64,000 nucleotides of DNA from Anaerolineae bacterium. GTDB lineage: Bacteria; Chloroflexota; Anaerolineae; Aggregatilineales; Phototrophicaceae. Below, one piece after another: positions 1 through 64,000 of this stretch. The translations under genes were made by a program, and so were the position numbers. The notes beneath the pieces are model-generated. The model saw only the letters and a program-made list of their open reading frames with translations. It was not told the DNA's origin and searched no databases. Within the stretch, counting starts at the first letter, position 1, and each line of letters opens with the position of its first letter. The stretch spans positions 1 to 64,000 of the forward strand of contig JALOOG010000003.1 in the NCBI GenBank assembly GCA_025454525.1, given 5' to 3'.

Positions 1-453
1 TAAAGTTTTCAATCCGTTCGCAAGATCCGGCGCATCACTCCGAAAGCGATCCACCGCATGATCAAACTTTTCGATCATCGGTTCGGTGTAGGTGAAGAAT
101 GTATTCAGCAGTTGGGCGACTTGATCCGGTTGATTCAGATCATAGACTCCGACGCGCTCCCCGTGTTGATAGAGGATCGCTTGCTGGCTATCTTCAAACA
201 AGATGTTGCGATTCGGATAACCGGCCGCAAATTTTTTGACGATCTCATCTTCCAGCTTGTCGTCTTGATCTTTCGCTTCCCAATACCCGCGATCGCGCCG
301 AAACACATCGCGGATCACCCCGTCAAAGCGGATCAGGCGTTGATCGAGGCGATGCGATTGTTCGATCAGGAGTTCAAGGTCAAAGATCCGAGCCGCGTCG
401 GATAACAGCGTTTTGAAGGGTTCACGGAGTCCCATTTTTGCGGAAAGTGTCAT
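1..453 (-). CDS. 5' part of a restriction-modification type protein (N-terminal nuclease-like domain)
   Basis: An open frame starts at an ATG (453-451) and runs leftward off the window edge, giving 151 visible codons and no stop. The segment FDGVIRD (residues 43-49) followed by GYWEAKD (56-62) places Asp44, Glu59 and Lys61 in a D...ExK arrangement typical of PD-(D/E)XK nucleases. The following stretch (KKFAAGYP, then NILFEDSQQAILYQ) resembles the N-terminus of large type ISP/Eco57I-like restriction-methylase proteins found in many bacteria. That match is from memory and is the basis of the call. The methylase and helicase parts, if present, lie outside the window. A second in-frame ATG at 435 lacks any upstream purine-rich site, so 453 is preferred. 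Rightward frames over this stretch are shadows. Confidence 0.6.
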   Translation of the reverse strand, partial: MTLSAKMGLREPFKTLLSDAARIFDLELLIEQSHRLDQRLIRFDGVIRDVFRRDRGYWEAKDQDDKLEDEIVKKFAAGYPNRNILFEDSQQAILYQHGERVGVYDLNQPDQVAQLLNTFFTYTEPMIEKFDHAVDRFRSDAPDLANGLKTL

Positions 454-550
454 GATCGCCGACCTGTAGGGTTGCTAGACAAGTGTTCTAGTATAACGCG
501 GGCAAGAGGCGGATGCAACGGAATTTCAACTTTAAAAGTTTAGCATAGAA

Positions 551-682
551 GTCATCTTAGAAAGATATTCCTACCTATGGAGACAGATCAGCCCATCCCA
601 TGCACGCCAGTTCCCTCTCCATGGTTGGGATGAGGGCTAGGGATGGGGTTGAACGCAAGAAAAATTCCTGAGATTACAGGCG
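551..682 (-). repeat. Dispersed repeat A, copy 1
   Basis: Read on the minus strand, this segment follows the same order of motifs as five other copies in the window: a TTTCTTGC-like lead, then AACCCCATCCCTAGCCCTC, a core, GAGAGGGAACTGGCGTGC, and a T-rich tail ending near CTAAGATGAC. It is non-coding and lies between the left-edge gene and module B. The core half-palindrome is more decayed than in the copies at 18155 and 30165. Confidence 0.75.
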
Positions 683-771
683 AAAAGTCGGGACATTTGT
701 TACGACTTTTTCGCTCATCTGTGCTATCATCGATTCAATATGACCGTGATCACCCTTAGGAGGATCAGATG
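681..771 (+). promoter_or_regulatory. Module B copy 1: operator, extended -10 promoter and leader
   Basis: ACATTTGTTACGA at 692-705 is the conserved right part of a palindrome that is perfect in copy 2. It is followed by TGC-TATCAT at 722-730 (extended -10), a 38-nt leader and the ribosome-binding site AGGAGG at 758-763 just before an ATG at 769. The same elements in the same order and spacing occur at 28708-28790 and, more diverged, at 12788-12887, both on the minus strand. Flanking bases (GCGAAAAGTCG and CGACTTTTTCGC) can also pair around the operator. Conservation across three unlinked sites argues that the element is functional. The regulator is unknown. Confidence 0.5.
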
Positions 772-942
772 AACGCACGGTTTCAGCTTGGCTTTTCGAC
801 TTTAAGGCCCGTGTCTTTCCAACCTTACGATCCGCCTAACCACGTTGCGGCTGTCGCCGAATCTTTTTTTGGTCTAGCCGCCGCTGCCAACGTTATGTTT
901 GAGGCGAAATGGTTTCTCAAAACCAATCCCATCCGGCAATAG
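769..942 (+). CDS. Possible 57-residue small protein downstream of module B copy 1
   Basis: An ATG at 769 has a strong ribosome-binding site (AGGAGG, spacing 5) and opens a 57-codon frame beginning MNARFQLGFS and ending TAG at 942, antiparallel to the 3' end of the acetyltransferase gene. The first ~120 nt are clearly related to 28585-28710 on the other strand, but insertions and deletions put that copy into a different reading frame. The protein is therefore not conserved even though the DNA is. It may be a decaying or newly formed small gene, or the transcript may act as RNA. No family is recognised. Confidence 0.3.
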   Translation: MNARFQLGFSTLRPVSFQPYDPPNHVAAVAESFFGLAAAANVMFEAKWFLKTNPIRQ

Positions 943-2071
943 CGGCGATTCGCGGCGGGAATAAGGCCTGTAGCAAGGCGACGCTTTCCGGTGCGAGACT
1001 GCTCCGCAACCCTAACGTGACCGGACTTAGCGATCCGAACAGCACTTGAATAAAATCACGTTGATTCAGGAGCGAAAACGTCCCAGCCTGACCGCGCAAC
1101 CCGATCTCAATCCCCTTTGCATACGGGGTGATGATCAAGCCATCACGGGCGAGTCGGGGATGCGTCACCCGCACTTGGGCGAACAGTTCCGGTAACAGCG
1201 CGTCGATCATCGCGCCTAAATCCAAGAGTCGGGCCATCCATCCCCCATCCGGCTGATAATGGGCGCTGACTCGGATCGGCACGATCTGTTGGGCAAAGGC
1301 GATGATCGTATCATCCGGTGGGATCTGCCAAGAGACCACGGGCGCATCCGATTGTCCGCTATGGGCTAACAGGCTTAAAGCAGCGTCGGGTGTATTCACG
1401 ATCACCTCAAGTGCATGGGTGGGATCGCGTCCAACGGCGTAACCTTGCACTGCGCCGATCGGCCCAACCACCGAGACTTGTAACTGAGGATCGGGATACG
1501 CCATACGCCACACCCAACTTTCGGCCGATCGGGTGAAGGTAACGCGCCCGCCCCAATGCCGCTCAAACAGGGCGGCCATGGACGGGATGTCCGCATATTG
1601 CGCGGGACGCACCGTCAACGGGCAAGGCAAAGCGGCGATCTCTGCGCTATTGAAAGCCGCTTCATACACTGGAAACACGGGCGTAAAACCAAAGCGGGTA
1701 TAATACCCGCGAATCCCGTTGAGTAAGGCGATTTGTGCGCCTTGTTCCACTGCATAAGTAAGCGCATCGCGCACCAGCGCAGCCGAATACCCATGCCGAC
1801 GATAGGCGGGTTCTGTGTAAATTTGACCGATGCCCGCCACTTGCAAGCGCGCTCCACCATAGCGCAAGGTATACGGCGCAATCTGCACATGCGCCACAAT
1901 CTGATCATTTAACAGGCCGATGCGGTGCATTCCGGTTTGAAAATGGGGCATTCGGGATCGTCGTAAGGCCCAATCGGGAGACTGAACGCCAAAAATCCGC
2001 CCCAAGGCCGCACCGATCATCGGCAATTCGTCTAGTTGCGCCGCACGGATGATGAATCGTCCCCCACTCAT
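917..2071 (-). CDS. Eis-like GNAT N-acetyltransferase (two GNAT folds plus SCP2-like C-terminus)
   Basis: A 384-residue protein. Residues ~8-140 form a GNAT domain with the acetyl-CoA pyrophosphate-binding signature around VAGIGQIYTEPAYRRHGYS (Q/R-x-x-G-Y). A second, degenerate GNAT-like domain starts near LTVRPAQYADI (~152), and the C-terminal third (LLDLGAMIDALLP onward) looks like the sterol-carrier-protein-2-like domain of the Eis (enhanced intracellular survival) family. Eis proteins are ~400 residues with this three-part layout, so the length fits. They acetylate amines on small molecules or proteins, and the substrate here cannot be told. The start ATG at 2071 lies 2 nt after the stop of the upstream acyl-CoA dehydrogenase, suggesting translational coupling. 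Confidence 0.8.
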   Translation of the reverse strand: MSGGRFIIRAAQLDELPMIGAALGRIFGVQSPDWALRRSRMPHFQTGMHRIGLLNDQIVAHVQIAPYTLRYGGARLQVAGIGQIYTEPAYRRHGYSAALVRDALTYAVEQGAQIALLNGIRGYYTRFGFTPVFPVYEAAFNSAEIAALPCPLTVRPAQYADIPSMAALFERHWGGRVTFTRSAESWVWRMAYPDPQLQVSVVGPIGAVQGYAVGRDPTHALEVIVNTPDAALSLLAHSGQSDAPVVSWQIPPDDTIIAFAQQIVPIRVSAHYQPDGGWMARLLDLGAMIDALLPELFAQVRVTHPRLARDGLIITPYAKGIEIGLRGQAGTFSLLNQRDFIQVLFGSLSPVTLGLRSSLAPESVALLQALFPPRIAAIAGWDWF

Positions 2072-2073
2072 CC

Positions 2074-3792
2074 TTAGAGCGCCGCGATCCGTGCCAACCG
2101 TGCGACATAATTTGTATCGGCGATCGGATCATATCCTGGTCGCAAGTGACGATTGATAAAGTAAGTGGTCAAGTCTGGTTTAAGCGTCGTTAAACCGCGC
2201 TCCAACTCCCATTGTGCCTCGGCCAAGAGCAAGGCGGCTTGTCCAGTATGGGCGAAGTGATCCACAAGGCGACGCATGTGCGCTTGGGCGTAACGTTCTC
2301 CGCCAGCTTGTAAGCGATCAACCCATTGTGGGATCGTGATGCAAGCCTGTTCGATCGCAGCGCGATCATCGGCTAAGCGAGGGTCATGAATCGGTGCGAT
2401 CTGTTCATGCAACCAACGCACATAGGGCAAATGGAGTTGATAGCGCCCTAGATCGCGCCAGACTTGCGCGCACAACACGTTATGCGTGCCTTCCCAGCTT
2501 TCCAACACGATCAGATCGCGATACAAGCGTGGTAAGATGCTAAACGACTCAATCGCGCCATTTCCGCCCAACACTTCGATCGCCCGATGAACGCATTCCG
2601 TTCCTCGAATGCTAGTGATGTATTTGTTGAGGTTCACCAAGAGTCGATACGCCCCACGCTGATCTTCATTCACCATGTCCAGATCGATCGCGTCTACGAG
2701 TCCGGCCAAGGCAAAACTTGAAGCGACCGCAGCAGCGTTTTCGGAGGCAATATCAGCGATCGCCTCTTGCACTAAGGGGTAAGTGAGGATCGCTTGTCCG
2801 AATGCTTGCCGATAGCAGGCATAGCGAGACGCTTCTAAATATGCCCGCTGCATGATCCCAGCACAAGCGACGGCATTCATCAACCTTGAGGTGTTTAAGA
2901 CCCATTCAACCGCATTTTTAAAGCCGTGTTCGGTCGGCCCTAGTGGATAAGCCAACGCATCCTGAAAATCCACTTCAGCACTTGCTAAGGTGCGTGTACC
3001 AAGTTTGTCCTTTAGACGACGCAAGTAAAAGCCATTGGTTGCGCCGTCCTCTAAACGACGTGGGATCAAAAACATACCGAGTCCGCGTGTGCCGTCCCCT
3101 TGACCAGGGACTCGCGCAAGGATCAAAAATTGATCGGCATTGATGTTAGAACAGAACCATTTTTCGCCGTTGATCCGCCATTGGCCATCGCTCAAAGTTG
3201 CTTGCACGCCTAAGCCACCGACATCGCTCCCGCCTTGCACTTCAGTGAGGAATTGCGCGCCATGTTGCATCCGCTGATAATCACGTTCTAAGAGGGGGGG
3301 CAAAAATTGATCGCGGATCATCGGATCGGCCACACGCTGTAACACTCGGATCAAGCCCGCGGTGCAAGCCAATGAACAGGCATGACCCGCTTCTCCGTTG
3401 TGTCCCAGCAGGTAATACAGTCCCATTTGACGCACAATATTGCCCGGAGTCGCTTGTAAGGCCATCAGACCCGACTCCCAGATCAACGCGCCGATCGTAT
3501 CGTGATATGGATGAAATTCGATCGCTTCCATTCGATCACCCAACGCTGACCACCGTTCTAAGCGCGGGTGATGCGCGATACGATCCTCAATTTTTGCGGC
3601 GTGATCGATCGTCGTGGCGCAATGTCCACCAAAATCGCGCCACTGTTGCTCAAATGCTTGATACGCCGGATCACCTAAAGCGCGTTGTAGTACACGCTGT
3701 AAATTGGGATCGGCGCTAAAAAAATTATCAGGTTTCGCTGCTTGCCAAGCGCGTAAAGCGACGCGGCCTTGGGCGATCTGGGGATGCGTCAT
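2074..3792 (-). CDS. Acyl-CoA dehydrogenase family protein, AidB-like
   Basis: An FAD-dependent acyl-CoA dehydrogenase-fold protein of 572 residues. Hallmarks are QFLTEVQGGSDVGG (FAD/substrate loop of the AidB group), WRINGEKWFCSN, the Arg-containing helix TSRLMNAVACAG, and VLGGNGAIESF with LIVLESWEGTHNVL near the C-terminus. The length and these motifs match the AidB/long acyl-CoA dehydrogenase branch (~540-600 residues) rather than the ~380-residue short-chain enzymes. The catalytic role is uncertain, because AidB itself is linked to alkylation-damage protection. The ATG at 3792 is preferred over a GTG at 3798: GAGGT lies 7 nt before the ATG but only 1-2 nt before the GTG. It forms a two-gene unit with the Eis-like gene. 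Confidence 0.88.
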   Translation of the reverse strand: MTHPQIAQGRVALRAWQAAKPDNFFSADPNLQRVLQRALGDPAYQAFEQQWRDFGGHCATTIDHAAKIEDRIAHHPRLERWSALGDRMEAIEFHPYHDTIGALIWESGLMALQATPGNIVRQMGLYYLLGHNGEAGHACSLACTAGLIRVLQRVADPMIRDQFLPPLLERDYQRMQHGAQFLTEVQGGSDVGGLGVQATLSDGQWRINGEKWFCSNINADQFLILARVPGQGDGTRGLGMFLIPRRLEDGATNGFYLRRLKDKLGTRTLASAEVDFQDALAYPLGPTEHGFKNAVEWVLNTSRLMNAVACAGIMQRAYLEASRYACYRQAFGQAILTYPLVQEAIADIASENAAAVASSFALAGLVDAIDLDMVNEDQRGAYRLLVNLNKYITSIRGTECVHRAIEVLGGNGAIESFSILPRLYRDLIVLESWEGTHNVLCAQVWRDLGRYQLHLPYVRWLHEQIAPIHDPRLADDRAAIEQACITIPQWVDRLQAGGERYAQAHMRRLVDHFAHTGQAALLLAEAQWELERGLTTLKPDLTTYFINRHLRPGYDPIADTNYVARLARIAAL

Positions 3793-3811
3793 GCTCACTA
3801 CCTCAACACCA

Positions 3812-3843
3812 ATAAAAAAATCCGGTTTTGGGCCGGATTTTAA
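3812..3843 (-). terminator. Rho-independent terminator of the ABC importer operon
   Basis: On the minus strand AAAATCCGG / CCGGATTTT pair around a short loop and are followed by a run of seven T. It lies about 30 nt beyond the stop of the second permease gene and just before the acyl-CoA dehydrogenase ribosome-binding site, so it separates the two transcription units. Confidence 0.85.
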
Positions 3844-3872
3844 ACGAGATAGAGCGTGTTTGCATCTTGATT

Positions 3873-4838
3873 TTATTTGGTGCTACGGGGATCTAACGCA
3901 TCGCGTAAACCATCGCCGATAAAGTTGATCGCTAATACGGTCATTGTGATCAAGAAGCCGGGGGCCATCCATAACCACCAATAGCGGTCAATATCATCGC
4001 GGGCGCGCTCTAAGATATTGCCCCAAGTGGCGGTCGGTTGTTGCACACCAAAACCCAAGAAGCTCAAATATGCTTCGGTGAGGATCGCACCGCCGATCCC
4101 TAAGGTAGCTGAAACGACGATCGGGGCGATACAATTCGGGAGGATATGCGCGAAGATGATACGAATATCACTCGCGCCCAACGCCCGGGCGGATACCACA
4201 AATTCTTGCTCTTTGAGCGATAACACCAATGAACGCACGATCCGCGATAATCCCATCCATCCAGTTAAGCCGATCACTGCGACGATCGCTAACACTGTAG
4301 CGCTCAATTCGCGGCCTAACAGATTGATCGTGGCCGTGGATCGGGCAAACGATTGTGAGAGGATCAATAATAAGATCAAGGTGGGGAACGAGAGCAACGC
4401 CTCTACGATCCGCATGAGGATTGCATCGATCCATGAGTAGCGCGTACCGACGGTGTAACCGCTCACCAACCCGATCAAAGTCCCCAATGAGATCGCAATC
4501 GTGATCGATGTTACCGCGATCATCAGTGAAATTTGGCCGCCGTAGATTGTGCGGGCGAGGACATCACGACCAACTTGATCGGTACCTAAGATAAAGCGTT
4601 CGCTAGGGGCTTGAAAATAATCCGTGCGAACGCTGCTAGGGCTATTGGCGTAACTTTCACTGAAAAATAGCGTGCCAACGGTAATATACAGGAAGATGAA
4701 GGCCAGTAAAAACAGGCCGGTCACGGCCATACGATGTTTAAAAAAGCGACGAACAGCGATCTTGAGCGGGGAATCCGCCTCTTTTTTCGCCTCGCCGAGG
4801 TTGACCACGTAGCCGGGGTTTTTGGTTGCGGTTGCCAT
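3873..4838 (-). CDS. Peptide-type ABC transporter permease, DppC/OppC family
   Basis: An inner-membrane permease of 321 residues. It has a cytoplasmic N-terminus, a first membrane helix at about 37-57 (MAVTGLFLLAFIFLYITV), the FILGTDQVGRDVLARTIYGG motif characteristic of DppC/OppC proteins, five further hydrophobic helices, and the EAA loop ARALGASDIRIIFAHILPN that contacts the ATPase. The conserved C-terminus GDGLRDALDPR is complete. A GAGGG ribosome-binding site lies 7 nt before the ATG. It is last in an operon with a binding protein and a DppB-type permease. No ATPase gene (DppD/DppF type) follows, so energising subunits must be encoded elsewhere. The substrate could be oligopeptides, but this family also imports sugars and metal complexes. 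Confidence 0.93.
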   Translation of the reverse strand: MATATKNPGYVVNLGEAKKEADSPLKIAVRRFFKHRMAVTGLFLLAFIFLYITVGTLFFSESYANSPSSVRTDYFQAPSERFILGTDQVGRDVLARTIYGGQISLMIAVTSITIAISLGTLIGLVSGYTVGTRYSWIDAILMRIVEALLSFPTLILLLILSQSFARSTATINLLGRELSATVLAIVAVIGLTGWMGLSRIVRSLVLSLKEQEFVVSARALGASDIRIIFAHILPNCIAPIVVSATLGIGGAILTEAYLSFLGFGVQQPTATWGNILERARDDIDRYWWLWMAPGFLITMTVLAINFIGDGLRDALDPRSTK

Positions 4839-4856
4839 GAGTTTACCCTCTAAACA

Positions 4857-5924
4857 CTAAGCGTAACGAACGCGCGGATCAAGGACGGCATAAAACAGAT
4901 CGGTCAACAGTTGGAATATGACCACTGCGAGCGCGATCATCAACACTAGCAAGACCAAGACATCGGTATCTAAGGTGCCAAGGCTGGTAATGAATAACAG
5001 GCCGATCCCATCCCAACCAAAGATCTGTTCGGTGACGACCGCCCCACCTAACACAAATGGTAGATCAAGACCCACCAACGTCACCAACGGCAATGAAGCA
5101 TTTTTCAAGGCATGAATGAACGTAATCCGGCGTTCAGGTAGCCCTTTAGAGCGTGCGGTACGGATGTAATCGGAGTTCAACACGTCTAACATGCTGGCGC
5201 GGATATAACGGCTGTATCCGGCGATGCTAATGGCCGCTAAACAGGTGACGGGTAACACCATGTGCCACAGACGATCGGTTAATGTGCCTGCATTCGGACG
5301 ACCGGGGAGCGATTGCATCCCCTGAACGGGGAAATAAGGCAATTGAATCTCGTTACCGAAAATCGTGATTTCGGCAAGGCGGAACTGCACCGCAAAAATA
5401 TAGACCGCCAAGAGCGCGATCAAAAAGATCGGCATCGAAAACAGCACAAACGAGACTGCCGTCACGATATTGTCCAAGACAGAATATTGGCGCAAGGCCG
5501 TAAAAATGCCTAACATCAAGGCGAATACGATCGTCACCACATAGGCTGAAACCCCCAGTAACAAAGTGTTAGGAAGCTTACTCCCGATCACTTCGGCAGC
5601 AGGTTTGTTTAAGCGATCGGATTCGCCAAAATCGCCCCGAATGATCCCGCGATTTTCGCCATAAACATCGCCCACTCCGTCACCGTCAATATCGCGCAAC
5701 ATCCAATCGTCACCGATCACCCAGTTGACAAATTGCAACGGTAGCGGGTCATTATAGCCCCGAATAGAACTAATCCGGAAAAATTCTTCCTCGCTCACCC
5801 GCGGGTCGTTTCGCAATTCTTCTAAGGGATTGCCTAAAGCGCGGATCAGCAAAAAAGTCATCACACCGATCATCACCAAGAGAGGAATCGCCTGTAAAAT
5901 GCGACGAAGCACATATGCGCCCAT
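4857..5924 (-). CDS. Peptide-type ABC transporter permease, DppB/OppB family, with a calcium-loop-like insertion
   Basis: A 355-residue permease that pairs with the DppC-type protein. The N-terminal helix (MGAYVLRRILQAIPLLVMIG), the GDFGES motif, the EAA loop ARSKGLPERRITFIHALKN and the C-terminal YAVLDPRVRY are typical. Unusually, the extracytoplasmic loop after the first helix carries DIDGDGVGD at residues 78-86, a DxDxDGxxD calcium-binding-type pattern. The cognate binding protein carries two similar patterns. It begins 18 nt upstream of the DppC-type gene and lies ~110 nt downstream of the binding-protein gene, behind a hairpin. Confidence 0.93.
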   Translation of the reverse strand: MGAYVLRRILQAIPLLVMIGVMTFLLIRALGNPLEELRNDPRVSEEEFFRISSIRGYNDPLPLQFVNWVIGDDWMLRDIDGDGVGDVYGENRGIIRGDFGESDRLNKPAAEVIGSKLPNTLLLGVSAYVVTIVFALMLGIFTALRQYSVLDNIVTAVSFVLFSMPIFLIALLAVYIFAVQFRLAEITIFGNEIQLPYFPVQGMQSLPGRPNAGTLTDRLWHMVLPVTCLAAISIAGYSRYIRASMLDVLNSDYIRTARSKGLPERRITFIHALKNASLPLVTLVGLDLPFVLGGAVVTEQIFGWDGIGLLFITSLGTLDTDVLVLLVLMIALAVVIFQLLTDLFYAVLDPRVRYA

Positions 5925-5983
5925 AATAACAACTCTCTATATCATCAAGTTTATAAACAACGATAGCCCGTCAGGGCATGGAA

Positions 5984-6020
5984 AAAAGACACAAAAGGGG
6001 ACAGGCAGAAGCCCATCCCC
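5984..6020 (-). terminator. Intra-operon attenuating hairpin between binding protein and permease genes
   Basis: On the minus strand GGGGA and TCCCC with inner GGGC/GCCT pairs form a strong hairpin (5997-6020) followed by TTTTGTGTCTTTTTT. It sits just after the stop of the binding-protein gene. Such partial terminators are commonly used to make more binding protein than permease. That role is inferred here. Confidence 0.6.
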
Positions 6021-6034
6021 AAGATAGAACTCAA

Positions 6035-7846
6035 TTAGCTGGCCGGTTGCCAAGTTTCGATGCTTTGGAAGTAGTTCCCGCTCAAGGTGCCGACGCTGAT
6101 CGTATTGATGTCGAAGCGGTCGCTACGAACGGCCCATCCGGTCGGACGTGGGCGGATTGAATGCCACACGGCGGCTTCGTAGAACAGCGGATCACGTCCA
6201 TAACCTAAGGTGACACGTTCTTCTGGATCATTGGTGCTGGCGACCAAATCATCAAGGCGGTCATATTCTTCATTGCAGAACCAAGTGCTGTTGCGGCCTT
6301 CAGGATTTTCCAAGGAGGGGATACCGGCACATTGGAAGTTATCCGGTGAACCGTTGGGAGACAGCGGATCATTGCTGAGCGCGTACATGGCGAGGTCATA
6401 TTGGCCGGTGTTGAGGATACCGCGGGTCGCAAATGAAGCGAACAACACGGTGGGGCCATTGACCACGAACAATTGAGTACGGACACCGACCATCGCCAAT
6501 TGCGCTTGGATCACGGTTTGGATGTCAGGACGCGGCACAACGGGAGAGGTGTAGAAGCGCAAGATCAACGGCGTACCATCCGGCAAACCTTCCACGCCTT
6601 GCGAGACGCGAGGAGTCGGGTTGGCTTGGTCGGCGGCTTCATCGGCGTTGTCGTCCACCCAGCCGGCCTCGGTCAAGAGGGTGCGGGCGCGTTCGAGATC
6701 GTATTCACGGAAACCGAGGTTCGGGTCGGTGAATTGGGGCGGGAACCATGAGCGGGTGAGTTGTTCGCCCGCGCCTTCACCAGAGAAGGTGTCGGCGATG
6801 CCACGGCGGTCAATCGCATGAACCAAAGCTTCACGCACGCGCACATCTTGCATCGCGGGGAAGGCGTTGGGGCCGCTGTTCATCCAGATCGCATCCACGA
6901 ACACGCCGGGGACGATGAACGTACCGACGTTTTCCATCGCGCCGTAGCCGTTTTGAACGGTATCGAAGTTGAAGGCGAGGTCAATATCGCCGACTTCCAT
7001 CGCGTTTTCCATTTGCGCGGATTCGAGGATGAATTGGAAGATCACGGTGGTGATCGCCGGGGTGCTACCCCAGTTGGGGTTAACGGTGAAAATCGCGTTT
7101 TGGCCGGCGTTGAATTCGCTCAACACGTAGGGGCCATAACCCACCAATTCGGCCGGATCGCTTGAAGCGAAGGCTTCAAAGTAGGGCGCGTCGTCGATGT
7201 TGGCATCAAACACGCCGTCACCGTCCGCATCCATGGTGAAGCCGTCCGCGTTTTGACCGAGGAACTTGTGGGCCGGGAAGGCGCACGAGAGGGTCGCATC
7301 GTTCAAGAAATCGGGCCAAGGACGGTTGTAGCTCAAGCGCACGGTTAAATCATCCACTTTTTCCGCGCCCGCAACTACTTCGGGGTAGAAACCGCGTTGG
7401 AAGCTGTCCACTGCATCGGGCTGCATCATCAAGTTGTGATAGAACAAGCAGTCGTCGGCAGTGACCGGCGTACCATCCGACCAGAGCAACCCTTCGCGCA
7501 AGCGATAGGTGACTACTGGAGCTTGTGCGGTTTCCATCGTGCCGTCACCATCGGGATCGACTTCGACATCAACCGTTTCCACCAAGCCATTCTCGAATGA
7601 GGGGATTTCCGCAACCATCACCGGACGGATTTCGCGTTCGGTGCCGTACCAACCCCATACATCACGGGCATAGAGGCCGGTGAGGTAGGTGGAGAAGGCC
7701 GAGTTAGAAAGCGGTGAAGGGAGATCAGGTTCTTGTTCATACCCAATCACGATAGTCGCGCCGTCTTGGGCGGAGACCATGCCGAAGCCTAAACTGAACA
7801 CCAGAGTGAACAGAAGACCCAGCGTAAGGAGACGTGCAAATTTCAT
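6035..7846 (-). CDS. ABC transporter substrate-binding protein, family 5 (DppA/OppA type)
   Basis: A 603-residue extracellular binding protein. An N-terminal signal peptide (hydrophobic core LLTLGLLFTLVFSLGFGM) is predicted to be cut after VSA at 26. There is no Cys lipobox, so membrane anchoring is not obvious. The family 5 features are VTYRLREGLLWSDGTPVTADD (~112-132), the LTVRLSYNRPWPDFL region, and VREALVHAIDRRGIAD in the second lobe. Two insertions carry DPDGDG (97-102) and DADGDGVFD (206-214), calcium-loop-like motifs not needed for the fold. The gene has a strong AGGAGG ribosome-binding site, and its promoter is likely at 7943-7971. It is first in an operon with the two permeases. Confidence 0.93.
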   Translation of the reverse strand: MKFARLLTLGLLFTLVFSLGFGMVSAQDGATIVIGYEQEPDLPSPLSNSAFSTYLTGLYARDVWGWYGTEREIRPVMVAEIPSFENGLVETVDVEVDPDGDGTMETAQAPVVTYRLREGLLWSDGTPVTADDCLFYHNLMMQPDAVDSFQRGFYPEVVAGAEKVDDLTVRLSYNRPWPDFLNDATLSCAFPAHKFLGQNADGFTMDADGDGVFDANIDDAPYFEAFASSDPAELVGYGPYVLSEFNAGQNAIFTVNPNWGSTPAITTVIFQFILESAQMENAMEVGDIDLAFNFDTVQNGYGAMENVGTFIVPGVFVDAIWMNSGPNAFPAMQDVRVREALVHAIDRRGIADTFSGEGAGEQLTRSWFPPQFTDPNLGFREYDLERARTLLTEAGWVDDNADEAADQANPTPRVSQGVEGLPDGTPLILRFYTSPVVPRPDIQTVIQAQLAMVGVRTQLFVVNGPTVLFASFATRGILNTGQYDLAMYALSNDPLSPNGSPDNFQCAGIPSLENPEGRNSTWFCNEEYDRLDDLVASTNDPEERVTLGYGRDPLFYEAAVWHSIRPRPTGWAVRSDRFDINTISVGTLSGNYFQSIETWQPAS

Positions 7847-7886
7847 TTAGTTGTCCTCCTGAAACGAAAAGAATTTTTTTACCCAT

Positions 7887-7917
7887 ACCCTCATAAGTTT
7901 GAGAAGTGGATGAGGGT
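7887..7917. promoter_or_regulatory. Inverted repeat in the 5' leader of the ABC importer operon
   Basis: ACCCTCAT and ATGAGGGT form a perfect 8-bp inverted repeat separated by 15 nt, between the putative promoter and the ribosome-binding site of the binding-protein gene. It could be an operator or an RNA hairpin. Nothing in the sequence decides between these. Confidence 0.4.
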
Positions 7918-7942
7918 TGTGTTAAATGGGCTAACGTGCGAA

Positions 7943-7971
7943 AGAATAACATATCCCTAAGTGCGAGGCAA
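7943..7971 (-). promoter_or_regulatory. Putative sigma-70-type promoter of the ABC importer operon
   Basis: On the minus strand TTGCCT (7966-7971) and TATTCT (7943-7948) are separated by exactly 17 nt, about 95 nt upstream of the binding-protein start codon. This is the best -35/-10 pair in the gap. It is not experimentally supported. Confidence 0.45.
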
Positions 7972-8114
7972 GACATTGCGAACTCAATTTGAATTTTCTT
8001 ACCGAATTTTTAGGTTCAGAAGGGGTCAATTTTTGTTTTTCTAAGGATTTTCCAAACTAAAATAGATTTAAAATCGCTTTAAGATTTGATTAAATTTAAA
8101 TAGCGTATCTAAGA

Positions 8115-8588
8115 TTAGGATGAGAGCAGTTTTGGCATCAAACGATCCATTAAAATCGCGGTATCTTCGATCGATTGGAAGTCATCTGCATACGATAACA
8201 CATTGAGTTGAGGATCATAACTCCAAAAACCGACCGTATCATACAGGTAGCGGATATAGGTGTAACAAATCCCTAACACCAACCGTGAATAGACGCTATA
8301 GGCCATATACGGAAAAAACAAGATGATCCCGCGGTCATGCACATATAACACGATCCCCAATTGTTCGTTGGGATAATGCAATTCAACATCGTTCCCCGGC
8401 CCCGGTTGTGGGATCAAGTAGGGATCCAGTCGCAACATTAACCGGGCCAAGGCCTTGGGTTTTAGCTTGCGGACGGGCCAAAAGGGTTCAGGTTGATCAG
8501 CACTTTGGCCATTTTGAAACAACCAATCCAACATCGCGGGCGTAAGTTGACCGTGCTTCGGGACATAAAGGTGAATTTCGTAAATCAT
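8115..8588 (-). CDS. Hypothetical protein (157 aa)
   Basis: No family recognised. A compact 157-residue protein beginning MIYEIHLYVPKHGQLTPAML. It is rich in Tyr/Trp/Pro, with one moderately hydrophobic stretch (GIILFFPYMAYSVYSRLVLGI, interrupted by Arg and Tyr) that is more likely a buried helix or strand than a true membrane span. Its ATG overlaps the stop of the upstream DUF6585-like gene by 4 nt (ATGA), so the two are translationally coupled and probably act together. Downstream lies an AT-rich 250-bp stretch with no gene. Confidence 0.7.
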   Translation of the reverse strand: MIYEIHLYVPKHGQLTPAMLDWLFQNGQSADQPEPFWPVRKLKPKALARLMLRLDPYLIPQPGPGNDVELHYPNEQLGIVLYVHDRGIILFFPYMAYSVYSRLVLGICYTYIRYLYDTVGFWSYDPQLNVLSYADDFQSIEDTAILMDRLMPKLLSS

Positions 8589-9328
8589 GAATGCGCCTGT
8601 AGCTGTTCCAACAAAAGCGTGACATTATCAATTGCGCGAATCGGGAGTTGATGCCATTGCGGATCACCTTGTGCCTTGATCACCAGATGACCTTGTGTGA
8701 TCTGATACCCCGCGTAATCAGCCCATGCGAGGCGACGATCTCCGGCGCGTAATCCGTGCTGATCGATCGTAAAATCGGCGCTAAACGGGATCGCCTGCCC
8801 TTCTCGCAAGCGGATCGCGATGATCGATTGGAGCGCGGCGTGGATCTCTTTCTCAAGGCGTTGACCTAATTCACCGATGCGACGATAGATCATGTTGAGG
8901 ACGATCGTCTCATCTGCTGTGGTGGTGATCGTGATCTCGTGTATCGTGCGTTTAATCAGGCCGCCAAAATAACTTACCCGTTCGATTCGTTGGCGAAACG
9001 TTCGGACTTCTGGGTAAGCGATAAAGACCATGCGTGAGCCTTCCCGATAGGCAAAACCACGCACATATAACACCACTTCCCGATTCCACCAATGTAAAAT
9101 CACCCACCCGATCAACAAAGCCAACAGTGACATAAAGGTGATCACTATGATCGCCGCTGTGGCCGGATCGGTATCTGCAAACAATAGATTGACCAGTGAA
9201 CTCACAGGCAGATAAATCAGGCCGCCGACGATCAACAATTTAGCACGATCGCTGGGATAATTGGCGATCGCTTGACCGAGAACCGGATCATCTAACAGGG
9301 CTTGTTCCTCTTGGGGTGCTGTATTCAA
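8585..9328 (-). CDS. DUF6585-like membrane protein with two transmembrane helices
   Basis: The predicted protein of 247 residues has a short cytoplasmic N-terminus, two adjacent membrane helices (LLIVGGLIYLPVSSLVNLLF and a second ending LLALLIGWVILHWW), and a soluble part. The soluble part resembles DUF6585: VVLYVRGFAYREGSRM, then LGQRLEKEIHAAL, then a repeat of the PH-like pattern FSADFTIDQHGLRAGDRRLAWAD and GHLVIKAQGDPQW. The function of the family is unknown. Start choice: an ATG at 9409 would add 27 residues, but a TTG at 9328 is preceded by GAGGAGG (9335-9341) at 6-nt spacing and gives a cleaner N-terminus, so TTG is favoured. Its stop overlaps the next start by ATGA. Confidence 0.75.
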   Translation of the reverse strand: MNTAPQEEQALLDDPVLGQAIANYPSDRAKLLIVGGLIYLPVSSLVNLLFADTDPATAAIIVITFMSLLALLIGWVILHWWNREVVLYVRGFAYREGSRMVFIAYPEVRTFRQRIERVSYFGGLIKRTIHEITITTTADETIVLNMIYRRIGELGQRLEKEIHAALQSIIAIRLREGQAIPFSADFTIDQHGLRAGDRRLAWADYAGYQITQGHLVIKAQGDPQWHQLPIRAIDNVTLLLEQLQAHS

Positions 9329-9429
9329 TAAACGCCTCCTCAATTTATCGCACCTATTATGAAACGAACGCGCCGAAACGACAATGTGCGAGTAAACCTC
9401 GCACATCAATACCTCATGCCTGTTTAGGT

Positions 9430-10572
9430 TTACGGTAGGGTTAAGCCTAGCGCGTCGATCACGGCCTCATCGGGAATCGGATCGCCATTGTCAGCGCGTG
9501 TTACCAAGCCAAATGCGTCATCATATTCCCACATCGCCCAACCGATCCCGTACAACTCAAACAACGAACGGGTTTGCCGAATCCATTCTACCCGATCGTC
9601 GGCCGGTGCATACGTCCCATAAACCCCGAACTCTGAGCAGATCAAGCGCACATTATTCGCTTGTCCCCACTCCGCGACGATCGCGATCCGTGCCGCAAGA
9701 TCGGACTCGTCCCAGTTTTCGCTGCCATACCATGCCAACGTATCGCGGGCATTGTCTGGCAATCCGTCTAACAACGGTTCAACCACTTCGGGGCTAGACG
9801 GATACGGGACATTACGCAACGGCCACACGTCCTCCGGGCCCCATTCTGCGCCTTGATGCGTGAACACAAACGGCTCATAAAAATGAAAATCGTAGACGAT
9901 ATTGGGATCCGTTAAGGGGGTCAATTCGATCAAGGTGTCGATGTTTGACCAATACGCTCCAGTTGCGATCAAGGTGTGATCCGGCGCAACCTCACGGATC
10001 GCGGTTAACAATGCCTCTTGGATCGGTGGCCAAACCGTGGGATCATCGACAAACACCGGCTCATTCATCGGGCCAAAAAACATTGTTTCGGGATCATATC
10101 CGCGCTCATCAGCGAGGTATCTGGCGAAAGATTGCCAAAAGCGGGTGAACACCGTCACAAATTCTGGGTTTTCTAATGCGCCGGAATAATTCGACGCATC
10201 CGAGTCGGCTAACGAGGTGCTGTGGATGTCTACGAGGATCGCAAGGTCATGATCCAAGAGACGCTCAAAACCGCGATCAATCGCAGCGAGATGTTCGCGA
10301 TTGAGCAGATCTTCGCTTTCAATGTCCATGACAAAACCGAGATCGATCGGGACGCGCACAAAGGTGAAACCAAGATCGCGAATCAGGGCAAAATCCGTAT
10401 CACTAAAGCGAGTATCAAGATCATCGGGTGCATACCAGAACCAAAAAGGCAAATTGACCCCACGGGCCAAGCGCTCAAAGCGGGCATCGCTCACCCCGTC
10501 CGGTTGTGCGACGGTGAGACTGATACTGACAAAACAGAGGACTAAGATCAATAGACGTTTGATAAGCATCAC
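9430..10572 (-). CDS. Secreted glycoside hydrolase family 5 (cellulase-type) protein
   Basis: A 380-residue secreted (beta/alpha)8 hydrolase. The signal peptide covers about residues 1-22 (LLILVLCFVSISLTVA). The GH5 landmarks are GFTFVRVPID (~68-77), ILVDIHSTS, the acid/base Glu171 in MNEP, DFHFYEP (His230, Tyr232) and the nucleophile Glu314 in CSEFG, with WAMWEYDDAFG near the end. Both catalytic glutamates are present, so it is probably an active retaining beta-glycosidase acting on beta-1,4-linked glucans or related polysaccharides. It has no carbohydrate-binding module. A GTG at 10572 has AAGGA 7 nt upstream, and an ATG at 10569 is the alternative. Confidence 0.9.
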   Translation of the reverse strand: MMLIKRLLILVLCFVSISLTVAQPDGVSDARFERLARGVNLPFWFWYAPDDLDTRFSDTDFALIRDLGFTFVRVPIDLGFVMDIESEDLLNREHLAAIDRGFERLLDHDLAILVDIHSTSLADSDASNYSGALENPEFVTVFTRFWQSFARYLADERGYDPETMFFGPMNEPVFVDDPTVWPPIQEALLTAIREVAPDHTLIATGAYWSNIDTLIELTPLTDPNIVYDFHFYEPFVFTHQGAEWGPEDVWPLRNVPYPSSPEVVEPLLDGLPDNARDTLAWYGSENWDESDLAARIAIVAEWGQANNVRLICSEFGVYGTYAPADDRVEWIRQTRSLFELYGIGWAMWEYDDAFGLVTRADNGDPIPDEAVIDALGLTLP

Positions 10573-10656
10573 AGAAGCATCCTTGTGTAATGATGACGAG
10601 ATCTCCCTTTATTTTAGGCCTAATTGATCAAATGAAGTGCGATTGTGACTCGATCG

Positions 10657-11223
10657 TCAAGATTGTGTGAGCCATTCTTCACGCAACATCGAATAGATCG
10701 CCCGGTTCATCCATTGACCATTTAACAAGGTTTCACGGCGTAAAATCCCGTCAAGATGAAAGCCTAACCGCTCTGCCACACGCCGACTCGGAAAATTGCC
10801 TTCGGTGACACAGATCTGCACCCGTCCTAAGCCCAATTCCAACAAGAGATGATCGATCACCACACGGGCGACGCGAGTCACAATCCCGCGGCCGGTCATG
10901 GGTGCGATCAACCAATAGCCAATTTCGGCGCTTTGCTGCCAACGTTGGATGCTACACGATAAATTGCCCACCAACTCCAACGGTTGGTCTGGGGTTTCGC
11001 GTACCCAGATCCCTGCTGCAAAGCCTTCACCGCGGATGTATTCTTCTAATTTGCGTTCTAGATAAGCCCGTTGATCCTCAAGGGTGGTCTGTTGCGCCCA
11101 ACTTTCCCACGCGCCGATATGATCACGGTATTGATTGATCAAGGTAAAATGCGGGTAGAGGTGTTCAGGGCGCAACACCTCTAATTGAAGGGACGGATCA
11201 ACCTCGTAGGGCCGTAAAAACAT
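10657..11223 (-). CDS. GNAT N-acetyltransferase, RimJ/RimL type
   Basis: A 188-residue single-domain GNAT protein of the RimJ/RimL group. It contains LVGNLSCSIQRWQQSAEIGYWLI (split motif with the central strand), MTGRGIVTRVARVVIDHLL (acetyl-CoA loop, G-R-G) and the C-terminal signature FPSRRVAERLGFHLDGILRRETLLNG. Proteins of this group acetylate N-terminal amines of ribosomal proteins or small molecules, and the substrate is unknown here. The gene starts directly after the stop of rodA with no spacing, so it is probably cotranscribed with it. Confidence 0.88.
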   Translation of the reverse strand: MFLRPYEVDPSLQLEVLRPEHLYPHFTLINQYRDHIGAWESWAQQTTLEDQRAYLERKLEEYIRGEGFAAGIWVRETPDQPLELVGNLSCSIQRWQQSAEIGYWLIAPMTGRGIVTRVARVVIDHLLLELGLGRVQICVTEGNFPSRRVAERLGFHLDGILRRETLLNGQWMNRAIYSMLREEWLTQS

Positions 11224-12318
11224 CTAGAACTTTCTCCGATGCACTAAGACACTTTGCGCGAGTCCGATCCCGGCCATCATCGATAACAGGGAGGTACCCC
11301 CAGAACTGACAAACGGCAATACCAAGCCCGTCACAGGCAATAAACGTAAATTCATGCCGATCGAGACAAAGGTCTGAAAGAAGATCATCGCGGCCACGCC
11401 ATAGCAGATCAACGCCCCTAACGGATCGGTGGCCAAGCGGGCCCCTCGCAAGATCCGGACGATCACCACCCCTAATAATCCCATGACGGCGACTCCGCCT
11501 ATGAAACCAAATTCTTCTGCAATCACACTAAAGATAAAATCGGTATGGCGCACGCGCAAAAAGCGTAAGGTGTTTTGCGTGCCACTGGCGTATCCCTTGC
11601 CAAACCAACCGCCCGATCCAACGCTGATCTGGGATTGTTCAATGTTATAAAAGGTATCGCGATCTTGTTCATTCGGAAATAAAAAGGTGGTGATGCGATC
11701 CCGTTGATAGCGTTCCATTTGTGACCATAGTAAGGGCATCGTTACCAAGATGATCGCCACACCTAAGAAGATGTGTTTGATCCGTAAGCCCGCACCCCAC
11801 ATCAACGCCGCCCAGATCACCCCGAATACAATCGTTGTCCCTAGATTCGGTTGAATGAAGATCAAGCCCACCGGAATCGCAAGGTGGATGATCGATCCAC
11901 CGATCACCGGAAGCTGATCGATTTGTTGATAGCGCTTGGCGAGATAGGTCGCTAAGGTGATGATGATCAAGATCTTACCAATTTCAGAGGGTTGAATCTG
12001 AATCCCGACATTGATCCACCGTTGCGCGCCGGCCTCACCTTCTACCCCCAAAAACAACACCAAGATCAGCAAAATGACCATAATCAAGTATAGCCATAGG
12101 TGAATCCCACCCAACATGCGGTAATCGATCGCGGCCAATGCCAACATCACACCCACACCGATCAACGCATAACGAATTTGATCCGGTACGCGATTGATCA
12201 GATCAGGGTCAATCGCGCCTAAAGTCGCACTCCGGATCATCAAAATACCGAACACAATCAGCACGCCGACCGTGCCGAATAAAATCCAATCAAAATTACG
12301 CCAAAAATTGGTTTGCAT
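11224..12318 (-). CDS. rodA: RodA/FtsW/SpoVE (SEDS) peptidoglycan glycosyltransferase, RodA type
   Basis: A 364-residue polytopic membrane protein of the SEDS family, which polymerises lipid II into glycan strands. Visible hallmarks are IQIQPSEIGKILIIITLA (the conserved Q-P-S-E region), QPNLGTTIVFG, a large extracellular loop with the conserved QSQISVGSGGWFGKGYASG segment, HTDFIFSVIAEEFGFIGG, and the C-terminal LRLLPVTGLVLPFVSSGG. The N-terminal DWILFGTVGVLIVFGILMI and overall pattern favour RodA over FtsW. No mreBCD or penicillin-binding protein gene is next to it. Its presence agrees with a rod or filament-forming cell with peptidoglycan. Confidence 0.92.
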   Translation of the reverse strand: MQTNFWRNFDWILFGTVGVLIVFGILMIRSATLGAIDPDLINRVPDQIRYALIGVGVMLALAAIDYRMLGGIHLWLYLIMVILLILVLFLGVEGEAGAQRWINVGIQIQPSEIGKILIIITLATYLAKRYQQIDQLPVIGGSIIHLAIPVGLIFIQPNLGTTIVFGVIWAALMWGAGLRIKHIFLGVAIILVTMPLLWSQMERYQRDRITTFLFPNEQDRDTFYNIEQSQISVGSGGWFGKGYASGTQNTLRFLRVRHTDFIFSVIAEEFGFIGGVAVMGLLGVVIVRILRGARLATDPLGALICYGVAAMIFFQTFVSIGMNLRLLPVTGLVLPFVSSGGTSLLSMMAGIGLAQSVLVHRRKF

Positions 12319-12466
12319 CGTAACTCATCCCGTCTCATTGGCGGGTGATTATAACGACCGATCCGACAGATATGAAGATCGATTGGGGAATCGCTTTCAC
12401 CCTGAAGGCAAGCTTGATTCGATCGGTCGTGTAATAAGATTGATCATTCGTATTTGTCTTACTAGA

Positions 12467-12790
12467 CTAAAGAAACATCGGCTCATAAGACCTCCCAATG
12501 AGCTGAAAATTCGTAACATTGTGCATTGCTTGATGGTTGTTGCCATCGGTGTGATTGTCCAGTGGCACGGGATCGGCGATGTAAGGTGGATTGTTAGGAT
12601 CATTTAGCGGGGAATGGTGGTTGCCGCCGCCATGATCGGATGTGGTCGTGGCCACAGCGGTGTAAGGTGGTTGGTAAGGTAAGTGGGGGTGGCAAGAGGA
12701 GAAACACCTTTGAGGCGATCGATCACGCCAAGTCTTATAAGGGATCTTGCAGGTGAAGCTGATGCGAAAAAGATCGCGGGTGTGGGTCAT
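12467..12790 (-). CDS. Possible 107-residue His/Asn/Pro-rich small protein downstream of module B copy 3
   Basis: An ATG at 12790 with AGGA at 5-nt spacing opens a frame of 107 codons starting MTHTRDLFRISFTCK. The second half is rich in Pro, His, Asn, Asp and contains two imperfect repeats starting PPYTAVATT and PPYIADPVP, each followed by D-H or N-H and GGGNHH or GNNHQ. It is preceded by a diverged copy of module B. Nothing resembling a known family is visible, and other frames across the stretch are also open for long distances. Real coding is possible but unproven. Confidence 0.28.
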   Translation of the reverse strand: MTHTRDLFRISFTCKIPYKTWRDRSPQRCFSSCHPHLPYQPPYTAVATTTSDHGGGNHHSPLNDPNNPPYIADPVPLDNHTDGNNHQAMHNVTNFQLIGRSYEPMFL

Positions 12791-12887
12791 GATGATCCTC
12801 TGGTCAAGGTTAAGGGATATGAGAACAGATGTTTTGTTTTTTAGGGATCGTAGCATGGGAAATGGAAAAAATCGTAACAAATGTGAC
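12788..12887 (-). promoter_or_regulatory. Module B copy 3 (diverged): operator, extended -10 promoter and leader
   Basis: On the minus strand GTCACATTTGTTAC (12874-12887) is followed, with the same spacing as in the other two copies, by TGC-TACGAT (-10 at 12847-12852). A longer leader (56 nt) and the ribosome-binding site AGAGGA come before the ATG at 12790. The operator and -10 are retained while the leader has diverged, suggesting selection on the promoter part. Confidence 0.42.
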
Positions 12888-12924
12888 GAGTTTAGGGGTT
12901 GACTTTTGAGACAGATAAGGAAAA

Positions 12925-13085
12925 TAAAGAGCTTTAAACCACAGAGAACACAGAAATAGGTACAGAAAAGTTTCTTGCTTCCAACCCCACCCTAGCCCTC
13001 CCCATACATGGCTGAGGGAACTGGCGTGCGTGGCATGGGCCAATCCGCCTCCATGGGTGGGGTATTTTTCTGAGGTTACTGAGAA
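12925..13085 (+). repeat. Dispersed repeat A, copy 2
   Basis: This copy runs from CTTTAAACCACAGAG through AAATAGGTACAG, AACCCCACCCTAGCCCTC, a partly decayed palindromic core and TGGGTGGGGTATTTTTCTG to GAGGTTACTGAG. It shares nearly every segment with copies at 18155 and 30165. Spurious Trp/Gly/Pro-rich reading frames on the opposite strand come from this repeat. Confidence 0.85.
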
Positions 13086-13109
13086 CGCAGAGGACACAGA
13101 GAAAAAACT

Positions 13110-13240
13110 AAAAAAGAACTGTTGTGAGCCGTTATAAATTGTTAAACCCCACCCTAGTCCTCCCCATACATAGGGAGGGAACAGGCCTGTGTGGGATAGG
13201 GAGGTGTGTCTCCATTGGTGAGGTATTTTTGACCGCAAAA
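13110..13240 (+). repeat. Dispersed repeat A, copy 3
   Basis: A second copy only ~25 bp after copy 2, in the same orientation. It keeps the core ACCCCACCCTAGTCCTCCC, the half-sites CCCTCCCCATACAT and AGGGAGGGAA, and the tail ATTGGTGAGGTATTTTTG, but lacks the AAACCACAGA lead. The pair fills most of the right half of a 1-kb gene-free stretch (12319-13318). Confidence 0.8.
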
Positions 13241-13250
13241 CCGATTCGAT

Positions 13251-13279
13251 TTGATCACGCTTGTGAACAATGGCATAAT
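13251..13279 (+). promoter_or_regulatory. Putative sigma-70-type promoter of the SDR/glycosyltransferase pair
   Basis: TTGATC (13251-13256) and CATAAT (13274-13279) are separated by 17 nt and lie 40 nt upstream of the GTG start at 13319, just outside repeat A copy 3. Confidence 0.45.
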
Positions 13280-13318
13280 CACCCGCAAATGTCCCGGCTA
13301 ACCCTGTGAGAGATCATT

Positions 13319-14281
13319 GTGAATAGTAATAGTCCACTTACGACACGTACCCCTTTAAATTTGCTGGTGATCGGCGGGGAATACCCGGTCGGTCAAGTGA
13401 TCACCCGTTTATTAGTCTCTGCCGGGCATCAAGTCGCGGCACACGTCCATACCACCGCCAGCGCACATCAGATCCGTCAAAATGGCGCATTGCCCGTTTA
13501 TGGCGATCTGCAACGGGTGGGAGAATTACGCGGGTTGATCCAATCCCGTAAAATTGAGGTGGTGATCAATCTTGAATCGCAAGCCCCGAATCATATTCCA
13601 TTGCGGCCCGCGCATTGGGATACCGAGTCGTTAATGCCACGACTCGTCGCCTTGCAACAAGCCGCTGCCGAAGGGGGCGCAAGCTTTTTGATCCATACCA
13701 GTTACGCCACCGTCTACGGCGATCAACATGGCGCGTGGGTGGATGAGACCACTCGGCCTGAACCCGGTGAAAATGAGTTGTTGAGAGACGCGCTCCGGGC
13801 AGAAAAACAAGCGTTGTCTGGCCCGACCCCGGCGTGTGTGTTGCGCCTAGGCTTTTTGTATGGCGCGGAATCCACCGAATTACAGAGCTTACGCGAAATG
13901 TTGATCTTCGCCCGTCCGTTGATCGCGGGTAAGGGGTATGCCAATTGGCTTCATTATCATGACGCGGCCGAAGCGATCCGCCGGGTGGCTGAAGCGAAAC
14001 CGGTCGGTGAGATCTTCAATGTGGTCGATAACGCGCCAGCCAGTAGCATCGACTTTTTAGCGAAATTCGCACAAAGTTTAGGGCTAAACGCACCGAATAG
14101 CGCCCCGGGGTTTCTTGCACCCCTATTGACCAATCGCGATCAGATCGCACTCATGGCCCAATCCGTGCGGGTGAAAAATGCCCGAATCAGTCAAGCGTTG
14201 GGTTGGCGGCCCGCTTATCCCACCCTCACCGCGGGTTTTGATGAGGCGCTACTCACTTGGCGCACCCGTGCCATTGTCTAG
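13319..14281 (+). CDS. NAD(P)-binding extended-SDR-like epimerase/dehydratase without the catalytic Tyr
   Basis: A 320-residue Rossmann-fold protein of the extended short-chain dehydrogenase (sugar epimerase) group. The nucleotide-binding loop is GGEYPVG (19-25), and HTSYATVYGD (127-135) matches the conserved S/T-x-x-x-V-Y-G strand. Downstream, where these enzymes have YxxxK, the sequence reads LRAEK, with Lys163 kept but Leu159 in place of Tyr. The protein may bind nucleotide or a sugar nucleotide without normal hydride-transfer chemistry. It starts at a GTG with only a weak ribosome-binding site. Its 3' end overlaps the following GT39-like gene, which suggests a role in the same glycan or glycolipid pathway. 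Confidence 0.82.
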   Translation: MNSNSPLTTRTPLNLLVIGGEYPVGQVITRLLVSAGHQVAAHVHTTASAHQIRQNGALPVYGDLQRVGELRGLIQSRKIEVVINLESQAPNHIPLRPAHWDTESLMPRLVALQQAAAEGGASFLIHTSYATVYGDQHGAWVDETTRPEPGENELLRDALRAEKQALSGPTPACVLRLGFLYGAESTELQSLREMLIFARPLIAGKGYANWLHYHDAAEAIRRVAEAKPVGEIFNVVDNAPASSIDFLAKFAQSLGLNAPNSAPGFLAPLLTNRDQIALMAQSVRVKNARISQALGWRPAYPTLTAGFDEALLTWRTRAIV

Positions 14282-16343
14282 ATACAATGTGCTGATCCTT
14301 GCCCTATTGTTGCTTGCGTTCGCTGTGCGCGTCCATGCTTTAGGGGAGCAAGCGGTGTGGTGGGATGAAGCATGGTCGGTGATGGTGGCCCAAGCAGATT
14401 TTAGCCAAACCACCGAGATCACCGCCCGCGATGTGCATCCCCCGCTCTATCAATGGGCGTTACATGCGTGGGTGCGCGGGGTGGGGATTAGCGAGTTTGC
14501 AGTCCGGTATCTATCGCTGTTATGGGGCATGATCACGATCGCCACGATCGGCGCGATCGCGCACCGAATCGCCGGGGATCGTGCGATGATCTGGAGTTTG
14601 GGAGCGGCCGCGCTGTCAACGTTTTTGATCACATGGTCGCAAGAAACGCGCATGTATGCTCAAGCGGCCGGGTTTTGTGCCTTAGCGAGTTATGCCGCGT
14701 TGACGGTGCGTACTGATGTTGAGGATCGCGCCCATTGGTTACTGCTGATTGGGGCGGGGATCGGAGTCGCACTCACCCATTACCTAGGGGCATTGGCCTT
14801 AGCGATCCTCAATCTGCATGTCTTGATCACTTTGCGCGGGCGGACAAGCGCTTTTCAACGCCGTTGGATCGCTTCTATGGTCATCATTGGGATCGTGTGG
14901 CTCACTTGGGTGATCTACGCTTATCCCTTGACACGATCCGGCAGCATTGCGGATGACTTTTCACCGCTGTTAGCGTTCCAACTGGCGGCAACGCTCTACG
15001 CGGTCGGCACCTCGATCAACTTGGGTGATTATGGCGTGTTCGCGGTAATGGTGAGTGGGTGTTTTGCGATCGGAGTCGCGTTGTTTGCCCGTTATGATCG
15101 CCGATCGGCGCTGTTGATCGCGCTCATGGCGGTGATTCCCCCGTTGACGATCTATCTTTTGAGTATCTTAGACACGCGCTTTTATTCCCCTAAACCAGAG
15201 GAACGCTATTTCATTATTTTTGCGCCGTTGGTGTATGTGGGCATTGGGGTCGCGATCGATCAATTTTATCGATTGAATCGGGTCATCGGGATCGCTTTGA
15301 TCTTAGGCGGAGTCGGGTTGTACGGCGTGGCGTATCTGGACGATCACGATCAACGGTACTATCGTGATGATTATGCGACGTTATTCCGTGCGATTCATGC
15401 TTTAGCGCGTCCGGATGAGCCGATCTTGTTTGTGAGTGATGATCGTTATCCCCTCGTCTACTATCACTTGAATCGTGCGGCAGGTTGGCAGACTCCGCTC
15501 CAGATCGTGCCGATCCCCGCGCCAGAACATGGCTTTAGCGATGATCGGATGGAAGCGTTGATCGGATCAGCAGAACGCTTTTGGGTGGTGGAGATCGAAC
15601 AACATTTTCGTGATCCACAAGGGTTCACCACGGCATGGTTTGCGGCACGTTACCCGCGCTTGTATGGTGAACGCATCACCTATAACGGCTTCACCCTTTA
15701 CGGGGTCCCGCGTCCCTTAACCGATGCGCCGATGATCCCCCCGGTGATCGATCAAGCTCGCCCGGGTGACATCGCCCGAATCGGGGGTGCCGGGCCGATC
15801 CACCTGTGGTATGAGGACACACCGATCCTGACTGATTCGGCGGAGCAATGGCGGATCGTACAGTTCCCGATCTTTGGGGCTTATCCGAACGGGGGGTATC
15901 AATTTGAGCATCAGGGCGCGTTCTATCCGTTTAGGGTGACAGAGGGCAATCGTGGCGGAGCGCCGTCGGTGTCCAGAGTATTGGATTTTGGGGATCTTCG
16001 GTTAACGGGATATCACGTTCAGGCGGATCGGATTCGCCCCGGTGAGACATTTGTGATCACGCTGTATTGGCAGGTGGATCAACGTCCGACGCGAAATTAC
16101 ACGGTATTCGCGCAACTTTTATCGGGCCTCACGGTGATCGGGAATGACGATCGTTATCCGGCGGACACACCGACTACGGCCTTATGGCCCGGTCTCAGCT
16201 TCACGGGGGAACATCGTTTACGGATCGATGTGGCGGGGACGTATCAAGCCGCGTTCGGACTTTATGATTTAGAAACGGGTGAGCGCTTCAAAACCCCCGA
16301 CGGTCAAGATATGTTGATCATCGAGGGCTTGCGCGTAGAATAA
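14241..16343 (+). CDS. GT39-like (PMT/ArnT-type, GT-C) membrane glycosyltransferase
   Basis: A polytopic protein of 700 residues, with ~10-12 membrane helices in the first ~400 residues and a soluble C-terminal beta-rich part. The first extracytoplasmic loop has WWDEAWSV, whose acidic pair is the catalytic/metal site in GT-C enzymes. It is followed by RDVHPPLYQWALHAW and WSQETRMYAQA, both signatures of the lipid-phosphate-sugar-dependent GT39/GT83-type family. It probably transfers a sugar from a polyprenyl-phosphate donor to protein or glycolipid outside the cell. The ATG at 14241 gives a basic N-terminus (MRRYS) before the first helix. The frame is open back to 14178, and a GTG at 14288 is also possible. 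It overlaps the SDR-like gene by ~41 nt. Confidence 0.85.
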   Translation: MRRYSLGAPVPLSRYNVLILALLLLAFAVRVHALGEQAVWWDEAWSVMVAQADFSQTTEITARDVHPPLYQWALHAWVRGVGISEFAVRYLSLLWGMITIATIGAIAHRIAGDRAMIWSLGAAALSTFLITWSQETRMYAQAAGFCALASYAALTVRTDVEDRAHWLLLIGAGIGVALTHYLGALALAILNLHVLITLRGRTSAFQRRWIASMVIIGIVWLTWVIYAYPLTRSGSIADDFSPLLAFQLAATLYAVGTSINLGDYGVFAVMVSGCFAIGVALFARYDRRSALLIALMAVIPPLTIYLLSILDTRFYSPKPEERYFIIFAPLVYVGIGVAIDQFYRLNRVIGIALILGGVGLYGVAYLDDHDQRYYRDDYATLFRAIHALARPDEPILFVSDDRYPLVYYHLNRAAGWQTPLQIVPIPAPEHGFSDDRMEALIGSAERFWVVEIEQHFRDPQGFTTAWFAARYPRLYGERITYNGFTLYGVPRPLTDAPMIPPVIDQARPGDIARIGGAGPIHLWYEDTPILTDSAEQWRIVQFPIFGAYPNGGYQFEHQGAFYPFRVTEGNRGGAPSVSRVLDFGDLRLTGYHVQADRIRPGETFVITLYWQVDQRPTRNYTVFAQLLSGLTVIGNDDRYPADTPTTALWPGLSFTGEHRLRIDVAGTYQAAFGLYDLETGERFKTPDGQDMLIIEGLRVE

Positions 16344-16368
16344 TTGCGTCGCACCGTATGGAATAATT

Positions 16369-17352
16369 TTAGGGCGCACCACCGCACCATGTGGCGAAAC
16401 AATTCGGGTTGATCTCTAAGGATTCGACATTCGGCAAGCGGCGGAATTGTTCGGCGGTGACGGTGGTGGTCGTATAATCGACAAACACCTCAAAGTCTGG
16501 GCCGCTCACCAGCATCATGTTAGAAAATTGCGAGTAGCTGCGGGCGATGATGCGGATCGGCGTGGCTCTGGGGATCACCCCGACGCGCCGAGTCGCGCCT
16601 GTGTCCAAAAAGGCCACGGCATTTTCTCCGGTTTGTTGCGGCTCTAGGATGAAAAACGAGTCGGTGAACAGGGTATCCAGTTGCGCGTTCGCGAGGATCG
16701 CGGTTTCGGTGAATTGAGTGACTTGTAACTCCGCTTTACGACAAAATTCCGCATCATTGGCCGGCACATCTAAGCGAAAGATTCCGCCGCGTTCTAAGAG
16801 GCTCACGAGGGCCTGTGTCGCTCGATTGCAACGTAACAACGGATCACCACCGACCCACCCTTGCGGGCGATTGTTCACGCCGTAGATCAGATCGGCTAGT
16901 AATTCAAGGTCATAACGCACATCGCGGGCCTCGGCAAATTCGGTGCTATCAAAGGCAAACATCCAACCACGCGGGCGGCTTGCGGGGTTGATCAAGGTGG
17001 TCGCCATTAACTCCAGATCGGAGCGGGTGAGCAGGGTCAATTGAGCATCGTAGAGGTTAACACCGACATTCCAACCTTCTGGACGTGTGCCGACTCCGAA
17101 TTGATCATCGGCCATGATCTCTAGATCGCGCCGAATATCGATCATCAGTAATCCATGCGCGCCGATCACCGGGGTTGCGGTGGGGAAAGGAGTCGGTTCA
17201 GGCGTGCCTTCGATCGGGATGATCACCGGCGGGGGTTGAGTCCCTTCTGGTTGGGCAAAGACCTCAGTTGAAGATAAAGGACGACTCAGGGCGATCGCTA
17301 ATGGGAGCGCCAACAGCATCAGGACAAAGACCACACGTAACCGACGTTCCAC
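16369..17352 (-). CDS. Secreted protein with three RxDLEL...RPxGW repeats
   Basis: A 327-residue protein of unknown function. The N-terminus is a signal peptide (VVFVLMLLALPLAIAL), followed by a Pro/Thr-rich linker (TPEPTPFPTATP). Residues ~75-175 contain three related units of about 23 residues: IRRDLEIMADDQFGV...RPEGW, TRSDLELMATTLINP...RPRGW and VRYDLELLADLIYGV...RPQGW. The consensus is R-x-DLE-[IL]-x-A-x(6-7)-x-RPxGW. The C-terminal part has four Cys (including CFATWCG at the end). The GTG start at 17352 has AAGGAG at 6-nt spacing. The linker and signal suggest an extracellular, perhaps wall-attached, protein. No catalytic motif is visible. Confidence 0.8.
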   Translation of the reverse strand: MERRLRVVFVLMLLALPLAIALSRPLSSTEVFAQPEGTQPPPVIIPIEGTPEPTPFPTATPVIGAHGLLMIDIRRDLEIMADDQFGVGTRPEGWNVGVNLYDAQLTLLTRSDLELMATTLINPASRPRGWMFAFDSTEFAEARDVRYDLELLADLIYGVNNRPQGWVGGDPLLRCNRATQALVSLLERGGIFRLDVPANDAEFCRKAELQVTQFTETAILANAQLDTLFTDSFFILEPQQTGENAVAFLDTGATRRVGVIPRATPIRIIARSYSQFSNMMLVSGPDFEVFVDYTTTTVTAEQFRRLPNVESLEINPNCFATWCGGAP

Positions 17353-17419
17353 CTTGAACTCCTTACTGATCCTTCGGGATTCAATAGATAATTATAAACA
17401 GTGCTACCGGATTCCGTTA

Positions 17420-17475
17420 GGTGAGATCTTGATGAATCTGACGGTAATCTCACCCTTTACTCACCAAGATCTCTT
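17420..17475. promoter_or_regulatory. Inverted repeats upstream of dps
   Basis: GGTGAGAT (17420-17427) is inverted as ATCTCACC (17447-17454). The longer GTGAGATCTT (17421-17430) reappears inverted as AAGATCTC (17466-17473). Two overlapping inverted repeats within 60 bp, directly upstream of a stress-response gene, are a plausible operator region. The regulator is unknown. Confidence 0.4.
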
Positions 17476-17513
17476 ATGTTTAAAGGGTAGTTTTCATCAC
17501 AAAGGAGCGTGCA

Positions 17514-18146
17514 ATGGCTGATAAACCCAGCAACAAGACCAAGGGCAAAAAGAGTAACTCCACGGAAATTGAAAACCAGACTGCAACTGCAACTGCGACC
17601 GCTTTGAAACCAAAAGCGGAAAAAGAAATTGAAAAAGTTGAAACTGAAACCGAAGAAATTGAAAACGAGAGCGAAAACGAGAGCGAAAACGAAAATGAAA
17701 ACGACGGTCAAGGAGTCGCTCAAATTCTGTGTACGGTGTTAGCGGATGAAGTGCTGCTGTATACCAAGCTCCGTAAATTCCATTGGAATGTGACGGGCGA
17801 GTCGTTCTTTGCCCTGCATGAAGCTTTTGAAAAACAATACGATGAAGTGGCCATAATTGTGGATGAGGTGGCGGAGCGGATTCGTGTGTATGGTGCGGTT
17901 GCGCCGGGTACATTAGTTGAGTTCCAAAACATGACTCGCCTCACCGAAACCCCCGGAGTCAATCCCGATGCTCGCGGTATGGTGGCGGAGTTGGTCGCCG
18001 ATTATGAGATGTTGATCGAATACCTTAATGAGGACATTGAAGAGATCGATGATGAGTTTGATGATGTGGGTGCGGAAGATCTGCTGACGGGGATCCTCCG
18101 CCAACATCAGAAACAATTGTGGATGTTGCGCTCGTTTTTGCAATAG
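17514..18146 (+). CDS. dps: Dps-family ferritin-like DNA-protection protein with long charged N-terminal tail
   Basis: A 210-residue protein. Residues ~65-210 are a complete Dps fold (four-helix bundle forming a 12-mer that oxidises and stores iron). The ferroxidase ligands are present: His90 and His102 in KFHWNVTGESFFALH, then Asp117 and Glu121 in VDEVAERIR, with the same 12- and 15-residue spacing as in Escherichia coli Dps. The first ~64 residues are a low-complexity tail, Lys/Ser/Thr-rich at the start (KPSNKTKGKK) and then almost only Glu, Asn and Ser. The basic start could bind DNA. The acidic part is unusual, since typical Dps proteins are ~160-180 residues. AAAGGAG precedes the ATG. 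Confidence 0.92.
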   Translation: MADKPSNKTKGKKSNSTEIENQTATATATALKPKAEKEIEKVETETEEIENESENESENENENDGQGVAQILCTVLADEVLLYTKLRKFHWNVTGESFFALHEAFEKQYDEVAIIVDEVAERIRVYGAVAPGTLVEFQNMTRLTETPGVNPDARGMVAELVADYEMLIEYLNEDIEEIDDEFDDVGAEDLLTGILRQHQKQLWMLRSFLQ

Positions 18147-18154
18147 GGGTCTTG

Positions 18155-18307
18155 ATTGAAACAGATGAAACAGAAGTAGGTACAGGAAAGTTGCTTGTGT
18201 ACGACCCCACCCTAGCCCTCCCCATACATGGGGAGGGAATTGGCCCACGTAAGATGGACTGATCTATCTGCATGGGTGAGGTACTTTTCTGAGGTTACAG
18301 AGGGGCG
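18155..18307 (+). repeat. Dispersed repeat A, copy 4 (best-preserved core palindrome)
   Basis: This copy contains GAAGTAGGTACAGGAAAGTTGC, ACGACCCCACCCTAG, the perfect 20-bp core palindrome formed by CCCTCCCCAT and ATGGGGAGGG, AATTGGCCC, and the tail TGGGTGAGGTACTTTTCTG. It fills the gap between dps and the convergent LCP gene. Confidence 0.85.
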
Positions 18308-18322
18308 AAATGCCCTTCTGTT

Positions 18323-19246
18323 TTATCCGTCGTAACCGGGGCCAAATACCTCTAACATCAATTCGCTTAGGCGCGTGCGATCGGGGATCGCGACTGAATC
18401 ACCCTCTACCACCGCATAATCAATAAACTCTTGGTTGATCGCGCCGGTTTGAATCTGATCTAACGGCACGCGGGCCGCAAATGAGATCAACGGGATCGCA
18501 TCGATCAAGGTGAGATCGGTATACAGATGCCCATCCAAGTCACTTAAGAGTCGTGGCCCTTGTGTGAGCAGTTGGGGCAATACATCTGGTGAGGTGACGC
18601 GCTCCCCAATGGCACGGAATAACTGAAGTTGACGAGCGCCACGCACATAATCGTTATCCCCATGGCGAGTACGGGCGAATTTGAGCGCGGTCTCACCGTC
18701 TAACAGGTGTCTTCCGGCCCGGAGATAAAAGGGATCGTAGCCATAAGTCATGCTGGGATAGGCGGGATCGGCAATATCATACAGCGTTTCGATCTCGACC
18801 CCGCCGATCGCATCGACGATCGTGGTAAAGGCCTCAAAATCAAACAAGATATACGCATCCAGATAGATGCCAAGGTTAAATTGGATCGTGTCCATGACAT
18901 AATACGGGCCTAGGCCCTCTTGGAAACTTTCACCACGCAATAACAGCGTGTTGGCACGGATCAAGGTGTTGGGCGGGCCGTATTGTGACGGCAAAGCGAG
19001 AAACAGGTCGCGTGGAATGTGCAGAATCCCGATGCTTTCGGTCACAGGCTCAAAACTCATCACCATGATCGCATCGGTGCGGACATTTAAGCCCTGTTGC
19101 GCGGGTCGCCGATCAAGGCCGGCGATCAACACGCTAAATCGGCGTTCTTCTGTCCAACGGGGCGCGGGGGTCGCTTCTTGGGCTTGCGTCCAAGTGATCA
19201 TGCTGATGATGATCAACAATAAAGTAAAACGAGTGGTGTTTTTCAT
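18323..19246 (-). CDS. LytR-CpsA-Psr (LCP) family cell-wall glycopolymer ligase
   Basis: A 307-residue exported protein of the LCP family, which transfers lipid-linked glycopolymers onto peptidoglycan. Visible motifs are VLIAGLDRRP followed by RTDAIMVMSF, the HIPRDLFL strand, DAIGGVEI, and the C-terminal pair LDGETALKFARTRHGDNDYVRGARQ with the conserved Arg residues that bind the polyprenyl phosphate. The N-terminus (LLLIIISMITWTQA) looks like a cleavable signal rather than the membrane anchor common in Firmicutes homologues. AAGGA lies 5 nt before the ATG. A likely promoter is at 19282-19312. Confidence 0.92.
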   Translation of the reverse strand: MKNTTRFTLLLIIISMITWTQAQEATPAPRWTEERRFSVLIAGLDRRPAQQGLNVRTDAIMVMSFEPVTESIGILHIPRDLFLALPSQYGPPNTLIRANTLLLRGESFQEGLGPYYVMDTIQFNLGIYLDAYILFDFEAFTTIVDAIGGVEIETLYDIADPAYPSMTYGYDPFYLRAGRHLLDGETALKFARTRHGDNDYVRGARQLQLFRAIGERVTSPDVLPQLLTQGPRLLSDLDGHLYTDLTLIDAIPLISFAARVPLDQIQTGAINQEFIDYAVVEGDSVAIPDRTRLSELMLEVFGPGYDG

Positions 19247-19281
19247 CAGATTCCTTACGATCGATTCTTGATCTAAGAGAC

Positions 19282-19312
19282 ATTATAAGGATTTTAAAAG
19301 CGGCTTACCCAA
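19282..19312 (-). promoter_or_regulatory. Putative promoter of the LCP gene
   Basis: On the minus strand a consensus -10 TATAAT (19282-19287) lies 36 nt upstream of the LCP start codon. TTGGGT (19307-19312) is a possible -35, but the 19-nt spacer is long. Confidence 0.4.
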
Positions 19313-19390
19313 CGATTGCCCTACGATTTGATGAGAAAAGCAAACGCCCTACCTAAAAGGGTGGGCTGATTTGACAACTTCTAACGAAGT

Positions 19391-19424
19391 GCTGACGCAA
19401 ATGGATAGCATGTTCGGTTATAAT
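19391..19424 (+). promoter_or_regulatory. Putative promoter region of clpC
   Basis: A consensus TATAAT at 19419-19424 lies 75 nt upstream of the clpC start. No good -35 stands at 17 nt; CTGACG (19392-19397) is 21 nt away. I found neither CIRCE, CtsR-type nor HspR-type operators. TAACGAAGT occurs twice in the region (19382-19390 and 19468-19476) as a direct repeat of unknown meaning. Confidence 0.38.
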
Positions 19425-19498
19425 ACGTTAAACTTTACCGTGATGCCAACATTGGTTAAGCTAAATTTAACGAAGTAGTGGGACGGAGGTTGTGAACC

Positions 19499-22012
19499 GT
19501 GCCGAACAAGATGGAGCGTTTTACTCAAAGGGCGCGGCGTGTACTAAGTCTCGCGCAAGAAGAAGCCGAACGCCTGCAACATAACTACATCGGGACTGAA
19601 CACCTGTTGTTAGGGTTGATGCGTGAGGATGGTGGCGTGGCGGGGCGTGTCCTCCGAGATTTAGGGTTAGACCCACGTCGAGTCGAAGAACTAGTGGAGC
19701 GCATGACCCGTGCGTCGGCGCGTACTACTAGCGTACAGTTAGATCTTTCCCCCGGTACCAAAAAAGTCTTGGAACTGGCGGTTGATGAGGCCCGCCGCAT
19801 GGGGCATCATTATATTGGCACAGAACATTTATTACTCGGTTTGGTGCGCCAATCCGAAGGCGTGGCGATTGAGGTCTTAAAACGTTTGGGGGTCAGCCCC
19901 GATGAAGTGCGTCGGCAAACCCGCCGCGTACTCCAAGAAAGCCCCTTACAGCAACCCCCTCAACCAGAAGCAGAAAAACAAACCGCGGCCCCTCAACAGC
20001 GGCCCAAACCCGCGCCACGGGATAAAACCCCGTTGGTGGATCAATTGGCGACTGATCTCACGGAGATGGCTCGCGAAGGTAAACTCGATCCGGTTGTCGG
20101 GCGCGAAACTGAGATCGAACGGGTGATTCAGGTGTTGTCACGCCGTCGTAAAAATAATCCGGCGTTGATCGGTGAACCGGGTGTGGGTAAAACCGCTATT
20201 GTGGAAGGACTCGCGCAACGGATCATCAATGGCGATACGCCGAAACCGCTGTTAAACAAACGGGTGTTGCAATTGGATGTCGGATCGTTGGTGGCCGGCA
20301 CGATGTATCGCGGACAATTTGAGGAACGCCTTAAACGGGTGATCGAAGAACTCAAATCTTCCGATAGCATCCTGTTTATCGATGAAGTTCACATGCTGGT
20401 CGGCGCGGGATCGGCTGGCAGCAGCGTGGATGCGGCCAATATCCTGAAACCCGCTTTATCGCGGGGTGAACTGCAATGTATCGGTGCGACCACTTTAGAC
20501 GAATACCGTAAGCATATCGAAAGTGACGCGGCCTTAGAGCGTCGTTTCCAACCGATCGTCGTGGATGAACCCACGATCGAAGAGACGATCGAGATCTTAC
20601 AAGGGATTAAAATCCCCTACCAAGATCATCATAACGTCGAGATCACCGATGAGGCGATCGAAGCAGCGGCCAACTTATCCGCCCGTTATGTGCCGGATCG
20701 GTTTTTGCCAGACAAGGCGATCGACTTGATCGATGAGGCCGCCGCCCGTTTACGTATGTACAAGAGTCCAGAAGCCGCCAGCGTGCGCCGTCTGGAAAAC
20801 GATCTCTTAGACATTGAAGATGAGATCACGTCTTCAGAGCGCGAAAGCCGCGATGCGGATACCTTAGAACGCTTGCGGATGCAACGGGAAGGCTTGCTGA
20901 GCAGCCTCACCGAATTAAAATCAAGTTGGAACGAAGAAACCAATCAACCGCGTTTGATGGCCGAAGACATCGCCGAAGTTGTGGCGATGTGGACGGGAAT
21001 CCCGGTAACGCGCATGGCCGGTGAAGAAACGTCCCGCCTGATGGAGATGGAAGAAGCGCTCCACCGCCGCATCATCGGACAACATGAAGCGATCAAAGCG
21101 ATCTCGAAAGCGGTTCGTCGCAGCCGAGCGGGCCTCAAAGACCCACGTCGCCCGATCGGGTCGTTTATGTTCTTAGGGCCTACGGGCGTTGGCAAGTCGG
21201 AATTGACCAAGACCTTAGCCGAATTTTTATTCGGGAGTGAAGAGGCCTTGATCCAATTGGACATGAGCGAATTTATGGAACGGCATTCGGTCGCCCGCTT
21301 GGTCGGTGCGCCGCCCGGATATGTTGGCTATGAAGATGCTGGTCAATTGACTGAAGCGATCCGCCGCCGTCCGTATAGTATCGTGGTCTTTGATGAGATC
21401 GAAAAAGCGCATCCCGAAACCTTCAACATGCTGCTTCAGATCATGGAAGAAGGTCAATTGACCGATGCCCGCGGCCGTCGGGTCGACTTCCGTAACGCGA
21501 TCATCGTGATGACCAGCAATGTCGGGGCAGACACGATCAAACGTCAATCCACTTTCGGCTTTGCGGCACCGGTGGACAGCGCTACTACGGAAAAAGAATC
21601 TTACGATGAAATGCGTAAAAACGTGATGGAACAATTGCGCCGGGCCTTCCGTCCAGAGTTCCTCAATCGTGTGGACGCTTCGATCGTTTTCCGTACCTTG
21701 ACCAAAGATGAGATCAAGCAGATCATTGACATCGAATTGAAGAAAGTCAGCGAACGCTTGATCGAACACGCGATCACCTTAGAGATGACCGACTCGGCCC
21801 GGACATGGTTAGCCGATCACGGGTATGATCCCGAATATGGTGCGCGTCCGTTGCGTCGTTTGATCCAAAATGAGGTAGAAGACCGCCTCTCCGATGGGAT
21901 TCTCTCCGGACAATTCCCGATCGCCAGCTTGATCCGCGTGAATGTGGGTGAGGACGGCGAACTCTCCTTACAAAAGGTGGAAGAGGACGAATACGAGGCT
22001 CCCGGAGTCTAA
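19499..22012 (+). CDS. clpC: ATP-dependent Clp protease ATP-binding subunit ClpC
   Basis: An 837-residue Hsp100 unfoldase. It has a double Clp-N repeat ([18 protein letters not shown] and the second unit near [20 protein letters not shown]), a first AAA+ module with GEPGVGKT (~222) and FIDEVH, a short middle coiled-coil domain (~415-480), and a second AAA+ module with GPTGVGKSE (~560) and [12 protein letters not shown] ClpP-docking loop STFGFAAP (~685) shows it works with the ClpP peptidase rather than as a ClpB disaggregase. The GTG at 19499 has CGGAGG 9 nt upstream, and the ATG at 19511 is the alternative start. It is a single-gene unit closed by a perfect terminator. No mcsA/mcsB/ctsR genes are adjacent. 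Confidence 0.95.
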
Positions 22013-22037
22013 TCTAGACTTCCCAGATTTTCCCCCA

Positions 22038-22070
22038 AAAAGACGGATCAAGCTTGATCCGTCTTTTTTA
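22038..22070 (+). terminator. Rho-independent terminator of clpC
   Basis: AAGACGGATCAAG and CTTGATCCGTCTT form a perfect 13-bp stem with essentially no unpaired loop in DNA (a short loop would open in RNA), followed by TTTTTA. It lies 28 nt after the clpC stop. Confidence 0.92.
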
Positions 22071-22128
22071 TGTGATACGATTCAGCGCGTCTATTCTGCA
22101 CCCAACTCACCGATAAGGCCCTGATCAT

Positions 22129-24093
22129 ATGCGTTTCTTTCGTGTTATTTTGGCCTATGGGTTTACCCTACTCGCATTCGTGATCGCGATCGGCGCGATG
22201 ATCCCGTTGAATCAACGAGGCAATCCCGCCGGATTCGTGACCAGTATCGCGCTGTTGTTGTTAGTGGTGTTTGCGGTTTGGCTTAGCCTCTACTTTTTAC
22301 CAGAAGGCAGTCAATTCCCCGTCACCCGCGTTGATGAAGCGCCACTTAACCTGAGTCATCGTCTGGCGATCGGGATCGGCGTGGGGATGTTGCTGTTGTT
22401 GACCGAGTTAAACGCCGATTTTATCGGACTCCGACCGGTCGTAGGTTGGGAAGAACACGGACAACTCGGTTTATTGGTGTTCGGTGGGTTATTGATGACT
22501 TGGGGGTTTAGTGGGGGTTGGCGCATTTTGGGCCCACCTAGCCCGGCCCAACAAACCGAGATCGTCTTGCTGTTTTTATTGACGCTTTTGGCCTTATGGT
22601 TGCGTTGGATCGATGTTGAACAGACGATCCCGTTTTTTGTCGATGAAGTCAGCTTCACCAACACGATCCCGATCTATCAATTTCGCGATCCCAGCATGTT
22701 GATGCAACCGATCAACAGTGTGGCGGCTTTTCCGCGCATGTACCCCTATCTGCAATGGCTCTCGGTGGAGATCTTTGGGCAAAATTTGGCCGCGATCCGC
22801 GTGATCACCGGATTGTTAGGTGCGTTGACCGTTCCGGCGTTGTATTTCTTAGGCAAACAGTTGTTTACCCCGACGGTCGCTTGGATCGCCGCTGGATGGA
22901 TCGCTACCATGCCACTTCACCTGCATTTTAGTCGGACGGGACTCAATAACATCGGGGATCCGTTGATGGGCGTGTTGGCATTTGCCTTTTTTGTGCGTGG
23001 CTTGCGCTACGGGGGGCGGGCAAATTTTGCCTTTGCCGGACTTGCCTTAGGGTGGACACAATTGTTTCATGAAGCGGGGCGTTTGAGTTTCCCGCCGATC
23101 TTCATCGCTTGGTGTGGGCTGTGTTTGATCTTGTGGTGGCGTAAAGACTTGTGGATCTTACGGCGGATCGCACAAACCCTCGCGATCGCTGGGATGGTCG
23201 CTTTGCCGTTTTACGTGATGTTGTTAAGCAATTTGAACTCGATTGCGCCACGGGTGCGAGATGTGGGTTTGCAAGCGATGGGGAGCTTTGATCAATACTT
23301 TTTGGATACCTTGCGCCGTTTGATCGCCATTCTACAACGGATCTTGTTCCGATCCGGTGAAGTGATCTACTACCCGAATACCATGCCGTATCTGTTATTT
23401 TTTATCACCCTGTTTTTAGTGATCGGTCTAGCGGTTTTGATCTGGCGATTTTGGCAACCGCGTGCGCTGCTGTTGCTGTTATGGATCGCGATCCCGTTGG
23501 CGGGGATCACCCTGTTTTTATCGGAGATCCAATCGCCGCGTATGTTGCCATTTGTGCCGCCGATCATCTTGATCGCCGCGTTCGGGATGGAATGGACAGC
23601 GCGCCGCTTATTCGCCCCGCGTCCGTCCTTATATGGCTTGGTGATGGGACTCGCGATCCCGTTTTTATGTGCTTATCAGGCGACAAGTTACTTCTCAAAC
23701 CATGTCACCGAATATCGTCATCAGATCTATCTCGATACCACTTGGCAACAGATCGTCCCGGCTTTTTATGGGCTTCCCCCTAACAGCAATGTGATCATCA
23801 TCAGCGATTACCGGATCGATCGCGGTTATGCCTCTAGTGTCGTGCGCTTCTTGACGGGAGAGCGCATCCGTGAGGCCACTGTTTACACCACAGACTTGTT
23901 TCAAGCGCCGCAAATGGAAGCCCTAAGCCGGGCGATCAATCAGGTGATCTATCTGGAAATGCCTAACGGCTCGTTATACGAGACCTTGTTGAGCCTCTAT
24001 CCAGAAGCGATCGTCACCCCTCTACCCGCGCAACCGGGGCAGACGATCTGGTATCTTGAGATCTTGATCTTGGCGTTGGACGCGGAGGGGTAA
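22129..24093 (+). CDS. GT39/ArnT-like (GT-C) membrane glycosyltransferase
   Basis: A 654-residue polytopic protein with an N-terminal pair of helices, then FFVDEVSFTNTIPIYQF. The Asp-Glu in the first large extracytoplasmic loop is the GT-C catalytic signature. It is followed by FPRMYPYLQWLSVEIFGQ (typical P-x-Y region), LPLHLHFSRTGLNNIGDPL and many further hydrophobic helices. A soluble C-terminal segment of ~150 residues ends the protein. It is a paralogue in layout of the 14241 gene and probably uses a polyprenyl-phosphate sugar donor. The stop is 3 nt before the methyltransferase start, so the two form an operon. Confidence 0.87.
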   Translation: MRFFRVILAYGFTLLAFVIAIGAMIPLNQRGNPAGFVTSIALLLLVVFAVWLSLYFLPEGSQFPVTRVDEAPLNLSHRLAIGIGVGMLLLLTELNADFIGLRPVVGWEEHGQLGLLVFGGLLMTWGFSGGWRILGPPSPAQQTEIVLLFLLTLLALWLRWIDVEQTIPFFVDEVSFTNTIPIYQFRDPSMLMQPINSVAAFPRMYPYLQWLSVEIFGQNLAAIRVITGLLGALTVPALYFLGKQLFTPTVAWIAAGWIATMPLHLHFSRTGLNNIGDPLMGVLAFAFFVRGLRYGGRANFAFAGLALGWTQLFHEAGRLSFPPIFIAWCGLCLILWWRKDLWILRRIAQTLAIAGMVALPFYVMLLSNLNSIAPRVRDVGLQAMGSFDQYFLDTLRRLIAILQRILFRSGEVIYYPNTMPYLLFFITLFLVIGLAVLIWRFWQPRALLLLLWIAIPLAGITLFLSEIQSPRMLPFVPPIILIAAFGMEWTARRLFAPRPSLYGLVMGLAIPFLCAYQATSYFSNHVTEYRHQIYLDTTWQQIVPAFYGLPPNSNVIIISDYRIDRGYASSVVRFLTGERIREATVYTTDLFQAPQMEALSRAINQVIYLEMPNGSLYETLLSLYPEAIVTPLPAQPGQTIWYLEILILALDAEG

Positions 24094-24096
24094 ACC

Positions 24097-24843
24097 ATGG
24101 ATCAAACGATCGCCGATCGACTCAACGCGATCAACCGCGATTTTTATCAGATCACGGCCACAGAATTTGATCAAACTCGTGGACAAGCGTGGCCCGGTTG
24201 GAACGCGATCTTAGCACATCTTCCCGCCCGCCCGTTAAGCGTGTGTGATGTCGGATGTGGTAATGGGCGTTTCGGTGTATTTTTAGCAGAACAACGCACC
24301 AGCACCAGCACCAACACCAACACCAGCACCACACCGATCACCTATCACGGACTTGATAACAGTGCGGCGCTTTTGGCTTTTGCACAACGGGATCTCGCAG
24401 CGTATCCACACCTCGCGATCACCCTAGAAACACGGGATCTGATCGAGTCGCCACCGATGGACGGACAGTATGATCTGGTGGGCTTATTCGGCGTGATCCA
24501 CCATATCCCCGGCGCGGATCGTCGAAAACAGTTGATGATGACCCTCGCGGATCGGGTCAAGCCGGGGGGGATCTTGGTGTTTGCGGCTTGGTGTTTTTAT
24601 GAATTTGAGCGCTTTCGATCGCGGATCGTCGCTTGGCCGGATGACCTGATGACGGAAGTAGAACATGGAGATTATCTTTTGGATTGGCGGCGCGGTGAGA
24701 CAGCCTTACGCTACTGTCATTATGTGGATGAAACGGAACATGCCGCGTTGATCGCTGCCACGGGCTTACAGGTTGTTAGCACCTATCGGGCAGATGGATT
24801 TACCGGCACGGTCAATCGTTATAGCATCTTAGCAAAAACGTAA
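24097..24843 (+). CDS. Class I SAM-dependent methyltransferase with an internal Ser/Thr/Asn repeat tract
   Basis: A 248-residue Rossmann-type methyltransferase. Motif I is VCDVGCGNGRFG (49-60). Motif II (YHGLDNS) should follow after ~20 residues, but the interval carries STSTNTNTSTT (69-79), encoded by a hexanucleotide tandem repeat. The later motifs YDLVGLFGVIHHIP and LADRVKPGGILVFAAW are intact, so the enzyme is likely functional, with the repeat in a surface loop. The substrate is unknown; being cotranscribed with a GT-C glycosyltransferase suggests modification of a lipid-linked sugar or a glycan. A tRNA wobble methyltransferase (Trm9-type) resemblance is also possible from VRGDYLLDWRR-like C-terminal features. 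Confidence 0.88.
   Translation: MDQTIADRLNAINRDFYQITATEFDQTRGQAWPGWNAILAHLPARPLSVCDVGCGNGRFGVFLAEQRTSTSTNTNTSTTPITYHGLDNSAALLAFAQRDLAAYPHLAITLETRDLIESPPMDGQYDLVGLFGVIHHIPGADRRKQLMMTLADRVKPGGILVFAAWCFYEFERFRSRIVAWPDDLMTEVEHGDYLLDWRRGETALRYCHYVDETEHAALIAATGLQVVSTYRADGFTGTVNRYSILAKT
24298..24332 (+). repeat. Hexanucleotide microsatellite (ACCAGC/ACCAAC) inside the methyltransferase gene
   Basis: Six consecutive ACCARC-type units (ACCAGC x2, ACCAAC x2, ACCAGC, then ACCACA) encode alternating Thr with Ser or Asn. Unit length is a multiple of three, so slippage changes loop length without breaking the frame. Confidence 0.85.
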
Positions 24844-24902
24844 GATCGCACGGGGTCAACGAGTCTAAATGGTAGTCAATCAGCAGTAGGAGCGACAGAA
24901 CA

Positions 24903-25223
24903 ATGCAACTTTTGATCACCGAAAAAAATAGCGATCAAGTGATCGCTTCTGGTTCAGAAGAAGACAACACCGCGTTAATTTTAGAGAATAATTGGTATTT
25001 TGCGCCGGATCAAGTGAATATGAGTCCGCTTAAAATCACCGATCGCACTTATACTTGTCCGTATAAAGGGGTGTGCTTTTGGGTGGATCTCGAAACACCA
25101 ACGGTGCGGGCGCGTAACATCGGATGGATCTACCGCAATCCAAATTCCGGTTACGAACAGATTAAAAATTGGATCGGGTTTTACTCTCGCGAAACGTCCG
25201 GTACAGTCCCCACGCATAAATGA
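24903..25223 (+). CDS. DUF427 family protein
   Basis: A 106-residue protein of the small DUF427 family. NNWYFAPDQVNMSPL, then TYTCPYKGVCFWVDL and the Tyr-Pro-like RNIGWIYRNPNSGYEQIKNWIGFY follow the usual order (NxYFP...D, T-x-CPYKG, W-x-Y-x-P, FY). The fold is a compact beta barrel of unknown biochemical function. A TAGGAG sequence lies ~10 nt before the ATG. The gene follows the methyltransferase by 60 nt and is closed by a perfect palindrome shared with the convergent AddB-like gene. Confidence 0.87.
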   Translation: MQLLITEKNSDQVIASGSEEDNTALILENNWYFAPDQVNMSPLKITDRTYTCPYKGVCFWVDLETPTVRARNIGWIYRNPNSGYEQIKNWIGFYSRETSGTVPTHK

Positions 25224-25236
25224 TCGAATGAATCGA

Positions 25237-25268
25237 CGTATAAGGCGGAGTCGACTCCGCCTTATACG
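25237..25268. terminator. Perfect 32-bp palindrome between convergent genes (probable bidirectional terminator)
   Basis: CGTATAAGGCGGAGTC is followed directly by its exact reverse complement GACTCCGCCTTATACG. It sits between the DUF427 and AddB-like stop codons and would form a strong hairpin in either transcript. No U-tract follows on either side, so it is not a canonical intrinsic terminator. Confidence 0.6.
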
Positions 25269-25308
25269 AGGCTACCCCCCTATATCGCTAACGCGGCGAT
25301 CGTTTATG

Positions 25309-28300
25309 TCAAGCGATTGAATGCAAACCGCACATCCGACACAACGGCCGATATTCACAATAGCGGGTACATTTGCCGTCCTCTAATTGACTCGGATTCA
25401 CGCTAAAATCGCCCGTTTGCATCGCATGGAGGTAATGTCCCAGTTTTTCGATCGCTTGGGAGGTCACGGTGTCTGCATTTTCTTGATCTAGCTTACCGCT
25501 GATCGTACCGTTGCGAATGTGCCAAAAGAAGCCGCCTGCGACCTCACGTAGGCCATCATTGGCATGAGCGATCAAGGTTTGTGCCGCGATCAGGTAGAGG
25601 ATCATCTGGAAATTGCGACCCGCGCTCATCTCATCTACCTTAAACTTGGTGGTGCCGGTTTTGTAATCCATGACGATCACCCGATCATCGATCCGATCGA
25701 TCCGATCGATATAACCGTTTAAGCGCAATTCAGCCCCGTCTCCTAACTGGATCGTTACCATTGGTGCGCCGTCGCGTCCGAACGGGGCTTCGAGTCGATA
25801 GGGATAACGCACCTCATACTGAAAATTTTTCGTGATCTCGTTTTCCGGTGAAAAATCGAGGGTGATCAAACGGCGCAAGCGTTGTAATAGCGTCTTTTGT
25901 TCTTGCTGCCATAGCGCGGTCGGACGGAAACCGAGTTGTTCGGGGGCATCGCGTAGCACATCGGCAGCGATCGCTTCCATGCGTTCTAAGGTCTGTGGTA
26001 AATACTCCGGTGCGATCGGGTAGCCGTCCGCGATCACCCCCTGATAGGTCTGATCTAAGATCGTGTGATTCAGCGATCCGCTCTGCAACGAGTCCATGCC
26101 TTCTTCCGGCGGTTTGAGCGGTTCTAATTTCAACAAGCGCTTGGCAAAAAACCGAAACCCACACGCGCCATACTCATTTAATTGACTCGCACTCCACAAA
26201 CGGGTTAATCCGGTGGTTTGGGCCGCCCGCGTGATCAATTCAGCGGTTTCCAATTGCCCGCTATAGGTGTTAAATCCGTCGCCCGTTAAGCGCGTCATTT
26301 CGATCCCGCGTCCCCGTTGGATCTGTTGCCAGTATTGCCCCTCTTGCTCAAGTAACCAACCATAAGCCCCGGCCGTGGACTCATCGATCGTATCGTGTTG
26401 ACTCAAGTGATCGGCTAAAGCCAAGGCGGCCTCACTCCGAGAGGCGGCCTGATCGATCGGCACGACGCTGCCCGCCCGTATCCGCTGAATGGGGGGATCA
26501 AGATAAACCTGTTTCACGGCGCGCCATAAGTGACTTTCGGACCAGGGTTGACCATTTTGCGCGGTCGGCCGTGTCAAGAGCAAGCCGTCCCGTGCCAAGC
26601 AGATCAATTCGTAAAAGAGGCCGTCATCGGTGGCCAGTTCCGCTTGTGTTTTGAGCAACACATGACGCGATCGTAGACTCTTACGCTCCGAGTCCAGATA
26701 CAACGGATCGGCTGCGACTGGCGCAGGGAAAATGCCTTCGGATAAGCCCATGATCACGATGTGACGATGCGGTAGCCCGCGTGCATCGGCGGCCGTCGTC
26801 ACCAACACCCGCCCACCGCGATTCGGACGGGAATTGATCGATGCCGCGCCGATCGCGATCCGTAAATCCGTCCAAAAGGTCTCCCATGCGACCGGATAAC
26901 CGTGCGCGGGGTCAAGTTGCGCTAACAAGGTGTCGGTGGTGAGCATCCCACGTAAGACCTTTTTCAGCTCATGCAACGCGCTTAAATCCCGGGATTGGAT
27001 TGGTTCATCAGCTTCACGGATCGCCGCGATCATGTCCAGATGATAGGCGGGTTCAATCGCGGGCAGATCCGGATCCGGATCAAGGTTGGGATCGGGGCCG
27101 ATCAATTGATCCACCCAAGCGACATACTGTTCGATCGTCGCTTGGGTGGGCGGGGTGATCGCTTGAAAGAACTGATTGAGGGCTAATTCCAACGCATCGG
27201 CGGTTTTAGTATCGGTGATCGGGGCTTGAAGATCACGATCTTCATCGGTGAGGTTGCGTGGTGCTTGTTGCACCGCGTCTAACCAGATCTGGGTCTCTTT
27301 GATCACACTAAAACGTTGGCGGATCGCGTCTAAGAGCGCGATCGCATGATCATCGAGTCCGATCGGACGGATGTAAGGTGAGCGCAACACATCTAACAAC
27401 GCTTGGGCGCGAAATTCGCTTTCCGGTAAACTTAACAAGTCGGTCAAGGCGGTGATCGCCGGATTTTCGGTGAGCGACTCGCCGTAATGGAGGGCTAAGG
27501 GGATCTGATATTCGCGGCCATAGGTGATCAAATGCGGCTGATAGCGCGGCCAATCGCGCAACGCGATCATCAGGTCGTCTGGTCGCACCCCTTCGATCAA
27601 GCGGGTTTTGACCTGTCGCAAGGCGGCCGCCACTTCGGCCGCGATGTCCGGGGCTTCGATTAAAGCGATCGCCCCTTGTGCCGCTTGTGGCGTGATGTTC
27701 GGTCGGAACACCGACTCGATCAAGTGTTGGATGTCTGGGTGCTTAGGTGTGCCGCGCTCCAAGCGGGTGATCTCTAGATCATCGCCGAAACGTTCGCGTA
27801 AGGTCTCTAGTGCTAAGCGAAACCGTCGCCCGATCGTGGCCTCCCGTTCCGGCACGGTGGTCAAGGTGATCAAGGTATGTGCGGCGCGGTTCGAGAGCGC
27901 ATAGAGCAGATCGGCTTGGACGGGGGTGAATTGATCATAACCGTCCACCAACAGCAGATCGAGTCGAAAATCACCCAGTTGATCGAATTGGGTCAGTGCT
28001 AACCATCCCTCTCCATCGCGATCGACCAGCGCCTGTTGTTGCAGATAGAGTTGATAACCGCTGTAGATCGCGGCTAACTCTTGATCGCGTTGGGTGATCG
28101 CGGCTTGCTGAAAATCGGTCGGATAGACCCGATTTTGTTTTAATTCTTCGATCAACGCGGCCACGATCCGCACAAAGCCGGGGGTGAGTCCGATCGGCGC
28201 GTAGATCGTGAGTTCTCCTTTGGCGATCAAACGTTGGATCACAATCCGTAAGATCCCGATGCGTGCGGCGGGTGAGATCCCGCGTGCGGGTTGTAGCGCC

Positions 28301-28533
28301 ATGTTGAGCAAGCGCCGATACAAGTCGTAAAAGTTAAAAAATTCAAGGTTAAAGTAGAGATTGCGGCCGTCATCCACCTCGATCAAGCGTTGTCGAAAAG
28401 CTTCTTCTTGGCGGCGCGTCGCTAACAAGATCCAGATCCGTGCCAACGGCTTACGATTGAGCGTGTCGGTTAAACTTTGGATTGCGCGTTCGGTTTTCCC
28501 CGATCCAACCGGGGCGAGGACAATTTCTAACAT
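25309..28533 (-). CDS. AddB-like helicase-nuclease subunit (UvrD-like fold plus PD-(D/E)XK nuclease with Fe-S cysteines)
   Basis: A 1,074-residue protein of the AddB/RexB type, involved in double-strand-break end processing. It starts directly with a Walker A (LAPVGSGKTERA, residues 6-17). A UvrD-like middle part includes GGRVLVTTAADARGLPHRHIVIMGLSEG (~560-590). The C-terminal nuclease domain has VIVMDYKTG, whose Asp and Lys belong to the D...DxK core. A Cys in YGACGFRFFAKRLL and the cluster CTRYCEYRPLCRMCG near the end match the four-cysteine iron-sulfur staple of AddB. No AddA-type gene is adjacent, so its partner is elsewhere or it acts alone. The start ATG at 28533 fits the Walker A position, with little room for a longer N-terminus. 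Confidence 0.88.
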   Translation of the reverse strand: MLEIVLAPVGSGKTERAIQSLTDTLNRKPLARIWILLATRRQEEAFRQRLIEVDDGRNLYFNLEFFNFYDLYRRLLNMALQPARGISPAARIGILRIVIQRLIAKGELTIYAPIGLTPGFVRIVAALIEELKQNRVYPTDFQQAAITQRDQELAAIYSGYQLYLQQQALVDRDGEGWLALTQFDQLGDFRLDLLLVDGYDQFTPVQADLLYALSNRAAHTLITLTTVPEREATIGRRFRLALETLRERFGDDLEITRLERGTPKHPDIQHLIESVFRPNITPQAAQGAIALIEAPDIAAEVAAALRQVKTRLIEGVRPDDLMIALRDWPRYQPHLITYGREYQIPLALHYGESLTENPAITALTDLLSLPESEFRAQALLDVLRSPYIRPIGLDDHAIALLDAIRQRFSVIKETQIWLDAVQQAPRNLTDEDRDLQAPITDTKTADALELALNQFFQAITPPTQATIEQYVAWVDQLIGPDPNLDPDPDLPAIEPAYHLDMIAAIREADEPIQSRDLSALHELKKVLRGMLTTDTLLAQLDPAHGYPVAWETFWTDLRIAIGAASINSRPNRGGRVLVTTAADARGLPHRHIVIMGLSEGIFPAPVAADPLYLDSERKSLRSRHVLLKTQAELATDDGLFYELICLARDGLLLTRPTAQNGQPWSESHLWRAVKQVYLDPPIQRIRAGSVVPIDQAASRSEAALALADHLSQHDTIDESTAGAYGWLLEQEGQYWQQIQRGRGIEMTRLTGDGFNTYSGQLETAELITRAAQTTGLTRLWSASQLNEYGACGFRFFAKRLLKLEPLKPPEEGMDSLQSGSLNHTILDQTYQGVIADGYPIAPEYLPQTLERMEAIAADVLRDAPEQLGFRPTALWQQEQKTLLQRLRRLITLDFSPENEITKNFQYEVRYPYRLEAPFGRDGAPMVTIQLGDGAELRLNGYIDRIDRIDDRVIVMDYKTGTTKFKVDEMSAGRNFQMILYLIAAQTLIAHANDGLREVAGGFFWHIRNGTISGKLDQENADTVTSQAIEKLGHYLHAMQTGDFSVNPSQLEDGKCTRYCEYRPLCRMCGLHSIA

Positions 28534-28599
28534 CGTTTCGTGTGCCTATCTCGGTTTTAAATGCGCTGTGAATTGTACCGGAAATGGTGACGGCAGCGA

Positions 28600-28710
28600 C
28601 TAAGAAAAAAATTTATTCGGCGACAGCGGCAACGTGGTTAGAGGGATCGTAAGATTGAAAAATGCGCCCTCCAAAGCCAAAACCGCAAAAACAAGCTGAA
28701 ACCCGCCCAT
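28600..28710 (-). CDS. Possible 36-residue peptide downstream of module B copy 2
   Basis: An ATG at 28710 with GGAGG upstream (spacing ~9) opens a 36-codon frame starting MGGFQLVFAVLALEG. It is hydrophobic and could be a single membrane segment. The DNA from here to ~28585 aligns with 769-870 on the plus strand, but in a different reading frame after the first ~7 codons. Coding is doubtful. Confidence 0.22.
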   Translation of the reverse strand: MGGFQLVFAVLALEGAFFNLTIPLTTLPLSPNKFFS

Positions 28711-28790
28711 CTATCCGATCCTCCTCAAGGTGATCGTATTGAGTCGATGATAGCACAGATGAGCGGAAAAATCGTAACAAATGTTACGTC
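28708..28790 (-). promoter_or_regulatory. Module B copy 2: perfect operator palindrome, extended -10 promoter and leader
   Basis: On the minus strand GTAACATTTGTTAC (28774-28787) is a perfect palindrome with 6-bp arms. TGC-TATCAT follows (-10 at 28747-28752), then a leader identical in most positions to copy 1 and the ribosome-binding site GAGGAGG before the ATG at 28710. Homology to copy 1 continues past the ATG for another ~120 nt. It occupies the gap between the AddB-like and FmdB-like genes. Confidence 0.5.
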
Positions 28791-28836
28791 TTTCTGCGGA
28801 TTCGCTGGAAGCGATCCCCTTGCTTGATCATCCGCT

Positions 28837-29142
28837 TCATTCGTAGGTGTTATTCAAGGTGGGTGCGAGGCGATTCACCGTGTCTTCACCCAGTTTATCC
28901 GCCAATTTTTTACGGAGTTTAGGCGTTTCTTCAGCCCATTTGTCTTGAAGTTGTTCTTTACTGGCGTTGCGACCATCTCCCGGATGAGTCATCATGCCGC
29001 CCGCAATGGCCGGCGCACGAGTGATCACGCGCTTGGGTAGGGCATGTCGGCATTGTGGACATGCGGGCGCGGGTTCAGTCATGCCGTGTCGTGCCTCAAA
29101 ACGGTGATCGCACACGGGGCAGTGATAATCATAAGTAGGCAT
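28837..29142 (-). CDS. FmdB-type zinc ribbon protein
   Basis: A 101-residue protein. The N-terminal ~40 residues form the FmdB zinc ribbon: MPTYDYHCPVCDHRFEA with CxxC, then PACPQCRHALPKRVI with the second CxxC. The rest is low-complexity Gly/Met, then a charged helix (KWAEETPKLRKKLADKLGEDT). Family members are putative regulatory or scaffold proteins with no settled role. It stands alone between the module B copy and a divergent SDR gene. Confidence 0.88.
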   Translation of the reverse strand: MPTYDYHCPVCDHRFEARHGMTEPAPACPQCRHALPKRVITRAPAIAGGMMTHPGDGRNASKEQLQDKWAEETPKLRKKLADKLGEDTVNRLAPTLNNTYE

Positions 29143-29279
29143 AGACTTACCTCATCCCTTTCATCGCTACTTTCACTTTAGTATAGACGATCTGTAAATG
29201 CTTCACCCTTACACTCATCCTGAACTTAGATCCATGCGCTAAAGTCTAACGCGACTCAACGTAGAATAAAGGATAGACG

Positions 29280-30143
29280 ATGAAGGGCAAAGTTTGTTTA
29301 ATCACAGGCGCAACCAATGGCATCGGTTTAGAAACCGCCCGCGCTTTGGCGAAACAAGGTGTAAAAGTGGTGATGGTCGGACGCAATGCGACTAAAACCA
29401 CCCAGATCGCGGAGGAATTATGTCAAAGCACGGGAGGCACGGTTGAAACGCTGATCGGGGATCTCTCGTTAATCGCACAAACCCGGCAAGTGGCCGAAGC
29501 CTTTAAAGCGCGTTATGATCGCCTTGATATTTTGATCAACAACGCGGGCGCGATCTACACCTCGCGTCAAGTGACCGCTGAAGGCCATGAATTGACCTTT
29601 GCGCTCAACCATTTGAGCTATTTTGTCCTGACCAACCTCGTCTTAGAGGTCATTTTGGATAGCGCCCCCGCCCGGATCATCAATGTGTCCTCAATGGCAC
29701 ATATGGGCGGCAAAATTTTATTTGATGATCTCAATGCGACTCAAGGTTATAACGGTTTCGGCGTATACGGTAACAGCAAGCTGATGAACGTGCTGTTTAC
29801 CTATGAGTTAGCGCGTCGCTTGGCTAATAAAGGTGTGACGGTGAATGCGCTCCATCCGGGGATCGTCCAGACGGGTTTTAACCGTAACAATGGCAGTCTG
29901 ATGCAGGCCTTAACCGGATTTTTTACCGGATTAGGGCGCTTGTTTAACGTGGTATTGACCCCAGAACAAGGCGCACAAACGACACTTCACCTCGCTACTT
30001 CGCCTCAAGTGGCCCAAGTGACCGGGAAGTATTTTTCCGCTAGTAAAGAAACGCCGTCTAGTCCCTTGTCATATGACACTGAAATACAGCGTCGTTTGTG
30101 GGAAGTCAGTGAACAACTCACGGATATTCGGGCGATTGTCTAG
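29280..30143 (+). CDS. Short-chain dehydrogenase/reductase (retinol-dehydrogenase-like)
   Basis: A 287-residue classical-type SDR, complete in its catalytic features: TGATNGIG (9-16, cofactor loop), NNAG (87-90), INVSSMAHM with the catalytic Ser, and Tyr163/Lys167 in YGNSK. Arg35-type residues after the second strand (VMVGRNATKT) favour NADP(H). HPGIVQTGF is the usual C-terminal substrate-loop region. The length and order resemble the retinol dehydrogenase/WW-domain-oxidoreductase group, often found as generic lipid- or ketone-reducing SDRs. It is a single gene, and repeat A copies follow its stop. Confidence 0.9.
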   Translation: MKGKVCLITGATNGIGLETARALAKQGVKVVMVGRNATKTTQIAEELCQSTGGTVETLIGDLSLIAQTRQVAEAFKARYDRLDILINNAGAIYTSRQVTAEGHELTFALNHLSYFVLTNLVLEVILDSAPARIINVSSMAHMGGKILFDDLNATQGYNGFGVYGNSKLMNVLFTYELARRLANKGVTVNALHPGIVQTGFNRNNGSLMQALTGFFTGLGRLFNVVLTPEQGAQTTLHLATSPQVAQVTGKYFSASKETPSSPLSYDTEIQRRLWEVSEQLTDIRAIV

Positions 30144-30164
30144 GTTGTGAAGTAAGAGCAAGAA

Positions 30165-30312
30165 AGTTCTCGTAAAAAGCTTTAAACCACAGAAATAGGT
30201 ACAGGAAAATTTGTTGCTTACGACCCCACCCTAGCCCACCCCACACATAGGGAGGGAATTGGCCCGCATAGGATGGGGTGGTGTGTCTCCATGGGTGGGG
30301 GTATTTTTTGAG
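30165..30312 (+). repeat. Dispersed repeat A, copy 5
   Basis: This copy contains GCTTTAAACCACAG, AAATAGGTACAGGAAAA, TTGCTTACGACCCCACCC, a slightly mutated core palindrome, AGGGAGGGAATTGGCCCGC and TGGGTGGGGGTATTTTTTG. It is close to copies 2 and 4 over its full length. Confidence 0.85.
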
Positions 30313-30329
30313 GAAGAACCTAGAGAAAG

Positions 30330-30452
30330 AACTTTTGTGAACCTTAAAAACTTGCTTTCAGACCTTTGTAAACTCAATTTAACAACCCCATCCCTAACCC
30401 TTCCCCATACATGAGGAAGGGAATTGGTTTGTGTGGGATAGTTTTTGAGATG
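30330..30452 (+). repeat. Dispersed repeat A, copy 6 (degenerate)
   Basis: It follows copy 5 directly and in the same orientation: AACCCCATCCCTAACCC, TCCCCATACATGAGGAAGGG, AATTGG and GTGTGGGATAG-TTTTTGAG. The lead sequence is largely replaced. With copy 5 it fills the gap between the SDR gene and the convergent collar cluster. Confidence 0.72.
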
Positions 30453-30457
30453 ACTCA

Positions 30458-30979
30458 TTAAGTACGTGGTGGGAAAATCCCTTGCATGGCGATGCAAAAG
30501 TTGACCACAAGGTAAGGCATCATGTTGGTATGCGGCGTATTTCCCCCAAAGAAGGTAATGGTGTTAGGGTGCATGGGGGTGAGATTAGTGGCGGTCTGGG
30601 TGTATAAGTTTTCGCCGTCGGCTGTCGCATAAGCGGTATTGTTGGGATTAGAGCGCTCTGCGAGGCCGCTGACTCCGCGTAATATATGGCTATGCGTGGG
30701 CATTTCGGACGCAAGAAGGGTGACAGTGGTACTACCCACGGAGTCGCCTAAGGAATAGTTGGAGAGTCCCGGGCCTTGGCCATAATGGATCGGGGTAGAT
30801 CCCTGTAAATTAGGCAGGGCAAAATTGCTTGCGCCGTTGCCGCCGTAAGTCGTGCCTAACAGCGAAAACAACGCTGTGTTTTGCGAAAGAGGGAGTAATT
30901 GCCCATCACAAAAGGCCCATCCCTGCGGCGGGAAATTAAACGGGAACATGCGAATTTCTGCTAAAAATTGATCGACCAT
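30458..30979 (-). CDS. Tail-collar (MdpB-like) protein, type C, second triplet
   Basis: A 173-residue protein of the phage tail-collar / microcystin-dependent-protein family, last of six. The N-terminal collar domain covers VDQFLAEIRMFPFNF, GWAFCDGQLLPLSQNTALF, LLGTTYGGNG and FALPNLQGSTPIHYG. A Ser/Thr-rich middle with the type C mark GLAERSNPNNTAYATADGENLY follows, and the protein ends in NFCIAMQGIFPPRT. It has no signal peptide. The closest relative in the window is the type C protein at 32131, sharing GVSGLAERSNP and ATADGENLY. TAGGAG precedes the ATG. Collar domains trimerise at the tip of short tail fibres in phage. The bacterial MdpB role is unknown. Confidence 0.9.
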   Translation of the reverse strand: MVDQFLAEIRMFPFNFPPQGWAFCDGQLLPLSQNTALFSLLGTTYGGNGASNFALPNLQGSTPIHYGQGPGLSNYSLGDSVGSTTVTLLASEMPTHSHILRGVSGLAERSNPNNTAYATADGENLYTQTATNLTPMHPNTITFFGGNTPHTNMMPYLVVNFCIAMQGIFPPRT

Positions 30980-30991
30980 GTTGGTTTACTC

Positions 30992-31507
30992 CTAGTTTGG
31001 TGACGGGAAGATCCCGAACAAAGCGATGATAAAGTTAACCGCAAGGCTAGGTTGTAAGTTGTTATGCGGTTGGTTGCCGCCGACACCAGACAGGATGGCC
31101 GGGTTCATGCTGGTATCGGGCCCCACATCATAGATATTCGGGACTGAGCTGGCGGGTGCCAGAGTGTTGTTAGGGATGGTATCCGTAGCAGCCACATTGG
31201 CACCCAAAACGGCATGATTGTGTGATGGGATCTGATTCACGGTCAAAGTGATTTGTTCCGCGCCACCGCTTTGGGCCAAGACATAAGCGCTTAAACCGGG
31301 GCCTTGACCTTGATGCATCGGAGCGCGTCCCCGTAGATCGGGTAAGGCATAAGTCGATTCACCATCACCGCCGTAAGTAGTGCCAATCAATTGAAACAGC
31401 GTCTCGTTTTCGGAGATTGACATCAATTGTCCCTCGCAAAATGCCCATCCCGCAGGGGCGAAGTTGCCTGCGAAAATCCGAATTTCACCTACGTAAGGTG
31501 TACTCAT
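30992..31507 (-). CDS. Tail-collar (MdpB-like) protein, type B, second triplet
   Basis: A 171-residue collar-family protein (STPYVGEIRIFAGNFAPAG, LMSISENETLFQLIGTTYGG, RAPMHQGQGPGLSAYVLAQ). The type B marks are the N-terminal PYVGEIR, N-T-L-x-PA-x-SVPNIYDVGPDT and the C-terminus VNFIIALFGIFPSPN. The frame is open for 18 further codons upstream into the preceding gene, but AAGGAG lies 10 nt before the ATG at 31507, so that start is chosen. It starts 14 nt after the stop of the type A gene. Confidence 0.9.
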   Translation of the reverse strand: MSTPYVGEIRIFAGNFAPAGWAFCEGQLMSISENETLFQLIGTTYGGDGESTYALPDLRGRAPMHQGQGPGLSAYVLAQSGGAEQITLTVNQIPSHNHAVLGANVAATDTIPNNTLAPASSVPNIYDVGPDTSMNPAILSGVGGNQPHNNLQPSLAVNFIIALFGIFPSPN

Positions 31508-31521
31508 GGTAACTTTTCTCC

Positions 31522-32028
31522 TTAAGTGGGACTTGGGAAAACGCCCTGCAAGGCAATACAAAAACTGAGCGCGAGAAACGGTTGTCGATTTTCGTGCGGT
31601 TGACTCCCCCCAACGAAACTCATTGAACTGGTGTTCATGGGCACTGGACTTTGGAAGGGCGCATACACACTTGTGCCGGAACGTGCTGGAATCGAGGTAT
31701 TGGTGAGGGTATTCACATTACCCACGCTTGTGGTAGAAAAGTTTAGCGTATGGGTGTGTTGTGGCAATTCATTTGGGATGATGGTGTGCGCTTCTACCCC
31801 GCCCCGCTCCCCAAGGGTAAACCCGTTGCCTATATGGACGGGTACACGACCGCGAAAATCTGGCAAGGCGAAATTCACTTGACCATTGCCGCCGTAAGTG
31901 GTGCCTAATAGAGAAAATAAGGCTTGATTCTGATTGATGGGCAGCAGTTGACCGTTACAGAACGCCCATCCCCGCGGCGGAAAGCTAAATGCCATGATTC
32001 TAATTTCAGAAAGGTAGGCATCTACCAT
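31522..32028 (-). CDS. Tail-collar (MdpB-like) protein, type A, second triplet
   Basis: A 168-residue collar-family protein beginning VDAYLSEIRIMAFSFPPRG. The type A marks are LLPINQNQALFSLLGTTYGG, RVPVHIGNGFTLGERGGVEAHT, the ELPQHTHTLNF histidine motif, SIPARSGTSVYAPFQSP and the C-terminus LALSFCIALQGVFPSPT. It pairs with the type A protein at 33195. It opens the second triplet, about 100 nt after the hairpin that closes the first triplet. AAGGAG precedes the ATG. Confidence 0.9.
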   Translation of the reverse strand: MVDAYLSEIRIMAFSFPPRGWAFCNGQLLPINQNQALFSLLGTTYGGNGQVNFALPDFRGRVPVHIGNGFTLGERGGVEAHTIIPNELPQHTHTLNFSTTSVGNVNTLTNTSIPARSGTSVYAPFQSPVPMNTSSMSFVGGSQPHENRQPFLALSFCIALQGVFPSPT

Positions 32029-32088
32029 AATTTTTTGCTCCTTACGAAATAGAAAACAAACTGATCGATATTAGAGCTTTACGTACAG

Positions 32089-32117
32089 ACTGGGAACGCG
32101 GTTGAGGCGCTCCCAGT
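32089..32117 (-). terminator. Hairpin between the two collar triplets
   Basis: ACTGGGA...CGCG and GCGC-TCCCAGT form a stem with a 6-nt loop, starting ~14 nt after the stop of the first type C gene on the minus strand. No U-tract follows. It may be a processing site or a partial terminator separating the triplets. Confidence 0.5.
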
Positions 32118-32130
32118 GATTGCTAAGTGA

Positions 32131-32652
32131 TTAACCCCGTGGCGGGAAAATGCCCTGTAGTGCGATACAGAAATTGAGGGTGAGATACGGCATCATGTTG
32201 TTATGTGGAAAACTCGTACCGGCGACATTGGTCATTTGCGGATTCATCATCGTTAAACCCGCAGGTGATGACACATACAGATTTTCCCCGTCGGCCGTGG
32301 CGTACAGATTGTTGCTTGGGTTAGAGCGCTCTGCCAAACCACTGACCGCGTTAAACGCATGGCTATGCGCGGGCATTTCCGTTTGGATAAGGGTAACATT
32401 GGTTGAACCCGTTTCCTCCCCTAAAGCGTAGAGCGAGAGGCCGGGGCCTTGACCTTGTTGTAAGGGTGAACTGCCTTGCAGATTCGGGAGGGCAAAGGTG
32501 GATTTACCATCGCCGCCGTAAGTCGTGCCTAACAACGAAAACAAGGCGGTATTTTGGGCAATGGCCATGATCTGCCCATTGCAAAAAGCCCAACCGACAG
32601 GCGGAAAGTTAAATGCAAAAATCCGAATTTCTGCGACAAATTGATCCGACAT
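32131..32652 (-). CDS. Tail-collar (MdpB-like) protein, type C, first triplet
   Basis: A 173-residue protein, the type C member of the first triplet: SDQFVAEIRIFAFNFPPVG, MAIAQNTALFSLLGTTYGG, SSPLQQGQGPGLSLYALGE, VSGLAERSNPSNNLYATAD and the terminal LNFCIALQGIFPPRG. It is the same length as its counterpart at 30458 and similar to it through most of its length, while differing from types A and B in the middle region. TAGGAG precedes the ATG. There is no signal peptide, so export, if any, uses another route. Confidence 0.9.
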   Translation of the reverse strand: MSDQFVAEIRIFAFNFPPVGWAFCNGQIMAIAQNTALFSLLGTTYGGDGKSTFALPNLQGSSPLQQGQGPGLSLYALGEETGSTNVTLIQTEMPAHSHAFNAVSGLAERSNPSNNLYATADGENLYVSSPAGLTMMNPQMTNVAGTSFPHNNMMPYLTLNFCIALQGIFPPRG

Positions 32653-32664
32653 CGTGATCTGCTC

Positions 32665-33180
32665 CTAAGACGGTGATGGGAAGATCCCATATAATGAAAT
32701 GATAAAGTTGATCGCTAAGATCGGTTGGATATTGTTATGCGGTTGGCTTCCTCCAGCGGGCTGGATGGTGGATGGGCTGAGCGTGGTGTCTGGCCCGACA
32801 TCATAAATATTGGCCACCGACGCGGCCGGCACTAAGGTATTAGCGGGTGTGGTATCCGTAGCGGCCTGATTAGCGATCATCACGATATGGTTATGGGTCG
32901 GCAAGGTGCTAGGGGTGAGCGTAACGGTTTCTACTCCGCCCGTTTCACCGAGGACATAACTCCCAAGCCCGGGGGCTTGCCCTTGATGCACGGGTACACG
33001 GCTGCTAAGGTTGGGCAAAGCAAAGGTTTCTTGTCCATCGCCACCATAAGTCGTGCCGATCAGTTGAAACAGCACTTCATATTCGGAGATCGGCAATAGT
33101 TGTCCTTGGCACAACATCCAACCCAACGGGGCAAAGTTTCCCCCAAACATACGAATTTCACCAACGTAAGGGTTACCCAT
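32665..33180 (-). CDS. Tail-collar (MdpB-like) protein, type B, first triplet
   Basis: A 171-residue protein, the type B member of the first triplet: GNPYVGEIRMFGGNFAPLG, PISEYEVLFQLIGTTYGGDG, RVPVHQGQAPGLGSYVLGE, NTLVPAASVANIYDVGPDT and the end INFIISLYGIFPSPS. It has the same length as the type B protein at 30992 once that start is corrected. AAGGAG is 9-10 nt before the ATG. Both type B proteins end in aromatic-hydrophobic strands followed by PSP, a family feature. Confidence 0.9.
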   Translation of the reverse strand: MGNPYVGEIRMFGGNFAPLGWMLCQGQLLPISEYEVLFQLIGTTYGGDGQETFALPNLSSRVPVHQGQAPGLGSYVLGETGGVETVTLTPSTLPTHNHIVMIANQAATDTTPANTLVPAASVANIYDVGPDTTLSPSTIQPAGGSQPHNNIQPILAINFIISLYGIFPSPS

Positions 33181-33194
33181 GATATTTCAGCTCC

Positions 33195-33698
33195 TTAGCT
33201 TCGGCTGGGGAAAATGCCCTGTAGGGCAATACAAAAAGATAAAGTGAGAAAAGGTTGCCGATTTTCGTGCGGTTGATTGCCCCCAATTGTCCCTAAGGCC
33301 TGTGGATTCATCGTGCCGGCAGATTGCAATGGGCCATAGGCGTTGGTGCCAGCCCGGGCCGGGATTGAAGTGGTGGTCGCGTTGGGGGTCGTACCGACTT
33401 GCGTGGAGAACATCACAAAATGATTATGCGCGGGCATTTCCGAGAGGGTCAACGTATGGGCCTCTTGTCCGCCGCTTTGGCCCAAAGTAAAACCATTGCC
33501 AAAATGAAGGGGTACACGACTGCGTAAATCGGGTAAAGCAAAATTGGTTTGACCATTTCCGCCGTAGGTTGTGCCTAACAGCGCAAATAACGCTTGATTC
33601 TGATTAATGGGCAATAATTGTCCATTGCATAAGGCCCATCCCTTGGGAGCAAGCCCAAAGGACATGATTCTGATTTCACCTAAAAACTGTTCTGACAC
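33195..33698 (-). CDS. Tail-collar (MdpB-like) protein, type A, first triplet
   Basis: A 167-residue protein, first of the six collar genes: SEQFLGEIRIMSFGLAPKG, PINQNQALFALLGTTYGGNG, RVPLHFGNGFTLGQSGG, EMPAHNHFVMFSTQ, SIPARAGTNAYGPLQSAG and the end LSFCIALQGIFPSRS. It starts at a GTG with AAGGAG 7 nt upstream. It lies ~110 nt after the beta-helix gene and behind a strong hairpin, so it may be cotranscribed with the surface proteins at lower level or read from its own promoter. Confidence 0.9.
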   Translation of the reverse strand: MSEQFLGEIRIMSFGLAPKGWALCNGQLLPINQNQALFALLGTTYGGNGQTNFALPDLRSRVPLHFGNGFTLGQSGGQEAHTLTLSEMPAHNHFVMFSTQVGTTPNATTTSIPARAGTNAYGPLQSAGTMNPQALGTIGGNQPHENRQPFLTLSFCIALQGIFPSRS

Positions 33699-33775
33699 AA
33701 TTTTACTCCTTAGCGCTATGTAAAATGTCCATTGTGTAAAATTCGCCGTCTAAACGGGGAATCCCATTGTCTAGA

Positions 33776-33801
33776 GGGGCGGGAGAGAGATCCCCCGCCC
33801 C
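33776..33801 (-). terminator. GC-rich hairpin after the beta-helix gene
   Basis: GGGGCGGG and CCCGCCCC pair around a 10-nt loop, starting ~10 nt after the stop codon on the minus strand. No U-tract follows, so termination would be partial or factor-dependent. Confidence 0.55.
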
Positions 33802-33810
33802 AAAACGCTG

Positions 33811-36800
33811 TTATAAGCTATCGGCGGTACAGTTGGCTGGTGTCACCGCGTTACTGGTGGTAAACGAGATCGGAGTCGCTCCGTTGTTATCTGCGGACAC
33901 AGCGGCGCTTGCCGATCCATCGTTCCCTGCTGTGAAGGGTGTCAACGTTTCCAATTGGATCTGCCCTTGTCCAGGTGTGCTGACGTGACGGATACGCATA
34001 CGGTTAACCGCTGTTCCCAACACGGGCGGCGTACCGGGCGTTACGCCATAGTTCCCCGTGATCCGTCCGCAGATACGATTGTAATCGCCGCCGGACATAT
34101 TGATCGGGAATACCCCAGATCCACTCGGCCCCGTTGCCAAGCTGTTGTTCATCAGGGCCACGTCCAACAAGTGGTTATCGCTGGCGGAGATCGATGAGTT
34201 GGCGAGGACGTTGATCCCGTGGTTGAAGTGGTTACGGATGACGTTGTTTTCCACCCGGACGCGGGTAGTTGATGTTCCGGCGAGCGCACCATTGGATTCA
34301 ACCGCGATCCCATTGCTGAGTCGCGAGTCGGTGACGGTGTTATTCAGGATGCGTCCGACCAAGGTGGTTCCTGGTCCACCGCCGCGCACGAGAATGATCC
34401 CGGCCGTACCACGGAAGTCATCCCCATCGGTATCATCGCCGTCGGCGGTATCACCCATCACGTTATTTTGGATCAAGAAGGTGAATGTCCCCGAAGATCC
34501 GCTGATCCCGAAGAAGCGTAGCGCGTTATCGGTGTCATTTATGCTTGTCCCCGTGTAAGGTGTCGGATCAAATAAACTGTTCTGCACGGTGATATTAAGC
34601 GTAGCGGTGTTTTCCCGCGCCGCATCGATCCCGACTTGCGTCATATCATCAAAGGTCACGTTATCGACCATGATCGTCATGTTAGCATTGCCGTCGGCGC
34701 GGATCAACAAGCCATGGCTATCACAGCCGAACCCGCCGCAATAGGTGTGTGCGTCGGTTTCGTTGAACAGCGTGTTTTGGATCGTCATGTTCAATGTACC
34801 GGAGAAGTTTTCGAGGTACATCCCGTTTTCGGCAAAGGTGGTGAAGGTGGAGTCGGTGATCAAAACCGTACCGACCAAGTTCGCGCCTGCGCCGTCCTTG
34901 AAGTTCATGGCGTGTTCGTTGTCTGCATCCCCGGCCAAGACCATATCAAGGTTGTCGATCGTCAACCCGTTGACCGCTTGCCCGCTAATCCCATGGTTAT
35001 CCACATTATTGATTTGCAGATCGTTGATCGTCAGGTTGGTGATCGTATTCAGGTTGAAGGCGTGTGTGGTGGTATTGGTGATTGTGCCGCCCGCACCGTC
35101 CACATTGGCGGCCGTGCCGTCACCTGTGATCGTAAAACTGCCAGTGTTGCTCGTTAGGGTAACACCAATGGCAGCTCCGGTGATGTCAATTTCGCGGAAA
35201 GAAGCGGCTAAGCTAGAATTGGTGATCTCGATCGCCGCGGTGGTTTTCGCGCCAAAGGTAGCCGTCCCGCTCGTGGACAAGGTGCCGGAGGCGTTATTGA
35301 TGTCGATACCGAATGCACCGGCCCCGCTATTGGTGATACTGTTAAACACCAATCCTAACGGTTGTGTGCCACCGGTCGGATTGACCACCAACGCCGCCAC
35401 ATTTCCATTCGCCGATAACAGACTGCCAGCCGTAGACGACACTTGACCATAACCGGAGGTATAGCTGATGTTTAATGCCACAGCGCCATCGGTATAGATG
35501 TCCACATCACCCAAGTTAACCGTACCACTATTCGTCGCGAGCGTGATCGGTGTCGTGGTAAAACGGGCCCCGGCAGTACCAAGGTTTAACCCCCCAAAAG
35601 TGACCGGACGGGTGCTGTTAATGATGCTAACACCGCTAGAAGCATTGGTTCCGGTCGCACTCCCGCTCAGGGTTACAAACCCCGGATTGGTTAAGCCGTC
35701 GATATTGATCAAACGGCCGGTATTGGTTTTGTTGATCGTTCCACCATGGGTCATCGCGACACTGCTGTTGATGATATTGATCGTGTGGAAAGATGCGCCC
35801 GCTACTGAAGCCAAAGTTCCACCGCTGATCAACAACGTCCCAGAGGTATTGTTAAGATTAATCCCATAGTTGCCATTGGTGGCTGTGGCGGTGGTCAATC
35901 CAATATCGAGTAAGGCGGTATTGGTGTTAACGGCGATTCCGTTGGTAGAGGTCAAAGTGCTTGCGCCGTCAAGGATCGCAAGGGTGGCGTTGGTCACATT
36001 GATGCCGTTGCCGCTAGAGGTGGAGGTCAACGTATTTAACGTCAACTGGAAGCCACTGCCTGCGCCCGCACTAATATCAACGCCTGCATCGCCCGCACTG
36101 GTGATCGTGGTTGCGCCGGTCACAATGATGTCATTATTGCCAACCGGGCTACTGATCGTGATCCCGTCTCCGGTGCTGCTGGTGGAACTGATCGAGGCGA
36201 AAGTCGCATTTTGTGTCAACTGGACGCTAGACAGCTCCAACCCGCCTCCATCAGCTGCGCTGAGGGTGCTACCCGTGCCGACAATCTTGACTCGTCCACC
36301 GACGGCCACAAACGCATTAGAGTTCGTGCCAGTGGCGGTGACGTTCATGCCTTCTTCAAAGTTCACCACCGAGTTGGCGTTGTTATTCAACAACAACAAA
36401 GCATCACTGCCATTGACGTTGGCGCTAAAGTTCACACCGGCCAAGGTCACGACCCCGGTAGCGGTTTGAGTGCTGATCTGGATGCCCTCGTTCCCCGTGC
36501 CACTGATGTCGCTGGCATTGTCAAAGGTGATCGTGCCAGCATTAGTAGAAACATTCAACAAGCGGCCGCCGCTGAAAGCGCTCACGGTGCTACCTGTCAA
36601 GTTAATCGTGGCGCTATTGCTGACAAACGAGAGCGCCGCCCCACCGGTGCTAGAGGTGCCGGTGATGTCTACATCGTTCAAGGCGATCGTGCCGCTAGGG
36701 GTGAGCAGCTCCACCCCACCCGTAGATCCGGTTGCGAGGGTGATGTCGATATTGGTTAAGGTCGCACTCGCAAAGGTGTTCCCTTGAATGGCGGGGCCAT

Positions 36801-37497
36801 TGTTAGAAGTGAAGTTGATCCCGTTCACAGTGGTGTTATTGGCTAACGACACCGCCGGAAAACCCGCGCCCCCATTTTGGAAAACAGGCGCGGTGCCGGG
36901 CGCAATCGTGATCCCCGATTCGACTAGGGTTAAACCTGTCGCTTCACCGATCAATTGTTGGCCTTGTTCAAGCAAAAAGTTTTGAGCGTAATTGCCCGCA
37001 TAGACAAAGATCCCATCCCCCGGCCCATCGACATCCGAAAGGCTGTTGTTGAGCGGTGACATGCTGTTGAATGGGCGGCTGTAAGTGCCGTCTCCGCCTG
37101 GGGTGGCGCTGTCATCCACAAACCAATACAACACACCCACCAATTCAATTGTGACTAAGGCAGTTGAGCCGCCTTCATCGGTGCGGACGGTGTATTGAAA
37201 GGTATCGATACCCCGGAAGCCGGGGTCTGGTTGATAGGTGAACGATCCATCCGCTAACAGGGTGACAGGAAACCCATATTGGCTGATGCGATCATACGAC
37301 TCGATCCGATGCGTGGCTGAATTAAATCCGGTGTCATTCGTTAACACCCCCGGCGCGGCCACGACCAGATCGGTATTGGGGTTCATTGTATAAGTATCAT
37401 CAGAGGCGATCGGGGTGACAGCGAATACCAACATCGTGGCTATCCACAATATCCCGATCACACCGATGATCTTGAGTGCGCGTAATTGTTTTAGCAT
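33811..37497 (-). CDS. Large secreted protein: cadherin/VCBS-like domain plus long parallel beta-helix
   Basis: A 1,228-residue exported protein. The signal peptide covers about residues 1-26 (IIGVIGILWIATMLVFA). Residues ~31-116 form a bacterial cadherin/VCBS-like domain with DDTYTMNP, GVLTNDTG and the classic FTYQPDPGFRGIDTFQYTV. WFVDDSATPGGDGTYSRPF (~125-143) introduces a right-handed parallel beta-helix of ~1,000 residues built from short G/N/T/S-rich coils (TITSAGDAGVDIS, IDINNASGTLSTSG, ITDSTFTTFAENGMYLEN). The start of the helix resembles pectate-lyase-fold and CSLREA-type surface proteins. No polysaccharide-lyase catalytic residues are evident. GAGG lies 6 nt before the ATG. It begins 9 nt after the 264-residue secreted protein, so the three surface genes form an operon. 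Confidence 0.88.
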   Translation of the reverse strand: MLKQLRALKIIGVIGILWIATMLVFAVTPIASDDTYTMNPNTDLVVAAPGVLTNDTGFNSATHRIESYDRISQYGFPVTLLADGSFTYQPDPGFRGIDTFQYTVRTDEGGSTALVTIELVGVLYWFVDDSATPGGDGTYSRPFNSMSPLNNSLSDVDGPGDGIFVYAGNYAQNFLLEQGQQLIGEATGLTLVESGITIAPGTAPVFQNGGAGFPAVSLANNTTVNGINFTSNNGPAIQGNTFASATLTNIDITLATGSTGGVELLTPSGTIALNDVDITGTSSTGGAALSFVSNSATINLTGSTVSAFSGGRLLNVSTNAGTITFDNASDISGTGNEGIQISTQTATGVVTLAGVNFSANVNGSDALLLLNNNANSVVNFEEGMNVTATGTNSNAFVAVGGRVKIVGTGSTLSAADGGGLELSSVQLTQNATFASISSTSSTGDGITISSPVGNNDIIVTGATTITSAGDAGVDISAGAGSGFQLTLNTLTSTSSGNGINVTNATLAILDGASTLTSTNGIAVNTNTALLDIGLTTATATNGNYGINLNNTSGTLLISGGTLASVAGASFHTINIINSSVAMTHGGTINKTNTGRLINIDGLTNPGFVTLSGSATGTNASSGVSIINSTRPVTFGGLNLGTAGARFTTTPITLATNSGTVNLGDVDIYTDGAVALNISYTSGYGQVSSTAGSLLSANGNVAALVVNPTGGTQPLGLVFNSITNSGAGAFGIDINNASGTLSTSGTATFGAKTTAAIEITNSSLAASFREIDITGAAIGVTLTSNTGSFTITGDGTAANVDGAGGTITNTTTHAFNLNTITNLTINDLQINNVDNHGISGQAVNGLTIDNLDMVLAGDADNEHAMNFKDGAGANLVGTVLITDSTFTTFAENGMYLENFSGTLNMTIQNTLFNETDAHTYCGGFGCDSHGLLIRADGNANMTIMVDNVTFDDMTQVGIDAARENTATLNITVQNSLFDPTPYTGTSINDTDNALRFFGISGSSGTFTFLIQNNVMGDTADGDDTDGDDFRGTAGIILVRGGGPGTTLVGRILNNTVTDSRLSNGIAVESNGALAGTSTTRVRVENNVIRNHFNHGINVLANSSISASDNHLLDVALMNNSLATGPSGSGVFPINMSGGDYNRICGRITGNYGVTPGTPPVLGTAVNRMRIRHVSTPGQGQIQLETLTPFTAGNDGSASAAVSADNNGATPISFTTSNAVTPANCTADSL

Positions 37498-37506
37498 AGC
37501 ATTCCT

Positions 37507-38301
37507 CTATTGACCGCCACGGAAGGCGTTGAATGATGCGTATTTGAGACTGCGGGGCGGGAGTCCGGTAAAGATGATCGAATAGACCTTGCCTTCCGCG
37601 TCTGGCCCAACATTGATTTGAAATTCACCCGTTGACAACACATACAGCGTGGATTGTGAGACACGCGCTAAGAAGGTGTTTTGCGCGGGCGGGTTATTCA
37701 AATAGGGTTGGAATAACGAGTACGGGAATGATCCCGCAAACACGCCTTGACTTAAGGAGTTAAGGGTATACACCCAAATTTCATTTTGTCCGGCGGTATT
37801 CCGGCGGGCATATAACACATTGAGCAGATCCCCGCGTCCCGGATTCAAGCGATCATCATTGCCGCCGCCTGTACCCCCTGTCGATAGATAGACGGTGGGG
37901 CCGGTGCAGTCCATGATATAGGTTGCGGAACGGATCGACGGATTATTGGTGAGGAAGAACTCGACCGTCCCAGTTACAAACGGTTGATTAAAGGCCACGG
38001 TGTACGAATAGACGATCGTGCTAAGCGTTGGGTACGATAAGGTGTTGTAGACCCCGCCGTCGGTGGTAAAGATCGCCGAAACATCATAAGCCGTAGCGCT
38101 ATTGAGCGTCACCCCGGCCGAATCACGCACCGCGATTTGATACGTACCGTCAAAGGTGTTACTCGCACAACCGTTTAAGGTGATTCCGGTCACGGATAAT
38201 GAAGCTGGAGCGGGTTGGGCGGCCAGCATCCCACTGATCAGCGTCAACGCTACCGCTAAGACTAAGACGATCCCTATTGGGAATAGATTTTTTAGTTTCA
38301 T
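37507..38301 (-). CDS. Secreted protein of unknown family (264 aa) in the surface operon
   Basis: No family recognised. A 264-residue protein with a signal peptide (IGIVLVLAVALTLISGMLAA). It then has a beta-rich domain with three Cys (GITLNGCASN, IMDCTGP), a Gly/Asn/Asp linker (STGGTGGGNDDRLNPGRGD), and a second part ending KYASFNAFRGGQ. The ATG at 38301 is chosen because AAGGA lies 6 nt upstream. A start at 38328 would put nine charged/polar residues before the signal. It sits between the giant Calx-beta protein and the beta-helix protein with short gaps, so it is likely a secreted accessory or linker of that system. Confidence 0.8.
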   Translation of the reverse strand: MKLKNLFPIGIVLVLAVALTLISGMLAAQPAPASLSVTGITLNGCASNTFDGTYQIAVRDSAGVTLNSATAYDVSAIFTTDGGVYNTLSYPTLSTIVYSYTVAFNQPFVTGTVEFFLTNNPSIRSATYIMDCTGPTVYLSTGGTGGGNDDRLNPGRGDLLNVLYARRNTAGQNEIWVYTLNSLSQGVFAGSFPYSLFQPYLNNPPAQNTFLARVSQSTLYVLSTGEFQINVGPDAEGKVYSIIFTGLPPRSLKYASFNAFRGGQ

Positions 38302-38324
38302 GTCACATCCTTTTTGATAATTCA

Positions 38325-38367
38325 CCAAGGCAACCGGAGCGGGCGCAATCCCCGCCCCGGTCGCTTG
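38325..38367 (-). terminator. GC-rich hairpin after the giant surface-protein gene
   Basis: ACCGGAGCGGG (38333-38343) and CCCGCCCCGGT (38351-38361) pair with one bulge. The structure lies between the stop of the 3,040-residue gene and the ribosome-binding site of the next gene. Like the hairpin at 33776 it lacks a U-tract, so it may set relative expression within the operon. Confidence 0.5.
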
Positions 38368-38389
38368 AAATTTACGCCTTCCAGCGCGC

Positions 38390-41300
38390 TTACGGCATCG
38401 GGATCAGGTCGTCATTGCGTTGACCGTTGACGTTCGCGTCTGGGGTGGGATCCGCGGGTGCTACTGGCGGATCTTGCGGCATCGGGATCGTTTGTCCGTC
38501 CTCGCTCCGACGTGGGGCGCTACCGGGGGCTAACGTGAGTCGGACATCATCGATAAAGATGAAACCCGCGTTTTCACCCGTTTCAAAGCGTGCCACGATC
38601 CGGCTTGGTTGTCCGGTGAGCGTGATGCTGACGGTGTATTCGGTGTAAGCACTGGTGCCGGCCGGGATTTGGACACGGGTACGCGGACGGTTCTCACGGC
38701 TATAACGTGCCACGATCATCATCCGGGCCGCGTTTTGCAAGTTTTGGGTGCGAACGCGGGCCGTCAACGTCAACACATCACCCGCTTGGCCATACGGCGG
38801 CAAGTCGATGTTTTGGACGAAGATTTGTGACCAGTTGCTATAACCGTTCTTGCCCATACGGAAGGCACAGCTTCCCTCAAAGACGCTGCCACTACAGACT
38901 CGACGTGAGTCTGGGCCGGCCGGGATCTCTTCGGTCAAGATGTCATCATCCACCGTGCGAGTACGGTACAAGCGCCAGTTATCCGGCATATTGTTGTTAT
39001 CCGCGTCGGTTTCAAAGCCACCATTGACCAACAGGTTTCCACTGCTATCGATCGTAAAGGTGAACGGTTGGTTGCTGGCGTTGGTATTGCCCAAGGGACT
39101 CTTAGCGGTGACAGTCCATTGATAGGTGCCGTCGGTCAACAACGCTTGTTCGGTTACGCCGATCGTCAAGGTACAGTTCGTGCCGTCGCAAGTCAGCGCG
39201 TCCGCATCGGCGGCGCGAGTGACATCGGTAAACGTCACCACGTTTGCTTGTGCGACCGGAAGTGTCCGGTTGATCGCAAAGTCAAACGTCAAACCGGGAC
39301 TGGTGCTAAGTGTGTCTTGCCATTGGAACGTGGTCAAACTGGTGACGTTCGGGATGTAGATGAAGTTGGACGGGCGCACCAAGTTGAAAGCCGCGGGCGG
39401 CGTGGTGATGCCGTCGGTGATCGTCACCGTTACATCCACACTGGTCAAAGCGTTATAGAACGCATCCCCCGCGCTACTGATGTCGTGGGTGATCAGTTCT
39501 GTGCCTGCATCCAACGTGAAGTCCTCTAAGGCGCTCACGGTGATCGTGCGGGCGGTGTTCCAAGTGGCAGTGGTAAACGTCAAGACGACGGGTGAGACTT
39601 GTGGCGCACCTGCATCCACCGCGAGGCGGATCTGGGTGTCGTCAAAGGTCAAGGTGACGGTGACATCGCCCAACGGTTGGCTATTGAGTAAGACGCGGTA
39701 TTGGTCGGTGGTGAACCCTTCACGTACCGCAACATCCGTCAATAGGTTCAACGGGGTGTTATCGGTGTCGTTTAAGACCAACGCCGGGACATCATCCTCA
39801 ACGATGTTGACTACCACAGGCGACGCGGGTTGAATCGGCGCGGACACATAGAACGGATCGGCACTCCCAGAGGTGATCGAGATGTTCGATGTGCCGATGT
39901 TTTGGAACACGTTATCGTCTACCGCGCTCACATTCACCGTTTGCGGTGTATTCCAATTCGACGGGGTGAAGGTCAACAACAATGGCGCAAGGCCGGGAGT
40001 CGGTGAACCCGCTAGAATTTGTGTATCGTTGAAGGTCATCGATACCTGTACGTTCGCGGTCGGTTCGCTGTTCAACACAACGTTGAAGCTGCTTCCCGCG
40101 CCGCCTTCGGTCACAGTGATGTTGTTATCGTTGGCTGTGCCACTGGTTTCGGTGATCACCACGGTTGCGACATCGTTATCGGTGATGTTCACGGTCACGG
40201 TGTTATTCGGCGTGAAGGTCGCGCCGCCCGCGTTATAGAGCAGATCGGTACTGACGGCCGCATGGGTGATCGGGCTAGTGTGCGGATTGGTTTCATCGAT
40301 CGCATCGTCAAAGGCTAACACGTTCAACGTTTGAGCGGTGTTCCAATCGGATGTGGTGAAGGTGAGCGACAAGTTCCCGTCGGTATCGCCGTTCACGCGC
40401 ACTTGCGCCGGATTAAAGGTGAGGTTCACGGTGACGTTGGCCGTCGGTTGCGAGTTCAAGACCACCGTATAGGTGTCTGGAGTTGCGCTTCCTTCGGTCA
40501 CGTTGGTGGTGCTATCGGTTTGAGTGATCGTGATGCCCGCCGTGTCGTTATCGGTGATGTTAACGGTCACTTGCGCGCCGTCCGGTAACGCATCGTAGAA
40601 CGGATCACTACTGGCGATGGCGTGGGTGATCAACTCGGTGTGCGGATCGGTTTCGTCCAGACTGTCATCCACTGCTGACACGGTGACCGTTTCGGTGAAA
40701 TCAACGGGGGTCAAGGTGACAACCACAGGTGAGACTTGGCCGTTCACGCGGATTTGTGCGCTGTTGAAAGTCAAGGTCACGGTGACATTGGCCGTCGGGC
40801 GCGTCAAAGCTTCGATCGTATACGGGGCGGTCGTGCCACTTTCAGAGACGTTGACCGTCCCCGGAGCAATTTGAATCGCCGCAGTATCGTTATCAATGAT
40901 CGAAACCGTCACATCGGCCGGATTCACGCCGCCCGTACCCGTGTTGTAATTCGAGTCGGTGCTAGTGAACGTTTGGGTGATCAGCGTGGTGTGTGGGCTG
41001 ACTTCATCAATGTTGTCGTCAATCACGACCACTTCCACGGTTTGTAACACGTTCCAATCACCCGGCACGATCGTAAACGTGGCCGGTGAGGTGCTAAAGG
41101 GTGTTCCATCCGCGATCAAGCTGATTTGGGCAGGATCAAACACGAGGTTAACGGTGACATCTTGCGTCGGGCGCGAGTCTAAGCGGATCGTGTAGCTATC
41201 CGTGGCCGCAACGTTGGCTTCGGTTAACTCGGTCGTGCCGCCGCTTTGGATCACTTGCGATCCGGGGGTGTCATTATCGGCGATATTGACCAAGACATCA

Positions 41301-44300
41301 GCCGGATTGACCACATTGTAGTTTGCATCGCCACTGGCGGCCGTTTGTACGATCGTGGTGCTATGGGGCCCTTCGGTCACAAAGTCATCCACGGCCAAGA
41401 CGGTGATCGTTTGCGGTGTATTCCAATCCCCAGAGGTAAAGGTGAGGGAATACGTGCCGTCGGTTTCGCCGTCCACAGTGATCTGGGCTGCATCAAAGGT
41501 GATGTTCACGGTGACATTCGCGGTCGGTTGCGAGTTCAACACCACGGTGTAATCTTGACTGGTGGGGCCGTCTTCATTGACCGCCACGGTCGTCGGATTC
41601 ACGGTGATCCCCGCGGTATCGTTATCATCGATCGCCAATGTCCAGTTTGATCCGGTCAAGGTGATGTTGGGTGCGAAGTTGGGGTTATTGTTGTTGAGTT
41701 CAATATCCACCTGTTCGCGATCCGTGCCACCCCGGAACTCATCGATGTTGTCATCAATGATCGTGATCGTAACCGGTTGGGTCGCATTGTTTGCCGATCC
41801 CGCTAGGAAGGTGATGCTGGTGGTGACTAAGATAAAGTCATCCGGGGTATCGGCGCGGGCGCTGGTCGGTGGCGCTTCCACTGCTAAGACGTAATTCACC
41901 GGAATGGTGAGATCCGCTGCCAAGGTGCCGCCGGCCGGGTCCGTCGTGATCAACAGCGTGGCGTTACGGACAAAACTGCCCACATTTTCGTTGACGATCA
42001 CCGACGACCCGACAAAGTTCACCACGGCCGAGTCGTTTTCGTCAATGGTGACGACATGCGTCCCGGTGGCAGTCACGGAACTGGGGCCGGTGACCGTGCC
42101 GAAAGCGAGTGAGAAGGTTTCATCGGTCGCTTCCACCAACGAGTCGTTGACAATGGTGTTAGTGATCGAACGGGTCGCACCCGATGCTGTACCCGAAGCA
42201 AAGGAGATGCTGTTGGTGACGCGGGTATAGTCTGGTGCGGTGGCGGTGCCGGGGGTGTCGGTGATGTCTATGGTGATCGCATCGCCGGTTCGAATCGGGC
42301 CGATACCGTTACTTGTGATCGTCAAGACCGCGTTCACCAAGTGAGGTGAGGTCGCTTCTGAAACGGTACTGGTGGCGGTGCTAAAGGTCACGGTGGCGCT
42401 TTCGTTGTCGATAATCGTCACCACATGCGTTCCAGACACCGTTCCTGTACCACTGATCAGCGTGTAGTCAAGGGTAAAGGTTTCGTTCGCTTCTTCTACC
42501 AACTGATCGTTGATGATCGTGAAGTTGATCGGTCGGGTTGCGCCATTGGTTGAACCAGCAGCAAAGGAGATCGAGGTGGTCGTCTGACTGAAGTCGGCAG
42601 CCTCGGCTGTACCGAGCGTGACGTTTACACTCGCCGTCAGCGCACCGCTGAGCGTGCCGCCGGGGGTACCGTTGGTCACCAGATCTAAACGTGCGGTGAC
42701 GGTGTGGGTTCCCACATTTTCGTTAGCATTGCTGCTGGGGGTGGTAAACACGATGGTGGCGGTGTCGTTATCGGTGATGCTCACCGTTACATCCGCCGGG
42801 CTGATCGCGTTGTAGACTAGATCGGTACTGGTGACGCTTTGATCGATCAAAGTCGTGTGCGGATTGGCTTCGACAAGCGTATCGTTCACCGCAAACACGG
42901 TCACGTTTTGGGGTGTATTCCAGTTGGACGTGGTAAACAGCAACGAGGTTACGCCGTCGGTATCGCCGTTCACAGTGATTTGCGTTTCATCAAAGTCGAT
43001 ATTCAACGTCACGTTTGAGGTGGGTTGGCTGTTGAGGACGACCGTATAGCTATCGCCCGCTCCGCCTTCAACCACGGCGGTATTTCCGCTGCTTTCGGTG
43101 ACGGTGATGCCCGCGGTGTCGTCATCCAAAATGATGATCGTAGAACGACTACGACAAGCCCCGCTGAAACCCAGTGATCCCGAACAATCGTCATTCGCCG
43201 CGTTTGACACCAAGATCGGTACGCCTGCATACGAGGCACGCACGACCGGATCGTTGAAGCCAACATCAAAAAATTCACGGTTTTGGTTAAACAGACTTAA
43301 CGCACCGTAAAATTCATCGATCCCATCGTTGATTATGGTAACCGAAATCGGTTGTACGGCATCGTTGGCTGCTAAGGCCGGGAAGTTGACGGTGGTGGAG
43401 ATCGCGGTGAAGTCCGCGCCGGGAGTCGCATCGTTGGGATTCCCTAAGGCGGTATTGCTCACCGGGACGCTAAACGCATCTTGGACTTGGACTGTCCCAG
43501 TCCCAGTTGCCACGATCCGCAACCGTACATTGGTGGTACGAGCGGTGTTGGACTCGATGTCGTTGGTATCGTTGACCACAAACGTCGGATCCATGGTGAT
43601 GTAGGCGAAGTCGTTTTCGTCAATGGTCACGGCAATCGTACTCGTGCCGGCCGTCACACTACTAGGCAGTGTGCCGAAAGTGACATTGAAGTTTTCCGGC
43701 GTATTAAAACCGGTCGAACTAAGGGTGCTACGTTCAACGGTGCGATCGTTGTTGATCGTGATCGGCGCGTTTTGGGTTGCGCCATCGCCTGCACCGGCGG
43801 CAAAGGTAACATTGATCGTATTGGCAGGGCCGGTAAAGAACATATCCCCCGTTGCACCACTAAAGACCGCGGTATTATCCACCAGATTCAAGGGGATGAT
43901 CGCGTCTTCGGCGAGGGTTGCGCCGCCCGTTGTCGTCAAGGTGACGACCGCGTTATGCGTCCCTACGGCTTCGCTGACCGTGGCCGCGCCACTTAAAGCA
44001 ACTGTAGCGCTATCGCCGTCGGTGATTGTGCCGGTGAAGTTTGTCCCTGATACGGTGACACCCGTCGGAGAAGATCCTAAGGTGATCGCCACCGTATAGG
44101 TTTCGGGGCCTTCTACCAAGGTATCATCCAAATGCGGGATCGTGATCGCATTGGTCGCTAAGTCGCTCACATTGGTAAACGAGAGCGCGCCCGTCAATGT
44201 ACCCAGATCGGCCGCTTCGGCCGTGCCTAAGGTGAGACCTAAGGTGTAGTTGATCGTGCCTTCTAAAGTGGGAGTGCCACCCGTCGGATCGGCGGTGATG

Positions 44301-47300
44301 TCTAAGCGCACGTTGGGCGTGTTATTCGCGCCTTCGGCCGCGCTGGCACTGGTGGGATTCCACTCGACTACGGCGGTTTCGTTATCGGTGATATTCACCG
44401 TAAGCGTATTGGTGTTGGTCGTGCCGTCTACGCGGGCGGTTGCGCCATTGTAGTTGGGATCGCCACTGGTAAACGCATGAACTAGCGTTCCACTGTGATC
44501 GCCTTCAAGGGCGCGATCATTCACCGCCGCGATCGTGAGCGTTTGGGCGGTATTCCAGTTACCCGCGGTGAACGTGGTGTTAAACGTGCCGTCGGTGTCC
44601 CCATTGAGCGTAAGATCGCTTGCTGGGAAGGTGATCGCCACGTTAACGGTAGAAATAGGTTGCGAGTCTAACACGATCGTGTAGGTATCGGTCGTACCCG
44701 CTTCGGTGACAGCGTTGTTACCGCCGCTTTGGGTGATGGTGATGCCCGCGGTATCGTTATCGCTAATATCCACCGTCACATCTGCCACGGGGAGATTGGT
44801 AAAACGACTTTGAGAGCTGACCGTGGTGGCCGTGGTCAAGATCACGGAATGCGGATCGGTTTCATCAATGAAGTCATCGATCGCTTGCACAGTGACCGTA
44901 ACCCCAGTATTCCAATTTGCAGGAGTCAGGGTGACGGTTTGCGGAGAAGTTCCGAGGCCGCTGCCCGTGTTGACGCGGATTTGCGCGCTGTCATAGGTCA
45001 ATTGGATCGTGACATTGGCGCTAGGCGCTTGGTTCAAACTCACCACAAAGGTGTCTGTGGTTTCGCCCGTTTCGCTCACGGTGAGCGTAGTCTCAGAGAC
45101 CAAGACTTCCGGCGCAAGGCTATAGGCATAAGCCGCGCCCGAATTGCTGATCGAGTTCGCGTCATGTTGGGGTGAACCGACCAAGAACAAGCCGCTGCCT
45201 AAGGCAACACTCGTCCCAAAGCGATCATCAGCAACACCATCACCTGGGGTTAAAACGCCTTCTTCCGTCCAGACTTCAGCCGAACGAGAGAACACAAACG
45301 CGCTCCCGCGGGAAGTGGCGGTGCGCGGCGCGCCGACGATTAACGTCCCAGCATCCATTGACACTGAGAAACCGAATTGATTGCTGCTTGCCCCGATTAG
45401 GGTAGAAGTTGTGGTAAAGCTGGGGCCGCTAAACACAAACACCTCACCGCGTGGCGCGCCAGTGAAGTTACCGGTGGGTGCGCCCACGGCTAAACGGCCA
45501 TCAAACAGCGAGACCGACCAACCAAACCGTGCGCCCGCGACCGGAGTCGGTGAGGGGATCGTGTTGATCGTGCTGAAGGTAGCGCCGCTGAAAACATACG
45601 CTTCACCGGTGCTACGGAAGGGCGAACCGACCGCGATCGACTCGTCATTGGGAGTACCGGGGGCGGGATCATAGACTGAAACCGAAGTCCCGAACTGATC
45701 GCCCGGATCGGTGCCGGTTAGGATGATTGGGCTGGTCAAGAGCGAGAGATCGCGATAGGCGTAAGCAAACCCTTGTTCAGAGGCTTCACCGGGAGCGCCA
45801 ACCACGATCACATCGCCGTTAAAGTCCACCGACGATCCGAAATACCCATTGACGACTTCATTCGGTGAGCGACGTTCCACACGTTGCACCCAGTTTGTGC
45901 CGTCAAATTCAAACAGGTAAACCATCCCTGCATTCGCATTGTTACCGATAAAACTTGTAGAATACGGCGCACCGACCACTAAGCGTGTACCAGAGAGCGC
46001 CACACTATAACCGAAGCCGTTGCCCGGTTGCCCATATAACGCTGTGAGGCGGCTATGGGGTGTCCACACGCCGCTGATATTCTGATAGAGATAGACCACA
46101 CCGCGATCGCTACCGGGGAAAGACTCCGGTACACCGACGGCTAACCAAGTGGAAGTAAAATCGACACTTGTCCCCATCACCCGATTCGTGGCGGTGTCTG
46201 GAAGGTCGATGATTGGGGTGATCTCCGCGCCGGGTGTCCAATTGACCCCAGAGCGGCTATAGAGTTGAATCGAACCGGCCCGCATGGGGCGACCCGCCGA
46301 AAAATCGGGTTCAACATCGCTACGCGCTCCAGCAACCCCGATCGTTCCGAAGACATCCACCGACCAACCGAAGTTGTCATGTACAAAGGTGTCCGCTTGT
46401 GTGCTGAGGGTCAAGGTCTGACTCCAACTCGTACCGTTGAAACCGACACCCGATACCGACCCATTGTTGAGTGAAGGGCTATCTAACCCGGGAACACCAA
46501 ACAGCGCACCGTCTCCATCGATCGAGACGCTATAGCCACGATAATGGTTGACATTGGATGCCACGGCCGCACCGACAAAGCTATTGACCAGTGTGCCGTT
46601 TCCATAGAGATAGGTCGCGCCGACATTGGCAAACGCACCGTTATCCAGCAAAGGCGCGCCCACGATTGACCGCGATCCGGAGCCGGTATCGAAAATCCCT
46701 ACGGCAAAACCGAAGTAATCATCGACTGTGCCAGCAGGGGCATTTAAGGTGTGTTGTACGCCCCACACATTGGAACCGCCTTGGTTACGGAACAAGAGAT
46801 ACGCTTGACCCGCACGTTGACCGGTCGCTGTCACTGCACGCGGCGCACCGACGATCGCATAATCACCCGAAATATCTACCGAGATCCCATGATCGACGTT
46901 GGCTTGCGCGTGGGTAGAGGTAGCGATCAGCGAATTGGTGTTGGCGTTGATCACATAAGCTTCATTGTTACCGGGCGCACCGACGATCGCTAACGTGCCG
47001 CTAATAGCCACAGAATGGCCAAAACGGGCATTTGGTGCGGCGAGCGGGTTGATTAATTCGCGGGTTTGACCCCAATTGCCTGTGCCGCCCGCATCGCGTT
47101 CTAGCACATACACCCGCCCTTGACTACCCGTTGAGGCCGGCGCACCGACAAGGATGAAAGTCCCCGCCTCGTTGATCGCCACATCATAGCCATAACGTTG
47201 TCCGTTTTGGACATTGGTTAAAGGAATGCGTACCCGCCGTAGTGTCCATGTACCGGACACATTCTCGTAAATATGGACTTCTCCAGGGCTGTTTGATGAT

Positions 47301-47512
47301 CTAGGCGCGCCCACCACCATCCAAGTGCCATTGGTGGCGACCGATTGCCCAAATTCATTATCTGGCAGCATCCGTGGCGTGTCCCCGGTGAAGTCACCTG
47401 CGGTTAACTTTTGATCTTGGGCAAAAGTCGCCGCTTGCACTTCTCGCTGTGGTAACAAGATGAAAGTTCCCACCAGTAAGAGCAGTATGAAACGTAAAAG
47501 ATTAGATCGCAT
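38390..47512 (-). CDS. Giant secreted surface protein: FG-GAP-like beta-propellers, 15 Calx-beta-like repeats, C-terminal domain with IPMP tail
   Basis: A 3,040-residue exported protein, the largest gene here. The signal peptide is about LRFILLLLVGTFILLPQREVQA. From about residue 35 to 800 there are 14 FG-GAP-like units (typical: FGHSVAISGTLAIVGAP, then AYVI/VYLY), enough for two seven-bladed propellers. From ~805 to ~2700 there are 15 Calx-beta-like units of 110-150 residues, each closing with a variant of VTVNITDNDTAGITI. They have acidic positions suited to calcium. A fibronectin-like segment (~2700-2825) and a C-terminal domain starting LLVNGGFETD (~2829) follow. This last domain has RRVCSGSVFEGSC, and then a Pro/Asp-rich tail with TIPMPQDPP and the end LIPMP. 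The ATG at 47512 has GAGG 5 nt upstream. It is probably a calcium-stabilised adhesin or matrix protein. Confidence 0.9.
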   Translation of the reverse strand: MRSNLLRFILLLLVGTFILLPQREVQAATFAQDQKLTAGDFTGDTPRMLPDNEFGQSVATNGTWMVVGAPRSSNSPGEVHIYENVSGTWTLRRVRIPLTNVQNGQRYGYDVAINEAGTFILVGAPASTGSQGRVYVLERDAGGTGNWGQTRELINPLAAPNARFGHSVAISGTLAIVGAPGNNEAYVINANTNSLIATSTHAQANVDHGISVDISGDYAIVGAPRAVTATGQRAGQAYLLFRNQGGSNVWGVQHTLNAPAGTVDDYFGFAVGIFDTGSGSRSIVGAPLLDNGAFANVGATYLYGNGTLVNSFVGAAVASNVNHYRGYSVSIDGDGALFGVPGLDSPSLNNGSVSGVGFNGTSWSQTLTLSTQADTFVHDNFGWSVDVFGTIGVAGARSDVEPDFSAGRPMRAGSIQLYSRSGVNWTPGAEITPIIDLPDTATNRVMGTSVDFTSTWLAVGVPESFPGSDRGVVYLYQNISGVWTPHSRLTALYGQPGNGFGYSVALSGTRLVVGAPYSTSFIGNNANAGMVYLFEFDGTNWVQRVERRSPNEVVNGYFGSSVDFNGDVIVVGAPGEASEQGFAYAYRDLSLLTSPIILTGTDPGDQFGTSVSVYDPAPGTPNDESIAVGSPFRSTGEAYVFSGATFSTINTIPSPTPVAGARFGWSVSLFDGRLAVGAPTGNFTGAPRGEVFVFSGPSFTTTSTLIGASSNQFGFSVSMDAGTLIVGAPRTATSRGSAFVFSRSAEVWTEEGVLTPGDGVADDRFGTSVALGSGLFLVGSPQHDANSISNSGAAYAYSLAPEVLVSETTLTVSETGETTDTFVVSLNQAPSANVTIQLTYDSAQIRVNTGSGLGTSPQTVTLTPANWNTGVTVTVQAIDDFIDETDPHSVILTTATTVSSQSRFTNLPVADVTVDISDNDTAGITITQSGGNNAVTEAGTTDTYTIVLDSQPISTVNVAITFPASDLTLNGDTDGTFNTTFTAGNWNTAQTLTIAAVNDRALEGDHSGTLVHAFTSGDPNYNGATARVDGTTNTNTLTVNITDNETAVVEWNPTSASAAEGANNTPNVRLDITADPTGGTPTLEGTINYTLGLTLGTAEAADLGTLTGALSFTNVSDLATNAITIPHLDDTLVEGPETYTVAITLGSSPTGVTVSGTNFTGTITDGDSATVALSGAATVSEAVGTHNAVVTLTTTGGATLAEDAIIPLNLVDNTAVFSGATGDMFFTGPANTINVTFAAGAGDGATQNAPITINNDRTVERSTLSSTGFNTPENFNVTFGTLPSSVTAGTSTIAVTIDENDFAYITMDPTFVVNDTNDIESNTARTTNVRLRIVATGTGTVQVQDAFSVPVSNTALGNPNDATPGADFTAISTTVNFPALAANDAVQPISVTIINDGIDEFYGALSLFNQNREFFDVGFNDPVVRASYAGVPILVSNAANDDCSGSLGFSGACRSRSTIIILDDDTAGITVTESSGNTAVVEGGAGDSYTVVLNSQPTSNVTLNIDFDETQITVNGDTDGVTSLLFTTSNWNTPQNVTVFAVNDTLVEANPHTTLIDQSVTSTDLVYNAISPADVTVSITDNDTATIVFTTPSSNANENVGTHTVTARLDLVTNGTPGGTLSGALTASVNVTLGTAEAADFSQTTTSISFAAGSTNGATRPINFTIINDQLVEEANETFTLDYTLISGTGTVSGTHVVTIIDNESATVTFSTATSTVSEATSPHLVNAVLTITSNGIGPIRTGDAITIDITDTPGTATAPDYTRVTNSISFASGTASGATRSITNTIVNDSLVEATDETFSLAFGTVTGPSSVTATGTHVVTIDENDSAVVNFVGSSVIVNENVGSFVRNATLLITTDPAGGTLAADLTIPVNYVLAVEAPPTSARADTPDDFILVTTSITFLAGSANNATQPVTITIIDDNIDEFRGGTDREQVDIELNNNNPNFAPNITLTGSNWTLAIDDNDTAGITVNPTTVAVNEDGPTSQDYTVVLNSQPTANVTVNITFDAAQITVDGETDGTYSLTFTSGDWNTPQTITVLAVDDFVTEGPHSTTIVQTAASGDANYNVVNPADVLVNIADNDTPGSQVIQSGGTTELTEANVAATDSYTIRLDSRPTQDVTVNLVFDPAQISLIADGTPFSTSPATFTIVPGDWNVLQTVEVVVIDDNIDEVSPHTTLITQTFTSTDSNYNTGTGGVNPADVTVSIIDNDTAAIQIAPGTVNVSESGTTAPYTIEALTRPTANVTVTLTFNSAQIRVNGQVSPVVVTLTPVDFTETVTVSAVDDSLDETDPHTELITHAIASSDPFYDALPDGAQVTVNITDNDTAGITITQTDSTTNVTEGSATPDTYTVVLNSQPTANVTVNLTFNPAQVRVNGDTDGNLSLTFTTSDWNTAQTLNVLAFDDAIDETNPHTSPITHAAVSTDLLYNAGGATFTPNNTVTVNITDNDVATVVITETSGTANDNNITVTEGGAGSSFNVVLNSEPTANVQVSMTFNDTQILAGSPTPGLAPLLLTFTPSNWNTPQTVNVSAVDDNVFQNIGTSNISITSGSADPFYVSAPIQPASPVVVNIVEDDVPALVLNDTDNTPLNLLTDVAVREGFTTDQYRVLLNSQPLGDVTVTLTFDDTQIRLAVDAGAPQVSPVVLTFTTATWNTARTITVSALEDFTLDAGTELITHDISSAGDAFYNALTSVDVTVTITDGITTPPAAFNLVRPSNFIYIPNVTSLTTFQWQDTLSTSPGLTFDFAINRTLPVAQANVVTFTDVTRAADADALTCDGTNCTLTIGVTEQALLTDGTYQWTVTAKSPLGNTNASNQPFTFTIDSSGNLLVNGGFETDADNNNMPDNWRLYRTRTVDDDILTEEIPAGPDSRRVCSGSVFEGSCAFRMGKNGYSNWSQIFVQNIDLPPYGQAGDVLTLTARVRTQNLQNAARMMIVARYSRENRPRTRVQIPAGTSAYTEYTVSITLTGQPSRIVARFETGENAGFIFIDDVRLTLAPGSAPRRSEDGQTIPMPQDPPVAPADPTPDANVNGQRNDDLIPMP

Positions 47513-47550
47513 AAACACCTCGCATTTTCATTCCCTCGCGAGCGTCTGTT

Positions 47551-47617
47551 CTGCCGTCATGCGGCAGCCACTGTCTAAAAAGATATTGCGCTTCCGATAG
47601 CTTTAAATGCGCTATCG
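47551..47617 (-). promoter_or_regulatory. Two-hairpin structured leader upstream of the giant surface-protein gene
   Basis: CTGCCG...CGGCAG (47551-47567, 5-nt loop) and CGATAGC...GCTATCG (47595-47617, 9-nt loop) are both perfect stems in the 5' leader. The rest of the 440-nt gap (47513-47953) shows no gene. The two hairpins may be an RNA regulatory element. I do not recognise a known riboswitch. Confidence 0.4.
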
Positions 47618-47690
47618 CCGTCTGTTGCCTAACCCCCTCGGTGTTGATATTGATTATTCGCATGGATTCCCACTTCTGGATCACTTTATT

Positions 47691-47720
47691 GTATTACATT
47701 CCTTAATTTTGTGGGAACAA
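47691..47720 (-). promoter_or_regulatory. Putative promoter of the surface-protein operon
   Basis: On the minus strand TTGTTC (47715-47720) and TAATAC (47691-47696) are 18 nt apart. TACAAT overlaps just downstream at 47688-47693. The position implies a ~170-nt leader containing the two hairpins. Confidence 0.33.
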
Positions 47721-47881
47721 TGAGTGGAAAAATTTACGTACCCTCATATTGCGATGGGTTCTGACATTACAAAGCATTTCAAGATTAACAGATTTTTAAC
47801 AGCTCTGCAACCAAATGTTGAAAGAGAAACAAGGAATATAGTAGGAAGGAAGGAGGTTTGATGGGCAGCCTATTTGAGAAG

Positions 47882-47909
47882 ATCGAGGTGAAAAGCCTCT
47901 CACCTCGAT
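47882..47909 (-). terminator. Hairpin downstream of the membrane-protein gene
   Basis: ATCGAGGTGA and TCACCTCGAT form a perfect 10-bp stem with an 8-nt loop, 45 nt beyond the stop of the 341-residue membrane protein. The following bases (TCTTCTC) are only weakly U-rich. Confidence 0.55.
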
Positions 47910-47953
47910 GATTTAACACTGGATGACACGGATCACGCTTAGATCAACAACGG

Positions 47954-48979
47954 CTAATGGCGTTTACGTCCCTCTGGGATATAAACAAGATGATCATCCA
48001 CTCTGGGGTCATCATAAGGATCATGACGACGAGACACGAACGCGATCAACAAACACAGCGCCCCGATCAAAAGTGCGATCCCGCTGACTTGGATAAACGA
48101 CTCGGAGACCCGACTCGACGCATTCGTCGCCAATGTCAGAAAACTGAGGGTGAGATCTTCTTCGCCGCTCTCCATAGCCACTTCATTGATCATGGCTTGG
48201 CTCAATTCGATATTTTGGATCGCGCTACTGATCCCTAAGATCAACAAGGCGGGTAACATCACCATGAGGCCAATCCAAGTCCAACGAGAACGGGCATAAC
48301 GCGCCCCGATCACCGCCGTGATCAGGGTTAAAATCGCCCCGATCCCTAACAGAAAATAGGACGGTACGCGGAACAATTCATCTAAAGGAACCTCCGGCGC
48401 AACATCGCCCATCTGCAAGGGTTGTTTAAATTCCCATTCATCCGGTAGATCTTCAACCGCCGCGCTTAAGACCCCTTGGATCTGTTCTACCGTGGTATCC
48501 ATAGGGACGGATTCAGGGCGACAGGTGGGCATCATACCGCGAAGTGGCTTGATGTCCCCTTCACAGACGGGTAACTCATCAGCGGCGGCTTGTGCGAATA
48601 ACAACGCGCCGTCCGCCCTGAGATGTTCTTTGAGCGGCATCAGGTCAAAGGAGACGTTGATCTCATCTTGGCGCGTTTCTATTCCATCAAAGATCTGATC
48701 GATCACTTGCCCCATTTGTGAACGGAGATATTCGGGAGTGAGTGCGGCGCGAATCCCGGCATTGACCGACTCTTGAGGCAAATTGCCAAGATCAACCTGA
48801 AACGACGTTTGTAGCGCTTCACTGTCCAATAGGTTGACATAAAAATCTGGGTTACTAAACAGATCTTTGTAGAAATCACGTTCAAAGATCCACATGCTAA
48901 TGGAAGCTAAAAATAATCCGACAAACAAGATCGGAAACACTAAAAACAGATAGATCGAACACCCAAAGAATGCGCGCAT
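47954..48979 (-). CDS. Hypothetical membrane protein (341 aa)
   Basis: No family recognised. There is one N-terminal membrane helix (YLFLVFPILFVGLFLASISM). A ~180-residue extracytoplasmic domain rich in Asp/Glu/Leu follows, with two Cys (PVCEGDIKPLRGMMPTC). Then come three further helices (YFLLGIGAILTLITAVIGA, GLMVMLPALLILGISSA and ALLIGALCLLIAFV) and a charged cytoplasmic tail. The layout (signal helix, large domain, three C-terminal helices) resembles several uncharacterised Chloroflexota membrane proteins. It starts 7 nt after the FAH-family gene, so it belongs to the ParA-like/FAH operon. Confidence 0.75.
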   Translation of the reverse strand: MRAFFGCSIYLFLVFPILFVGLFLASISMWIFERDFYKDLFSNPDFYVNLLDSEALQTSFQVDLGNLPQESVNAGIRAALTPEYLRSQMGQVIDQIFDGIETRQDEINVSFDLMPLKEHLRADGALLFAQAAADELPVCEGDIKPLRGMMPTCRPESVPMDTTVEQIQGVLSAAVEDLPDEWEFKQPLQMGDVAPEVPLDELFRVPSYFLLGIGAILTLITAVIGARYARSRWTWIGLMVMLPALLILGISSAIQNIELSQAMINEVAMESGEEDLTLSFLTLATNASSRVSESFIQVSGIALLIGALCLLIAFVSRRHDPYDDPRVDDHLVYIPEGRKRH

Positions 48980-48986
48980 AGTCCCC

Positions 48987-49811
48987 CTAAGATTGCATCA
49001 CTTGACAAGGATTGGTGAGCGTGCCGATCGGCTCAATGGTGATGCTTACGGTATCGCTGTCTTGTAAGAAGCGCGGTGGAGTCATGCCTTTGCCGACTCC
49101 CGACGGCGTACCGGTGAGGATCACATCGCCCGGTTCTAGTGTAAACGATTGCGAACAGTACGCCACTAAATCATACACCCCGCGTAACATATGGGCGGTC
49201 AGGCCGTCTTGCATGGTCTCCCCGTTGACTTGGGTGATCACGCGCAAATTTTGTGGATCGGGGATCTCATTTTTAGTGACAATACAGGGCCCTAGTGGGC
49301 AAAATGTGTCCATACTTTTCGCCCGCGTCCACTGACTCTCGCTGTCTTGCAGGTCGCGTGCGGACACATCATTGGCAATGGTGTAACCGAACAGATAATT
49401 CGGCACATCCGCTTCTCGAAGATACTTGCCACGTTTGCCGATCACCACCGCTAACTCGCCTTCCCAATCCACTTGTTGCGTGATCGTTTGATCCCACACG
49501 ATCGGCTCATCGACACCGATCACACTGCTGCCAAACTTGGCAAAGATCATCGGCGCGGCGGGAATTTGATTGCCTAATTCCGCGGCGTGTGCGGCGTAAT
49601 TGCGTCCGATACATAAGATCTTACCGGGGCGCAAGGGCGCGAGTAACTTACATTCGGCAAGGGGAAAGCGATCACTGGTGCGACCGGGGGTGATCCCGCT
49701 TTCGATCAATGATCCCAACGATCCCAGCCACGGAATCGCGATAATCTGATCCCCTTCAAGGATGCCGGCCTTGGGGGTTTTGCCTTTGTGCGAAAACATC
49801 ACAACTTTCAT
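48987..49811 (-). CDS. Fumarylacetoacetate hydrolase (FAH) family protein
   Basis: A 274-residue metal-dependent FAH-fold enzyme. GKILCIGRNYAAHAAELG, the metal ligands in DWEGELAVVIGKRG (two Glu) and NDVSARDLQ (Asp), SMDTFCPLGPCIV and EPGDVILTGTPSGVG are all present. It is the usual length for bacterial 5-oxopent-3-ene-tricarboxylate decarboxylase / acylpyruvase / oxaloacetate-tautomerase-like members, whose exact substrates cannot be told from sequence. Its ATG overlaps the stop of the ParA-like gene by 4 nt (ATGA), an unexpected pairing with no obvious metabolic link. Confidence 0.9.
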   Translation of the reverse strand: MKVVMFSHKGKTPKAGILEGDQIIAIPWLGSLGSLIESGITPGRTSDRFPLAECKLLAPLRPGKILCIGRNYAAHAAELGNQIPAAPMIFAKFGSSVIGVDEPIVWDQTITQQVDWEGELAVVIGKRGKYLREADVPNYLFGYTIANDVSARDLQDSESQWTRAKSMDTFCPLGPCIVTKNEIPDPQNLRVITQVNGETMQDGLTAHMLRGVYDLVAYCSQSFTLEPGDVILTGTPSGVGKGMTPPRFLQDSDTVSITIEPIGTLTNPCQVMQS

Positions 49812-50803
49812 GGTTCACCTACTTCTAAATGGATGCGTTGAGCAATGGATAAAGCGACTTCTTTAAAATTTTGATACGCAAATTGCACTAATTTGCCGTG
49901 TGATCCGGTCGCACCATCGGCGGGTTTTAGGAAAAACCAAGGTTTGCGGGCCTCCTGTGCCATGATCATTAAACTTCGGTAATGACGCACCAACCCGATC
50001 AGATAAGAGTCCGGTGTTTCTAAGGGGGGTTTAGAATCTAAGATGTGTTCGTGGTAGGCGTTAGGAATGTGATTGATCCAACGTTGATAAGCACGTACAG
50101 GCTTATCAAACCGTTCACCATGTTGAATCACAATATAACCGAGTGGTTGCATGTCACCGGAAGGGAGTGCAAACTCAATTTCAGCGTTTTTATGAAGCGT
50201 CTCCTTCCAAAGGCTGCGCCAATGCCTTAATGTTGGGCCTAAGTTCTGTAACCCTTGTAACGAAAACAGATCTGGCATCAATGGCGTGATCAAATAATCA
50301 GAGGAGATTAAAATCGATCGGTTGATCGCCCCTAAGTTTGGACCCATATCGGCTAGGATGATTTGGGCTTCATATTCTTTGGCCGCCGCCTGCATGATCC
50401 GCCAAAAGGCGCTTGTTACCCGTAATGCGCCTAGATTCGCTTGGAGGGTATACGCCCATTCATCCGAAAGCAGCTGTTCAAAAAGCGACAAACCTAGATC
50501 GCCTGCCAGCAATCCAAGGTTAAACTCTATTTCTTGGATCTTTGGTTGGCGAATATCCCCACTACGATCGATCAAAGGTTGAACACATTGGTAAATCGTG
50601 TTGGGATCATTTTCCGTATGCCACAACTCCAATAAACGATCTTCATCTAAAAAGGCGGCTGTCAGATTTGCTTGAGGATCAAGATCTGCCGCAATCACCC
50701 GCACCCCTAGTTCCGAAAACATATACGACAGATGATAGACCAATGAGGTTTCCCCAACGCCGCCTGTACCGTTAAAAAACGCGATCGTTGGTATGGTACT
50801 CAT
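49808..50803 (-). CDS. ParA/MinD-family protein with both Walker A lysines lost
   Basis: A 331-residue ParA-type protein. Fold features are intact: ELGVRVIAADLDPQANLTAAFL (Walker A' Asp), IILADMGPNLGAINRSILISS (Walker B region) and LITPLMPDLFSLQGLQNLG. The deviant Walker A, normally KGGVGKT, reads NGTGGVGETS at residues 11-20. The signature Lys is replaced and the phosphate-binding Lys is Glu18. The codon GAA differs from AAA by one base. This protein should bind or hydrolyse ATP poorly if at all. No parB gene or parS-like cluster is visible, and the position next to an FAH enzyme argues against chromosome partitioning. Confidence 0.88.
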   Translation of the reverse strand: MSTIPTIAFFNGTGGVGETSLVYHLSYMFSELGVRVIAADLDPQANLTAAFLDEDRLLELWHTENDPNTIYQCVQPLIDRSGDIRQPKIQEIEFNLGLLAGDLGLSLFEQLLSDEWAYTLQANLGALRVTSAFWRIMQAAAKEYEAQIILADMGPNLGAINRSILISSDYLITPLMPDLFSLQGLQNLGPTLRHWRSLWKETLHKNAEIEFALPSGDMQPLGYIVIQHGERFDKPVRAYQRWINHIPNAYHEHILDSKPPLETPDSYLIGLVRHYRSLMIMAQEARKPWFFLKPADGATGSHGKLVQFAYQNFKEVALSIAQRIHLEVGEP

Positions 50804-50960
50804 TTGTGAACCTAAAACCCTTATAGGATGACATGATCAAAATTACCTTGTTGGGTGGATCACTTCATTGTAACAAAACTGCGGCTATAGTCCATAAGAG
50901 AGCGCTAGGGTAAAATTCGGGAAATAGAGTTTTTAAAATGAGTTGCACCAAGGAGGCGCA

Positions 50961-53825
50961 ATGTCAAACCCACCTGTAGCGGTTCAAAAATACGGGCAAA
51001 GTATCTGGATTGATAACATCCGGCGTAAGCTGCTCACCGACGGCACCTTTACCCAGTGGATCGATCAATTCGGCGTAGTGGGTGTCACCTCAAACCCCAC
51101 GATCTTCCAAAAAGCGATCGGCGGCTCAGATGATTACGATGAGACGATTAAAACCATGCTCAGTGATGACGTGGATACCATTTATGAGCGCTTGGCGGTG
51201 GCCGATATTCAAGCGGCCGTTGAGATGTTCCGGCCGATCTATGATGCTACTGAAGGCCGCGATGGGTATGTCAGTCTTGAGGTGTCCCCTCTACTCGCCC
51301 ATGACACCCAAGGCACGATTGAAGAAGCCAAGCGGTTGTATCAAGCGGTCAACGCGCCCAATGTCATGATCAAGATCCCCGCCACTCCCGAAGGCATTCC
51401 CGCGATCGAAGAGACGATCTACACCGGAATCAATGTCAATGTCACTTTGATCTTTTCGGTGACCAATTACCTCCAAGTGGCCGAAGCGTATATCCGCGGA
51501 CTCGAACGTCGTCAGGCCGAGGGCAAACCGATCCAAAAGATCGCCTCGGTGGCCAGTTTCTTCTTGAGTCGGATCGATACGATGATCGATCAAATGCTGC
51601 AAAACAATGTACGCGCCGCCCAAGGCCGCGATATTGACCGCGTGGCTGCGAACAATCGTTTGTTAGGCAAGGCCGCGATCGCCAACGCAAAACTCGCTTA
51701 CAAACACTTCATGACCTTGTTTTATGGGGATCGCTTCGCTCAATTGCGTGCCGCTGGCGCACAAGTCCAACGGCCGCTCTGGGCCTCCACCAGCACCAAA
51801 AATCCCGCGTATGCCGATACGATGTATGTGGATGCGCTGATCGGGCGCGATACCGTCAACACCTTACCCCCCGAAACCTTGGCCGCCTTCAAAGACCATG
51901 GCACCGCCGATCATGAATCGATCCTTGATGCGATCGATCAAGCGCAAGAAGTCTTGGATATGCTGGCTGAAGTGGGTATCGACATCGATCAGATCACCAA
52001 ACGCTTACAAGATGATGGCGTAGAGGCGTTTGCCAACTCATTCACATCCTTGATCGAACAGGTGGACGCAAAACGTACCCTCTTGCAAACGGGTTTGATG
52101 TCCCAGACGCGAGTCGCCTTAGGGATCTATGGCGATGCTGTGCAGAGTGCGCTCAAAGCGCTTGACCAAAAATACATCAATGCGCGCATCTGGTCAAAAG
52201 AGGGCAGCGTCTGGAAAGACCACGGCCCGACGATCGCCAAGATCGAACAGCGCCTCGGTTGGTTAGATGTGTTGGACACGATCGATCTAGAGCGCGTTAA
52301 AGCTTTACAAGGGCAAATGAGCGCGTTTAGTCATCTAGTATTGTTGGGTATGGGCGGGAGTAGCCTCGCTCCGGAAGTCTTAAGCGAGACCTTCGGACAT
52401 ACGCCGGGGTATCCTCGCTTTTTGATGCTGGATAGCACCGTACCGGAGCGGATCAAACAAATTGAGGACGCGATCGATCTCCCGAACACGCTGTTTATTG
52501 TGGCCAGCAAGTCCGGATCAACGATCGAAACCGATTGTTTTTATCGCTACTTCTACGATAAAACCGGCGGCAACGGCCGTCAATTTATCGCGATCACCGA
52601 TCCCGGCTCACAATTGGCTCAAACCGCTCAAGCCGAAGGCTTTCGGGAGGTGTTCCTGAATCCGGCGGACATCGGCGGGCGTTATTCGGCACTCAGCTAC
52701 TTTGGGATCGTGCCGGCCGCCCTCATGGGGATCGATGTGCAGGCCTTGTGGGATAGCGCAGGTGAGGTCATCCGCTCCTCAAATAATAACGTGAGCGCCG
52801 CGCAACACCCTAGCGCCTATCTCGGCGCGATCATCGGCGCGTTGGCCTTGAATGGACGCGATAAGCTGTGTCTATTTTGCAGCCCGTCAATTGCCACCTT
52901 TGGAAGTTGGGTGGAGCAGTTGGTCGCCGAAAGCACAGGCAAAGAAGGCAAGGGGATTTTACCCGTCGTGGGTGCAACTGTCGGAAAACCGCATGATTAC
53001 GCCAGTGATCGCGTGTTTGTCTACCTCAAAGTCGAAGGCGATCCGGGGAATGAGGAATTAGATCCCGGGATTCGTGCGTTGCGAGAGGCCGGTCATCCGC
53101 GCATCACGATCACCTTAAAAGATCGGTTTGCGTTGGGTGGAGAGTTCTTCCGGTGGGAATATGCAACCGCGATCGCGGGCCATCTCTTAGAGATCAACCC
53201 CTTTGATGAGCCGAACGTCACCGAGAGCAAAAACAACACCAGTCGCTTGTTAGATCACTTCCAAGCGCACGGCCACTTCCCAGAGACCACGCCGCTGTTA
53301 CAAACCGATGCGGTCAAGTTATATCTGAATGAGACCACCCGGCAATTGTTGTTCCAAGTGGGCGAAAAACACGGCTATGATACGTCGGATGTGGTGCAGT
53401 TATTGGCCGCGCAACTGATCGGCACACATGCCGGGGATTACTTCGCGATCTTGGCTTATTTGCCACAAGACCCGGCGATCAGCGAAAAATTAGAGGAGAT
53501 CCGCCGCCGGATTCGTCATGTGACTCGGCGTGCTGTCACGGTCGGTTATGGCCCACGTTACCTGCATAGCACCGGACAACTCCACAAAGGCGGCGCGAAT
53601 AATGGCGTGTTCTTACAATTCACCCATGACGACGCACTCGATCTCGCCATTCCGGGGATGCCCTTTAGTTTTGGCACGCTGAAGACCGCGCAAGCGGCCG
53701 GCGATTTTGAGGCGCTTAGCACCCATAAACGGCGGGCGCTCCGTATTCATCTAGGGGATCATCCCTTGAATGGGTTAGACACGGTGTTAGCGGCGATCCA
53801 ATTTGCTGAAAGTCGCAATCAGTAA
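50961..53825 (+). CDS. tal-pgi: Bifunctional transaldolase / glucose-6-phosphate isomerase
   Basis: A 954-residue fusion of two central-carbon enzymes. Residues ~10-370 are transaldolase: GVTSNPTIFQKAIG, ATEGRDGYVSLEVSP, and the Schiff-base Lys region NVMIKIPATPEG, with RPLWASTSTKNP. From ~390 the protein is phosphoglucose isomerase: LVLLGMGGSSLAPEV, FIVASKSGSTIETD, AITDPGSQLA, NPADIGGRYSALSYFG, and the catalytic region near LHSTGQLHKGG. Such Tal-Pgi fusions are known in several bacteria and join the non-oxidative pentose phosphate pathway to glycolysis. The ATG at 50961 follows AAGGAGG at 50950-50956 (4-nt spacing), so the upstream TTG at 50943 is not used. Confidence 0.95.
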   Translation: MSNPPVAVQKYGQSIWIDNIRRKLLTDGTFTQWIDQFGVVGVTSNPTIFQKAIGGSDDYDETIKTMLSDDVDTIYERLAVADIQAAVEMFRPIYDATEGRDGYVSLEVSPLLAHDTQGTIEEAKRLYQAVNAPNVMIKIPATPEGIPAIEETIYTGINVNVTLIFSVTNYLQVAEAYIRGLERRQAEGKPIQKIASVASFFLSRIDTMIDQMLQNNVRAAQGRDIDRVAANNRLLGKAAIANAKLAYKHFMTLFYGDRFAQLRAAGAQVQRPLWASTSTKNPAYADTMYVDALIGRDTVNTLPPETLAAFKDHGTADHESILDAIDQAQEVLDMLAEVGIDIDQITKRLQDDGVEAFANSFTSLIEQVDAKRTLLQTGLMSQTRVALGIYGDAVQSALKALDQKYINARIWSKEGSVWKDHGPTIAKIEQRLGWLDVLDTIDLERVKALQGQMSAFSHLVLLGMGGSSLAPEVLSETFGHTPGYPRFLMLDSTVPERIKQIEDAIDLPNTLFIVASKSGSTIETDCFYRYFYDKTGGNGRQFIAITDPGSQLAQTAQAEGFREVFLNPADIGGRYSALSYFGIVPAALMGIDVQALWDSAGEVIRSSNNNVSAAQHPSAYLGAIIGALALNGRDKLCLFCSPSIATFGSWVEQLVAESTGKEGKGILPVVGATVGKPHDYASDRVFVYLKVEGDPGNEELDPGIRALREAGHPRITITLKDRFALGGEFFRWEYATAIAGHLLEINPFDEPNVTESKNNTSRLLDHFQAHGHFPETTPLLQTDAVKLYLNETTRQLLFQVGEKHGYDTSDVVQLLAAQLIGTHAGDYFAILAYLPQDPAISEKLEEIRRRIRHVTRRAVTVGYGPRYLHSTGQLHKGGANNGVFLQFTHDDALDLAIPGMPFSFGTLKTAQAAGDFEALSTHKRRALRIHLGDHPLNGLDTVLAAIQFAESRNQ

Positions 53826-53842
53826 TGACCAGCGCTCTTTTT

Positions 53843-53888
53843 AGGGGGGTAAGGCAAAAATCACACCTTGATTTTACACCACCCCCCT
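53843..53888 (+). terminator. Hairpin terminator-like structure after tal-pgi
   Basis: AGGGGGGT (53843-53850) pairs with ACCCCCCT (53881-53888), with an inner stem formed by AAAATCA and TTGATTTT. It begins 17 nt after the stop codon. The U-tract is replaced by TAACAAG, so efficiency is uncertain. Confidence 0.6.
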
Positions 53889-53943
53889 TAACAAGATTGA
53901 GTCTTGTCAATGAGGCCGATTTTCGATAGACTATGGGTATGTT

Positions 53944-54017
53944 CGGGGCGTAGCGCAGCCCGGTAGCGCGCATCGTTCGGGTCGATGAGGTCATGGGTTC
54001 GAATCCCGTCGCCCCGA
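53944..54017 (+). tRNA. tRNA-Pro, anticodon CGG
   Basis: A 74-nt cloverleaf. The acceptor stem is CGGGGCG/CGCCCCG with discriminator A, the D-stem is GCGC/GCGC, and the anticodon stem is CATCG/CGATG enclosing the loop TTCGGGT (anticodon CGG, reading CCG codons). The T-arm is ATGGG-TTCGAAT-CCCGT. The 3' CCA is not encoded (CAT follows). Confidence 0.95.
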
Positions 54018-54026
54018 CATATCACC

Positions 54027-54063
54027 AAAAGTTCACAAGCACCTTTGTGGGCTTTTTTTATTT
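54027..54063 (+). terminator. Rho-independent terminator of the tRNA-Pro gene
   Basis: AAAAG...CACAA and TTGTG...CTTTT pair around GCACCT and are followed by an uninterrupted run of T ending TTTATTT. It lies 10 nt after the tRNA. Confidence 0.82.
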
Positions 54064-54141
54064 CCCGCTCCGTAAAGGTAAATTTTTGTATACGATCCTC
54101 GTCACCACTAGAAATTTACTTTTTTTATTGTAAGAAGATGT

Positions 54142-54147
54142 TATAAT
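54142..54147 (+). promoter_or_regulatory. Putative -10 element of the IPMP secreted-protein gene
   Basis: A consensus TATAAT lies 69 nt upstream of the ATG at 54216 in an AT-rich stretch. No convincing -35 stands at 16-18 nt; TTTACT (54115-54120) is 21 nt away. Confidence 0.35.
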
Positions 54148-54215
54148 GAAATTTGGGGTTTGAAAAGTAAATTCCTCTCCAATCGTTCATCTTACCGAGA
54201 AGTTAAAGGGAGATT

Positions 54216-56249
54216 ATGTCATCGAAATTGCGTTTATTGTTCATGTTTATCGTGCTGCTGTTGCTCAGTAGCTTGATTCCGGTCTTGGGAGAAGGCAGCC
54301 GTGAGGCGGTCGCCACGGGCGGCGCACGCCCAAGTTTAAGTAATGATGTGTATGTCTATGTAAATGCCGGTGAAGATGTTTTGTTGGGCAGCAATGTCGG
54401 TATCTCATGGCTTAGCCCGACCGGTATCGACAACGGATCTTGCGCGGGTGGGAACTTAAACTCCCCCGCCGCGGAAACGGCCGGCCCCTTGCCCACCAGT
54501 GGCGGTTATAACCCAGGTGACATCAACAACCCCAACTCCAGCCCCACGGATTGTGTGTTTGATGCAGAAGAGAGTGGTATTTACATCATCAGTTATAGCA
54601 CTCTATACACTTACTGGGATGTGACGGTGCGTACTACGGCGAACAACGCATCCACCACGATCACCGGACGGACGTATGTCACCATTTTCGCCGCTGATTT
54701 CGGGGGTTGGTTTAGCCCCGGTGGCCCCGGCGTGGCTTGGCGGCAAGTGGTGTATATTCTCACCCGTGACGGCTATCTGTATCGCATGAATATGAACGAT
54801 GTAGACGGCTTCGTGATGCAGTTCTATTCCAACAACAAAGGCTTGCGTGATGCAAACGGTTTACCTGTGTACACGTCGGGCAATGCCAACCTATTTACGA
54901 TCCAAGATCCCACCACTGCGGATACGGCGACCGATTGGACAAACAAGATCTTCATCAACGTCCCCGCGGCCGATCTGCCGTTAACCGCGCCGATTAATTC
55001 AACCTCTGGCCAAACTTCGACTTGGTTACTCACCCCGCCGATCAATATCGAGATTATCAACTTCACGTTTACCCCCACTGCCCAACAAGGCGGCAATGCT
55101 CAACCCGGGGGCGGTCAATTTGCGTTCACCGTGTCCAACGGCACGCAAATCAACTATGACATCGTGTTGACTTTCAGCAATCCAAGCTATCAAACCCGTC
55201 GCTTGGTGGGATCAACCAATACAATCTCGACCACTGCCAATTGGGATGGTTTGGACGGTACAGGGGCGGTCGTCGCTAGTTCAAATGTCAGCGCACAATT
55301 GACGCTTAAAGGCGGTGAGGTTCACTTCCCGTATCAAGACGTGGAATACAACTACCGCGGTATGATTTTGCAATTGCTACAAGGCAACAAACAAGGCGAT
55401 CCGTTAACGGTCGTGACCTCCAACATCTACTACAACGATAGCACGATCGGCCGTCCCGGTGGCCCGACCCCACTTAACGCATCAATCACCCCCGTAGACA
55501 GCAGCGCGGGCGCGCACGTTTGGGGCAACAATTTCGGGGATGCGCTGTTGATCGATACTTGGTCATTCCTGCCAGACATCAACGAAACCAACAACTTTAC
55601 GGTCAATCCATTCCCACCGACACCGACGAATACCCCTCTCCCACCCACCGCCACCAACACGCCTGTTCCGCCCACGGCTACATTTACCGCTACACCAGAA
55701 CCCACTGGGATAGAATTGTTACAAAATGGGAGCTATGAAGTCGTTGAACCGACCGATCCCTTACAAGCGGCTTTCTGGGGTTTCCGTTCACCCAATGGCG
55801 CTACGGGCGAGAGACGACTCTGCAACTCGGTTCCGGCGTTTGAAGGGGTGTGCGTGTATCAATTCCGTGGCAGCGGCCCGACTGAAGACAGCATCCTTCA
55901 ACAACGGTTAGATTTGAGCAGTGTCACCTTAAACGCGGGCGATCGTCTGTTCTTGCGCGGTCAGGTGTGGGCGTTAGACGCGCCGAACTACCGGATTCGC
56001 TTGGCCGTCACCTATAACGACGGCACGACTGAATATCCACAAATTCGCTTCAATACGGCGACCAGTGGATGGACACCCTTACGCGACTCGACCACGGGCC
56101 AACGTTTAGACTTCACGATCACCCGTACTGACATCGCACAAATCCGCTTGATCATCTGGGGCCGTAACACCTTAGGCCGCGCCAACTTCGACGCGATGAG
56201 CGTCCAGTTGATCGAACCTAGTTTTTCACCGATGATCCCGATGCCTTAA
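54216..56249 (+). CDS. Secreted protein with Pro/Thr linker, C-terminal FEGxC domain and IPMP tail
   Basis: A 677-residue exported protein. The signal peptide is about LLFMFIVLLLLSSLIPVLGEG. A beta-rich N-terminal region of ~440 residues has no recognised family (it holds GDINNPNSSPTDCVFDAEES and a long stretch rich in Thr, Asn, Tyr). The linker PTPTNTPLPPTATNTPVPP follows (~468-490). From ~497 a C-terminal domain (IELLQNGSYEVV, RRLCNSVPAFEGVCVY, AGDRLFLRGQVW, ANFDAMSVQL) resembles the C-terminal domain of the giant surface protein, and both proteins end in IPMP. AAAGGGAG precedes the ATG. It is a single-gene unit between a tRNA and a strong terminator. It is likely displayed by the same machinery as the giant protein. 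Confidence 0.85.
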   Translation: MSSKLRLLFMFIVLLLLSSLIPVLGEGSREAVATGGARPSLSNDVYVYVNAGEDVLLGSNVGISWLSPTGIDNGSCAGGNLNSPAAETAGPLPTSGGYNPGDINNPNSSPTDCVFDAEESGIYIISYSTLYTYWDVTVRTTANNASTTITGRTYVTIFAADFGGWFSPGGPGVAWRQVVYILTRDGYLYRMNMNDVDGFVMQFYSNNKGLRDANGLPVYTSGNANLFTIQDPTTADTATDWTNKIFINVPAADLPLTAPINSTSGQTSTWLLTPPINIEIINFTFTPTAQQGGNAQPGGGQFAFTVSNGTQINYDIVLTFSNPSYQTRRLVGSTNTISTTANWDGLDGTGAVVASSNVSAQLTLKGGEVHFPYQDVEYNYRGMILQLLQGNKQGDPLTVVTSNIYYNDSTIGRPGGPTPLNASITPVDSSAGAHVWGNNFGDALLIDTWSFLPDINETNNFTVNPFPPTPTNTPLPPTATNTPVPPTATFTATPEPTGIELLQNGSYEVVEPTDPLQAAFWGFRSPNGATGERRLCNSVPAFEGVCVYQFRGSGPTEDSILQQRLDLSSVTLNAGDRLFLRGQVWALDAPNYRIRLAVTYNDGTTEYPQIRFNTATSGWTPLRDSTTGQRLDFTITRTDIAQIRLIIWGRNTLGRANFDAMSVQLIEPSFSPMIPMP

Positions 56250-56281
56250 GTTTTATCCGTTTCACCTCTCGTATCGTAAAC

Positions 56282-56313
56282 AAAAACTCACGCCTTAGCG
56301 CGTGAGTTTTTTT
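56282..56313. terminator. Bidirectional rho-independent terminator
   Basis: AAAACTCACGC and GCGTGAGTTTT form an 11-bp stem with a short loop (CTTAGC), flanked by A-run and T-run. It therefore serves both the IPMP protein gene (plus) and the convergent nitrilase gene (minus), whose stop is at 56326. Confidence 0.92.
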
Positions 56314-56325
56314 GACTGTTGATCC

Positions 56326-57129
56326 CTATAATTTGAGGTCTAAGGCCTCATACAGATCTGGCCGGCGATCTTCAAACACCGGAATCCGCTCCCGCGCTTG
56401 TTCCACCCGATCAAGGTCAATTTCGACGGTGATCAAGATCGGTTCATCCGACGCTTCCGCTAAGATCTTGCCCCAAGGATCAACGATCATCGATCGTCCA
56501 CCAAATACGGTATCGCCGATCTCGCCACAGGTGTTGGTCGCAATCAAGTACACCTGATTTTCGATCGCCCGCGCTTGCAACAACACGCGCCAATGTTCGA
56601 TCCGCTCTTGGGGCCATTCGGCCGGCACGATCACGATCCGAGCGCCCTCTAACGCATATCGCCGGAACAATTCTGGAAAACGTAAATCATAACAGATCGC
56701 CAGTCCGGTCTTGCCCCACGGCAGATCCATCACCAACGGGGAGGATCCCGGTTGGAGGTATTGATCCTCTTTCATCAGCCGGAACAGATGCACCTTGCGA
56801 TACACGCCCACCATGCGGCCATTTGGTGCGAAAAACGGCGCGCTGTTGGCCACTTCTAAGCCGCGTTTCTCCAAGACCGATCCGACAATGCTGATTTTAT
56901 GTTGGGTGGCGATATTGGAGAGTTGCAAAAAGATGCCCGAATTGAGTTGATCGGCCAATTCGCGGCTTTGGCTTAAAGCGTAACCCGTTGACCACAATTC
57001 CGGAAGTACCAAGAGATGCGATCCGCGTCGGGCGGCTTCGGCCGCCAATTTTTCCATCTGTGCCTGATTACGTTTGACATCGCCCAAAGCGATCCGCATT
57101 TGTGCCAACGAAACGGTTAATTTAGCCAT
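56326..57129 (-). CDS. Carbon-nitrogen hydrolase (nitrilase superfamily), omega-amidase-like
   Basis: A 267-residue enzyme of the nitrilase superfamily. The catalytic triad is complete: Glu44 in LPELWSTGY, Lys112 in YRKVHLFRL and Cys146 in GLAICYDLRFPELFRRYA. The size and the R-K-V-H-L-F and CYDLRFPE motifs fit the branch containing omega-amidases and deaminated-glutathione amidases, which hydrolyse small C-N amides. The exact substrate is uncertain. It is last in a leftward run with the shikimate-kinase-like and HAD genes. Confidence 0.9.
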   Translation of the reverse strand: MAKLTVSLAQMRIALGDVKRNQAQMEKLAAEAARRGSHLLVLPELWSTGYALSQSRELADQLNSGIFLQLSNIATQHKISIVGSVLEKRGLEVANSAPFFAPNGRMVGVYRKVHLFRLMKEDQYLQPGSSPLVMDLPWGKTGLAICYDLRFPELFRRYALEGARIVIVPAEWPQERIEHWRVLLQARAIENQVYLIATNTCGEIGDTVFGGRSMIVDPWGKILAEASDEPILITVEIDLDRVEQARERIPVFEDRRPDLYEALDLKL

Positions 57130-57165
57130 GTGTACTTACCTTACTGTTTTCTCTCTATCATAGCG

Positions 57166-57711
57166 CTAAGCGCGGGTGATCGCTAACGTCTGCCAACGTT
57201 CGATGATCGTCTGCACGGTTATTTCCGCATCAAAATAAGTGGTATCCAACTCAATCACCCCGGGCGCACCCCGTACCGCCCATTCGCGGCGGATATTGGC
57301 TAATTCTAAGGCGCGTTCTTCCGGGGCATAAAAACGTGCGCCCATCGCCACATGCAAACGTTGTAACATCGCGTCAATGGTGGTGATGGTACAGAAGATC
57401 GGCCCGGTTTCACCTAACCGTTTGAGCGCGTCCCCGTGTAACAGTGTGCGCGCACTCACTCGGATCACGCTGTTTCGGCGTAACCATGTCTCGCTGATGA
57501 TCTCGCTTTCGATGTTTTTGAGCCGGGCCTCACCATAATAAGCGCGTAACTCATCTACCGAGAGTCCGGTACGTTCCGCGATCAAAAATTCGACATTGAC
57601 ATACGGCATCTTCAACTTATCGGCGATCATCCGGCCGATCAACGGTTGATTCGGCCCGATGTACCCTGTCAAAATCAAATTCCGCTCTGAAAGCGGCAAC
57701 GAGAGCATCAC
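57166..57711 (-). CDS. Shikimate-kinase-like protein lacking the P-loop
   Basis: A 181-residue protein with the layout of AroK-type kinases: an N-terminal strand and loop (NLILTGYIGP), YVNVEFLIAERTGLSVDELRAYYGE, the ARLKNIESEII helix, then a lid-like YAPEERALELANIRREW. Key residues are missing. The loop GYIGPNQP (16-23) replaces GxxGxGKS/T, so the phosphate-binding Lys is lost, and the DLD pair of true shikimate kinase is NVE (39-41). It is therefore unlikely to phosphorylate shikimate. Its stop overlaps the nothing-downstream gap, while its ATG overlaps the stop of the HAD gene by 4 nt, so the pair is coupled. Confidence 0.8.
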   Translation of the reverse strand: MMLSLPLSERNLILTGYIGPNQPLIGRMIADKLKMPYVNVEFLIAERTGLSVDELRAYYGEARLKNIESEIISETWLRRNSVIRVSARTLLHGDALKRLGETGPIFCTITTIDAMLQRLHVAMGARFYAPEERALELANIRREWAVRGAPGVIELDTTYFDAEITVQTIIERWQTLAITRA

Positions 57712-58469
57712 CGCTGCTCCTCAAACGCTGGAAACCATTGATCCAAGATCGCGGGTAACTCTAATAGACTGGTGATCGTCGCATCGGGGATCACGAGGCC
57801 TTTATGGGCGGGTTGGCGATCGCGCACCAAGCGTTGAATCGCTTTGAGGCCCGCCGATTGCGCGCCTGCGATGTCCGCGACCACATTATCACCCACAAAC
57901 ACCACCTCATCCGCACTCACGCCCAAACAATCTAAGGCGTATTCAAAGATCGCCGCGTGGGGTTTAAGATAACCCGCGTCGGCCGCCGTCACCCGACATT
58001 CAGGGAAATACTGCAAGAGATCATGTTCAGCCAACTCCAGATCGCGCAAGACGATCGGATGCGCCGAATTGGTGACCAAGCCTAACTTCAAGCCCCGATC
58101 GCGCAACAGCGCAAGGCCTTCCGGCACATCGGGAAATACCCGTGTGTCTTTGACCGCTTTCCACGCATAAGCGGTCAAACACGCTTCCATGTCTACGGTA
58201 TCGATCGGCGCACCCATCGCGATCGAGGTATCCACCATCACCCGCCCAACATGCGGTGCGCGCAAGGTAGAGCGCGCCTCACCCCAAGCCTCACGCAAGC
58301 GACTCATATACTCGGTGATATACAGATCAAACGTACAGGGCGGTCGTTCGCCCATTACATGACGATACACTTTTTCCAGATGAATGGACTCGATCGCCTC
58401 CCAGTGTCCCGAAAAATGCTCCCAATCGATTAAAGTATCATCGACATCAAACAATACGGCCTTAAGCAT
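57708..58469 (-). CDS. HAD-superfamily hydrolase (phosphatase-like)
   Basis: A 253-residue HAD-type hydrolase with motif I FDVDDTLID (nucleophile Asp8 and Asp10), motif II LGLVTNSAHP, motif III Lys in ADAGYLKPHAAIFEYAL, and motif IV FVGDNVVADIAGAQSAG. A helical cap lies between motifs I and II. All four catalytic motifs are intact, so it should hydrolyse a phosphate ester. The substrate is unknown. It is coupled to the downstream shikimate-kinase-like gene (ATGA overlap) and starts 10 nt after the last Mrp antiporter gene, so it may be read through from that operon. Confidence 0.9.
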   Translation of the reverse strand: MLKAVLFDVDDTLIDWEHFSGHWEAIESIHLEKVYRHVMGERPPCTFDLYITEYMSRLREAWGEARSTLRAPHVGRVMVDTSIAMGAPIDTVDMEACLTAYAWKAVKDTRVFPDVPEGLALLRDRGLKLGLVTNSAHPIVLRDLELAEHDLLQYFPECRVTAADAGYLKPHAAIFEYALDCLGVSADEVVFVGDNVVADIAGAQSAGLKAIQRLVRDRQPAHKGLVIPDATITSLLELPAILDQWFPAFEEQR

Positions 58470-58478
58470 CTTACTGAT

Positions 58479-58835
58479 TTACCTTTGTCTATTGCGTAAT
58501 TTACGAAAATTGACCCGCCCATCTTCATCAGCGAGATCATCACGTTGATCGGCCGGCAACCGTCCTAAACTCCGATGTGCGGCCGATGCGATGGCGTGTG
58601 ATGCCACAGGCGCAGTTAAGATCAAAAACCCCGCCAGCACGATCGCCTTGAGGATCAGCCCCGGCATAAAGCAGATCATGCCTAACAGTAAAAAGACGAT
58701 GCCTAACGTGGCCACTTTACTAGAGGCGTGCAAACGGGTATACACATCTGGAAAGCGCAACATGCCGATGATGCCCACCGTGCTAAACATCACACCGATC
58801 CACAACACGATCAAGCCTACATATTGTAACACCAT
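58479..58835 (-). CDS. mnhG: Mrp-type Na+/H+ antiporter subunit G
   Basis: A 118-residue protein with three membrane helices in the first ~85 residues and a charged C-terminal tail. GMLRFPDVYTRLHASSKVATLGI is the subunit G signature, and ILTAPVASHAIASAAHRSL follows. Last of the Mrp operon. Its ATG shares bases with the TAA stop of subunit F. Confidence 0.92.
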   Translation of the reverse strand: MVLQYVGLIVLWIGVMFSTVGIIGMLRFPDVYTRLHASSKVATLGIVFLLLGMICFMPGLILKAIVLAGFLILTAPVASHAIASAAHRSLGRLPADQRDDLADEDGRVNFRKLRNRQR

Positions 58836-59116
58836 TAGAACACCCGTCCCTCACTAATGTAGCGGGCGATCGCTAAGGTGGCGATAAATGAAAATGCGGC
58901 CAAGGCGATCCCCAAGTCAAACACGGTCTCATTATCCACCAAGATCACCACCACCACGATCACCCCGATAAAAATGGTGGTCATCGCGTCCAATGCTTGC
59001 AAGCGATCGGCCGGTTGTGGGCCACGTAAGACTAAGTAAGCGCAGAGCGGTAACAATAACACCATTGCGATCAACGCTAAGGTGACTCCGATTTGTACCA
59101 CTGAATCAGCGACCAT
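58835..59116 (-). CDS. mnhF: Mrp-type Na+/H+ antiporter subunit F
   Basis: A 93-residue protein with three membrane helices. LVLRGPQPADRLQALDAMTTIFIG is the conserved subunit F motif (R-G-P...D-R-x-x-A-x-D). It overlaps subunit E by 11 nt at its start and subunit G at its stop. It forms part of the small-subunit module E-F-G of the antiporter. Confidence 0.92.
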   Translation of the reverse strand: MVADSVVQIGVTLALIAMVLLLPLCAYLVLRGPQPADRLQALDAMTTIFIGVIVVVVILVDNETVFDLGIALAAFSFIATLAIARYISEGRVF

Positions 59117-59606
59117 GGAGATTCAACATCCTCCGTAGATACTTAAGGCGGCGGGTTTGCTGCTCATCAATCGTGGCAGCGCTGCTAATATCCAGACAAT
59201 GGACGTAAACATGGGCTTCATCATCAAAATCGACGGCCAATTGCCCCGGTGTGATCGTGATTCCGTGCGCGGTCAAAGCCGCGATCGACTCGTTGTAATC
59301 TTGGATATTGACCCGCACGATCCCCGGTTGGATCGGGCGAAACCCTAAGATTCGCAAAAAGACATCGACTCCGGAAATCGCAATATCGCGGATCAACACG
59401 GCCGCATAAATCACCGTGGCGATCAATTGAGTTAAAAAACCAGCGGGGGAAATTTCCAATTCGCGCCCGCGAAACAACAACCACACCATCATGATCCCCA
59501 ACAAATACCCCAAGATCAAGCCTTCTAAGTTGACTTGGCGTGTCAGGATCATCCAAGCAAGCGCCAACAACAACGCTAACAATAATCGTTTTGCTAAATA
59601 GCTCAT
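59106..59606 (-). CDS. mnhE: Mrp-type Na+/H+ antiporter subunit E
   Basis: A 166-residue protein with two to three N-terminal helices (LLLALLLALAWMILT and the following GLILGYLLGIMMVWLLF), then a cytoplasmic domain with ALTAHGITITPGQLAVDF and VYVHCLDI, which match the subunit E consensus (S-x-T-L-T-P-G-T...V-H-x-L-D). It lies 4 nt downstream of subunit D. Confidence 0.91.
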   Translation of the reverse strand: MSYLAKRLLLALLLALAWMILTRQVNLEGLILGYLLGIMMVWLLFRGRELEISPAGFLTQLIATVIYAAVLIRDIAISGVDVFLRILGFRPIQPGIVRVNIQDYNESIAALTAHGITITPGQLAVDFDDEAHVYVHCLDISSAATIDEQQTRRLKYLRRMLNLHGR

Positions 59607-59610
59607 CGTT

Positions 59611-61104
59611 TTATCCTCCCAATACCGCGCTGATGTAGATCTGAGGCGTGCCTAAATAGGTCACCACACCGTTGACAAATTCGATCAACGGTGTGGCATA
59701 TAACCCTAACACCACACAGATCGCGATCAATAAGGCCGGCGCAAGCAAGCTATCCCCATAATCTTTGAGTCCAACGGTTTGTTCATCTGGCTTGCGCTGA
59801 AAGATCAATTGCCATGTCCGCATCATATACATCAAGGTGATCAAGCCCGCTCCAACCGTGAGTCCTAACACGATCCAACTTTGTGCGGAGATCCCGCCTT
59901 GGATCAAGGTGACTTTGCTGATAAAGCCATTCAATGGCGGCACTCCGGCCAAAGCCAATCCGCCCAAGAAATACAACAACCCTGTACCGATCATCTGATG
60001 ACCGACCCCACCGATCTCAGTGAGCGCGGCGGTTTTGGTCTTGGTGCGACTTGACACGACTCCGGTGAGCATCAACAACGCGGATTTAACAAACGAGTGA
60101 TTCACCGCATATACGATCGCTCCTACCAACGCGATCGGTGTCCCCCACCCGATCGCCACCAAGATAAAGCCGATCTGCCCAAAGGTGGAATAGGCTAACA
60201 TGCGTTTCGCATCATACGTTCGTAACGCGCCTAAGCTACCAAAGAAAATCCCGATCACGCCCAACACCACTAAAATATTGTGGATCACGATCGCTTCTTC
60301 AGTAAATAACAGCGTGGTCATGCGGATCAAGCCATACACCCCCACCTTGACCACCACCGACGATAACACCGCATGAACCGGGGTTGGCGCGGTGGTATGA
60401 AAGTCCGGTTGCCAAAAATGGAACGGGAATACCGCGCTTTTGAGCAGAAACGCGCACATCAACATCACCGCGGCCGCGACCGATAAGATCGGGCGTTCCC
60501 CCGCGGACAATAACCGCGCAATATCGGCCATGTTGAGCGTGTTAAACGTAGCATAGATCGCCGCGATCCCGATTAACAGAAACAACGTCCCCATGGAACT
60601 GATCAACAGGTATTTCAGCGCGGCCTCTAACCCTAAGCGGTTATCTGAGATCGCCACTAAAATCACCGATGAGATCACCATCAATTCCATGAACACAAAC
60701 AAGGTGAAAATATCACCTGTCAAAAAGCCGCCGAATAACCCGGTGGCCATGCACAAGAACAAGGTCATAAACGCCGGATAGGTGACACAGCGATCTTTAC
60801 AATGCACCGCGTATAAGATCCCACCTAACACTACGGTCGAGGCCATCAACACAAACAACGCCGACAGCGAATCTCCGACCAACACGATCCCATACGGCGG
60901 ATCCCAAGCTCCCAAGCGATAGATCACCGGTGCGCCCGTGCGGATCACCTCACTTAGCACGTTGAGACTGCAAAACCAAGCGATCGCCGCGGCGATCAAA
61001 GCCAAGTACCGTTGCAATTGGTTGTTACGGGCCAAGGTCAAACACAACACCGCGCCCGTGAGTGGCGCAAGCACGATCCCTAACAGATACACATAATCGC
61101 TCAT
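59611..61104 (-). CDS. mnhD: Mrp-type Na+/H+ antiporter subunit D (NuoM/N-like)
   Basis: A 497-residue, ~14-helix protein homologous to the proton-pumping subunits of complex I. The ion-path residues are present: Glu140 in FVFMELMVISS and Lys222 in LKSAVFPFHFWQPD, plus APTPVHAVLSSVVVKVGVYGL and AYSTFGQIGFI. With the A subunit it forms the antiporter core that exchanges cytoplasmic Na+ for H+. It starts 9 nt after subunit C. Confidence 0.95.
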   Translation of the reverse strand: MSDYVYLLGIVLAPLTGAVLCLTLARNNQLQRYLALIAAAIAWFCSLNVLSEVIRTGAPVIYRLGAWDPPYGIVLVGDSLSALFVLMASTVVLGGILYAVHCKDRCVTYPAFMTLFLCMATGLFGGFLTGDIFTLFVFMELMVISSVILVAISDNRLGLEAALKYLLISSMGTLFLLIGIAAIYATFNTLNMADIARLLSAGERPILSVAAAVMLMCAFLLKSAVFPFHFWQPDFHTTAPTPVHAVLSSVVVKVGVYGLIRMTTLLFTEEAIVIHNILVVLGVIGIFFGSLGALRTYDAKRMLAYSTFGQIGFILVAIGWGTPIALVGAIVYAVNHSFVKSALLMLTGVVSSRTKTKTAALTEIGGVGHQMIGTGLLYFLGGLALAGVPPLNGFISKVTLIQGGISAQSWIVLGLTVGAGLITLMYMMRTWQLIFQRKPDEQTVGLKDYGDSLLAPALLIAICVVLGLYATPLIEFVNGVVTYLGTPQIYISAVLGG

Positions 61105-61113
61105 AAGTTGTGC

Positions 61114-61479
61114 CTAAGCCTGTAATTGGTTGACTTCATCGTTATTCAGGGTTCTAAAGCGCCGCGATGCGACGTTGATCAACCCCAATAACAACGCATA
61201 CGATCCAAAGCTGATCACGATGGCCGTTAAGATCAACGCTTGCACCAATGGATCACTGGATTGACCGCGCGGTATGGCCTGCCCCACACTTTCAGCGATG
61301 ATCGGTTGTACATAGGGCGGTTGTGAGGCGTTAAATGCGCCCGCCGCTAAAAAGAACAAGTTGATCGCGGTGAACAACACATAAAAACCCATTGCAACCT
61401 TGATCAAATCGCGTCGCAACAACAAAAACACCCCGATCGCGAACAGAACTCCCGTGGCGATTGCAAAAATCTCGTTCAT
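61114..61479 (-). CDS. mnhC: Mrp-type Na+/H+ antiporter subunit C (NuoK-like)
   Basis: A 121-residue protein with three membrane helices homologous to NuoK. FLLLRRDLIKVAMGFYVLFTAINLFFL and DPLVQALILTAIVISFGSYAL are the subunit C motifs (the latter includes D-P-L-x-Q-A-L-x-L-T-A-I-V-I). Its ATG overlaps the stop of the fused A/B subunit by 4 nt. Confidence 0.94.
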   Translation of the reverse strand: MNEIFAIATGVLFAIGVFLLLRRDLIKVAMGFYVLFTAINLFFLAAGAFNASQPPYVQPIIAESVGQAIPRGQSSDPLVQALILTAIVISFGSYALLLGLINVASRRFRTLNNDEVNQLQA

Positions 61480-64000
61480 TCGATGTCCCTCTCTTCCAAC
61501 TCACGCGGGTGGGCGATCGCTTCCATGATGATGCTTGATCCGCCGAACACCGTGAGAAATATCCCGATCTCAAAAAACAAGGTAGACGCAAAATGCAGCC
61601 CCGCCGGACTCCAAGTTTCGCTCAAGGTGATGTGTTCAAGAAATTGACCCCCAAACACCTCCGGCATGATCGCATTCGCTAAGGTCAACACCAACCCCAA
61701 TACCACCACCCGCCCCGGCACTAACCAGTTGAGTCGCTCGCGTGCCTCAAAGTACCCATAGACCACATACCACAATGCGACCGCTAACCCCGCCACTACG
61801 CCGGCCGTGAAACCATCCCCCGGCGCGACTCCGCTATAGAGGACATGCGCGGCAGAGATCAACAAAGCAAACGGTAAAACCAAGGCCGCGATCTTGCGTG
61901 TGAGCGGCGTAGACATGCGCGACTCGGCGCGCTCATTTTGCGCGACTCCGAGTTCTTTTTCGTATTCACGCTCCGCCTGTTCCGCTAAGCGCACCTGTTT
62001 CTTGAAGTCTTGATCGATGTCCTGTACCGCTTTCCCATAGATCAATTCACGGGATTCAGGGCGGGTGAGTAGGGTCAATAAACCTAAGGCCGCCATTGCG
62101 AACACCGTGATCTCAAGCACTGTATCGGTGCCCCGGTAATCGGTCACGATCCCGCCCACCGTATCGGTAATTTTGAGATCGCGATAGGTATTTTGCAGAT
62201 AATGGAGCGCGATCGGGCGGTTGATTGAGCTGCTCACCGGACGATTTTCGACCGCGATCAAGGCGAATAAACCGACCACCGTCCCGATACTGGCCGCGAT
62301 CACCACATCACGGATCACACTGTAACGATGATTAAAGCGCACGCTTAAGATCGCTTCGCGTTGTTTCGCACTCAAGCGGGCGATCATGATGATGATTAAC
62401 ACTGTGGCTAAGGTTTCCACCAAGATCTGCACCAAAGCGACATCTGGCGCGGGTTCTAACAAGAAGATCCCACCGACTGAATAGCCCATGATGCTGAGCG
62501 AAATCGCGGCCATCAAATGCTTTTTGAGGATGATCGCACCGAGTCCGGTGATGATTGCCAACAAGATCAAGACGATCCGTAGCGCATCGATCGGCGGGTT
62601 GAAAAAAGCGAAATTGAGGTTACGCAACTGTACCAGATTGCCTAACGCAAAATTCAGCAGGATGATAAACAACGCGAGTCCGGCTAAGATCGTGATCAAA
62701 TAATGCCGCAATTTGCCGTTTTGCGTCCGCAAGAGCAGATCGCCGCATGTATTCACCGCACCGATCACCCACTCATAGGCCTGATTACCGGTCGGGATCG
62801 GGAGATCGGGCCACGTTAACCACCACCGCCGGATCGCAAAGATCCCCCCGCCTAACGCTAACACCGCTAAGCTAGTCTGAAACACCGGACTCGCCAGTCC
62901 CTCGGGTGGGAACAGGTACAAGGTAAATTCTTTCTGGACAGCGGCATCGATCAACGGCACGATCAGCGGCCCCAGCAATACCCCGCCGATCAACGACATG
63001 AACGCTAACGCGCCGGTGCTGATGATCAAACCCAGCGGCGGCCGATGAAAATGTTCGTGATGATCGGCCTTGGCCGGCGCAAAAAACAGATCCCACGCGA
63101 AACGCGCTGAGACAGCGACCGTCAAGATTGAACTGATGATCATCACGATCAACGGCACGGTCGTTAACAGGCCTTCCGGTTGTGCCGCGTCTAATAAAGT
63201 CTCTTTGCCCACGAATCCCAACATTGGCGGGAAACCGGCCATAGACAAACATGCTAAGGCGGTGATCACGGCTGCGCCGGGCATTAGCGGCCGTAATCCG
63301 CCTAACTTGTCGAGGTTACGGGTGCCGGTGCTGTGTTCAACGATCCCGGCCATTAAAAACAACGCCGCTTTATAGAGGGCGTGTGCGAGAACGCCGATCA
63401 CCGCCGCTTTAATGCCCGCCGATTCCGGCATTCCGATCAAGGCCACTAATGCGCCCAACTGACTGATCGTTGAATATGCCAATAACGCCTTCAGATCGCG
63501 CTTTTGTAAGGCGAATAACGCACCGATCAACATGGTGATCAAGCCGATCCCGATCAGCGCGTTGATCCATAATGCTGATCCCCCTAAGGTGGGTTCCAAG
63601 CGTAACAACAGATACACGCCTGCCTTGACCATGGTGGCGGAATGTAAAAACGCACTCGCAGGAGAAGGCGCGGTCATCCCCCCCGGCAACCAAAAATGGA
63701 ACGGGAATTGCGCGGACTTGGTGAAACAACCCAACAAGATCAAGACGGTAAAGCCCATATACCACGGATGCGAACGGAGATCGGTATTGAGGATCGTCTC
63801 AAATTGTGTTGATCCCGCGGCGGCAGATAAGATCAACAGGCCGGCGATCAACGCGAGTCCGCCGCCGCCCGTGATGATCAAGGCACGCATCGCACCGACG
63901 CGGGCCGCTTCAGATTTAGCGCCTTTGAAGCTGATCAATAAAAATGAGATCACGCTGGTGAGTTCCCACGCGATAAACAAGGTGAGAACGTTGCCCGCGA
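61476..64000 (-). CDS. mnhA: Fused Mrp Na+/H+ antiporter subunits A and B (5' end outside the window)
   Basis: The open frame continues to the right edge (GNVLTLFIAWELTS is read across 63961-63995), so the start lies beyond the window and 841 residues are visible. The NuoL-like part has TKSAQFPFHFWLPGGMTAPSP and LLAYSTISQLGALVALIG. A NuoJ-like part follows (near VALVQILVETLATVLII). After a charged linker (~AEREYEKELGVAQNERAES) a subunit B domain ends the protein: LYSGVAPGDGFTAGVVAGLA and HFASTLFFEIGIFLTVFGGS. The A-B fusion is in one frame. It leads the C-D-E-F-G genes with tight overlaps. Confidence 0.93.
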   Translation of the reverse strand, partial: AGNVLTLFIAWELTSVISFLLISFKGAKSEAARVGAMRALIITGGGGLALIAGLLILSAAAGSTQFETILNTDLRSHPWYMGFTVLILLGCFTKSAQFPFHFWLPGGMTAPSPASAFLHSATMVKAGVYLLLRLEPTLGGSALWINALIGIGLITMLIGALFALQKRDLKALLAYSTISQLGALVALIGMPESAGIKAAVIGVLAHALYKAALFLMAGIVEHSTGTRNLDKLGGLRPLMPGAAVITALACLSMAGFPPMLGFVGKETLLDAAQPEGLLTTVPLIVMIISSILTVAVSARFAWDLFFAPAKADHHEHFHRPPLGLIISTGALAFMSLIGGVLLGPLIVPLIDAAVQKEFTLYLFPPEGLASPVFQTSLAVLALGGGIFAIRRWWLTWPDLPIPTGNQAYEWVIGAVNTCGDLLLRTQNGKLRHYLITILAGLALFIILLNFALGNLVQLRNLNFAFFNPPIDALRIVLILLAIITGLGAIILKKHLMAAISLSIMGYSVGGIFLLEPAPDVALVQILVETLATVLIIIMIARLSAKQREAILSVRFNHRYSVIRDVVIAASIGTVVGLFALIAVENRPVSSSINRPIALHYLQNTYRDLKITDTVGGIVTDYRGTDTVLEITVFAMAALGLLTLLTRPESRELIYGKAVQDIDQDFKKQVRLAEQAEREYEKELGVAQNERAESRMSTPLTRKIAALVLPFALLISAAHVLYSGVAPGDGFTAGVVAGLAVALWYVVYGYFEARERLNWLVPGRVVVLGLVLTLANAIMPEVFGGQFLEHITLSETWSPAGLHFASTLFFEIGIFLTVFGGSSIIMEAIAHPRELEERDIE

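Follow-up and report, generated by a model that had tools for sequence, protein, structure and literature searches.

About 30 exported proteins encoded in the genome of an Anaerolineae bacterium (assembly GCA_025454525.1) share a C-terminal domain followed by a short tail, usually [LM]IP[ML]P at the very end, behind N-terminal parts that differ from protein to protein. The tail peptide is itself under selection, and we give about an even chance to its being part of a lineage-specific C-terminal retention or sorting module, in which a glycan-docking domain is combined with a short recognition motif. The genome (5.24 Mb in 230 contigs) is the only one of its genus in the set analyzed, and two of the proteins are encoded in the window, the 64,000-nucleotide stretch of contig JALOOG010000003.1 that was analyzed (Table 1).

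The ORF translations of these two genes agree with the ends reported by the first-pass annotation: the giant protein terminates in ...NDDLIPMP, with TIPMPQDPP 28 residues earlier, and the 677-residue protein in ...SFSPMIPMP. LIPMP runs directly into the stop codon, and the tail is thus not followed by a membrane helix, also as described. The two C-terminal domains align at ∼24% identity and fall in a single profile family with ∼30 copies in this genome, which bears out the proposed relationship between them. The motifs LL-x-NG-x-[FY]E, RR-x-C...FEG-x-C, and AGD are present as proposed, but 4 to 5 residues, and not 5 to 7, separate the first Cys from FEG. Elsewhere in the window, a transaldolase is fused with a glucose-6-phosphate isomerase domain (50943-53825, plus strand), and six tandem genes of ∼170 aa (30458-33698, minus strand) code for proteins that we take to resemble phage tail-collar/microcystin-dependent proteins.

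Table 1. Features of the two genes in the window that code for proteins with the C-terminal domain and tail
Feature	Position	Strand	Basis
3042-aa exported-protein gene (giant protein): 12 FG-GAP_2 repeats, Calx-beta repeats, C-terminal domain, LIPMP tail	38390..47518	-	ORF, Pfam
Giant protein, signal-peptide-like N-terminus	47429..47518	-	hydropathy only
Giant protein, predicted C-terminal CBM-like beta-sandwich domain	38531..39034	-	profile; E 4.7e-46 with domain alignment A1
Giant protein, linker and tail, 46 aa	38393..38530	-	
Giant protein, internal tail-motif copy TIPMP	38477..38491	-	
Giant protein, terminal LIPMP	38393..38407	-	
677-aa exported-protein gene: no Pfam match, TPTNTPxPPTA linker, C-terminal domain, MIPMP tail	54216..56249	+	ORF, Pfam
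677-aa protein, signal-peptide-like N-terminus	54216..54293	+	hydropathy only
677-aa protein, predicted C-terminal CBM-like domain	55716..56210	+	alignment, AlphaFold pTM 0.75
677-aa protein, linker and tail IEPSFSP-MIPMP	56211..56246	+	low-confidence (flexible) in AlphaFold model

When the 677-residue protein is compared with the whole genome, 25 places match, all except its own only along the last ∼225 residues, and the matching ORFs carry other N-terminal parts. The DNA pattern for IPMP plus a stop codon is present at 30 sites, versus none for a reversed control pattern; 23 sites are ends of intact ORFs, one belongs to a degenerate paralogue in which it is preceded by an in-frame stop, and six are chance occurrences in noncoding DNA. 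Among 290 long ORFs in ∼440 kb of DNA from this genome chosen around tailed genes, IPMP occurs 27 times, 25 of them within the last 60 residues. IPMP is thus enriched at C-termini over chance, and the sharing of one C-terminus by proteins with unrelated N-terminal parts, first described for two proteins, extends to about 30. A profile built from the domain alone, with linker and tail left out, gives 30 copies with a natural stop, of which 23 end exactly in [LM]IP[ML]P, two have LIPMP plus further residues, two end in LMP, and three have no tail; this tailed fraction is slightly inflated, as most loci were chosen by domain similarity and some by the tail pattern. Many exported proteins in the fetched DNA, which is biased toward tailed genes, do not have the tail.

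Tail conservation far exceeds that of the neighboring residues. In pairs of tail-selected proteins with domain identity below 20% (18%), the linkers are 9% identical and the last five residues 93%, the latter figure describing conservation inside the tailed set because the pairs were chosen by tail. The codons vary, the final Pro being encoded in four ways and three stop codons being used, and the DNA 3' of the tailed genes is unrelated except in one recent gene pair; together with the identities, this argues that the peptide itself is selected. The tail is also separable from the domain, since it also occurs on three proteins that lack the domain, one of them 187 aa long, another a subtilase carrying a P-domain, and the third a partial ORF that begins a contig. 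A paralogue of the domain-less 187-aa protein ends in LIPYP, and tandem paralogues of a 187-aa exported protein ending in ELIPMP are found at locus L031 (10831-11990), the second with an in-frame stop nine codons before that end. Eight contigs start or stop inside domain copies, and the assembly was therefore probably broken by near-identical copies, which makes the true gene number uncertain.

The domain is ∼165 residues long, has two near-invariant Cys residues, and is nearly always terminal, followed by a variable linker and then the tail. PF02018 (CBM_4_9) matches five of 31 domain-plus-tail members in a Pfam scan (best E 2.3e-6), and an NCBIfam scan of the same 31 gives nothing relevant. 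An AlphaFold model of the domain of the 677-residue protein (pTM 0.75, mean pLDDT 79, with the tail below 60) matches CBM16, CBM22, and CBM4 structures (Foldseek E about 1e-6; VIA-align Z 13-14). The domain is thus predicted to have a CBM-type beta-sandwich fold, and this fold suggests that it may bind glycans. It has weak sequence similarity as well as the fold in common with CBM_4_9 and CBM16/CBM22, but differs in its terminal position, its Cys pair, and the tag behind it. The cargo is varied, with Pfam families ahead of the module that include FG-GAP, Calx-beta, subtilase, GH44 glycosidase, sugar dehydrogenase (GSDH), amidase, beta-helix, and Big_5/endonuclease, among others, as well as an endonuclease/phosphatase-like N-terminal part. 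All 23 complete ORFs have a hydrophobic, signal-peptide-like start, as judged by simple hydropathy and not by SignalP.

The tail is narrow in taxonomy, and most Anaerolineae are without both domain and tail. Among 199 genomes of the class, the domain profile has strong matches in this genome and in Chloroflexi bacterium OLB13, with one weak match in a further genome (G195); among 121 genomes of the order, Anaerolineae Prado087 and a related family (f6) also match, and a genome-wide scan with a second domain alignment (A2) found no relatives. OLB13 and Prado087 have the same domain and a related tail core (LLPMP, LPPP), often with a second conserved piece added, ...AAPDGFRGGN or AAPDGFRGNN (AAPxGFRGxN). 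Between a few and a dozen further residues come after the core in these sister genera, as in LLPMP-AAPDGFRGNN, and their tails include GVLPPPAAPDGFRGGN, LLPMPAAPDGFRGNN, SGLIPLPPAP, and GVLPLP. Apparent orthologues with an FISGETNP...CW motif end in PPRNLIPMP in the window's genome and in ASRLPVPAAP in OLB13, ends that fit one ancestral tail. In f6, the copies end with the final strand and have no tail, so the domain can work alone; most likely it is older, and the tail was gained in the lineage that gave rise to these genera. Three f6 genomes have the tail-less domain on exported-looking proteins.

A scan of ∼85,000 species for APxGFRGxN followed by a stop gave 24 stretches, and ORFs of at least 60 aa with such an end occur only in OLB13 or Prado087. 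The tail was rejected as a class-wide feature, as 298 genomes of the class mostly have 0 to 3 IPMP-stop sites; higher counts occur in G019 (11 sites) and in G222, G002, and G084 (9 each), and of these the two examined, G019 and G222, offer only short or unconvincing reading frames at the sites. Adjoining the giant gene, a 273-aa exported protein (37507-38328, minus strand) ends in ...FNAFRGGQ, like the FRGGN end of OLB13 tails. FRGG[NQ] was discarded as a tag in this genome, where the count is no higher than in the control and this is the one exported protein with it, the other fetched sites not being gene ends; as a lone instance, it may be a remnant or have arisen by chance.

A dedicated protease or transpeptidase that co-occurs with the tail was sought among exosortase, sortase, and C25 peptidase in 12 genomes. 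Exosortase (PF09721) was dropped as a candidate partner because none of the 12 has a match, the positive control matching in one archaeon only. Sortase is present in 10 of the 12, tailed or tail-less alike: the tailed genomes have 3, 1, and 1 copies, and several genomes without the tail also have 3. It was rejected because its presence does not track the tail. PorU-type C25 peptidase has no match in the 12 genomes and none in the control genomes either, and the recurrent neighbors of tailed loci belong to generic families only, with no specific neighbor.

A sorting, processing, or attachment signal, as the first-pass annotation proposed, fits the variety of cargo, the selection on the tail, the lack of a helix, and the tails without a domain, but the idea that it must be the extreme C-terminus is weakened. 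The core continues into further residues in the sister genera, which weakens a signal that uses a free carboxylate, and tail removal is not required, since usually nothing follows the core in the window's genus. That both are dispensable favors a short linear motif bound in trans, with the glycan-docking domain helping. In such a mechanism, the protein would be exported via Sec by its N-terminal signal peptide, the C-terminal CBM-type beta-sandwich would dock on a cell-wall or matrix glycan, and the short flexible linker would present the [LM]-[IL]-P-[ML]-P motif to a putative extracellular or membrane partner, which would recognize it and place or hold the protein. The coding sequence usually stops at the core in the window's genus and often goes on to x-A-P-x-G-F-R-G-x-N in the sister genus. 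We infer the glycan binding, the trans-acting partner, and the surface or matrix retention. Weighing against a retention or sorting module are the failure to find a partner gene, the lack of the tail in 3 of 30 domain copies and in many exported proteins, the f6 copies that do without it, and the fact that glycan binding is predicted from fold only. A broader proposal, that monoderm Chloroflexota have an undescribed sorting system with a dedicated receptor or transpeptidase and a helix-free [LM][IL]P[ML]P tag (plus AAPxGFRGxN in sister genera), usually behind a CBM-like domain, is possible but falls short of probable. The tag provides a substrate list in three genomes, from which the partner can be sought.

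Other explanations have less in their favor. The tail could be a processing signal, with an extracytoplasmic protease or transpeptidase cutting at the L-x-P-x-P core or immediately behind it and perhaps attaching the protein to an acceptor on the surface, in the manner of sortase, exosortase, and PorU; the cargo logic is that of known CTERM systems, and the conserved extension of the OLB13 and Prado087 tails could be removed. However, no membrane helix holds the substrate, in the window's genus there is usually nothing to cleave off, and in the 12 genomes exosortase was not found and sortase is uncorrelated with the tail, so we consider this unlikely. We think it quite unlikely that the tail is an end cap or quality-control mark with no part in sorting, its proline-rich end shielding the protein from carboxypeptidases or being read by a housekeeping protease of the DegP/CtpA-like kind. 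A short, proline-containing tail that is flexible in the model and occurs as two copies in two proteins would suit such a role, but conserved Leu, Ile, and Met residues would not be needed for protection, this genome also codes for exported proteins with different ends, and the core is often nonterminal in the sister genera. That the tail is a nonfunctional by-product, carried along when recombination spread a mobile C-terminal domain, was already disfavored and is very improbable: although the contig breaks within near-identical domain copies show recent duplication and one gene pair has 3' flanking DNA in common, the tail is kept where domain and linker have diverged and codons differ, and it is present without the domain.

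The preferred reading of a retention or sorting tag has precedents, as the kinds of cargo, the selection that acts on the tail, and the tail's separability from the domain form the pattern from which such tags were argued for PEP-CTERM (PMC1569441) and GlyGly-CTERM (PMC3237569). No paper on the LIPMP tag was found in the literature, and none of the known CTERM, T9SS, or Pfam tail families matches it; among the 31 domain-plus-tail members, there are no matches to the CTERM models of NCBIfam or to the T9SS C-terminal sorting models of NCBIfam and Pfam. PEP-CTERM/exosortase (Haft 2006, PMC1569441) is similar in its short Pro-x-Pro C-terminal tag with many copies per genome, signal peptides, different cargoes, similarity that is stronger within than between species, and sporadic distribution. 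It differs in that the LIPMP tag has no following membrane helix or basic cluster and no exosortase was found, and descriptions of PEP-CTERM are confined to two-membrane bacteria (PMC1569441), whereas the phylum here is reported to be monoderm. In the LPXTG/sortase system, too, a bacterium without an outer membrane exports proteins with a Leu-Pro-type motif close to their C-termini, but the LIPMP tail has no Thr-Gly, membrane helix, or basic tail, and relatives have sortases regardless of the tag. T9SS substrates also have a C-terminal domain on many cargoes and no membrane helix (PMC7468200), but the domain described here is ∼165 aa and CBM-like, whereas the T9SS signal is ∼80 aa. T9SS also requires an outer membrane, and T9SS-like export is unlikely, as a published survey (PMC5826079) found members of the phylum to lack genes for an outer membrane. 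Known C-terminal sorting tags depend on a membrane helix or an outer-membrane machine, and a selected, helix-free tag on ∼30 exported proteins in a reportedly monoderm phylum points to an undescribed route of surface or matrix placement.
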